Positions 1 through 36,290 of a stretch of 36,290 nucleotides of DNA are shown one piece after another. Made by a program: the position numbers and the translations under genes. The stretch is taken from the NCBI RefSeq assembly GCF_014202415.1, contig NZ_JACHGR010000012.1:1-36290 (forward strand). The letters are read 5' to 3'. The DNA is from Tolumonas osonensis. GTDB taxonomy: Bacteria; Pseudomonadota; Gammaproteobacteria; Enterobacterales; Aeromonadaceae. Below the pieces are notes generated by a model. It worked only from the letters and a program-made list of their open reading frames with translations, ran no database searches and was not told the origin of the DNA. Position 1 is the first letter of the stretch. Every line of letters begins with the position of its first letter.

Positions 1-76
1 CACAACCTTCACAACCTGAATCTTTACTGACGTAACTCGCTGATTCCTCAGTTCGTTGCGGCGTCTGCCGTGTCAG

Positions 77-113
77 TGAGGGCGCATTATAGGGACCGAA
101 CTTTTTTGATCAA
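77..113 (-). promoter_or_regulatory. rrn P1-type promoter firing leftward out of the window
   Basis: Read on the minus strand there is a -35 TTGATC (113-108), a 16-base spacer and a perfect -10 TATAAT (91-86). A GC-rich discriminator follows, then CACTGACACGG from about 78. Apart from the discriminator this matches what I recall of E. coli rrn P1 promoters, in which transcription starts at the A of ACTGACACGG (base 77 here). The 16-base spacer and GC-rich discriminator are hallmarks of stringently controlled rRNA promoters. A run of A residues lies just upstream of the -35 and could be part of an UP element. The 16S gene would lie beyond the left edge. Confidence 0.8.
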
Positions 114-182
114 CCCTTTTTTGCAAGATAAGTATCGACCGCTCACTTTCCAATCATCGCGGATACTATTCACTCAAGGAAA

Positions 183-273
183 GGATAAAACTTATCCGGA
201 TAATAAAAAATCTTCTGATAAGTGACTCAATTCTTCTGCTTAAGAAGCACGATATCTCTAGACGCCCGGATAA
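183..273. repeat. Cluster of GGATAA/TTATCC hexamers in the leader of the GGDEF gene
   Basis: GGATAA at 183-188, TTATCC at 192-197, GGATAA at 198-203 and GGATAA at 268-273, plus GATAAG at 217-222. The first two form an inverted repeat with a 3-base spacer. The second and third abut as the perfect 12-base palindrome TTATCCGGATAA. The cluster lies between the leftward rrn promoter and the rightward membrane GGDEF gene. It could be an operator. No known factor is assigned. Otherwise bases 116-276 hold nothing I can identify. Confidence 0.4.
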
Positions 274-276
274 AGT

Positions 277-1389
277 GTGCCATTCTTACAATATATTTTG
301 TGTTGTTTTATGGGTCCCTTAGTTATGAAACAACTGATGGTGGAATCACCCCGCTTTCATCTTTTTGTCCGTCGGGCCATATTTGCTGCGCTCTTTGCGC
401 ATGTGCTATTTCTCTTATTGTTTGTGTTTTTTAAAATTCCGGTACTGATTGTTACCAATCTCGGTAGTCTACTTCTTTGTCTCATCGCATTATGGCTTCT
501 TCGTTCCCGTTCATTTAAGGCTATTGCTGCATTAATCTGGTTTGATTTGATCGGGCATTCACTGATATCAAGTGAAGTATTGGGCTGGCAAAGTGGATTT
601 CACTTCTATTTGTTGTTACTTGTGCCGATGTGTTTTTTGTATACGTTCAGACTCCAGGCAAAAAAGATGTTCCCGATTACAGCCATACTGCTGATTTATC
701 TGTTACTGGATTATCACGCTTATGGTCGCCCGGTCATGATTGAGCTCTCATCTACATCCGGTATGCTGGTGAGATATATCAATCTGATGATCAGTATCAT
801 TGGTTTGAGCTATCAACTTTATGTCTATAGATCTTTGTTGCAACAAGATGATGAATCGTCGGTACCTGAATCAACTTCTACCGATCAACTAACTGGTTTG
901 GACAACCGTAGTGCCATTTTGTCAGAAATTGACGAGTTGTTTTCCTTGTCACCCTATGCGCGACAACCAATGGCTCTGATTATTGCTGATGTAGATCATT
1001 TCAAACGTCTGAATGAACAATATGGGTCGCATATCGGCAATAAAGTCCTCATTCATGTTGCACAAGTCTTGCATGATTCGGTTCGGCATAATGATCGCGC
1101 TTCTCGTTGGGGGGATGGTGAATTCTTGATTCTATTGCCCGGCGGTTCATTAAACTCTGCGGAACAAATAGCAAAACGGGTACAAAGAAAATTACTTGGC
1201 ACCCCATTGCAGATAGATGGTAAAACTCCCCTTGTCTCTCTGACATTTGGTGTCGCAGAATTATTGCCTGATGAAAACTTCAACCAATGTCTGATACGCG
1301 CGGATTCTGCGTTGCAACAAGGAAAACAGAACGGCGGAAACCAGATCGAACTAGCATCTGTCGATTCCATTATTCCATCGTCGGCTTAA
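277..1389 (+). CDS. Membrane protein with a degenerate GGDEF domain
   Basis: Up to 370 residues. The N-terminal half (about residues 30-185) is hydrophobic, with roughly six predicted membrane segments. A short linker leads to a GGDEF domain (about 200-360) beginning with the usual DQLTGLDNR. The signature loop reads RWGDGEF (277-283), so the catalytic Asp/Glu of GG(D/E)EF is a Gly. The guanine-contacting Asp in the GHxxGD region is Asn255. The inhibitory RxxD site is kept as RHND (270-273), exactly five residues before the signature. The protein is therefore more likely a c-di-GMP receptor or weak cyclase than a normal diguanylate cyclase. The start is uncertain: GTG at 277, or ATG at 310 or 325, none with a clear ribosome site. 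It stands alone, beside an rrn promoter. Confidence 0.8.
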   Translation: MPFLQYILCCFMGPLVMKQLMVESPRFHLFVRRAIFAALFAHVLFLLLFVFFKIPVLIVTNLGSLLLCLIALWLLRSRSFKAIAALIWFDLIGHSLISSEVLGWQSGFHFYLLLLVPMCFLYTFRLQAKKMFPITAILLIYLLLDYHAYGRPVMIELSSTSGMLVRYINLMISIIGLSYQLYVYRSLLQQDDESSVPESTSTDQLTGLDNRSAILSEIDELFSLSPYARQPMALIIADVDHFKRLNEQYGSHIGNKVLIHVAQVLHDSVRHNDRASRWGDGEFLILLPGGSLNSAEQIAKRVQRKLLGTPLQIDGKTPLVSLTFGVAELLPDENFNQCLIRADSALQQGKQNGGNQIELASVDSIIPSSA

Positions 1390-1711
1390 CAGCCGGCGAA
1401 TGTTAAAACAATCCATTTTCACTCTCGCCGACTTAACGCCCGGTTAACACATCCGTTACTTTATCTTGGTTTTATACCTTATTTGGATTTTTATTGAACA
1501 ATAAGAAGCCAAAACCTGCAAATATATGGCGTTTTATAGTAAATTCGACCAAATATTCGGATGCTATTCATTCTTTTACCTGCCTTCTCATATCATCAGG
1601 CTGCTCCGCCTCCGTATATTTAGCGTCTGACTACAGATGCATAACAAGGAAGAATCCCAGTGACATGATGTCTCTTCGCTTTATTTACATCTACTTAGGA
1701 ACAAAAACATA
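1390..1711. other. Intergenic region with no identified gene
   Basis: This 322-base AT-rich gap lies between the GGDEF gene and the symporter gene. A 72-codon TTG-started frame inside it has no ribosome site and no recognisable protein character. The last bases carry TAGGAAC ahead of the symporter ATG. I found no convincing promoter pair or terminator. Confidence 0.5.
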
Positions 1712-3007
1712 ATGAAAATGAATAAACTGACGGCCATGATTCTGATCAGCATGCTGGTTGGTATCCTGACTGGCCATCTGTATCGTTCGAATGTGACGGA
1801 TCCGGCAGCCATTGCTGCTTTTGCATCAAACATTTCAATCCTGACTGACATCTTCCTGCGATTAATCAAGATGATTATTGCCCCATTGGTGTTCTCAACG
1901 CTAGTTGTGGGCATCGCTAAAATGGGTGATAGCCAGACAGTAGGCCGTGTAGGTATTAAGGCCATGGCTTGGTTTATGACTGCCTCATTGGTTTCTCTGG
2001 CGCTGGGCCTGGTTATGGTAAACGTATTGCAGCCAGGTGTTGGCCTGAATCTGCCATTACCGGATGTAACTGCAAAATCTGGTATCAGCGCGACCGCAAT
2101 TACGCTGAAAGATTTCGTTACCCATGCCATTCCTAAAAGTGTTGTTGAGGCAATGGCTACCAATGAAATCTTACAGTTAGTCGTATTCTCTCTGTTCTTT
2201 GGTGTTGCAGCTTCTGGCATGGGCGAAAAAGCCAAACCAGTTGTAGCTGTGATGGAAAGCATTGCCAACATCATGCTGAAAGTGACCGGTTATGTAATGA
2301 ATTTTGCACCGTTCGCTGTGTTTGGCGCGATTGCTGCGCTGATCGCGAAACAGGGCTTAGGTATTCTGCTGACTTACGGTACCTTCGTTGGCGAGGTCTA
2401 TGGATCGATTCTGGTTCTGTGGGTTCTGCTGCTGATCATGGGTAGTCTGTTCCTAGGTCGCCGGGTTCTGTCACTGCCAAAATTCATCCGTGAACCAATT
2501 CTGCTGGCCTTCTCTACCGCAAGCTCTGAAGCTGCTTACCCTAAAACACTGGAAGGTCTGAAACGCTTCGGCTGCTCCGAAAAGATCTCCAGCTTCGTAT
2601 TGCCGGTTGGCTATTCATTCAACCTTGACGGCTCCATGATGTATTGCACCTTTGCGACCATGTTCATCGCTCAGGCCTATGGTATGGAAATCACCATCGC
2701 CCAGCAGATTACCATGTTGTTACTGCTGATGGTCACGTCAAAAGGTATGGCAGGTGTACCGCGTGCCTCTCTGGTTGTTATTGCGGCAGCCATGGCACAA
2801 TTCAATATTCCGGAAGCCGGTCTGTTATTGTTACTGGGCGTGGATCATTTCCTGGATATGGCTCGTTCTGCCACTAACGTGATGGGTAACGCGATTGCGT
2901 CTTCTGTCGTCGCCAAGCTGGAAGGTGAATTAACTGATTCAGTCGATGCTGATGACGATGAGCTGCAGGGTAATACCATATTGGTGGAAGAACAGGCTTC
3001 CAGCTAA
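1712..3007 (+). CDS. Dicarboxylate/amino acid:cation symporter (DAACS family)
   Basis: A 431-residue integral membrane transporter of the GltP/DctA/EAAT family, which takes up glutamate, aspartate or C4-dicarboxylates with Na+ or H+. The family hallmarks are in order: a serine-rich re-entrant loop (FSTASSEAAYPKTLE, near residue 270), the binding-site segment NLDGSMMYCTFATMF (near 307-321), and the C-terminal VDHFLDMARSATNVMGNA (near 378-395), whose Arg and Asn/Asp residues contact substrate and cations. The length is typical. The ATG at 1712 follows TAGGAAC at a suitable distance. The substrate cannot be fixed from sequence. The gene is single, and a hairpin after its stop separates it from the convergent yicC. 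Confidence 0.9.
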   Translation: MKMNKLTAMILISMLVGILTGHLYRSNVTDPAAIAAFASNISILTDIFLRLIKMIIAPLVFSTLVVGIAKMGDSQTVGRVGIKAMAWFMTASLVSLALGLVMVNVLQPGVGLNLPLPDVTAKSGISATAITLKDFVTHAIPKSVVEAMATNEILQLVVFSLFFGVAASGMGEKAKPVVAVMESIANIMLKVTGYVMNFAPFAVFGAIAALIAKQGLGILLTYGTFVGEVYGSILVLWVLLLIMGSLFLGRRVLSLPKFIREPILLAFSTASSEAAYPKTLEGLKRFGCSEKISSFVLPVGYSFNLDGSMMYCTFATMFIAQAYGMEITIAQQITMLLLLMVTSKGMAGVPRASLVVIAAAMAQFNIPEAGLLLLLGVDHFLDMARSATNVMGNAIASSVVAKLEGELTDSVDADDDELQGNTILVEEQASS

Positions 3008-3031
3008 TTGGTTTAATCCTGACCATAAAAC

Positions 3032-3056
3032 CGAAGCCCGCATTTCGCGGGCTTCG
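3032..3056. terminator. Hairpin between convergent symporter gene and yicC
   Basis: Perfect 10-base arms, 3032-3041 (CGAAGCCCGC) and 3047-3056, with a 5-base loop. It lies between two convergent stop codons. The T-run is poor on both strands, so termination is likely but not certain. Confidence 0.6.
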
Positions 3057-3076
3057 TCATTTCAGATGCAGACTGA

Positions 3077-3937
3077 TTATTCCACGTTTTGGATCTGTTC
3101 GCGCATCTGCTCAATCAACACTTTCAGCTCAACCGCTGCCTGGGTCACTTCTGCATTGATGGATTTAGAAGCCAGAGTATTCGATTCGCGGTTGAATTCC
3201 TGCATCATGAAATCCAGACGACGACCACATGCGCCACCTTTACTGATGATTTTACGGGTCTCAGTGACATGCATATCCAAGCGATCCAATTCTTCTGCCA
3301 CATCAATTTTTTGTGCCAGCAGAACAATTTCCTGTTCTATACGGGTAGGTTCCAGTTCGACTTTGGCTTCTGCCAAGCGATCCAGCAAGCGCTGACGCTG
3401 CCAGTTGAGAATAGCGGGCATGTGTTCCCGTACTTTTGTTGCTTCAACCGCAACACCTTCCAGCCGCTGCTCAAGCAGGGATTTCAATTTGTCACCTTCG
3501 GAACGGCGTGCCGCGATAAACTCTTTGAATACTTCATCAAATGCCGCCAACAAGGTGACATTCAGCGCATCCATATCCTGTTCTTCACCTTCCATCACGC
3601 CGGGCCAGCGCAGGATGTCCACCGGATTAAGCTGTCCTTGTCCGGCACGATCAATCACCCATAACGCATTATCAATCAGCTGTTCTGCCAGCACTTCATT
3701 TATCTGCAATTGCCCCTGGCTGACCTGACTTTCAAAACGCAGGTTGCATTCAATTTTGCCGCGCTCTAAACCCTGACGGAAACGCTCACGCAATACCGCT
3801 TCCAGATTGCGGAAGGACTCGGGTAAACGGAAATAGGTTTCCAGATAGCGCTGGTTTACGGAGCGGATTTCCCAGACTGCCGTTCCCCAGTCCCCTTTGA
3901 ATTCTTTACGGGCGTAACCGGTCATACTATGGATCAT
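3077..3937 (-). CDS. yicC: YicC family endoribonuclease
   Basis: A 286-residue protein, matching E. coli YicC (about 287). The N-terminus MIHSMTGYARKE and the C-terminal DUF1732 region, with EQEIVLLAQKIDVAEELDRLD, KGGACGRRLDFMMQEFNRESNTL and SINAEVTQAAVELK, are diagnostic. Family members are reported to be endoribonucleases acting on RNA, including small RNAs, in the cytoplasm. The reading frame extends 23 codons further upstream, but MIHSMTGYARKE is the conserved family start and has AAAGAG upstream. It is divergent from rph, the same arrangement as in E. coli. Confidence 0.93.
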   Translation of the reverse strand: MIHSMTGYARKEFKGDWGTAVWEIRSVNQRYLETYFRLPESFRNLEAVLRERFRQGLERGKIECNLRFESQVSQGQLQINEVLAEQLIDNALWVIDRAGQGQLNPVDILRWPGVMEGEEQDMDALNVTLLAAFDEVFKEFIAARRSEGDKLKSLLEQRLEGVAVEATKVREHMPAILNWQRQRLLDRLAEAKVELEPTRIEQEIVLLAQKIDVAEELDRLDMHVTETRKIISKGGACGRRLDFMMQEFNRESNTLASKSINAEVTQAAVELKVLIEQMREQIQNVE

Positions 3938-4004
3938 GGCGTGCTCTTTAAGTAGCGAGGAATTGTTCCGATTATACCCAACCCACCCCCTAACGTCAGT
4001 AGCC

Positions 4005-4033
4005 ATGCAATACAGGCATAGATCACGTATAAT
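4005..4033 (+). promoter_or_regulatory. Candidate promoter of rph-pyrE
   Basis: A perfect -10 TATAAT at 4028-4033 lies 30 bases before the rph ATG. At 17-base spacing the -35 would be ATGCAA (4005-4010), a poor match, so an activator or other upstream contact may help. Confidence 0.45.
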
Positions 4034-4063
4034 TCGCGCAATTCAATACTGTCAGGAATCATC

Positions 4064-4777
4064 ATGCGTCCAAGCGGAAGAACGCCGGAACAACTGCGTC
4101 CCATCACTATTACCCGTCAATATACCTGCCATGCTGAAGGCTCGGTACTGGTTGAATTTGGCCGGACTAAAGTACTGTGTACGGCTACAGTCACCGAAGG
4201 TGTCCCTCGTTTTCTGAAAGGAAAAGGTCAGGGTTGGGTTACCGCAGAATACGGTATGCTGCCACGCTCCACCCATTCACGTATGCACCGTGAAGCCGCA
4301 TCAGGCAAACAGGGTGGCAGGACGTTAGAAATTCAGCGCCTGATTGCACGCTCGCTGCGCGCAGCCGTCGATCTGACCAAACTGGGTGAAAATACCATTA
4401 CTGTTGACTGTGATGTGCTGCAGGCTGATGGTGGTACTCGTACCGCATCCATCACCGGAGCTTGTGTTGCACTGGCTGATGCATTGAACTGGATGCAGGA
4501 AAAAGGCACTCTGAAAACCAACCCGATGAATTTCATGGTAGCCGCGGTGTCTGTCGGTATCTATGAAGGTATTCCGGTATGTGACCTGGATTATGATGAA
4601 GACTCCAGCGCCGAAACCGATATGAATCTGGTGATGACCGAAACTGGCAAAATGATTGAAATCCAGGGAACCGCAGAAGGCGAACCATTCTCTCAGGAAG
4701 AACTCATGCAGTTGCTGGAACTGGGCAAGCAGGGTATTCAGCAAATCATTCAGCATCAGCGTCAGGCACTGGTCTGA
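4064..4777 (+). CDS. rph: Ribonuclease PH
   Basis: A 237-residue phosphorolytic 3'-5' exoribonuclease that trims tRNA 3' ends using inorganic phosphate. It works as a hexamer in the cytoplasm. The start [14 protein letters not shown], the segments [19 protein letters not shown] and [21 protein letters not shown], and the Asp-rich [17 protein letters not shown] are typical of the family. The C-terminus is full length, unlike the frameshifted rph of E. coli K-12. pyrE follows after 26 bases, so the two are almost certainly one operon. The spacer has no hairpin and T-run, so the UTP-sensing attenuator known between these genes in E. coli is not seen. Confidence 0.97.
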
Positions 4778-4803
4778 TATTCAGGTAACAAGGAAAAATC
4801 ACG

Positions 4804-5445
4804 ATGAAGGCATATCAGCGCGAGTTTATTGAATTTGCTCTGGAAAAACAGGTACTGAAGTTTGGCGAATTCACCCTGAAATCAGGTCGGAAAAGCCCTT
4901 ATTTCTTCAATGCCGGCTTATTTAACTCGGGTCGCGATCTGGCCAAACTGGGCCGTTATTATGCGGCGGCACTGGTGGATAGTGGTATCGCGTACGACGT
5001 ACTGTTTGGCCCGGCCTATAAAGGGATCCCGATTGCCTCTGCGACAGCAGTACAGCTGGCAGAATTGCATGATCAGGACGTTCCATGGTGCTTCAACCGT
5101 AAAGAAGCCAAGGATCATGGTGAAGGTGGCAATCTGGTCGGCAGTCCGCTGAAAGGCCGCATCATGCTGGTTGATGACGTTATCACCGCCGGTACAGCAA
5201 TCCGCGAATCGATGGATCTGATCCAGGCGAATGGCGCGGAACTGGCAGGCGTTCTGATAGCGCTGGATCGTCAGGAAAAAGGCAAAGGCGAGTTATCCGC
5301 CATTCAGGAAGTACAGCGTGATTACAATGCACCGGTGATTGCGATCATTACACTGGGCGATCTGATCCGTTATCTGGAAACCCAGCCGGAAATGACGGAA
5401 CATCTGGAAAAAGTGAAAGCATATCGCGCCAGTTACGGCGTCTGA
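4804..5445 (+). CDS. pyrE: Orotate phosphoribosyltransferase
   Basis: A 213-residue enzyme that joins orotate to PRPP to give OMP, the fifth step of pyrimidine synthesis. The PRPP-binding motif [16 protein letters not shown] (near residues 120-135), the [12 protein letters not shown] loop (near 68-79) and the N-terminal [20 protein letters not shown] are all present and give the normal length. It has AAGGAAA before its ATG. It is the second gene of the rph-pyrE unit and is closed by a strong bidirectional terminator. In E. coli slmA lies between pyrE and dut on the opposite strand. Here it is absent. Confidence 0.97.
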
Positions 5446-5473
5446 TTTCTCTGCCGGTACCCGGACAGATGAC

Positions 5474-5504
5474 AAAAAAGAGGAGTGATAAATCACTCCT
5501 CTTT
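5474..5504. terminator. Bidirectional terminator between pyrE and dut
   Basis: Perfect 12-base-pair stem, 5477-5488 with 5493-5504, and loop TAAA. A-runs on the left (5474-5479) make a strong T-run for minus-strand transcripts leaving dut. TTTGCATTT follows on the plus strand for pyrE. Confidence 0.85.
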
Positions 5505-5522
5505 GCATTTCAGCAGGAAGAA

Positions 5523-5978
5523 TTAATGACGACCAGATGAGCCGAAACCGCCTTCACCGCGCTCAGAGGCATCAAATTCATCCACGACCGCAAAGCTTGC
5601 CTGTACCACCGGCATAAACACCAATTGCGCGATGCGCTCACCCGGCTGGATGGTAAAGGTGGTATTACCGCGATTCCACACAGAGACCATCAGCTGTCCC
5701 TGATAATCAGAGTCGATCAGTCCGACCAGATTTCCGAGCACAATGCCATGTTTATGGCCTAAGCCAGAACGTGGCAGAATGGTGGCACACAGTCCCGGAT
5801 CAGCAATATGGATCGCCAGACCTGTAGGGATCAGCTGTGTATCGCCAGGGACCAGTTCAACCGCAGCATCCAGACAGGCGCGCAGATCTAAACCGGCAGA
5901 ACCGGGAGTCGCGTATTCAGGCAGTGGAAATTCATTTCCGATGCGGGCATCGAGGATCTTAAGTTCAATCTGTTTCAT
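5523..5978 (-). CDS. dut: Deoxyuridine 5'-triphosphate nucleotidohydrolase
   Basis: A 151-residue trimeric dUTPase that hydrolyses dUTP to dUMP and diphosphate, keeping uracil out of DNA and feeding dTMP synthesis. All five family motifs are visible in order: [31 protein letters not shown] with the catalytic Asp, [10 protein letters not shown], and the glycine-rich C-terminal arm [10 protein letters not shown]. The start codon lies inside the end of coaBC (14-base overlap), so the two are co-transcribed and probably translationally coupled. The operon order coaBC-dut is conserved in enterics. Confidence 0.97.
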
Positions 5979-7173
5979 GTTGATAGCGCTGTATGATTAA
6001 TGAGATGAGTTGTTGAGCGACCTGTTGCTTGCTGGCCAGAGGCAGTTCCTGTTGTTCATCCTGCCAGAATACCGTCAGTGCATTCTGATCAGAATTGAAC
6101 CCCTGCCCTAAGCGGCTGACATCGTTGGCGGCAATCATATCTAGCCCCTTGCGTTGCAGCTTATCCAGCGCATAACGAGCCACATCCTGTGTTTCGGCGG
6201 CGAAGCCTACCACAAAAGGTTTATCTGTGCGCGCAGCGACGCCGGCAATAATGTCGGGATTTTTTACCAGCTGTAGCGTCAGAGTGTCACTATCCGCCTG
6301 TTTCTTCATTTTCTGCGGGGCAACCGATTCCATACGGTAATCAGCCACAGCGGCGCAGCCAATAAAGATCTGATGCCGGGATACTTCGGCGTCAACCGCT
6401 GCCTGCATATCCAAAGCGCTCTCCACATTGATGCGGTTTACATTTTTGGGTGTAGGCAGATTAACGGGGCCAGCGATTAATGTGACTTTTGCGCCCAATG
6501 CTGCTGCCGCCTCAGCCAGGGCAAAACCCATCTTGCCGGAGCTGTGATTGCTGATATAACGTACCGGATCGATCGCTTCACGCGTTGGTCCGGCCGTGAT
6601 CAGAAAAGAGAGTTCAGAACGAAGCTCTGGCTGGAAAAAGCGGGTTACTTCCTCCACGATATCCAGCGGATCCAGCATGCGTCCAGGTCCCACATCCCCA
6701 CATGCCTGGCTGCCGATACCCGGTCCCCAGATCTGGACACCACGCTCGGCCAACACGTTCAGATTATGCTGGGTTGCCGCATGCAGATACATCTGCATGT
6801 TCATCGCAGGCGCGATCGCCAATGGCGCCGGACTGGCCAGACAGAGCGTCGTCAGCAGCTCATCGCCCATCCCGGTGGTCAGGCGAGAGATAACATTGGC
6901 AGTCGCAGGGGCCACCAGAACCAGATCAGCCCATTTTGCCAGCTCGATATGCCCCATACCCGCTTCGGCTTGCGGATCAAACATACTGTTGGCGACCATG
7001 TTGCCTGAAACGGCCTGCAGAGTGAGCGGCGTGATAAACTCTTTTGCCGCGTCACTCATCACAACCCGAACTTCCGCCCCCTGCTCACGCAACCGGCGAA
7101 TAATTTCAGCACTTTTGTAAGCCGCAATACCACCGGTGACACCAAGCAAGATCCGTCTTTGTTGTAATGACAT
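5965..7173 (-). CDS. coaBC: Bifunctional phosphopantothenoylcysteine decarboxylase / phosphopantothenate-cysteine ligase
   Basis: A 402-residue fusion for coenzyme A synthesis. The N-terminal flavoprotein CoaC domain (about 1-190) starts [18 protein letters not shown] and carries [20 protein letters not shown], the PAMNMQMY motif and the catalytic Cys in [11 protein letters not shown]. The C-terminal CoaB domain (about 190-400) starts [20 protein letters not shown] and includes the KMKK lysine region. The frame runs 20 codons upstream of MSLQQRR, but family members start close to this Met and GGGAAAAGC precedes it. It is the first gene of coaBC-dut. In E. coli radC is its divergent neighbour. 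Here marR-proVWX intervenes. Confidence 0.96.
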
Positions 7174-7282
7174 TGCTTTTCCCTCATTTCCGAACTTACG
7201 GCATAGTACATGATGGCGGCTGTTTAATTCCACGCTCGCCTGAGCGATAATTCATACTATATATCTCCTGAATCCCGACTGA

Positions 7283-7765
7283 ATGAACCAGAAAAGCTTG
7301 GCGGTACTCAGCACGCTGCGCCGCATAATTCGCACAATTGACCAAAATGAAAAAGAACTCAGCCATTTATCCGGTTTAACATTACCCCAGTTGCTCATAT
7401 TACAAACACTGCGGGATGAACAACCTGTAACGACCGGAACCCTTGCTAATCGCATGGATCTGGCACAGGCAACAGTGACCAGCATTCTCGATCGACTGGA
7501 AAATAAAGGACTGGTTGAACGTCAGCGAAATCAGTTGGATAAACGTAAAGTATGGATCCAGCTCACGCCTGAAGGTATATCCCGTCTCAATGCCGCTCCG
7601 GACACACTACAAAGCCGTTTCATTACCCGTTTTCAGAATATGAAAGAATGGGAACAATCCATGTTGATTGCGTCTCTGGAATGTATTGCTGACTTACTGG
7701 AAGCCCCTGAAGTTCGCACAGCACCGATGCTTGATAGCGGAGAACTCACCCGTCCCGGCGAGTAA
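7283..7765 (+). CDS. MarR family transcriptional regulator
   Basis: A 160-residue winged helix-turn-helix protein. Residues about 35-105 form the DNA-binding domain, with TTGTLANRMDLAQATVTSILDRLENKGLVER as helices two to recognition helix, and the wing QLDKRKVWIQLTPEG carrying the conserved DKR. The C-terminus is acidic and unconserved. MarR proteins are dimers that bind palindromes and are released by ligands. It lies 329 bases upstream of proVWX in the same direction. MarR relatives such as EctR and GbsR/OpuAR regulate osmoprotectant genes in other bacteria, so control of proVWX is a reasonable inference. The start is the only ATG in a good position, and its ribosome site is weak. Confidence 0.85.
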   Translation: MNQKSLAVLSTLRRIIRTIDQNEKELSHLSGLTLPQLLILQTLRDEQPVTTGTLANRMDLAQATVTSILDRLENKGLVERQRNQLDKRKVWIQLTPEGISRLNAAPDTLQSRFITRFQNMKEWEQSMLIASLECIADLLEAPEVRTAPMLDSGELTRPGE

Positions 7766-8036
7766 TTAGTACTCGCTGTTTCCTTTTTGTTACTCGTCTT
7801 TCTCCGTGACAAGGTCAGCTCACGACCACCCATCCTCTTTTGGATCCAGTCAAAATACTTCGATACGTTAAACAATAAAACCATTTTTCACCAAAAAATA
7901 ACCAAACAAACCAAACATAAATCGTATTGCGAATAAATAATTTTTCATTATTTATCATATAAATGAAGAAAAAAAGACCAAAAAACAGGCATGAATTACT
8001 TGAATATAATGATTATTTTATTATGTTAATAAATAA

Positions 8037-8052
8037 TTGCATTGCTATGCAA
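8037..8052. promoter_or_regulatory. Candidate MarR-type operator at the proV promoter
   Basis: Perfect inverted repeat TTGCAT-TGCT-ATGCAA, 16 bases in all, 43 bases before the proV ATG. Its size and symmetry suit a MarR dimer. It overlaps the candidate -35 element, a position that would repress. Confidence 0.45.
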
Positions 8053-8069
8053 ATAATGAAGGCTATGAT
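8042..8069 (+). promoter_or_regulatory. Candidate proVWX promoter
   Basis: -35 TTGCTA (8042-8047), a 16-base spacer and -10 TATGAT (8064-8069). Transcription would begin near 8076, leaving a leader of about 20 bases with AAAAGGG as the ribosome site. Confidence 0.45.
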
Positions 8070-8094
8070 TTATTAACAACCGAAAAGGGTATCC

Positions 8095-9291
8095 ATGACC
8101 ATAAAACTGGAAGTAAAAAATCTGTTCAAGGTGTTCGGAGAACATCCTGAACAGGCTTTTAAATTACTGAATAAAGGCCAGGATAAAGCTGCTATTTTTA
8201 AGAAAACGGGTCTGACTGTTGGTGTACAGGACGTCAGCCTCAGGATTAATGAAGGCGAGATATTTGTCATCATGGGGTTATCGGGTTCCGGTAAATCCAC
8301 ACTCGTCCGTCTACTTAACCGCCTGATTGAACCTACCCGGGGTCAGGTTCTGCTAGATGGGAAAGATATCGCTGCCATTTCTGATGATGAATTACGTCAG
8401 GTTCGCCGCAAAAAGATCAGTATGGTGTTCCAGTCTTTCGCCCTGATGCCGCACATGAGTGTCATTGATAACGCGGCTTTTGGCCTGGAACTGGCTGGGG
8501 TCGATAAAACGACGCGCCACGAGCGGGCATTAAAGGCTTTGGCACAAGTGGGACTGGACAATTGGGCTAACGCTTATCCTGATGAATTATCAGGTGGCAT
8601 GAAACAACGCGTCGGGCTGGCCAGAGCGCTGACAAATGATCCTGACATTCTGCTAATGGATGAAGCCTTTTCAGCGCTTGATCCGTTGATACGAGCCGAA
8701 ATGCAGGATGAATTATTGAAACTACAAAACCGGCAACAGCGGACGATTGTATTTATTTCCCATGATCTGGATGAAGCCATGCGTATTGGCGATCGGATTG
8801 CCATTATGCAGGATGGCGAACTGGTACAAGTCGGCAGCCCCGACGAAATCCTGAATAATCCGGCCAACGAGTATGTTCGCGCATTTTTCCGTGGAGTTGA
8901 TCTGGCCAATGTCTTTTCAGCACGGGATGTGGCTAGTCGCCGGCAGCTCCCATTAATTAAGAAACATGCAACAGATGGCCCGGCAGCAGCGCTGAAGCAG
9001 CTCAAAGATCAGGAACGAGATTACGGTTATGTTGTTGATCGGGCGAGGCATTTCATCGGAGTGGTTTCTGTTGAATCACTAAAGTCAGCTACTTCTAATA
9101 AACAGAATCTGGATGCTGCGATTCTGGAAAAACCGGCACCAATTTTGGCAGATACACCGGTAAACGAGTTGATCGGTCTGGTTGCGGAAGCGCCCTGTCA
9201 GGTGCCAGTCATCGACAGCGACGGTCTTTATATCGGCCTGATCTCTAAAGCCAATCTGTTACAAACTCTCGATCGGAATAATGCCGCATGA
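8095..9291 (+). CDS. proV: Glycine betaine/proline ABC transporter ATP-binding protein
   Basis: A 398-residue ATPase of the ProU osmoprotectant importer, on the inner face of the membrane. Walker A is GLSGSGKST (61-69), the signature LSGGMKQR (165-172) and Walker B ILLMDE (185-190), followed by the switch His in FISHD. Residues from about 280 to the end form the tandem CBS module typical of ProV/OpuAA, which senses ionic strength. The length matches E. coli ProV (400). Its stop overlaps the proW start in ATGA, so the genes are translationally coupled. The order is proV-proW-proX. Confidence 0.97.
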
Positions 9292-10427
9292 TAAAACGAC
9301 ACCTACTAATCCTGTTTACGTCTTTTCTTTTATTGAGCCCGCCAGGTTGGACCAGTGAAGCGACTCAGCCAGAACAGGATCCCTGGAGTGAAATGAATGT
9401 CGCTGCAGAACAAGCTGCAGCGGATAATCCGTGGGGAAATACCGCGCAAGCCGATACAGACAGCAATGACTGGCTGTACACCGCCCCTGAATCAGAAAAA
9501 AACACGTCTGTTGATTACTGGCATCCCTTTCAAGAAGCCAGGCTCCCGCTGGATCAGTGGATTGAGTCAGCCATTGACTGGGTGGTGGATAATTTCCGTC
9601 CGGTTTTTCAGCTGATTCGGGCGCCGGTAGAAATCAGCCTGACCGGTATTGAAACCGTATTACAAACCATACCATCTCCGATAATGATCCTGCTGCTGAC
9701 ATTATTGTCGTGGCAGCTGGTCAGTGGCCGCATGGCTGTGGGAACAATGCTGAGCCTGATTATTATTGGTCTGATTGGTACCTGGATGGAGGCCATGACA
9801 ACCCTGGCCCTGGTTCTGACATCGTTACTATTCTGTCTGATGCTGGGTCTGCCGTTCGGTATCTGGCTAGCCCGTAGTGATAAGGCAACCACGATCATGC
9901 GCCCGTTACTGGATGCAATGCAGACCACGCCAGCCTTCGTCTATCTGGTCCCGGTGGTGATGTTATTCGGGATTGGCAATGTACCTGGTGTGGTTGTCAC
10001 GATCATATTCGCACTCCCCCCCGTGATCCGACTGACCATGCTGGGCATCCGCCAGGTACCTGATGATCTGATTGAAGCAGGTCACTCATTCGGCGCCAGC
10101 CCGCGTCAATTATTATTCAAGGTACAATTGCCGCTGGCAATGCCAACGATCATGGCTGGCGTTAACCAGACTCTGATGCTGTCACTCTCAATGGTTGTGA
10201 TCGCATCCATGATCGCAGTCGGCGGCTTAGGCCAAATGGTCCTCCGGGGGATCGGTCGTCTGGATATGGGGATGGCCTCTGTCGGTGGAGTCGGAATCGT
10301 CTTGCTCGCCATTGTGCTAGATCGACTGACTCAGGCAATGGGGCAAAAATCTCACAATAAAAATGCCAGATACTGGTATCAGCGCGGACCGGCAGGTCTT
10401 CTTTTCCGGTTAACAAACCGGGTCTGA
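9288..10427 (+). CDS. proW: Glycine betaine/proline ABC transporter permease
   Basis: A 379-residue inner membrane permease. The first 22 or so residues are hydrophobic and look like a signal anchor. A polar Trp/Asp/Glu-rich stretch (about 25-85) is the extended N-terminal tail seen in ProW. Several membrane helices follow from about residue 120, with the permease-ATPase coupling loop ([20 protein letters not shown], about 263-282). It is some 25 residues longer than E. coli ProW, mainly in the N-terminal region. It starts at the ATGA overlap with proV, and proX follows after 32 bases. Confidence 0.95.
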
Positions 10428-10459
10428 CTTATCCCATCAATTATTATGGAGAGAACGCA

Positions 10460-11458
10460 ATGTTTGAACCGAAAAACATCATCGCTGTGAGCACCCTGTT
10501 GTTAAGCTGCAACCTCATGGCCAGCACAGATCTGCCGGGCAAAGGCATTTCGGTGCAACCTATCCAGAGTACGATCGCGGAAGAATCATTCCAGACATTA
10601 CTGGTCAGCAAAATGCTGAAAAAACTGGGCTATGATGTCAAGCCTGCACAGGATGTCGATTACAACGTTGGCTACACGTCGGTAGCCAATGGTGATGGTA
10701 CTTTCCTGACCTTTAACTGGTCACCGTTGCATGATGACAAATATGCCAAAGCCGGTGGAGACAACAAATTCTATCGTCAGAATGTCTATGTCTCCGGTGC
10801 GGCACAGGGTTATCTGATTGATAAAAAAACGGCTGAACAATATAAAATTACCAATATCGCTCAGTTGAAAGATCCCACACTGGCAAAACTGTTCGACGCG
10901 AACGATGATGGAAAGGCCGATCTGGCCGGCTGTAATCCGGGATGGGGCTGCGAAGCCGTTATCAATCACCAGATAAAAACCTATGGTCTTATCGATACCG
11001 TGATTCACAATCAGGGAAATTATGCGGCGATTATTGCTGATACAATTACCCGCCATAAAAGTGGAAAACCCATTCTTTATTATACCTGGACGCCGTATTG
11101 GGTCAGTGGCGAACTGGTTCCCGGTAAGGATGTAATCTGGCTGGAAGTCCCTTTCTCATCGTTGCCGGGTGATCGCCGGGATGTGGATACCAAACTGCCG
11201 AATGGCAGGAATTACGGCTTCCAGATGAATCAGATGCATATCGTTGCCAATAAAGCATTTGCCGAAAAAAATCCGGCGGCAGCCAAGCTGTTCGCCATTA
11301 TGAAATTACCCATTCATGATATCAGTGCCGAGAACATGCAAATGAAAGCGGGACAAAACAAACCTGCCGATATTGAACGCCATGCAGATGGTTGGCTGAA
11401 AGCACATGCTAAGCTGGTCGATCACTGGCTGTCTGAGGCTAAATCCGCAGCAAAATAA
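10460..11458 (+). CDS. proX: Glycine betaine/proline periplasmic binding protein
   Basis: A 332-residue periplasmic receptor of ProU. The N-terminus (residues 1-22, ending NLMAS) is a signal peptide. Conserved ProX features include FNWSPLHDD, the disulfide segment [10 protein letters not shown], the [16 protein letters not shown] region and [12 protein letters not shown], whose Trp residues form the aromatic box that holds the quaternary amine. The length equals E. coli ProX (330). Its ATG has GGAGAGAAC in front. It is the last gene of the operon, followed by a GC-rich hairpin. Confidence 0.96.
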
Positions 11459-11493
11459 ATATGACCTGAAGCCTGTTATGACAGATTATAACT

Positions 11494-11513
11494 CAAGGGG
11501 CTCAGGCCCCTTG
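11494..11513 (+). terminator. Hairpin after proX
   Basis: Perfect 8-base-pair stem (CAAGGGGC with GCCCCTTG) and loop TCAG, 36 bases after the proX stop. The T-run after it is weak (TTGTCTGC). Confidence 0.6.
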
Positions 11514-11603
11514 TCTGCGCTATCATAATGTACTGTCGGCTTTGTCAGTTCTGTTTCCAAACCATTCTCGTTATAACCGGATTTTTCTTTTCAAGGATAT
11601 ATC

Positions 11604-12278
11604 GTGGCAATAACAGATTGGCCCGAGGACGAACGTCCGCGCGAGAAACTCTTACAGCGCGGAGCCGCAGCACTGAGTGATGCCGAATTATTGGCAATCT
11701 TTCTGCGAACCGGAGTAGCTGGTTGTAACGCCATTGAACTGGCCAGAAATCTGTTGCTGGAATTTGGTTCATTGCGCACGCTGCTCGGTGCGGAACAAGA
11801 ACGATTTTGTCAGGCGCACGGCCTTGGGCCAGCAAAATATGTCCAGCTACAGGCCGTACTGGAAATGAGCAATCGTTATCTGGCGGAATGTCTGCAACGG
11901 GGGGATGCCCTAACCAGTCCGCAATTGGTCCGACGCTATCTGCAGCTCCAGTTACGGGAACGGCCCCGGGAGGTATTTGCCATGTTATTGCTGGATAATC
12001 AGCACCGCGTTCTTCAGTTTTGCGAATTGTTTTTTGGTACTATTGATGCGGCCAGTGTTTATCCACGGGAAATCGTGCAGACGGTGCTAAAACATAATGC
12101 TGCAGCGGTCATTCTCTGTCATAATCACCCTTCGGGCGTAGCCGAACCAAGTCACGCCGATCGCCATATCACCGAGCGCATTTGCGACGCTTTACGTCTG
12201 ATCGACGTGCGGGTGCTGGATCACTTTGTGATAGGAGACGGAGATCCCGTCTCTTTTGCCGAACGCGGATGGTTATAA
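11604..12278 (+). CDS. radC: RadC family JAB/MPN-domain protein
   Basis: A 224-residue protein matching E. coli RadC/YicR (222). An N-terminal helix-hairpin-helix region (about 1-75, with [22 protein letters not shown] beginning near residue 15) precedes a JAMM-type metal site: H173 and H175 in HNHPSG, and D186. The exact role is unsettled. The family was named for DNA repair, but that function has been questioned. The start is GTG, preceded by AAGGA. It begins the conserved radC-rpmB-rpmG cluster, although rpmB appears to have its own promoter. Confidence 0.93.
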
Positions 12279-12303
12279 AACGATCCTGACAAGGCCTTTT
12301 TAC

Positions 12304-12332
12304 TTGATCTTGTCGGGGCGATGCTGTATAAA
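12304..12332 (+). promoter_or_regulatory. Promoter of rpmB-rpmG
   Basis: -35 TTGATC (12304-12309), a 17-base spacer and -10 TATAAA (12327-12332), then a GC-rich discriminator ATGCCGCC. It lies just after radC and about 90 bases before rpmB. The discriminator type suggests stringent control, which suits ribosomal protein genes. Confidence 0.7.
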
Positions 12333-12420
12333 ATGCCGCCTTCTATCTATGTGCTCTGCTATACGGCAGCGGGGCAACAGAAAATGCGCGAGCAGAAGTA
12401 AGATTTTTGGAGAGACAACA

Positions 12421-12657
12421 ATGTCTAGAGTGTGTCAAGTAACTGGTAAGCGTCCGACAGTGGGGAACAACCGTTCTCACGCTAAAAACGCGACCCGTCG
12501 CCGTTTCCTGCCTAACCTGCAATCTCACCGTTTCTGGGTTGAAGGCGAGAAGCGTTTTGTAACCCTGCGTTTAACACCGAAGGGAATGCGTATTATCGAC
12601 AAGCTGGGTATCGAAGCTGTTCTGGCTGATATCCGTGCTCGTGGCGAAAAAGTGTAA
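12421..12657 (+). CDS. rpmB: 50S ribosomal protein L28
   Basis: 78 residues, beginning [21 protein letters not shown], almost the same as E. coli L28, with the basic segment [12 protein letters not shown] and C-terminal [11 protein letters not shown]. It is a component of the large ribosomal subunit. The frame stays open far upstream, but the start at 12421 is set by family homology and by GGAGAGAC in front of it. rpmG follows after 11 bases with its own GGAG, so the two form an operon. Confidence 0.98.
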
Positions 12658-12668
12658 GGAGATAAATC

Positions 12669-12836
12669 ATGGCTAAAGGTGCTCGCGAAAAAATTCGTCT
12701 GAACTCCAGTGCCGGTACTGGTCACTTCTACACTACGACCAAGAACAAGCGCACCATGCCTGAGAAAATGGAGATCAAAAAATTTGATCCTGTTGTTCGT
12801 CAGCATGTAATCTACAAGGAAGGCAAGATCAAGTAA
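12669..12836 (+). CDS. rpmG: 50S ribosomal protein L33
   Basis: 55 residues, [20 protein letters not shown] to the C-terminal VIYKEGKIK, very close to E. coli L33. No cysteines are present, so this is the zinc-independent form of L33. It is part of the large subunit near the E site. It directly follows rpmB and precedes a strong terminator. In E. coli mutM follows here. In this window gmk follows instead. Confidence 0.98.
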
Positions 12837-12852
12837 TTGGTCTGCTGTCCTG

Positions 12853-12880
12853 AAAAACCCGGTCTTGTGCCGGGTTTTTT
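12853..12880 (+). terminator. Intrinsic terminator of rpmB-rpmG
   Basis: Ten-base-pair stem, AAAAACCCGG (12853-12862) with CCGGGTTTTT (12870-12879), 7-base loop, and a run of six T residues from 12875. Confidence 0.9.
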
Positions 12881-12949
12881 GTTATCAGCCCGGGTCATTG
12901 CTTCTGACCGGCGCGTTATTTTTTTCCTGTTACTTGATAGGAGCGCACG

Positions 12950-13579
12950 ATGGCTGCTGCAGGTACGCTATTTATTATTTCCTCTCCCAGCGGAGCAGGA
13001 AAATCCAGCCTGTTAACGGCGTTATTGTCACGTTATAACAGCGATGGTCGTATGGCACTGTCTGTTTCTCACACCACCCGCGCCATGCGTCCGGGCGAAG
13101 AAAACGGCATACATTACCATTTTGTCAGTAAAGACGAATTTCAGTCCCTGATTGCCCGCGACGCATTCTTTGAATGGGCTGAAGTGTTTGGTAACTATTA
13201 CGGCACATCAAAAGAATTGATCGAACAGGCGCTGGCCAAGGGTATCGACGTATTTCTCGATATCGACTGGCAGGGAGCCCGGCAAATCCGCGAGCTGTAT
13301 AGCGAAACACAATCTATTTTTGTGTTACCGCCCAGCTTGCCGGTGCTGGAACAACGCCTGATTGGCCGCGGACAGGATAGTGAAGAGGTGATTGCCAAAC
13401 GCATGGCGCAGGCAGTCTCTGAAATGTCGCACTATCCTGAATATGACTACCTGATCATCAACGATGATTTTGAACAGGCATTGCAACAATTGCATGCCAT
13501 TGTACTGGCGGGTCGCGCAAAACTGCGTCCGCAGGCTATTTGTCATGCCGATCTGCTGAATCAGCTACTGGCAGGATAA
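12950..13579 (+). CDS. gmk: Guanylate kinase
   Basis: A 209-residue cytoplasmic enzyme that phosphorylates GMP to GDP with ATP. The P-loop is SPSGAGKS (12-19). The GMP-binding part, [21 protein letters not shown] (about 44-64) and [15 protein letters not shown], and the lid region around [14 protein letters not shown] are all present. The length matches E. coli (207). GATAGGAGCGC precedes the ATG. It lies 48 bases upstream of rpoZ, the conserved gmk-rpoZ-spoT-trmH order of Gammaproteobacteria, which links guanine nucleotide supply to ppGpp. Confidence 0.97.
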
Positions 13580-13627
13580 ATTAAAACCAAGTAGAATTTT
13601 CACCCTCGATTTATATGGGAGTTTGCT

Positions 13628-13912
13628 ATGGCACGCGTTACTGTTGAAGATGCGGTAAAACAGGTTGGCAACCGCTTTGATTTGGTTCTGGTGGCCGCTC
13701 GCCGCGCTCGTCAGCTTGCCGTTCAGGGCAAAGATCCGCTGGTGGACGAAGAAAACGATAAACCAACCGTGATCGCACTGCGCGAGATCGAAGAAGGTTT
13801 GATCTCTGATCAGTTCATGGATGCGCAAGAGCGTATCGAACAGCAACAGCAGGAAGCAAGCGAACTGGCAGCCGTGGCTGCACTGACTCAGGATCGTGAT
13901 TACGGTTTCTAA
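13628..13912 (+). CDS. rpoZ: DNA-directed RNA polymerase omega subunit
   Basis: 94 residues, starting [20 protein letters not shown], the universal proteobacterial omega start, with VAARRARQL and [12 protein letters not shown]. Omega helps fold and assemble the beta' subunit and contributes a ppGpp-binding site. The glutamine- and alanine-rich tail is slightly longer than in E. coli (91). The ribosome site is TGGGAG. A hairpin terminator follows, so spoT may depend partly on its own promoter or on read-through. Confidence 0.97.
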
Positions 13913-13931
13913 GCATTCATTTGCTGATTAC

Positions 13932-13958
13932 AAACGGCACCCTAGTGGTGCCGTTTTT
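13932..13958 (+). terminator. Intrinsic terminator after rpoZ
   Basis: Ten-base-pair stem AAACGGCACC (13932-13941) with GGTGCCGTTT (13947-13956), 5-base loop, then a T-run. It sits between rpoZ and spoT. Confidence 0.85.
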
Positions 13959-14039
13959 GTCATTATTTACAAGTGAGCGGAATAATCGCAAACTGCAGGG
14001 TATGGTTTTACGCCGATGGATCGTGAAGCGGGGTCACTT

Positions 14040-16187
14040 TTGTATCTGTTTGAAGATTTAAAAACATTGCTGGGCACATATTTGCCTGCGGAACAGGTGA
14101 CTCAGGTCCAGAATGCCTTTCAGGTTGCTCGTGATGCACATGAAGGACAAACCCGTTCCAGTGGTGAACCGTATATCACACACCCGGTGGCCGTGGCGAC
14201 GATCCTGGCTGAAATGCATCTGGATTATGAAACCATCTCGGCGGCATTGCTGCATGATGTGATCGAAGATACCCCTGTTACCAAAGAGCAGCTGACCGCA
14301 CAGTTTGGTCCAGCCGTAGCGGAACTGGTGTATGGTGTATCCAAACTGGATAAGCTCAAATTCCGGGATCATAAAGAAGCACAGGCAGAAAACTTCCGCA
14401 AAATGGTCATGGCCATGGTGCAGGATATCCGCGTCATTTTGATCAAACTCGCCGACCGCACCCACAACATGCGCACACTGGGCGCCTTACGCCCGGATAA
14501 ACGTCGCCGCATCGCACGTGAAACACTGGAAATCTTTTCTCCAATCGCTAACCGCCTGGGTATTCATACCTTCAAGACCGAGCTCGAAGAGCTGGGGTTT
14601 GAGGCGCTCTATCCGATGCGGGCACGCATTCTGCGCGAATCGGTTAAACGGGCCCGAGGTAATCGCAAAGAAGTCATCGACTCCGTGCATGAGGAGATCT
14701 GTGGCCGGTTGCAGGAAGCCGGGATCAAGGCCGTTGTATGCGGTCGGGAGAAAAACCTCTACTCCATCTATAACAAGATGGTGAAAAAAGAGCTGCGTTT
14801 TTATGAGGTCATGGATATTTACGCTTTCCGCGTGATCGTTGATGACATAGATACCTGTTACCGTGTGCTCGGTCAGATGCACAGCCTGTATAAACCCCGC
14901 CCCGGCCGCTTCAAAGATTATATCGCTATCCCGAAAACCAATGGTTATCAGTCGTTGCACACCTCGTTAGTAGGTCCGCACGGCGTACCGGTCGAGATCC
15001 AGATCCGTACCGAATATATGGATCAGATGGCCGATAAAGGGGTCGCGGCCCACTGGGCCTACAAAACCAATGGGGATGCTACCGGCAGTACCGCACAAAT
15101 CCGGGCGCAGCGCTGGATGAAGAACCTGCTGGAACTGCAGCAAAGCGCTGGCAGCTCATTTGAATTTATTGAAAGCGTCAAAACCGACCTGTTCCCGGAC
15201 GAGATTTATGTGTTCACGCCGGAAGGCCGGATTCTGGAATTGCCGGCCGGAGCTACACCGGTCGATTTTGCCTATGCAGTGCATACCGATATCGGCAACA
15301 GCTGCGTTGGCGCCCGTGTCGAACGCCAACCCTTCCCACTCAGCCGCCCACTTACTTCCGGACAAACCATCGAAATTATCACCGCGCCGGGCGCACGACC
15401 GAATGCAGCCTGGCTGAACTTCGTGGTGACCTCCCGGGCCCGGACCAAGATCCGCCAGTTCCTGAAAAATCTGCGGGCAGAAGAATCCATTATTCTTGGC
15501 CGGCGGCTGCTCACGCACTCGTTGGGCGGGAAGAAGATTGAAGACATCCCTGCGGAAAATCTGCAGCAGGTATTACAGGACACCCGCCATGAGTCGCTGG
15601 ATGGTCTGCTCGCCGATATTGGTCTTGGTAACCAGATGAGTGTGGTCATTGCCCGCCGTCTGTTAGGGCGACATGACCAGGAACCGGAGAAAAAAATGTC
15701 CCCGGCATACCGGAAACTACCTATCCGGGGTGCAGCGGGAATGCTGGTCAGCTTTGCCAAATGCTGCCGCCCAATCCCCGGTGATGCCATCATTGCCCAT
15801 ATCAGCCCGGGCAAGGGGCTGGTTGTGCATCAGGAAAGCTGTCCGAACATCCGTGGTTATAACCGTGAACCGGATAAATATCAGCCAGTACAATGGGATA
15901 TGGAGCATCTCGGTGAACAGGAATTCAAAACCGGTATTCAGGTGGAAGTCGTGAATCATCAGGGTGTGCTGGCACAACTGGCCAACGTCATTGCAGCGAC
16001 AGGTGCCAATATCCACAGTATCAGTACCGAGGAAAAGGATGCGCGGGTTTATCAGGTCAACCTGCTGATCACGGCAAAACACCGTGTCCATCTGGCGGAT
16101 ATTATGCGAAAAATCAGGGTCATGCCGGATGTATTACGCGTTAACCGCACCACCAGCCGCTTGCGAATCAAAGAATCGGACGCATGA
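14040..16187 (+). CDS. spoT: Bifunctional (p)ppGpp synthetase/hydrolase SpoT
   Basis: 715 residues from the TTG at 14040. Domains in order: HD hydrolase (ITHPVAV His48 and LLHDVIEDT His72-Asp73, then DRTHNMRT), synthetase (PRPGRFKDYIAIPKTNGYQS), TGS (about 375-440), a conserved-cysteine zinc-finger-like region (SFAKCCRPIPGD) and a C-terminal ACT domain (IQVEVVNHQGVLAQLANVIA). The RFKD motif is that of bifunctional Rel/SpoT enzymes, not of RelA. The start was chosen because the next residues, YLFEDL, match E. coli SpoT (YLFESL), which also uses TTG. An ATG eight codons upstream (14016) is the alternative. Its stop overlaps trmH in ATGA. Confidence 0.96.
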   Translation: MYLFEDLKTLLGTYLPAEQVTQVQNAFQVARDAHEGQTRSSGEPYITHPVAVATILAEMHLDYETISAALLHDVIEDTPVTKEQLTAQFGPAVAELVYGVSKLDKLKFRDHKEAQAENFRKMVMAMVQDIRVILIKLADRTHNMRTLGALRPDKRRRIARETLEIFSPIANRLGIHTFKTELEELGFEALYPMRARILRESVKRARGNRKEVIDSVHEEICGRLQEAGIKAVVCGREKNLYSIYNKMVKKELRFYEVMDIYAFRVIVDDIDTCYRVLGQMHSLYKPRPGRFKDYIAIPKTNGYQSLHTSLVGPHGVPVEIQIRTEYMDQMADKGVAAHWAYKTNGDATGSTAQIRAQRWMKNLLELQQSAGSSFEFIESVKTDLFPDEIYVFTPEGRILELPAGATPVDFAYAVHTDIGNSCVGARVERQPFPLSRPLTSGQTIEIITAPGARPNAAWLNFVVTSRARTKIRQFLKNLRAEESIILGRRLLTHSLGGKKIEDIPAENLQQVLQDTRHESLDGLLADIGLGNQMSVVIARRLLGRHDQEPEKKMSPAYRKLPIRGAAGMLVSFAKCCRPIPGDAIIAHISPGKGLVVHQESCPNIRGYNREPDKYQPVQWDMEHLGEQEFKTGIQVEVVNHQGVLAQLANVIAATGANIHSISTEEKDARVYQVNLLITAKHRVHLADIMRKIRVMPDVLRVNRTTSRLRIKESDA

Positions 16188-16906
16188 ATCCTGAACGGCT
16201 TGCCCGCATACGGCTGATGCTCTCTTTGCGTCAGCCCGATCTGACGGTCTGTCTGGAACAGGTCAATAAAGCGCACAACATCGCGGCCATCATGCGTACC
16301 TGTGATGCCGTCGGCATTCACGAAATGCATGCGGTCTGGCCCGAAGAACTGCGGGAAAATAACCGGGCAGCCAAAGGCAGCCACAACTGGGTCAAACTCA
16401 ACAGGCATGATTCCATTCAACAAGCCATTTCGGTGCTGAAACAGCAGAACATGCAGATCCTGGCGACCAATCTCTCTTCCCGCGCGGTTGATTTTCGTGA
16501 CATTGATTACACCAGACCCACCGCGATCCTGTTCGGTGCCGAAAAGTATGGGATCAGTACGGAAGCCTTGGCATTGGCCGACCAGGATATCATTATTCCG
16601 ATGGTCGGCATGGCGCAGTCGCTGAATGTCTCCGTGGCCAGCGCACTGATCCTGTATGAAGCACAACGCCAGCGTCAGCAGGCCGGATTTTATCAGCGCG
16701 GCTGCCTGTTGCCGGAGAATGAGCAACAGCGCCTGTTATTTGAGGGTGGCCATCCGCGTCTGGCTGCCTTCTGCCGCAGTAAATCACTGGAATATCCGGT
16801 TATCGGTGAACAGGGTGAAATTCTGGCCAGTGAAGCGTGGTGGCTGAAATTACAGCTTAACCCTGCCCTGTGGGACGAAGCGCATAGCCCGGCTACACCA
16901 GAATAA
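16184..16906 (+). CDS. trmH: tRNA (guanosine(18)-2'-O)-methyltransferase
   Basis: A 240-residue SPOUT methyltransferase that 2'-O-methylates G18 in the tRNA D-loop using S-adenosylmethionine. Visible motifs: NKAHNIAAIMRTCDAVGI (motif 1), LFGAEKYGIS (motif 2) and MVGMAQSLNVSVASALILYE (motif 3), which together form the trefoil knot. A C-terminal extension of about 50 residues follows, as in E. coli TrmH (229). Its ATG overlaps the spoT stop, so translation is coupled. recG, which follows in E. coli, is absent here. Confidence 0.96.
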   Translation: MNPERLARIRLMLSLRQPDLTVCLEQVNKAHNIAAIMRTCDAVGIHEMHAVWPEELRENNRAAKGSHNWVKLNRHDSIQQAISVLKQQNMQILATNLSSRAVDFRDIDYTRPTAILFGAEKYGISTEALALADQDIIIPMVGMAQSLNVSVASALILYEAQRQRQQAGFYQRGCLLPENEQQRLLFEGGHPRLAAFCRSKSLEYPVIGEQGEILASEAWWLKLQLNPALWDEAHSPATPE

Positions 16907-16925
16907 ACCTTCATCCGAAGAAACC

Positions 16926-16940
16926 TTCATTTCAAATGAA
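16926..16940. repeat. 15-base palindrome upstream of the yigL-like gene
   Basis: TTCATTT-C-AAATGAA, a perfect inverted repeat, 30 bases upstream of a possible -10 TATACT (16970-16975) that lacks a clear -35. A 10-base direct repeat AAACCTTCAT (16905-16914 and 16921-16930) overlaps it. Confidence 0.4.
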
Positions 16941-17023
16941 CGTTAATGCGCTGTTACCATTCCTCCGCTATACTGTAACCGCTCTCATAATCCGCTATTT
17001 AGCCGCTGTAACGAGGTTCCAGC

Positions 17024-17824
17024 ATGTATAAAGTCGTTATCTCTGATCTGGATGGTACTCTGCTGAATAACCAGCATCATGTTTCCCCGCATACCCGAAA
17101 GGTTCTGAAAAAACTGGTAGCCGAAGGTACCAAGTTTGTTGTTGCTACGGGTCGTCACCATATTGATGTGAAAGCGATCCGTGATGCATTGGGACTGGAT
17201 ATTTATCTGGTGACATCCAACGGTGCGGTCGTCACCGATAAACAGGACGAGATCATTTTTAACCGGACCCTGCCGGCCGATATCGCTCAGCAACTATCAG
17301 AAATGCCGCTGCCGGATCCGGAAATTGCCGTCAACATTTATACTCCGGAGGCCTGGTTTACTGACCGGGATATGCCGGAGTATCTCGAATATCATCGAGA
17401 TACAGGCTTTTGTTATACCAAGACCGATCTGACCACGCTGGATAAAAACAGCATCAATAAATTCTTCTTCATTGCCGAGCATGAGCCCTTACTGGAGCTG
17501 GAAAATACCCTGCTGGAACGGTATGCCGGTCAACTGAGTATCGCCTTCTCACAACCGGATTGTCTGGAAGTCATGGCATTAGGTGTGAATAAAGGTGCTG
17601 CGATCTCCTCCATTCTGGAACAGCATGATATTCCGCTCAGTGCAGCCATCGCTTTTGGGGACGGGATGAATGACTATGAAATGTTATCCATGGTTGGACA
17701 TGGCGTGGTTATGGGTAATGCGCACGATCGTCTGAAAATGGCCTTGCCGGATCTACCGCGGGCTGGCATCAATGACGAAGATGGCGTGGCGGAATATCTG
17801 CAGCAGCTGTTGCTGAATGAGTAA
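17024..17824 (+). CDS. yigL: Cof-type HAD phosphatase, YigL-like
   Basis: A 266-residue cytoplasmic phosphatase of the HAD superfamily, subclass IIB. Motif I is DLDGTLL (residues 8-14). The ATGRHH segment carries motif II-type residues, and IAFGDGMNDYEML holds motif IV. A cap domain lies between about 85 and 190. Length, start (MYKVVISDLDGTLL) and the ATGRHHIDVKAIRDALG stretch resemble E. coli YigL (266), reported as a sugar phosphate/pyridoxal phosphate phosphatase. Substrate here is unknown. The gene appears single, with AACGAGG before its ATG. Confidence 0.85.
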   Translation: MYKVVISDLDGTLLNNQHHVSPHTRKVLKKLVAEGTKFVVATGRHHIDVKAIRDALGLDIYLVTSNGAVVTDKQDEIIFNRTLPADIAQQLSEMPLPDPEIAVNIYTPEAWFTDRDMPEYLEYHRDTGFCYTKTDLTTLDKNSINKFFFIAEHEPLLELENTLLERYAGQLSIAFSQPDCLEVMALGVNKGAAISSILEQHDIPLSAAIAFGDGMNDYEMLSMVGHGVVMGNAHDRLKMALPDLPRAGINDEDGVAEYLQQLLLNE

Positions 17825-17902
17825 GCTTTTTTAACACCTGCTGCGGCGAAGAAAAGCAAGATCGTATAGACTGGGCAGAATATTTTTTGTACGGGGAGCT
17901 TT

Positions 17903-19555
17903 ATGCCGTTGTCACGTTTTGTCTTGTCTGGTCTGCTGATTGCACTGGTAGGATGTAACACTACCAGTGTTCCCGGGAAAAACACCCAGCCCAATATCAC
18001 TTCCGATTTATCAGCAAAACTGCAGCAGGAACTGCCGCCGCTGTTCACAGGAACGATTCAGCGACAGAATGAGCAGAGTGTTTTCACTCCTTGCGGCAGT
18101 AACCAGCAATGGCAGCTGGTGCTGGATGATAATTTCTGGCAACAGTGGCAACAACTGGGCTCTCCGCAAACCCTGCAGGCCAGCTTAAGTGGTCAGCTGG
18201 TTGCCGGTGAAGGCCGGGGGGCGCCCTTCCGCCTCGAAGCCGAACAGGTTTCCCGCATTACCACCGATCAGAGCCTGTGTCAGAGCAGCAGTACAAACTA
18301 TCTGCTGAAAGCCGGCAATAACCAGCCGTTCTGGTCCCTGGTGATTGATGGTCAGCAAGCCTCTCTCACGACACCGGATGGGGTAGACAGCTATCAGCTG
18401 GACGAAATCAATCATCCGGCAGACAAGCAGTTACAGCTGGTACTGGACAATCAGTCCGGTAAACAGGCCACGCTGGATCTGCGCGCCGGTTACTGTCAGG
18501 ACGGCAGCAGCCAGCAATGGCTTGGCTACTCGGTCACTTTGCAACTGGATGATGGCCAGACTCTCACTGGCTGTGGTGAGCAAGGACAATCGCTGATGCA
18601 ACAGCAACCAGCGCGGAACTGGCAGGGGCGTGATGATGCCCAGCAAGCCGGGGTCCGTCTGGTTCTGGACAGCAATTATCAGGCAAAAATGATCTATACC
18701 CGCGAAACGGGTCCGGAAGTCACTTATGAAGGTGTGTGGCAACCGCAAAAAGATCAGACCCTCCGGGTGATGTTTAATCAGCGGATGGGCTTACCGACTA
18801 ATGAAAGCATTCCTTTCCGCTGGAAAGACAATACACTGACCGCCGATTACCGTGAGCTGCAGGCAGGCAAAGCCTATTTTGATAAGCCCTTGGTACTGAC
18901 CACCAATGATGGCTCTAGCCGTGAACCGGCCACCGACAACGGCTCGACCGCAACAGCATCGGGAGCAGTCATTATTGCGCCACCAGCGGCACAGGAGGTC
19001 CCTGCCGGGGAGAGCAGTTTCGCACAGAATGAAACCGTCCTGAGCGGAACAGGCGCCACCGCGGTTCCGGTTCCCGTGCCGGCTGCTGCGGCAAGCTTTT
19101 CTGCCGGTATGCTGCAAGCCTCCACGCAACCCGACAACGCGATTGAACAGACCCTGCGCCAGTTCCTACAAAGCAATGGTGGTCAGGCCAGTGGCACGCA
19201 ATACCGCTATGTCAAAACCGACCTGAACGGCGACGGCTCCATTGATGCGCTGGTGGAGATGAACTGGTGCGATAAATCCGGTTGTGTCTGGCTGGTATTG
19301 CAGGGCAACAGCGGACAATACCAACAGGTAGCCAGACTGGAAGGTTTCTCCGGTTCCGTCATGGTGTCACCGACCGCCCATAATGGCTGGGCCGATCTGC
19401 TGGTGCCTTCCACCGATCAGGCCAATACCTATCTGTCACTGGAACATGATGGCAGCAGCTATCCAGCCCGTCCGGCCACCAGCAATCAGCAACCAGACCC
19501 AAGCACTTTACTGCAGCTGAAATTCGACGGTGATAACTGGCTGACCATGCCTTAA
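17903..19555 (+). CDS. Large lipoprotein with COG3650-like repeats and a C-terminal Ca-loop module
   Basis: A 550-residue protein with a short hydrophobic leader ending in the lipobox LVGC (Cys18), so it should be lipid-anchored. The next residues (NTTS) do not include Asp at +2, favouring the outer membrane. Segments [15 protein letters not shown] (about 53-75) and [21 protein letters not shown] with TGCGEQG resemble COG3650/NlpE-like envelope lipoproteins. A Pro/Ala/Thr-rich linker spans about 345-400. The C-terminal part has [16 protein letters not shown] from residue 440, a calcium-loop pattern with D440, N442, D444 and D448, as in FG-GAP/VCBS modules. I do not know its function. Stress sensing or adhesion are guesses. 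GGGGAGC precedes its ATG. Confidence 0.8.
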
Positions 19556-19656
19556 TCCCTCATGATGGGATGGCCTGCACAGCCGTCCCTTTGCTGGAAA
19601 TTCCGCCAGCGTTCGTTATAATCCACGCCCTTTTGACTGACAGAGAATTTATCACC

Positions 19657-19938
19657 ATGGCTCGTACTGCTTGCGCGTTGCATATTCTGGTTAAAACCGA
19701 AGCTCAGGCGCTGGAGATTCTGAAACAACTGGAAGCCGGTGCCAATTTCCAGCAGCTCGCCAAAAAATACTCTACCTGTCCGTCAAAAAAGCGCGGCGGT
19801 GATCTGGGAGAATTCAAAAAAGGCGATATGGTGGCTCCATTCGATAAGGCCGTATTTTCCTGTGAACTGTTACAGCCTGTCGGGCCGGTCAGAACCCGGT
19901 TTGGTTATCACATTATTAAAGTGCTGTATCGTTCATAA
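19657..19938 (+). CDS. ppiC: Peptidyl-prolyl cis-trans isomerase C (parvulin)
   Basis: 93 residues, the length of E. coli PpiC, which it closely resembles: [18 protein letters not shown] at the start, [21 protein letters not shown] in the middle, and [12 protein letters not shown] at the end. It is a single parvulin domain acting in the cytoplasm to speed proline isomerisation. The frame runs 29 codons further upstream, but the family start is this Met and ACAGAGA lies before it. It is closed by a terminator that also serves nhaB. Confidence 0.96.
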
Positions 19939-19940
19939 CA

Positions 19941-19967
19941 AAAACGGAGGCTGCAAGCCTCCGTTTT
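19941..19967. terminator. Bidirectional terminator between ppiC and nhaB
   Basis: Twelve-base-pair perfect stem AAAACGGAGGCT (19941-19952) with its complement (19956-19967) and a GCA loop. T-runs are present on both strands. Confidence 0.85.
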
Positions 19968-19988
19968 AATATCTCTGCTTAGCGCGTA

Positions 19989-21560
19989 TTAGTGCGCGCT
20001 TTCCAGTGCCTCTACCGAGAGGCTGTTATGATGCAGCCAGCCCATGTCATAGAACCATTGCGTCATATCTGGCAGCAGGTACATGACACAAACCAGACCC
20101 ACAATTGTCATGACGATGGTATAGGGCAGTGCCATCCACATCATCCGGATATAAGAAAGGCGAACCAGCGGTGCCAGGGTGGATGTCAGCAGGAACAGGA
20201 ATGCAGCCTGCCCATTTGGTGTCGCCACGGATGGCAGGTTGGTGCCGGTATTGATAGCCACGGCAAGCAGATCAAAATGATCCCGGGATATTGCCTGATT
20301 AAGCAATGCAGTCTTTACTTCGTTGATATACACAGTACCGACGAAGACGTTATCACTGACCATGGATAACAAGCCATTCGCAATATAGAACAGTGTTAAC
20401 TGCATCTCCTGAGGCGCATCCAGCACCATGCTGATTAATGGTCTGAATAATTGCTGATCAATGATGACTGCCACCACAACAAAAAAGACCGACAATAACG
20501 CGGTAAACGGCAGTGACTCGGTAAATGCACGACCAATCGCATGTTCATCGGTCACGCCGGTGAACACGGTTGCCAGAATAATCACCGTTAAACCAATCAG
20601 ACCTACGGCAGCCAGATGGAATGCCAGTCCAATGATTAACCAGACACAGATAATGGCCTGACAAATCAGTTTGAGCCGTTCCTGCATGGTTCGATGCTGG
20701 TCTTCATGCGTCGCGGTTTCTTTCAGGATCTTGTAAACCGACGCAGGAATGGTGGCGCCATAGCCAAACCATTTCATCTTTTCAACCAGGATACATACCG
20801 CCAGGCCGGATAATAATACCGGCAAAGACACCGGGGACATCCGAATGAAAAACTGCCCGAAGTTCCAGCCTGCCGTTTCGCCGATGATCAGGTTCTGCGG
20901 TTCACCCACCAGGGTACAAACGCCACCCAGCGCGGTACCCACCGCTGCATGCATCAGCAAACTGCGCAGAAAGGCCCGGAACTGTTCCAGATCGGCGTAG
21001 TGCTGCTTATGAATACCCTCATCATTGTTAATGTTGTATTCCGGATGTGTTGACACAAATTTGTGATAAACGGAATAAAAACCAACAGAAATACTGATAA
21101 CAACCGCTACCACGGTCAGGGCGTCCAGGAATGCAGACAGGAACGCGGCCATGATCGAAAAGGCCAGCGATAAAACCAGTTTTGAACGGACCGAGATCAG
21201 CAGGCGGGTAAACACAAACAGTAGCAGCTGACGAACAAAGTAAATGCCTGCCACCATAAACATCAACAGCAGTAATACTTCCAGGTTGGCACTCAGTTCA
21301 TGCTTCACCTGATTTGCTGACGTCAGGCCGGTCGCTACCGCTTCCAGCGCCAGCAACCCGCCAGGCAGCAACGGATAGCACTTTAGCGCCATGCTGAGGG
21401 TAAAAATAAACTCCGCCACCAGCACCCAGCCGGCGAAAAACGGATTGGCAGCAACCAGAAACGGGTTAATAACCAGGAAAAGCAGAATAGTGATTTTGTA
21501 CCATTTGGGTGTACTGCCAAGAAAGTTGCGAGCGAGTGCTCTGGTAACGCTTGTTTGCAT
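19989..21560 (-). CDS. nhaB: Na+/H+ antiporter NhaB
   Basis: A 523-residue inner membrane antiporter with about twelve hydrophobic segments, which expels Na+ in exchange for protons. The start [22 protein letters not shown] parallels E. coli NhaB (MEISWGRALWRNFLG). Diagnostic stretches include ALDAVATG-like [32 protein letters not shown] and [22 protein letters not shown]. The frame extends six codons to an upstream Met, but the inner ATG has GGAG six bases before it. The gene is divergent from an amino acid binding-protein gene, and the 200-base gap between them is rich in inverted repeats. Confidence 0.95.
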
Positions 21561-21598
21561 GGGGTTCTCCGCGAACAATAATGATAAAAAAGCTCCAG

Positions 21599-21645
21599 CC
21601 GGTGCAGCATGGCTTTGCTGCCCGGTTATGTCGGCCTGCGGACAT
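21599..21645 (-). other. Structured leader of nhaB
   Basis: On the minus strand, two hairpins precede nhaB: arms at 21641-21645/21628-21632, and a 10-base-pair stem with one bulge at 21616-21625/21599-21609. A six-T run follows at 21591-21586, seven bases after the second stem. It could be an attenuator-like leader, but the stem-to-T spacing is not canonical. Confidence 0.35.
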
Positions 21646-21656
21646 CTAAAAAATGC

Positions 21657-21709
21657 ATAGCAATCGCCATACCAGATAAGCTTTTGTTTATCTCGGTAAT
21701 CATTGCTAT
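21657..21709. repeat. Long imperfect hairpin in the nhaB/binding-protein divergent region
   Basis: Arms pair in three blocks: 21657-21664 with 21702-21709 (8 bp), TACC 21670-21673 with GGTA 21695-21698, and AGATAA 21674-21679 with TTATCT 21688-21693. That makes 18 pairs, an asymmetric internal loop and an 8-base terminal loop. It ends about 50 bases before the binding-protein start. Confidence 0.5.
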
Positions 21710-21760
21710 TGCCTTCTTTAAATGCTTTGCTGATTATGTATTTTTAATCTCTTAGAGGGA

Positions 21761-22600
21761 ATGATGATGCAACATAAATCACTGCAATTTTTAATGCTAT
21801 TTGCCGGAACTGTGGCATTAAGTCACACTGCAGTTGCAGGTGAAACCCTGGATAGAATCAAAGAACGCGGTGAACTGATCGGCGTGATGGATCAGGCCTA
21901 TCCCCCTTATTCATTCCTGAATGACAAGAATGAAATGGACGGCATGGATGTTGAACTGACGAAAGAATTTGCCCGCCGTCTGGGTGTCAAAGTCAGAATT
22001 GAAACCCCGGCATGGGAAGTAACAACCGCAGGTAACTGGCGTGGCCGCTGGGATATCTGTATCTGTTCCATGACCGCGAATGAACAGCGTGCCCGTTCAT
22101 TGGATTTCGTTAGCCACTACTACAGCTCACCTGCTGTCCTGGTAACCTCTACCAATGGCACTCCGCTGACTAAAGTTGCCGATATGGAAGGCAAAAAAAT
22201 CGCAGCGCAGCAAGGTGGTTCTTACGAACAATATCTGATGAAAAACATGAAGGTGGACGCCTACGGTGCTGGTCCGGTTACCTATCCGTTTAAAGCGGTT
22301 CAGGTAATGCCGTATGGCAGCGAAGATCTGGAATATCAGGATCTGGCACTGGGTGCCGGTAAACGTATTGATGGTCTGGTTTCCAACTTGGTTACCGCCA
22401 CAGAACGTATGCAGAAAATGCCGGGCAAATTCAAAATTGTCGGCGAGCCGCTGTATGAAGATCCAAACTGGGTGGCGATCGACAAGAATGGCGATCAAGA
22501 GTGGCGCGATACTGTCGTGAAAATTTTCGACGAAATGCGTAAAGACGGTACGCTGAAAAAAATCACGGTGAAATGGATCGGTACCGACATCTCCCGTTAA
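21761..22600 (+). CDS. Polar amino acid ABC transporter substrate-binding protein
   Basis: A 279-residue periplasmic receptor of the family 3 solute-binding type (SBP_bac_3). A signal peptide occupies residues 1-26, ending SHTAVA-G. The mature protein begins ETLDRIKERGELIGVMDQAYPPYSF, the typical family opening. RWDICICSMTANEQRARSLDFVSHYY and GKKIAAQQGGSYEQYL are the usual ligand-site stretches. Ligand class is amino acids, but the exact one is unknown. Three ATG codons in a row (21761, 21764, 21767) follow GAGGGA. The third has the best spacing. A terminator separates it from the permease gene, which suits the usual excess of receptor over permease. Confidence 0.9.
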   Translation: MMMQHKSLQFLMLFAGTVALSHTAVAGETLDRIKERGELIGVMDQAYPPYSFLNDKNEMDGMDVELTKEFARRLGVKVRIETPAWEVTTAGNWRGRWDICICSMTANEQRARSLDFVSHYYSSPAVLVTSTNGTPLTKVADMEGKKIAAQQGGSYEQYLMKNMKVDAYGAGPVTYPFKAVQVMPYGSEDLEYQDLALGAGKRIDGLVSNLVTATERMQKMPGKFKIVGEPLYEDPNWVAIDKNGDQEWRDTVVKIFDEMRKDGTLKKITVKWIGTDISR

Positions 22601-22623
22601 TTGTGTCTCCCAGTCAGACAACG

Positions 22624-22651
22624 AAACAAGGGCGGCTTTTCGCCCTTGTTT
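22624..22651 (+). terminator. Terminator between binding-protein and permease genes
   Basis: Stem of 10-11 base pairs, AACAAGGGCG (22625-22634) with CGCCCTTGTT (22641-22650), loop GCTTTT, short T-run. It would limit read-through into the permease gene. Confidence 0.7.
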
Positions 22652-22732
22652 ATGCTTAGTTGACTGCATTTTGTGACGTATTCCGCTAAACTAGCACCTT
22701 TCCGTATCGATTCCACCTGAAAGGATTGCTCA

Positions 22733-23521
22733 TTGAACCGCAACACCATCATGACCAGAAAATTTAAGTGGCAGGTTTCTTTGGTCTGGCTGGCGCTGAT
22801 GATCGGCTTTATCTGGTTTATTGCCAAATTCGATCTCGATATGGCCTATGTATGGGAAAAGCTGCCTTTCCTGGCGGGTCTGCATCTTTCACCTGATGGT
22901 TTTATTCAGGGTGTCCCGCTGACCATTTATGTCTGCGTGATAGCGATGCTGGCTTCCGTTATTCTGGGCTTGTTGGCGGCGCTGGGGCGTCTGAGCCTGA
23001 ACCCTCTCGCCTACGGAATATCCACTTTCTATACCTCGTTCTTCCGCGGCACGCCGTTGCTGCTGCAGGTATTGCTGATCTATCAGGGGCTACCGCAAAT
23101 TGGTCCGATTCCGACAGCAATTCCATCCGGCATTATTGCGCTGGCACTTTGTTATGGTGCTTACCTGAGCGAAATTTTCCGTTCCGCTATCGTGGCGATT
23201 CCGCGTGGACAATGGGAAGCCGCAATGGCGCTGGGGCTGAAAAAACATCAAACTTTCCTGAAAGTGATCCTGCCACAATCCATGAAAGTGGCGATCCCGC
23301 CGAGCATGGCGATGTTCATCGCAATGCTGAAAGACTCGTCGCTGGTTTCCGTGATGGGCTTATGGGAAATCATGTTCCTGGCTCAGAGTTATGGCCGTTC
23401 CGCATACCGTTATATGGAAATGCTGATCACCGCGGCCGTGATTTACTGGATCCTCTCTTTCCTGCTGGAGTTGATTCAGGCCCGGCTGGAAAAAGTCTTC
23501 CATGGTGGTAAAACCCGTTAG
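22733..23521 (+). CDS. Polar amino acid ABC transporter permease
   Basis: 262 residues from TTG at 22733, or 256 from the ATG at 22751. The TTG is favoured because AAAGGA lies about eight bases before it. Five or so membrane helices follow. Family motifs are YTSFFRGTPLLLQVLLIYQGLP and the EAA-type coupling loop GQWEAAMALGLKKHQTFLKVILPQS (residues about 160-185), as in the HisM/GlnP family. It most likely works with the upstream binding protein. Only one permease is present, so it would act as a homodimer. No ATPase gene is nearby. A shared ATPase elsewhere in the genome is needed. Confidence 0.9.
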   Translation: MNRNTIMTRKFKWQVSLVWLALMIGFIWFIAKFDLDMAYVWEKLPFLAGLHLSPDGFIQGVPLTIYVCVIAMLASVILGLLAALGRLSLNPLAYGISTFYTSFFRGTPLLLQVLLIYQGLPQIGPIPTAIPSGIIALALCYGAYLSEIFRSAIVAIPRGQWEAAMALGLKKHQTFLKVILPQSMKVAIPPSMAMFIAMLKDSSLVSVMGLWEIMFLAQSYGRSAYRYMEMLITAAVIYWILSFLLELIQARLEKVFHGGKTR

Positions 23522-23545
23522 TTTACTTTTTATCCCCGAGGTGCG

Positions 23546-24997
23546 TTGTTGACGAAATATCAGGTTTCAGCGAAAGAAAAACGCATCCTCCCCTGGCTCG
23601 CCGCCGTCGGGTTCTTTATGCAGGCACTCGACGGCACGATTCTTAATACCGCCCTGCCCGCTATCGCGGCCGATTTTCACGAAAGCCCCCTGCAGATGCA
23701 GGCAGCCATCATCAGCTATATGCTGACTGTCGCCATGCTGATCCCCGCCTCCGGCTGGCTGGCTGACCGTTTCGGTACCCGCAATGTCTTCCTGTTTTCT
23801 ATTTTTCTGTTTACCACTGGCTCATTTTTCTGTGCAGAATCAACCTCGCTTTCACAGATGGTGGTTGCCCGTATTATTCAGGGCGTTGGCGGTGCATTGC
23901 TGGTACCGGTAGGCCGGCTCACGATATTACGCGTATTTCCCAAGGAAGAATTCCTGAGCGCCATGTCGATGGTGGTCATTCCCGGTCTGATTGGTCCGTT
24001 GATCGGCCCGTTACTGGGCGGCTTGCTGGTGGAACATGCGACCTGGCAATGGATCTTCTTAATCAACCTGCCGATCGGCCTGATAGGCTGTGTACTGGCT
24101 TTTTTCTTCATGCCGAATATCCGGGAGAAGACCACCTCCTTTGACTGGAAGGGATACTTGTTCTTTAGCTGTGGCGTCGTGTTGCTGTCGCTGGCCATTC
24201 AGCGACTGGGCGAACCGGATGCCAGTCTCACCGCATTCCTGTTACTGGCCATACCGGGTGCTCTGGGGCTATACACCTATTTCTGGCACAGCCAGCGCTA
24301 TCCACATGCGTTGTTCAGCCGGGCCTTGTTCAGAATCACCAGCTTCCGTATTGGAATTCTGGGCAACCTGATAGCCCGGCTGGGCAGTGGTTCGATCCCT
24401 TTTCTCACACCGCTGTTTTTGCAGGTAGCGCTTGGTTTCAACCCGACACATGCCGGCCTCACGATGGTCCCGATTGCCCTGGGCGCAATGAGTACTAAAT
24501 TACTGGCGAACTGGGTGGTCAGGCGACTGGGTTTCCGGCCGGTATTAATGCTGAATACCCTGCTGCTCGGTGCCCTGATTGCCGGTTTTTCTTCCGTGAG
24601 CAACGAGACGCCCTATGCGTTATTACTGCTCTATCTCGCTTTGCTCGGTGTGTTCAATTCCATGCAGTTTACCGCGATGAATACCCTGACCTTAAGTGAA
24701 CTGGAGCGGGAAGAGGCCAGCAGCGGCAACAGTTTGTTGTCCGTGGTAATGCAACTTTCCATGAGTCTGGGTGTCGCCGTATCCGCCACGTTATTTGCCT
24801 TGTTCTACGGTAGTGGTGCGGCACTGAAAGGTTTACAGGCTAATGGCTGTCAGCAGGCCGAGATCCTCTCCGCATTTCATGATACCTATATCACGGTTGG
24901 TTGCCTCAGCATGCTGGCAACGCTGATTTTCCGCCGATTACCCCAAAAAAATCATTCGCTTTCTTCTGCGGAAGAAGAGCCTGTCATCAGGAGATAA
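23546..24997 (+). CDS. mdtD: MFS exporter of the DHA2 (EmrB/QacA) family, MdtD-like
   Basis: A 483-residue inner membrane protein with about 14 hydrophobic segments. GFFMQALDGTILNTALPAIA, SYMLTVAMLIPASGWLADRFGTRN (motif A), the GVGGALLVPVGRL motif and GLIGPLIGPLLGGLLVE (motif C of drug/H+ antiporters) resemble E. coli MdtD closely, including SSGNSLLSVVMQLSMSLGV near the C-terminus. It probably exports small molecules in exchange for protons. Substrate unknown. The start is TTG at 23546 or 23549 after CGAGGTG. Its stop lies 2 bases before the acuI-like gene, so the two are co-transcribed. Confidence 0.88.
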   Translation: MLTKYQVSAKEKRILPWLAAVGFFMQALDGTILNTALPAIAADFHESPLQMQAAIISYMLTVAMLIPASGWLADRFGTRNVFLFSIFLFTTGSFFCAESTSLSQMVVARIIQGVGGALLVPVGRLTILRVFPKEEFLSAMSMVVIPGLIGPLIGPLLGGLLVEHATWQWIFLINLPIGLIGCVLAFFFMPNIREKTTSFDWKGYLFFSCGVVLLSLAIQRLGEPDASLTAFLLLAIPGALGLYTYFWHSQRYPHALFSRALFRITSFRIGILGNLIARLGSGSIPFLTPLFLQVALGFNPTHAGLTMVPIALGAMSTKLLANWVVRRLGFRPVLMLNTLLLGALIAGFSSVSNETPYALLLLYLALLGVFNSMQFTAMNTLTLSELEREEASSGNSLLSVVMQLSMSLGVAVSATLFALFYGSGAALKGLQANGCQQAEILSAFHDTYITVGCLSMLATLIFRRLPQKNHSLSSAEEEPVIRR

Positions 24998-24999
24998 CC

Positions 25000-25980
25000 A
25001 TGTTTAAAGCCTTACTGTTAGAACAACAAGATAAGCAAACTATCGCTACAATTACCCAGCTGGATGAAAGTCAGTTACCCGCCGAGAATGTGACCGTCGC
25101 AGTAAAATACTCCTCGCTGAATTACAAGGATGGTCTGGCGATTACCGGCAAAGGCAAGATCGTGCGCCAGTGGCCGATGGTACCGGGTATTGATTTTGTC
25201 GGTACCGTGCTCGATTCGACAGACCAGCGGTATAAAGCCGGTGATGAAGTCGTACTGACCGGCTGGGGTGTCGGCGAAGGTCATTGGGGCGGTATGGCAG
25301 AAAAAGCCCGCGTGAAGGCTGACTGGCTGGTGCCGCTGGCTGCAGGTCTCACTCCGCTGCAAAGCATGCAGATCGGTACTGCCGGTCTCACAGCGATGCT
25401 GTGTGTCATGGCTCTGGAAGAAGCTGGTTTAACCCCTGAACAGGGTGAAATTCTGGTGACCGGTGCCAGTGGTGGTGTCGGTAGTGTCGCCGTCGCCCTG
25501 CTGGCGGCGCTCGGTTTTAGCGTGGTAGCTGCAACGGGCCGTGAAGCCAACCATGACCTGTTGCTCAAGCTGGGTGCCAGCCGGATTATTTCCCGCGATG
25601 AACTGCTGACTCCGATCAGAGCGCTGGATAAACAAGTCTGGGCGGGTGCCGTCGATACCGTGGGCAGCGCCGTACTGGCCAAGATCCTGTCGCAGGTTAA
25701 TTACAACGGCGCAGTGGCTGCCTGTGGTCTGGCGGGTGGTTTCGATCTGCCGACGACTGTCATGCCTTTCATTCTGCGCAATGTGCGTCTGCAAGGCGTC
25801 GATTCGGTAATGTGTCCGTTTGCCCGTCGCCAGCAGGCATGGCAACGTCTGGCACAACTGCTGCCCACCAGCTTCTATGATCTGGCCTGCGAGGAGATCT
25901 CGCTGGAAGAAGCGCCGGCAGCCGCTGATAAAATCATGAACGGCAAAATTACCGGCCGTGTCGTTATCAAGGTCGCCTGA
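25000..25980 (+). CDS. acuI: Acrylyl-CoA reductase AcuI/YhdH-type quinone oxidoreductase
   Basis: A 326-residue zinc-free medium-chain dehydrogenase/reductase, the length of E. coli AcuI/YhdH (324). N-terminal substrate part: [33 protein letters not shown]. The NADPH-binding fold has [13 protein letters not shown] at residues 153-165. [27 protein letters not shown]-like sequence is characteristic of this subgroup. It is expected to reduce acrylyl-CoA to propionyl-CoA, detoxifying a reactive intermediate. AGGAGA precedes the ATG, which lies 2 bases after the MFS stop. The functional link with the exporter is only an inference from coupling. Confidence 0.9.
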   Translation: [326 protein letters not shown]

Positions 25981-25995
25981 TACCGCTTGTTTTTC

Positions 25996-26022
25996 CGGAG
26001 TGCGGCCTTCTGCGGCACTCCG
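25996..26022 (+). other. Stem-loop after acuI
   Basis: Perfect 8-base-pair stem CGGAGTGC with GCACTCCG and an 11-base loop, 15 bases after the acuI stop. There is no T-run on the plus strand, so it may be a Rho-assisted end or an RNA-stability element. Confidence 0.45.
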
Positions 26023-26152
26023 CATCCTGACCAGACACACCAGAACACCAATTTCATCAGATATCCTTCACTGATGCCTTTACAGCGTCAAATCACAGCA
26101 GTTAGATTGAACACCATTTCCCATTATTTCATTGCGACAAGGACGATTTCTC

Positions 26153-27421
26153 ATGAAAGACGCAACACTGGCGCTGCACCATGGCTTCCAGAACGACCCG
26201 ACAACGAAGGCTGTCGCTGTGCCAGTTTATCAGACTGTGGCTTACGAATTTGATAATGCCCAGCATGGCGCGGATCTGTTCAATCTGGAAGTGCCGGGCA
26301 ACATCTACACCCGCATCATGAACCCGACCAATGACGTGCTGGAAAAACGTCTGGCGGCACTGGAAGGCGGTATTGCCGGATTAGTCGTTTCAGCCGGGAG
26401 TGCGGCGATCAACTACGCCATCCAGACGCTGACCCGTGCCGGCGACAATATCGTTTCAACGCCGCAACTGTATGGCGGCACCTACACATTATTCGCGCAC
26501 ATGTTCCCAAGCTTTGGTGTCGAAGTGCGTTTTGCCCGCGACGACTCCCCGGAAGCGATTGCTGAGCTGATTGATGACAAAACCAAAGCGGTCTATTGCG
26601 AAAGTATCGGCAACCCGGCAGGTAACATCGTTGATCTGGAAGGACTGGCGAAGGTCGCGCATGCCAAAGGTGTACCGCTGGTGGTCGATAACACCGTGGC
26701 TTCACCGGTACTGTGCAAACCAATCCAGTTTGGCGCGGATATCGTCGTCCACTCCATTACCAAGTATGTCGGTGGTCACGGTAACTCGCTGGGCGGTGTG
26801 ATTGTCGATTCCGGTAAATTCCCGTGGGCGGAACACAAAGATCGTTTCCCGCAATTCAGCAATCCGGAAGCCTCTTACCACGGCGTCATCTACACCGAAG
26901 CATTTGGTCCGGCCGCCTTTATTGCCCGAGCCCGTACCGTGCCACTGCGTAACACCGGCTCGGCGCTGTCGCCAATGAACGCCTTCCTGCTGCTGCAGGG
27001 GCTGGAAACGTTGTCGCTGCGTATGGAACGTCATGTGGAAAACGCCCAGAAAGTCGCTGAATTCCTGCAGAATCACGCCAAAGTCGCCTGGGTCAGCTAT
27101 GCCGGTCTGCCAAATCATCCGCATCATGCGCTGGCACAGAAATACATGGATGGCACGCCGTCTGCGATCCTCTCTTTCGGTCTGAAAGATGGTTATGAAG
27201 CCGGTGTCCGTTTCTACGATGCGCTGAAAATCTTCAAACGTCTGGTCAACATCGGCGATGCCAAGTCACTGGCCTGTCATCCGGCATCGACCACTCACCG
27301 TCAGATGACAGTGGAAGAACAGGCGAAAGCCGGTGTGAAACCGGAAATGATTCGCCTGTCCGTCGGTATTGAAGCGATTGAAGACATTCTGGAAGATCTG
27401 GATCAGGCACTGCAAGCCTGA
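26153..27421 (+). CDS. metY: O-acetylhomoserine aminocarboxypropyltransferase (sulfhydrylase)
   Basis: A 422-residue PLP enzyme of the Cys/Met metabolism family that makes homocysteine from O-acetylhomoserine and sulfide, a direct sulfhydrylation route to methionine. The PLP lysine is K204 in HSITKYVGGHGNSLGG, and NIYTRIMNPTNDVLEKRLAALEGG, SAGSAAINYAI and YCESIGNPAGNIVDLE are typical. The Met at 26153 follows AAGGAC and matches the family start. A Met seven codons earlier has no ribosome site. It is a single gene ended by a strong terminator. No SAM riboswitch or clear MetJ box was seen in the 172-base leader. Confidence 0.93.
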   Translation: MKDATLALHHGFQNDPTTKAVAVPVYQTVAYEFDNAQHGADLFNLEVPGNIYTRIMNPTNDVLEKRLAALEGGIAGLVVSAGSAAINYAIQTLTRAGDNIVSTPQLYGGTYTLFAHMFPSFGVEVRFARDDSPEAIAELIDDKTKAVYCESIGNPAGNIVDLEGLAKVAHAKGVPLVVDNTVASPVLCKPIQFGADIVVHSITKYVGGHGNSLGGVIVDSGKFPWAEHKDRFPQFSNPEASYHGVIYTEAFGPAAFIARARTVPLRNTGSALSPMNAFLLLQGLETLSLRMERHVENAQKVAEFLQNHAKVAWVSYAGLPNHPHHALAQKYMDGTPSAILSFGLKDGYEAGVRFYDALKIFKRLVNIGDAKSLACHPASTTHRQMTVEEQAKAGVKPEMIRLSVGIEAIEDILEDLDQALQA

Positions 27422-27441
27422 TTCTGGTTGTACCAGACATA

Positions 27442-27470
27442 AAAAAGAGCGCCGTCATGGCGCTCTTTTT
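27442..27470. terminator. Bidirectional terminator between metY and the GST gene
   Basis: Stem AAAGAGCGCC (27444-27453) with GGCGCTCTTT (27459-27468), loop GTCAT, extendable by A-T pairs, with T-runs on both strands. Confidence 0.88.
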
Positions 27471-27494
27471 CTTTACGATAACCTGAAGCGTAAA

Positions 27495-28157
27495 TTACTG
27501 GGCTGTCAGACCAGTTTCATAACTCATGATCACCGTCTGCTCCTGCTGGGCGGCATGCAGCCAGGCCTGCATATCTTCATCCTGTAACATCCTCTGCAGA
27601 TATTCACCTGCCAACCCCTGACATTCGATGCCATAAGTATTAAAGCGGAAGGCAACCGGCGCGAACATGGCATCGGCAATCGTAAAATGACCGAACAGCC
27701 AGGGACCGGATTGGCCGTAGCGTAACCGGCATTCCGTCCAGATGGCCTGAATACGTTCAATATCCTTATCCAGGGCTTCATCGTGCTGAATAACGCGGCC
27801 TTCAGCCCGACAATTCATCGGCATCCTGCCGCGCAGCTCCATGAAACCGGAATGCATCTCGGCGCTGACAGAACGTGCCATGGCCCGCGCCGCCTTGTCT
27901 TCCGGCCAGGCTTGCGGATAGGCTTCGGCCAGATGTTCCATGATCGCCAGCGAATCCCAGATGGCCAGCTCTCCATCCAGCAATACCGGAACCTTACCCG
28001 CCGGAGAAAACTGTACCACCTGTTGTTTAAAGTCCTCTGTCTGCAGCAGAACCGTGGTTTCCTCAAACGCAACGCCCAGCTTGCGTAACAGCAGCCAGGG
28101 ACGCAGAGACCAGGAGGAATAATTTCTGTTAGCAACGATCAGATGTAACGCAGGCAT
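27495..28157 (-). CDS. Glutathione S-transferase family protein
   Basis: A 220-residue cytoplasmic protein with a thioredoxin-like N-terminal GST domain (about 1-85) and an all-helical C-terminal domain. NRNYSSWSLRPWLLLRKLG (10-28) holds the candidate catalytic Ser, and KVPVLLDGELAIWDSLAIMEHL contains the cis-Pro and the glutathione gamma-glutamyl site (DS). GHFTIADAMFAPVAFRF is the N-capping box region of the C-terminal domain. Substrate is unknown. It follows the YhcH-like gene by 29 bases on the same strand, so both are probably one transcript. AAGGAGTGTGCC precedes the ATG. Confidence 0.92.
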   Translation of the reverse strand: MPALHLIVANRNYSSWSLRPWLLLRKLGVAFEETTVLLQTEDFKQQVVQFSPAGKVPVLLDGELAIWDSLAIMEHLAEAYPQAWPEDKAARAMARSVSAEMHSGFMELRGRMPMNCRAEGRVIQHDEALDKDIERIQAIWTECRLRYGQSGPWLFGHFTIADAMFAPVAFRFNTYGIECQGLAGEYLQRMLQDEDMQAWLHAAQQEQTVIMSYETGLTAQ

Positions 28158-28186
28158 GGCACACTCCTTGACTTATATCCGGCAGA

Positions 28187-28684
28187 TTACTTCAGCAGAT
28201 CTTTATGTACTTTAAACACAATCTTACGCAGTTGGCCCGGTTCGGTCAGGGTACACAATGGCGTATGCAGTTCACCCGGCGCGATGACCACAAAATCACC
28301 GGGCTGCAGACCCACATAGGTGGTTGATGGCTCATCCATGAAATAGAGATCAGGGTGCGGATTATCTGCCCGATCCAGTTCCACGGTATGCGGGCCAATG
28401 CCAATCCACTCCTCGCCTGACAACAGTAACTGAATATCCAGATACGTATCATGAAATTCAGCGCGGCGTTCGGTCACCAGCTGTGAGGTATCCATCGATA
28501 CAATCATAAAGAGGGGATCTTTCGGCATATCGGCTGGTGCAAATTGCGCCGGCACCGTCAGATCTGTTTTGCCTTTTGGCAATTCCAGTACATCGGCATT
28601 GGTAGCGACGAAGTCACGCAATACAGCCGCAATCAGCGGATGCAGTAAAATGTCATCCAGTTCCTGTAAGTTACCAATAAACAT
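28187..28684 (-). CDS. YhcH/YjgK/YiaL (TabA-like) family protein
   Basis: 165 residues from the ATG at 28684 (MFIGNLQELDDILLHP). A GTG ten codons upstream is the alternative start. It is a small beta-barrel, cupin-like protein. The likely metal-binding residues are in EFHDTYLDIQLLLSGEEWIGI (Glu, His, Asp) and the late His in APGELHTPLC. Relatives are linked to sialic acid use (YhcH) and biofilm (TabA), but the biochemical role is unsettled. It is the first gene of a pair with the GST and is divergent from treR. Confidence 0.85.
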   Translation of the reverse strand: MFIGNLQELDDILLHPLIAAVLRDFVATNADVLELPKGKTDLTVPAQFAPADMPKDPLFMIVSMDTSQLVTERRAEFHDTYLDIQLLLSGEEWIGIGPHTVELDRADNPHPDLYFMDEPSTTYVGLQPGDFVVIAPGELHTPLCTLTEPGQLRKIVFKVHKDLLK

Positions 28685-28820
28685 AACAAGCTTGTCCTCA
28701 AAAACCGGCACCACTGCACCGGATGGTTAGCCATTGACTGTCACCAGCATAAATAACTGTAGACAGGATCACAAACCTGATTCCGTTTTCTGCGGGTATT
28801 TTGCAAAGAACACCTTGAAT

Positions 28821-28893
28821 CGGGCAATTCTACATTTGCCCGCTTGCCTAAGCCGGGAAAAATCCCAACAATAACTAAAAGTTAGTTTTCCCG
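28821..28893. repeat. Inverted repeats in the yhcH/treR divergent region
   Basis: CGGGCAA (28821-28827) with TTGCCCG (28836-28842), and CGGGAAAA (28854-28861) with TTTTCCCG (28886-28893), the second enclosing AACTAA-AAG-TTAGTT (28873-28887). The last arm ends 7 bases before the treR ATG, which has no clear ribosome site. They are candidate operators or a leader hairpin. No identity assigned. Confidence 0.4.
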
Positions 28894-28900
28894 ACCTGCC

Positions 28901-29848
28901 ATGACTAAACGCTTAACTATTCTCGACATCGCCAGACTGAGTGGCGTCGGCAAATCCACTGTCTCACGGGTACTAAATCAGGATCCCAACGTAAACCCGC
29001 AGACACGGGATCGGGTGGAAGCTGTGATCCGCGAGCATGGATTTGAGCCGAGTAAATCCGCACGCGCCATGCGTACCAACAGCGCACGGCTGGTCGGTAT
29101 TATTGTGTCACGGCTGGATTCCGCCTCCGAAAACCGAGCTGTCCGTGGCATGCTCGAAGTGCTCTACGCCCGTGGCTATGATGCCATGCTGATGGAGAGT
29201 GAATTCGACCCCGCGAAAGTGGATGAACATTTAGCCTTACTCGCCCGCCGTGGCGTGGATGGCGTGATCCTGTTTGCCTTCAGTTCGCTGGAACTGGAAC
29301 ACCTGCGCGCCTGGCAGGATAAGCTGATCCTGATGGCGCGCGACTGGCCGCAGATCTCCTCCGTCTGCTATGACGATCAGGGTGCGATCCGGCAGATCCT
29401 GGAGAAACTCTATGCCGCCGGCCGCCGACAGATCGATTTTATCGGCGTCGATCAGAGTGATGCCACCACCGGTGCCCTGCGTCTGCAGGCTTATCAGCAG
29501 TTTTGTGCGGAACATCAACTGCCCTGCCGTTATCTGACCGGCTCGCTGGATGTACAAAGTGGCTATGATCTCACCGCCAAGCTGCTGACGCCTGCAACCG
29601 ATGCCGTGGTCTGCGCTACGGATACGCTGGCGATGGGCGCCGCCAAATATCTGCAGGAACAGCAGCGCCATGACGTACAGCTCACCGGTGTGGGTAATAA
29701 TCCCCTACTGCATTTCCTCTTTCCACAAGTGTTATCGGTGGATCCTGGCTACAAACAGGCCGGACGTCTGGCGGCAGAACAATTGCTGTTACAGCTGGAA
29801 CAGCAGGCGGAACCCTGTGCACAGATAGCACCGTCCCACGACTTATAA
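28901..29848 (+). CDS. treR: Trehalose operon repressor TreR (LacI family)
   Basis: A 315-residue repressor, the same length as E. coli TreR. The N-terminal LacI-type helix-turn-helix is LTILDIARLSGVGKSTVSRVLNQ (5-27), followed by the hinge region. The effector domain includes VSRLDSASENRAVRGML, VCYDDQGAIRQIL and the ending NPLLHFLFPQVLSVDPGYKQAG, all TreR-like. In enterics TreR binds trehalose-6-phosphate as inducer. Two matching operators lie in the gap before treB. It is transcribed in the same direction as treBC. Its ATG lacks a good ribosome site and sits next to an inverted repeat. Confidence 0.94.
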   Translation: MTKRLTILDIARLSGVGKSTVSRVLNQDPNVNPQTRDRVEAVIREHGFEPSKSARAMRTNSARLVGIIVSRLDSASENRAVRGMLEVLYARGYDAMLMESEFDPAKVDEHLALLARRGVDGVILFAFSSLELEHLRAWQDKLILMARDWPQISSVCYDDQGAIRQILEKLYAAGRRQIDFIGVDQSDATTGALRLQAYQQFCAEHQLPCRYLTGSLDVQSGYDLTAKLLTPATDAVVCATDTLAMGAAKYLQEQQRHDVQLTGVGNNPLLHFLFPQVLSVDPGYKQAGRLAAEQLLLQLEQQAEPCAQIAPSHDL

Positions 29849-29929
29849 ATTCCGAGCCCCCGAAACCACGCCTTTCTGATCCTTAAGGATCCCGGTTTAT
29901 CGCTGGATCTGTGAACAATCACGCAAATT

Positions 29930-29941
29930 GGGAACGTTCCC
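29930..29941. promoter_or_regulatory. TreR operator 1
   Basis: Perfect 12-base palindrome GGGAACGTTCCC just upstream of the candidate treB -35. Its sequence matches the LacI-family pattern recalled for TreR boxes. A separate 14-base palindrome GATCCTTAAGGATC lies upstream at 29878-29891, of unknown role. Confidence 0.75.
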
Positions 29942-29943
29942 TT

Positions 29944-29971
29944 TTGCATTTTAAGTGTTCAGTTTCATACT
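29944..29971 (+). promoter_or_regulatory. Candidate treB promoter
   Basis: -35 TTGCAT (29944-29949), 16-base spacer and -10 CATACT (29966-29971), flanked by the two TreR operators, so bound repressor would block it. Confidence 0.55.
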
Positions 29972-29973
29972 AA

Positions 29974-29989
29974 TTGGGAACGTTACCAA
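29974..29989. promoter_or_regulatory. TreR operator 2
   Basis: TTGGGAACGTTACCAA, a 16-base palindrome with a single mismatch. Its centre is 46 bases from that of operator 1, and it covers the expected transcription start. Confidence 0.75.
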
Positions 29990-30046
29990 CTATATTTAAA
30001 TCATATGCCATCCCGGCAATATGGTTTGGTTTACCAGGGGACACAC

Positions 30047-31483
30047 ATGAGCAAATCATTCTCTCAGGACGTTACTCGTCTGATCAGTCTGGTCGGTGGC
30101 AAGGACAATATTGCCACTGTCAGCCACTGTCTGACCCGTCTGCGTTTTGTACTGAAAAATACCGCGCTGGCGGATATCAAGGGCATCGAAGCGCTGCCGT
30201 CAGTGAAAGGCTGCTTTACCAATGCCGGTCAGTTCCAGGTGGTGATCGGCACCGAAGTGGATCAATTTTTCAAATTGCTGATCGCCGAAACCGGCGTCGA
30301 TGCATCCTCCAAAGATGCGGCCAAAGTGGCTGCCCGTCAGAACATGAATGTACTGGAGCGCGTCATATCCCATCTGGCAGAAATCTTTGTGCCACTACTA
30401 CCGGCCATTATCACCGGCGGTCTGATCCTCGGCTTCCGTAACGTCATTGGTGATATCAAGATGTTCGATGGCAAGAGCCTGACCGAGATCAGCCAGTTCT
30501 GGGCGATGGTGCACTCATTCCTCTGGCTGATCGGCGAGGCTATTTTCCACTTCCTGCCTGTCGGTGTGTGCTGGGCAACCGTACGCAAAATGGGTGGCAG
30601 CGAGATCCTGGGGATCGTGCTGGGCATCACGCTGGTCAGTCCGCAGCTAATGAATGCCTATCTGATCGGACAACAAGCCCCGGAAGCCTGGGATTTTGGC
30701 CTGTTTGCCATTCAGAAAGTCGGTTATCAGGCGCAGGTGATCCCCGCGATTCTGGCTGGTGCTTTGCTGGCTTTGATTGAAACACGTCTGAAACAGATCA
30801 TCCCAGCCTATCTGTATCTGGTGATCGTGCCGTTTGTTTCCCTGCTGCTGGCGGTCATTCTGGCGCACAGCCTGATCGGGCCATTCGGCCGCTGGATTGG
30901 TGACGGCGTGGCTTTCGCCGCCAAATCCGTGATGACCGGTGGTTTTGCGCCGATCGGTGCTGCCCTGTTCGGCTTCCTGTATGCGCCGCTGGTGATCACC
31001 GGGGTCCATCACACCACCAACGCCGTTGACTTGCAATTAGTACAAAGCATGGGCGGCACGCCGATATGGCCACTGATTGCCTTATCGAACATTGCTCAGG
31101 CATCTGCGGTACTGGGTATCATCCTGATCAGCCGCAAGGAAAACGAACGTGAAATCTCCGTACCGGCGGCTATCTCGGCCTACCTCGGTGTCACGGAACC
31201 AGCGATGTACGGTATCAACCTGCGTTACAAATTCCCGATGCTGTGTGCGATGGTGGGTTCGGCACTGGCGGCGCTGGTCTGTGGTTTCAGCGGTGTACTG
31301 GCCAACGGTATCGGTGTCGGCGGTCTGCCAGGCATTCTCTCTATCCAGCCACAATTCTGGGGGATCTATGCCGTTGCCATGCTGATTGCGATTGCCGTAC
31401 CTCTGATGCTGACCATGGCGGTATACAAACATAAATTCCGTAACCAGACACAGGCTGAATTGTCAGCCACTGAAGTCGCTTAA
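30047..31483 (+). CDS. treB: PTS trehalose-specific EIIBC component
   Basis: A 478-residue membrane protein that imports trehalose and phosphorylates it to trehalose-6-phosphate. The N-terminal EIIB domain (about 1-85) carries the phospho-accepting Cys28 in TVSHCLTRLRF. The EIIC domain follows, with about ten membrane segments. It resembles E. coli TreB (473). No EIIA domain is attached, so the glucose EIIA (Crr) probably supplies phosphate, as in E. coli. The ATG at 30047 follows AGGGG. An upstream in-frame ATG has no ribosome site. treC follows after 68 bases, which include a small hairpin. Confidence 0.95.
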   Translation: MSKSFSQDVTRLISLVGGKDNIATVSHCLTRLRFVLKNTALADIKGIEALPSVKGCFTNAGQFQVVIGTEVDQFFKLLIAETGVDASSKDAAKVAARQNMNVLERVISHLAEIFVPLLPAIITGGLILGFRNVIGDIKMFDGKSLTEISQFWAMVHSFLWLIGEAIFHFLPVGVCWATVRKMGGSEILGIVLGITLVSPQLMNAYLIGQQAPEAWDFGLFAIQKVGYQAQVIPAILAGALLALIETRLKQIIPAYLYLVIVPFVSLLLAVILAHSLIGPFGRWIGDGVAFAAKSVMTGGFAPIGAALFGFLYAPLVITGVHHTTNAVDLQLVQSMGGTPIWPLIALSNIAQASAVLGIILISRKENEREISVPAAISAYLGVTEPAMYGINLRYKFPMLCAMVGSALAALVCGFSGVLANGIGVGGLPGILSIQPQFWGIYAVAMLIAIAVPLMLTMAVYKHKFRNQTQAELSATEVA

Positions 31484-31505
31484 TCACCCAATAACAATAA
31501 TTTCC

Positions 31506-31526
31506 GCTGCGGTATCACGCCGCAGC
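31506..31526 (+). other. Hairpin in the treB-treC gap
   Basis: Seven-base-pair GC-rich stem GCTGCGG with CCGCAGC and a 7-base loop, with no T-run. It may stabilise the treB message or set the treB to treC ratio. Confidence 0.45.
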
Positions 31527-31551
31527 CATTTCTTGGAATGGAGAAGTTTTA

Positions 31552-33216
31552 ATGTCTTATCCGCAACATGACTGGTGGCGTCAGGCCGTGGTTTACCAGA
31601 TCTACCCAAAAAGCTTTCAGGATTCAGGAAACAAAGGTACCGGCGACCTGCAGGGCATCATCCGTCGTCTGGATTACCTGCAGCAACTCGGTGTCGATGC
31701 CTTATGGCTCACCCCAATCTACAGTTCACCGCAGATCGATAATGGCTATGATATTGCCGACTACTATGCGATTGACCCGGCGTTTGGCACCATGCAGGAT
31801 TTCGAACAGCTGGTTGCCGCCTGCAAACAACGCAATATGCATCTGATCATGGATATGGTGTTTAACCATACCTCCACCGAACACGTCTGGTTTAAAACCG
31901 CACTCAGCGATCCGCAAAGCCGGTTCCGTGATTTTTACATCTGGCGCGATCCGGTAAATGGCCAAGCATCGAATAACTGGCAATCCAAATTCGGTGGCAA
32001 CGTCTGGGCTTTCGATCAGCCAAGCGGACAATACTATCTTCACCTGTTCAGTGAGCAACAGGCCGATCTGAACTGGGAAAATCCGGAAGTCCGCGAAGAG
32101 ATCAAAAAAGTACTGCATTTCTGGGCCGATAAAGGCGTCGATGGTTTCCGCCTCGATGTGATCAATCTGATCTCCAAACAGCAGGATTTCTGCGATGACC
32201 GCACTGGTGATGGCCGCCGCTTTTATACCGACGGTCCACGGGTACATGAATATCTGCAGGAGCTCGCCCGTGACGTTTTTCTGCCCCGTAACTGCATGAC
32301 CGTCGGTGAAATGTCCTCCACCACGCTGGCACACTGCCAGCAATATTCGCAGCAAGATGGCCGTGAGCTGTCGATGGTGTTCAATTTTCACCACCTGAAA
32401 GTGGATTACCCGAACGGCGAAAAATGGCAACTGGCCGAGCCAGACTTCATTGAATTGAAAAAGATTTTTTCTGAATGGCAAAGTGGACTGCATCAGCAGG
32501 GCTGGAGTGCGCTGTTCTGGTGTAACCACGATCAGCCGCGCATCCTCTCACGCTTCGGCCACGAAGGCGAATACCGTGAAAAATCCGCCAAGATGCTCGC
32601 CACCGTATTACACATGTTACAAGGCACGCCGTACATTTATCAGGGGGAAGAGATCGGCATGACCAATCCTCATTTCTCCCGGATCGAGGATTACCGTGAT
32701 GTGGAAAGTCTGAATGTCTATCTCGCGCATCAGCAGCAAAAGATCCCGGCCGAAGATACCCTGCAAATCCTGGCTGCTCGTTCGCGGGATAACAGCCGCA
32801 CACCGATGCCGTGGGATACCTCTGCCGGCGCCGGTTTCAGCCAGGGTACACCGTGGATCCCGCTTGGAGACAATGCCGATGATATAAATGTGGCCAAGAC
32901 GCTGGCAGATAAAAACTCCGTGTTCTATTACTATCAGCACCTGATCCAGTTACGCAAACAACAGCCTGTGATCGTTAACGGCAATTATCAGGATCTGCAG
33001 TCGGACAATCCGGATCTCTGGTGTTATCAGCGTGATGATGGCCAGCATAAGTTGCTAGTCGTGGCCAACCTACGGGCTACGGCCACACCATTTGTCCTTC
33101 CCGAACACGGGCTGCCGACAACAAGCGAATGCCTGATTCACAATAGTGAAACCACACCGCAGCTTTGCTCCCGTGAGCTGCAACCTTATGAGGTCATGGT
33201 CTGGCTTGGCAGGTAA
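31552..33216 (+). CDS. treC: Trehalose-6-phosphate hydrolase (alpha,alpha-phosphotrehalase)
   Basis: A 554-residue cytoplasmic glycoside hydrolase of family 13 that splits trehalose-6-phosphate into glucose and glucose-6-phosphate. The catalytic nucleophile is D202 in DGFRLDVINL, the acid/base E253 in VGEMSS and the stabilising D327 in CNHDQPR. The N-terminus has the usual WWRQAVVYQIYPKSFQDS. It has the E. coli TreC length (551). GGAATGGAG precedes its ATG. It is the last gene of treBC and removes the TreR inducer, closing the regulatory loop. Confidence 0.97.
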   Translation: MSYPQHDWWRQAVVYQIYPKSFQDSGNKGTGDLQGIIRRLDYLQQLGVDALWLTPIYSSPQIDNGYDIADYYAIDPAFGTMQDFEQLVAACKQRNMHLIMDMVFNHTSTEHVWFKTALSDPQSRFRDFYIWRDPVNGQASNNWQSKFGGNVWAFDQPSGQYYLHLFSEQQADLNWENPEVREEIKKVLHFWADKGVDGFRLDVINLISKQQDFCDDRTGDGRRFYTDGPRVHEYLQELARDVFLPRNCMTVGEMSSTTLAHCQQYSQQDGRELSMVFNFHHLKVDYPNGEKWQLAEPDFIELKKIFSEWQSGLHQQGWSALFWCNHDQPRILSRFGHEGEYREKSAKMLATVLHMLQGTPYIYQGEEIGMTNPHFSRIEDYRDVESLNVYLAHQQQKIPAEDTLQILAARSRDNSRTPMPWDTSAGAGFSQGTPWIPLGDNADDINVAKTLADKNSVFYYYQHLIQLRKQQPVIVNGNYQDLQSDNPDLWCYQRDDGQHKLLVVANLRATATPFVLPEHGLPTTSECLIHNSETTPQLCSRELQPYEVMVWLGR

Positions 33217-33240
33217 ATCGTAATTCCGTGACGCAACAAC

Positions 33241-33275
33241 AACACGCCAGCTTGTTGATAACCGGCTGGCGTGTT
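33241..33275 (+). other. Stem-loop after treC
   Basis: Perfect 11-base-pair stem AACACGCCAGC with GCTGGCGTGTT and a 13-base loop. It is followed by A residues, not T, so it is not a standard intrinsic terminator for treC. Confidence 0.5.
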
Positions 33276-33311
33276 AAAAAATTCCGCATACTCTCCGTAT
33301 GAGGACTTATT

Positions 33312-33719
33312 ATGTCGCAGATCGATGACCACCTGCTGACTCAACTGATGGATGCCGCCAAAGCCAGCATCCGTCATGCCTATATGCCCTACTCAAACTA
33401 TCCGGTCGGCGCCGCAGTATTAGCAATGGATGACCAGATCATTGCCGGGGTGAATATTGAAAATGCCGCCTATCCTGCCGGCACCTGCGCAGAACGGGTT
33501 GCCCTAGGTAACGCCATCAGCCAGGGACACCGTGAATTCAAGGCTATCGCCGTGTTTTCACCAAAGGGCGAAATCAGCCCGTGCGGCGTCTGTCGTCAGT
33601 TCATCTCCGAGTTCGGACCAGACATCCAGATCCTGTTCCACTGGCAAGGCCAGTTGCAGCAAATGCCAATCAAAGACTTGCTGCCATTTTCTTTCAGCCA
33701 GACTCAGTTAAACGCTTAA
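33312..33719 (+). CDS. cdd: Cytidine deaminase, short homotetrameric type
   Basis: A 135-residue zinc enzyme that deaminates cytidine and deoxycytidine to uridine forms for pyrimidine salvage. Zinc ligands are C59 in the CAE motif (catalytic E61) and C91 and C94 in PCGVC. The substrate loop GVNIENAAYPAG is intact. This is the short, tetrameric form known from Bacillus, not the 294-residue dimeric form of E. coli. The ATG follows GAGGA at good spacing, and a small hairpin (CATAC/GTATG, 33287-33301) abuts the ribosome site. ovoA begins 83 bases after its stop. Confidence 0.95.
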   Translation: MSQIDDHLLTQLMDAAKASIRHAYMPYSNYPVGAAVLAMDDQIIAGVNIENAAYPAGTCAERVALGNAISQGHREFKAIAVFSPKGEISPCGVCRQFISEFGPDIQILFHWQGQLQQMPIKDLLPFSFSQTQLNA

Positions 33720-33727
33720 GTATGCTG

Positions 33728-33795
33728 ATCTGAAACTGATCTCTCCCGTACTGTATTTGACCAGCTATAGTTTCAGATAAAATAGTAACGGGAGA
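33728..33795 (+). promoter_or_regulatory. Candidate pseudoknot leader of ovoA covering its ribosome site
   Basis: Stem 1: ATCTGAAACT (33728-33737) pairs perfectly with AGTTTCAGAT (33769-33778). Stem 2: TCTCCCGT (33742-33749), inside the loop of stem 1, pairs perfectly with ACGGGAGA (33788-33795), which contains the ovoA GGGAG ribosome site. The linkers are 4, 19 and 9 bases, and the last is A-rich (AAAATAGTA). This is an H-type pseudoknot topology. A competing promoter reading also exists: TTGACC (33757-33762), a 15-base spacer and TAAAAT (33778-33783). Confidence 0.5.
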
Positions 33796-33802
33796 ACAAC
33801 CT

Positions 33803-35977
33803 GTGCATACGTCAGATCAGCCTTCACTCCGAGATACCCAAATAGCCCCGGTCAGTTTATTACCCGCGCCAACCCATACCCTCAGGTTGCAAGGCACGGA
33901 TGTCGCTGCCAAACGACAGGAACTGCTGGATTATTTTATTCAGACCTACGATCTCTACGATTCGCTGTTTGATTGTCTGGCCTGTGACGATGCCTGGTAC
34001 AAGAAATCCATTCCGCTCCGTCATCCGCTCATTTTCTATTACGGCCATACGGCGGCATTCTTCATCAATAAACTATTGGCTGGACAGTTCATCCCGCACC
34101 GTATTGATGCAGATATCGAAGCGACGGTTGCGATCGGTGTTGATGAAATGAGTTGGGATGATCTGGATGAGAAACACTACCGCTGGCCAACAATTTCTCG
34201 GCTACGGGAATACCGCCAACAGGTCAGATCCTGCGTCATTCAATTCATTCGGGATATGCCACTAGAATTACCTATCACATGGGAAAGCCCTGCTTGGGCA
34301 ATCCTGATGGGCATAGAACATGAACGAATCCACCTGGAAACTTCATCGGTTCTAATCCGCCAGTTACCGCCGGAAAGAGTACAGCCGCAGACTCGCTGGC
34401 AGTATTGTCCGTTACAGCGGAATAACATTGCCGATGTCCCGCAAAACGAACTAATCACAGTAGCCGGAACAACCATCCAGCTGGGTAAACCAGAGACCGA
34501 TGCCACCTATGGCTGGGATAATGAATATGGCCATCGCGATATCCAGCTGGAATCGTTTCAGGCCAGCAAATATCTGGTCAGCAATGCCGAATATCTGGCG
34601 TTTGTTCAAGACGGCGGCTATCAGCAACCGCAGTGGTGGACTGAGGAAGGTCAGGGCTGGCTAAATTTCACCAAAGCGGATAAACCGACATTCTGGCAAG
34701 GAGATGCAGCGCAACCACAGTCATTACAACTCCGGCTTATGTGTAAGGAAATTCCCATGCCATGGGACTGGCCAGTCGAAACCAACCAGCTAGAAGCCGC
34801 TGCGTACTGCCGCTGGAAAGCCGCCAGAACCGGCTTACCGATTCAGCTACCCAGTGAAGCTGAATGGATGGTATTACGTAATACGATTGATGTTGATAAG
34901 CCTGATTGGAACAAGGCACCGGGTAACATCAATCTGGAATACTGGTCATCCTCCTGTCCGATCGACCAATTTCGACAGGGACAGTTTTATGATGTAATTG
35001 GTAATGTCTGGCAATGGACCAGTACAGCCATTGATGGTTTCGAAGGATTCAGGGTTCATCCGCTATACGACGATTTTTCGACTCCAACATTTGATGGAAA
35101 ACATAGTCTGATCAAGGGGGGGTCCTGGATCTCGACCGGTAACCTGGCGATCAAGAATTCACGCTATGCCTTCCGCCGGCATTTTTTCCAACATGCGGGC
35201 TTCCGTTATGTCGTTTCCCGTTATCAGGAACCCACTCTGGTTAATCCATACGAGACCGATCCACTGGTTGCACAATATCTTGATTCACATTATGGTCCTG
35301 AACGTTTCGGTGTTTCCAATCATTGCAAAATACTGGCCGAAATAGCGAATCAGATCTGTTCGCATAAAACCAGAGCATTAGATATCGGTTGTTCCGTCGG
35401 TCGTGCCAGCTTCGAGCTGGCAAAATATTTCCGGCATGTAGATGCCGTGGATTACTCAGCCCGGTTTATCGATATCGCACAGATCCTGGCGCAACAAAAC
35501 AGTTTCCGCTATGCCATGACCAGTGAAGGTGATTTAGTTGATTATCGCGAAGCAAAATTAACTGATTGTCTGTTATCCCCTGATTTGGCGAATCACATTC
35601 ACTTTACCCAGGGCGATGCCTGCAACCTGAAAAACAAATATCAGCATTATGATCTGATTCTTGCCGCTAATATGCTGGATCGTTTACGCGAACCGGCTCG
35701 TTTTCTTAAGGATTTAGCTCACCGGTTACGGGATGATGGTATTTTAATGATCTGCTCGCCCCATACCTGGCAGGAGGACTCTACAGCTAAGTCTAATTGG
35801 TTGGGAGGCATTCGGGAGAATGGTGAAGCGCTAACAACGTATCAGGCTCTGCAGCGTATCCTGAGCCAAGAGTTTGAGGAAATAGCGAAGCCGCAGGATA
35901 TTCCATTTGTGCTGCAAGAAACAGCCCGCAAATATCAGTATTTATTGTCTCAGCTAACCATCTGGCGCAAAAAATAG
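33803..35977 (+). CDS. ovoA: 5-histidylcysteine sulfoxide synthase / methyltransferase OvoA
   Basis: A 724-residue non-haem iron enzyme that couples cysteine and histidine oxidatively, the committing step of ovothiol A synthesis. The N-terminal DinB-like domain has the iron ligands H82 (YYGHTAAFF) and H173/H177 in the HERIHLE motif. The middle FGE-sulfatase domain has GNVWQWTSTAIDGFEGFRVHPLYDDF (about 400-425), with Y422 probably the active-site Tyr, and KGGSW. The C-terminal SAM methyltransferase domain (about 490-724) has motif I LDIGCSVGRASFE, so the later N-methylation is fused in. The start is GTG, 8 bases after GGGAG. The lyase OvoB is not recognised in this window. Confidence 0.95.
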   Translation: MHTSDQPSLRDTQIAPVSLLPAPTHTLRLQGTDVAAKRQELLDYFIQTYDLYDSLFDCLACDDAWYKKSIPLRHPLIFYYGHTAAFFINKLLAGQFIPHRIDADIEATVAIGVDEMSWDDLDEKHYRWPTISRLREYRQQVRSCVIQFIRDMPLELPITWESPAWAILMGIEHERIHLETSSVLIRQLPPERVQPQTRWQYCPLQRNNIADVPQNELITVAGTTIQLGKPETDATYGWDNEYGHRDIQLESFQASKYLVSNAEYLAFVQDGGYQQPQWWTEEGQGWLNFTKADKPTFWQGDAAQPQSLQLRLMCKEIPMPWDWPVETNQLEAAAYCRWKAARTGLPIQLPSEAEWMVLRNTIDVDKPDWNKAPGNINLEYWSSSCPIDQFRQGQFYDVIGNVWQWTSTAIDGFEGFRVHPLYDDFSTPTFDGKHSLIKGGSWISTGNLAIKNSRYAFRRHFFQHAGFRYVVSRYQEPTLVNPYETDPLVAQYLDSHYGPERFGVSNHCKILAEIANQICSHKTRALDIGCSVGRASFELAKYFRHVDAVDYSARFIDIAQILAQQNSFRYAMTSEGDLVDYREAKLTDCLLSPDLANHIHFTQGDACNLKNKYQHYDLILAANMLDRLREPARFLKDLAHRLRDDGILMICSPHTWQEDSTAKSNWLGGIRENGEALTTYQALQRILSQEFEEIAKPQDIPFVLQETARKYQYLLSQLTIWRKK

Positions 35978-35979
35978 AC

Positions 35980-36015
35980 CAAAAACAAAAAGCCCCGAAC
36001 TCATGTCCGGGGCTT
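35980..36015 (-). terminator. Terminator of the rrn operon distal end
   Basis: Eight-base-pair stem AAGCCCCG (35990-35997) with CGGGGCTT (36008-36015). Read on the minus strand it is followed by a long T-rich run (TTTTTGTTTTT). It also lies just after the ovoA stop on the other strand, where the T-run is weak. Confidence 0.85.
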
Positions 36016-36025
36016 ATGATTTGAG

Positions 36026-36143
36026 AGCCTGGCAGTTTCCTACTCTCACATGACGAATGTCACACTACCATCGGCGTAACAGCATTTCACTTCTGTGTTC
36101 GGAATGGGAACAGGTGGTTCTACTGTGCTATGGCTACCAGGCA
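36026..36143 (-). rRNA. rrf: 5S ribosomal RNA
   Basis: About 118 bases on the minus strand. The 5' end TGCCTGGTAGCC pairs with the 3' end CTGCCAGGCT. Internal landmarks CCATTCCGAACACAGAAGTG and GCCGATGGTAGTGTG match bacterial 5S, as does GAGAGTAGGAAACTGCC. It stands downstream of tRNA-Asp and of an intrinsic terminator, so it is likely an extra, distal 5S copy. Exact ends may differ by a base or two. Confidence 0.95.
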
Positions 36144-36153
36144 AATCTGGTTT

Positions 36154-36186
36154 AATAAAAAAGCCTTAGCTGAAACTAAGGCTTTT
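36154..36186 (-). terminator. Intrinsic terminator between tRNA-Asp and 5S rRNA
   Basis: Perfect 11-base-pair stem AAAAGCCTTAG (36159-36169) with CTAAGGCTTTT (36176-36186) and a 6-base loop. On the minus strand it is followed by TTTTTTATTA. It lies upstream of the 5S gene in the direction of transcription. Confidence 0.8.
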
Positions 36187-36197
36187 CTTTAAATTAG

Positions 36198-36274
36198 TGG
36201 CGGAGTGGACGGGACTCGAACCCGCGACCCCCGGCGTGACAGGCCGGTATTCTAACCGACTGAACTACCACTCC
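36198..36274 (-). tRNA. tRNA-Asp (anticodon GTC)
   Basis: 77 bases including an encoded CCA (36200-36198). Acceptor arm GGAGTGG pairs with CCACTCC, the D arm holds AGTTCAGTCGGTTAGAA, anticodon GTC is at 36240-36238, and the T arm has GGTTCGAGTCC. It is very close to E. coli tRNA-Asp. tRNA-Asp commonly follows 5S at the end of rrn operons, so the main 16S-23S-5S genes probably lie beyond the right edge. Confidence 0.97.
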
Positions 36275-36290
36275 GCGTATTTCTTCATGC

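Follow-up and report, generated by a model that had tools for sequence, protein, structure and literature searches.

Crossed helices in a leader RNA, one of them lying over the ribosome site, are characteristic of the preQ1-II and SAM-II riboswitches. The leader of ovoA in Tolumonas osonensis is reminiscent of this arrangement. In the stretch of DNA analyzed here, 36,290 nucleotides of contig NZ_JACHGR010000012.1 (the window), two crossed helices precede the gene, and one of them lies on its ribosome site. Unlike preQ1-II and SAM-II, the ovoA leader belongs to no RNA family to which it could be matched and displays no covariation, and crossed helices of at least 7 bp each are found in 6 of the 11 relatives compared.

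A second point of comparison is provided by gene e of phage T4. According to one account, the longer early RNA of gene e forms an inhibitory structure, from which lysozyme synthesis is 100-fold below that of transcripts without the structure; soc, 49, and I-TevI are grouped with gene e as having inhibitory structures at the ribosome site (PMC3014915). In gene e, a helix covers the ribosome site of the long transcripts, and transcripts from a promoter immediately upstream of that site lack the 5′ part of the helix, both of which resemble what is proposed below for ovoA. The main differences between gene e and ovoA are that the −10-like hexamer lies in the 5′ strand at gene e and in the loop at ovoA, that ovoA resides on a bacterial chromosome with the element placed before a metabolic gene, and that the evidence for gene e is experimental, including mapped starts and an effect of 100-fold, whereas the behavior of ovoA is predicted. 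In the excerpts available from the literature on insertion sequences and on IsrK, no read-through case like that proposed for ovoA was found.

The reading favored here, to which a probability of about 0.43 is assigned, is that ovoA has a promoter within a hairpin and that this hairpin silences messages reading through from cdd, the preceding gene. The cdd–ovoA gap would carry ovoA's own promoter, the −10 of which, TATAGT, would occupy the loop of a hairpin in the RNA. The 5′ arm of that hairpin (33741–33754) and the ovoA ribosome site are complementary. RNA begun in or before cdd would contain both arms, fold, and hide the site, resulting in poor translation of ovoA; RNA begun about 7 bases after TATAGT would be without the 5′ arm and would be translated. 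Helix 1 of the crossed pair would arise incidentally from two conserved blocks of DNA and would not be an RNA helix.

Architecture of the cdd–ovoA Gap

The gene order is treC and cdd, followed by the gap (33720–33802, 83 bases) and ovoA (Table 1). The gene calls ovoA_Nterm, ovoA_Cterm, and cytidine deaminase all score above the NCBIfam cut-offs. Tolumonas belongs to the Aeromonadaceae. ovoA is present in 11 of the 11 Tolumonas genomes examined, and its leader was taken from each, window included. A consensus scan of the window found no intrinsic terminator between cdd and ovoA, and no terminator-like site was found in the region of L006 that was scanned (3600–4200).

Other repeats and genes are visible around the locus. 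Between treC and cdd, an inverted repeat, AACACGCCAGC / GCTGGCGTGTT, occupies 33241–33275 of the window and is followed by AAAAAATT; the consensus scan places a terminator-like site on the minus strand at this repeat (33266–33246). A 5S rRNA gene and a tRNA gene (36027–36274, minus strand) are convergent to the end of ovoA. The cdd–ovoA gap is longer in L006, L007, L008, and L032, with an extra inverted repeat, TTTGCACACTG ... CAGTGTGCAAA, upstream of the leader, and L009 has a shorter form of this repeat.

Table 1. Features of the cdd–ovoA region, in window coordinates
Feature	Position	Strand	Observation
cdd, cytidine deaminase	33312–33719	+	ORF; NCBIfam TIGR01354, 138.6 bits, above cut-off; next upstream gene, same strand as ovoA
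Conserved block TGATCTGAA	33726–33734	+	Identical in 10/11 leaders, one change in G008; 9/9 bases in nine relatives
Helix 1, 5′ arm ATCTGAAACT	33728–33737	+	Exact reverse complement of 33769–33778
Nested hairpin (predicted)	33740–33797	+	Would hide ribosome site if whole gap is transcribed; MFE fold, covariance model search
Conserved block, TTCTCYCGTACT in most relatives	33741–33752	+	9–11/12 identical to window
Helix 2, 5′ arm TCTCCCGT	33742–33749	+	Exact reverse complement of 33788–33795
Helix 2 extension	33750–33754	+	Pairs with 33782–33786 past one bulged A (MFE fold, pair table)
Conserved block TTGAC	33757–33761	+	5–6/6 identical over alignment columns 31–36 (33756–33761)
Conserved block GCTATAGTTTC	33764–33774	+	Apical part of nested hairpin; 9–11/11 identical
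Putative −10 hexamer TATAGT	33766–33771	+	5/6 to TATAAT; 10/11 leaders, TTTAGT in G005
Helix 1, 3′ arm AGTTTCAGAT	33769–33778	+	Overlaps −10-like hexamer at 33769–33771
Predicted transcription start	33777–33779	+	From usual −10-to-start distance off TATAGT
Helix 2, 3′ arm ACGGGAGA	33788–33795	+	Covers ovoA ribosome site
ovoA ribosome site GGGAG	33790–33794	+	GGGAGA in 10/11 leaders, CGGAGA in G005
ovoA, 5-histidylcysteine sulfoxide synthase with methyltransferase domain	33803–35977	+	GTG start; TIGR04344, 684.6 bits; TIGR04345, 321.2 bits

The two perfect helices in crossed order noted in a preliminary description of this DNA are confirmed: both are exact reverse complements, the 9-base linker is 33779–33787, and helix 2 would, as proposed there, mask the ovoA ribosome site, with its 3′ arm spanning GGGAG. 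Helices 1 and 2 are the sole perfect Watson–Crick helices of at least 6 bp in the gap. The accompanying argument that chance is an improbable source of these helices was evaluated with 4000 dinucleotide-preserving shuffles of the gap and stands for the crossed pair (10 + 8 or 8 + 8 bp), which appeared in 0 of 4000. It does not stand for helix 2 alone, since 54 of the 4000 shuffles had a helix of at least 8 bp whose 3′ arm ended within the last 18 bases; the crossed pair is therefore rare, and helix 2 by itself is not. Irrespective of position, helices of at least 8 bp were present in 111 shuffles and helices of at least 10 bp in five.

Helix 1 and the Crossed Form in Tolumonas

The preliminary description had interpreted the crossed helices as a pseudoknot riboswitch and had called for a covariation check. 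Among the 11 leaders, no compensatory pairs are seen in helix 1 or in the core of helix 2. For helix 1, two-sided changes are found in 0 of 10 pairs, a comparison of low power with 11 leaders; the 5′ arm is fixed in 10 of the 11 species, and changes in the 3′ arm are uncompensated. For helix 2, a two-sided change occurs in one cell alone, that of G005, a species without the helix. Three of the ten helix 1 pairs rest on the −10-like hexamer. The longest Watson–Crick version of helix 1 comprises 10 bp in the window and G007, 8 bp in G004, 7 bp in G009, G003, and G010, 6 bp in G006 and G005 (via the second repeat copy), 4 bp in G001, and 3 bp in G002 and G008. Pairing at the helix 1 columns is observed in 81.1% of cells compared with 17–50% when the columns are slid by 1–3, for a helix defined from one leader; shuffling the columns provided no statistical power (sd 0.0). 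A crossed pair of at least 7 bp each, counting G–U pairs, is present in 6 of 11 species; helix 1 of at least 8 bp occurs together with helix 2 in 3 of 11.

Pseudoknot-free folding programs cannot decide between the crossed and nested forms, and the crossed energy was computed as a rough stack sum plus a pseudoknot penalty that we assumed to be 7, 9.6, or 12 kcal/mol. On this rough scale, the crossed form is lower than the nested form in 5, 1, and 1 of the 11 species, respectively. The values for the window are −26.5, −23.9, and −21.5 kcal/mol at the three penalties versus −24.0 kcal/mol for the nested form. At the 9.6 kcal/mol penalty, the crossed form is lower in G004 (−24.6 versus −19.0), close to the nested form in G009, G003, and G010 (−13.0 versus −13.4 to −14.2), and higher in G007, G002, G008, G001, G006, and G005. 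By these estimates, the crossed form is energetically possible in about half of the species, without conservation across the genus. The riboswitch interpretation was set aside on comparative grounds, not on energy. No match to Rfam 15 was obtained in the gap at gathering level, and up to an E value of 10 just mir-1003 and Y_RNA were returned, both unrelated and far below their cut-offs. The best-matching 20 of 36 papers on ovoA or ovothiol never mention a riboswitch. As a caution, crossed helices that are perfect in a single genome can be produced by conserved DNA blocks.

Conserved Blocks and Putative Promoter Elements

Conservation among the leaders is greatest in a block whose fixed spacing is typical of promoters. 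Ten leaders share 53 ungapped columns; G008, which is excluded from this set, has an insertion before TTGAC. With the window as reference, the blocks TGATCTGAA, YTCTCYCGTACT, TTGAC, and GCTATAGTTTC are little altered in nine relatives, and the 6-base spacer 3′ of TGATCTGAA is identical to the window at 1–2 of 6 positions in seven of the nine. Identity to the window at fourfold-degenerate ovoA sites is 33–38% in seven of the eight relatives tested and 54% in G007. Fixed spacing combined with free spacer sequence is the typical look of promoters with protein sites. The TGATCTGAA block contains most of the helix 1 5′ arm and lies about 48 bases ahead of the predicted start, as a candidate site for protein binding. 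The block at 33741–33752 is the arm directed against the ribosome site, made up of the helix 2 5′ arm and its extension, and is also located at the −35 position for TATAGT.

The distance from TATAGT to the ribosome site varies among the leaders. In six relatives, an apparent 15-base tandem duplication after TATAG, recognized by eye, accounts for the longer leader; the repeat, TTTCAGATAAATCGT TGTCAGATAAATCGC, is found in L006 and L007 and in less perfect form in L032, L005, L009, and L008. In none of the 11 genomes is TTCTCYCGTACT, with at most one mismatch, as frequent as its reversed control, and it is thus not enriched. TTCTCYCGTACT and TTGACNNNCTATAGT were both considered as regulon motifs and rejected: the latter has 11 matches versus 31 for the control, 7 of the 11 at ovoA, and no regulon is seen.

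That a promoter might lie in the gap had been raised in the preliminary description, in the form TTGACC-15-TAAAAT. A promoter in the gap does fit best, with a different hexamer, TATAGT. The sequence TTGACC-15-TAAAAT is present and was rejected as the main promoter because TAAAAT occurs in the window alone (1 of 11 leaders) and its start would hit the ribosome site. Other −10 candidates are TACTAT and TATCTT, each in 6 of 11 leaders and neither in the window, and AATAGT in 3 of 11, where it is accompanied by TTGACA at a spacing of 17 in G001 and G006. No good −35 is found 17 bases upstream of TATAGT, the hexamers at this position being CTCCCG in the window and TCCCCG, TTCCCG, ATACAA, or CTCTCG among the other leaders. 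The consensus scan misses TATAGT and gives TTGACC-18-AATAGT at 33757–33786 instead. The promoter-like sites that it finds number 3 versus 1.3 ± 1.3 expected, near chance; one of them lies before cdd, at 33255–33282, and none was found in L006 (3600–4200), the sole relative scanned.

A Predicted Nested Hairpin over the Ribosome Site

The minimum free energy fold of 33720–33810 has a predicted energy of −28.7 kcal/mol (z −4.85), and 0 of 200 shuffles are equally stable. In the window, this hairpin is composed of helix 2, the extension past the bulged A, an inner stem, and a UAUA loop. The inner stem takes up the helix 1 3′ arm, the same bases as would be used by the pseudoknot, and shows no two-sided change in the Tolumonas leaders. 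In read-through RNA, the predicted cost of opening the ribosome site is 10.3–13.6 kcal/mol in the window, G007, G002, G004, G008, G001, and G006, and 8.4–14.5 kcal/mol in the same seven with 100–250 bases of context. The hairpin is absent in G009, G003, G010, and G005, for which the opening cost is 2.6–3.8 kcal/mol, or 2.9–4.6 kcal/mol with 100–250 bases of context, and the folding z is +0.2 to +1.3. The pairs that close the site shift between species and the predicted cost is still high, as in G008, with the 11 bp AGATTTCTCCC/GGGAGAAATCT, and in G002, with CCCGTACTGT/ACAGTACGGG. Exchange of 5′ and 3′ halves across species was uninformative, the native combination not being stronger than the mixed ones except in G008.

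To place these values, a sample of 102 genes, ovoA included, was drawn from this genome (the window plus eight stretches of 20 kb); each gene has 150 codons or more and a motif resembling a ribosome site. The ovoA site is the most hidden of the 102, at 12.3 kcal/mol versus 8.6 kcal/mol for the next, and ovoA alone has an 8 bp perfect helix on its ribosome site. Opening costs in this sample span 0.3–6.2 kcal/mol from the 5th to the 95th percentile, with 4.1, 5.7, and 8.6 kcal/mol at the 75th, 90th, and 99th percentiles. For RNA starting after TATAGT, the predicted cost falls within that 5–95% range in the 11 leaders, at 0.9–4.9 kcal/mol, and is 1.3–5.9 kcal/mol with longer downstream context; the short RNA of the window, at 4.8–5.9 kcal/mol, lies toward the top of what ordinary genes show. 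In the four hairpin-less species, the opening cost changes little between long and short RNA. Compared with the T4 pattern, the long RNA is thus predicted to hide the site in seven of the 11 species, that of the window among them, and not in the other four; RNA started inside the structure is predicted to leave it open in the 11 leaders. As the four hairpin-less species keep the 5′ arm, part of its conservation is not for pairing, and the arm has another role.

Distribution beyond Tolumonas

A covariance model, R1, was built from four leaders and run on 75 family genomes with stricter filters. R1 finds the ovoA place in 9 of the 11 Tolumonas genomes, the four training leaders strongly and five others weakly (E 0.001–0.1), and misses G008 and G005. 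Among the 64 other family genomes, only two weak places were found (E 0.07 and 0.15), in another genus. Ten Aeromonas ovoA leaders have no comparable hiding of the site (0.7–5.9 kcal/mol), and 20 pairings of Aeromonas and Tolumonas leaders gave no clear alignment; for the best of these, 2 of 300 shuffles (window with L015) and 11 of 300 (G007 with L015) scored as high, uncorrected for the number of pairings. Similar to Tolumonas, Aeromonas has a −10-like element, AATAGT, upstream of ovoA, as judged by eye. A −10 block shared by the two genera looked likely by eye and was left out as evidence because the alignments are unclear.

The Enterobacterales leaders L035, L036, and L039 also have, by eye, a −10-like element upstream of ovoA, TGCTACACTT. 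These three share TGCTACACTTTGCA, which we take to resemble a sigma-S extended −10, and ovoA may be under stationary-phase control in them. Some of the −10s may have a sigma-S look.

Alternative Explanations

The blocks could serve purely at the DNA level, as binding sites for a regulator and RNA polymerase, with a hairpin that plays no role and a complementarity to the ribosome site that is incidental or reflects a DNA inverted repeat. The fixed spacing with free spacer sequence is what such a promoter and operator would leave behind, and the lack of covariation in either helix, the retention of the 5′ arm in four species without a predicted hairpin, and the GTAC core in each arm of G007, G002, and G004 are in keeping with it. 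We regard this as rather unlikely nonetheless, given that occlusion amounts to 8.4–14.5 kcal/mol in seven of the 11 species and that the 99th percentile of the 102 genes, ovoA among them, is 8.6 kcal/mol. In addition, the 3′ arm has one-base bulges in the window, G007, and G004, which would suit RNA better than a protein–DNA site, and the arm is not enriched in Tolumonas genomes. The strong hairpin predicted to cover the ribosome site in seven of the 11 species could instead belong to a long leader, transcribed from cdd or from an upstream promoter, in which a protein, small RNA, temperature, or a metabolite opens it. This is less likely again: the conserved apical GCUAUAGU, the lack of a detected terminator after cdd, and the promoter-like site before cdd would fit, and they are set against the loss of the hairpin in 4 of 11 species, the lack of covariation, the missing promoter-like site in the scanned part of L006, and a start from TATAGT that would cut off the 5′ arm.

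An H-type pseudoknot riboswitch is very improbable. Its appeal lies in the perfect crossed helices unmatched in 4000 shuffles, the excess of helix 1 pairing over slid columns, a crossed pair that could form in 6 of 11 species, and a rough energy rivaling that of the nested fold in about half of the species. Against these stand 0 of 10 helix 1 pairs with a two-sided change, a helix 1 of just 3–6 bp in G002, G008, G001, G006, and G005, the lack of a gathering-level Rfam match, a restriction to Tolumonas apart from two weak places among 75 family genomes, and nothing that points to a ligand. A promoter placed inside the hairpin would account for both the DNA-like footprint and the hairpin. The basis for it, by sequence and calculation, consists of the conserved blocks, which keep their spacing in 10 of 11 leaders, a hairpin predicted for seven of them, and the cheaper opening of the site in the short RNA. 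The further steps, that TATAGT works as a −10, that transcription reads through from cdd, and that the difference in translation between long and short RNA matters, are inferences. The element itself is real and conserved, and the likeliest of the readings considered, at somewhat below even odds, is a promoter with a read-through-silencing hairpin.

Implications

More tentatively, only transcripts begun inside the hairpin might make OvoA, in which case ovothiol synthesis would be shielded from transcription of cdd. No publication treating both Tolumonas and ovoA was found in the literature searched, and on this proposal the gap would be a candidate control region for Tolumonas ovoA. The four Tolumonas species that lack the hairpin and have the promoter blocks provide a natural comparison. 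If the proposal is true, a control logic documented in phage T4 would extend to a gene of a bacterial chromosome, and a run of genes on the same strand could keep one of its members independent without a terminator.
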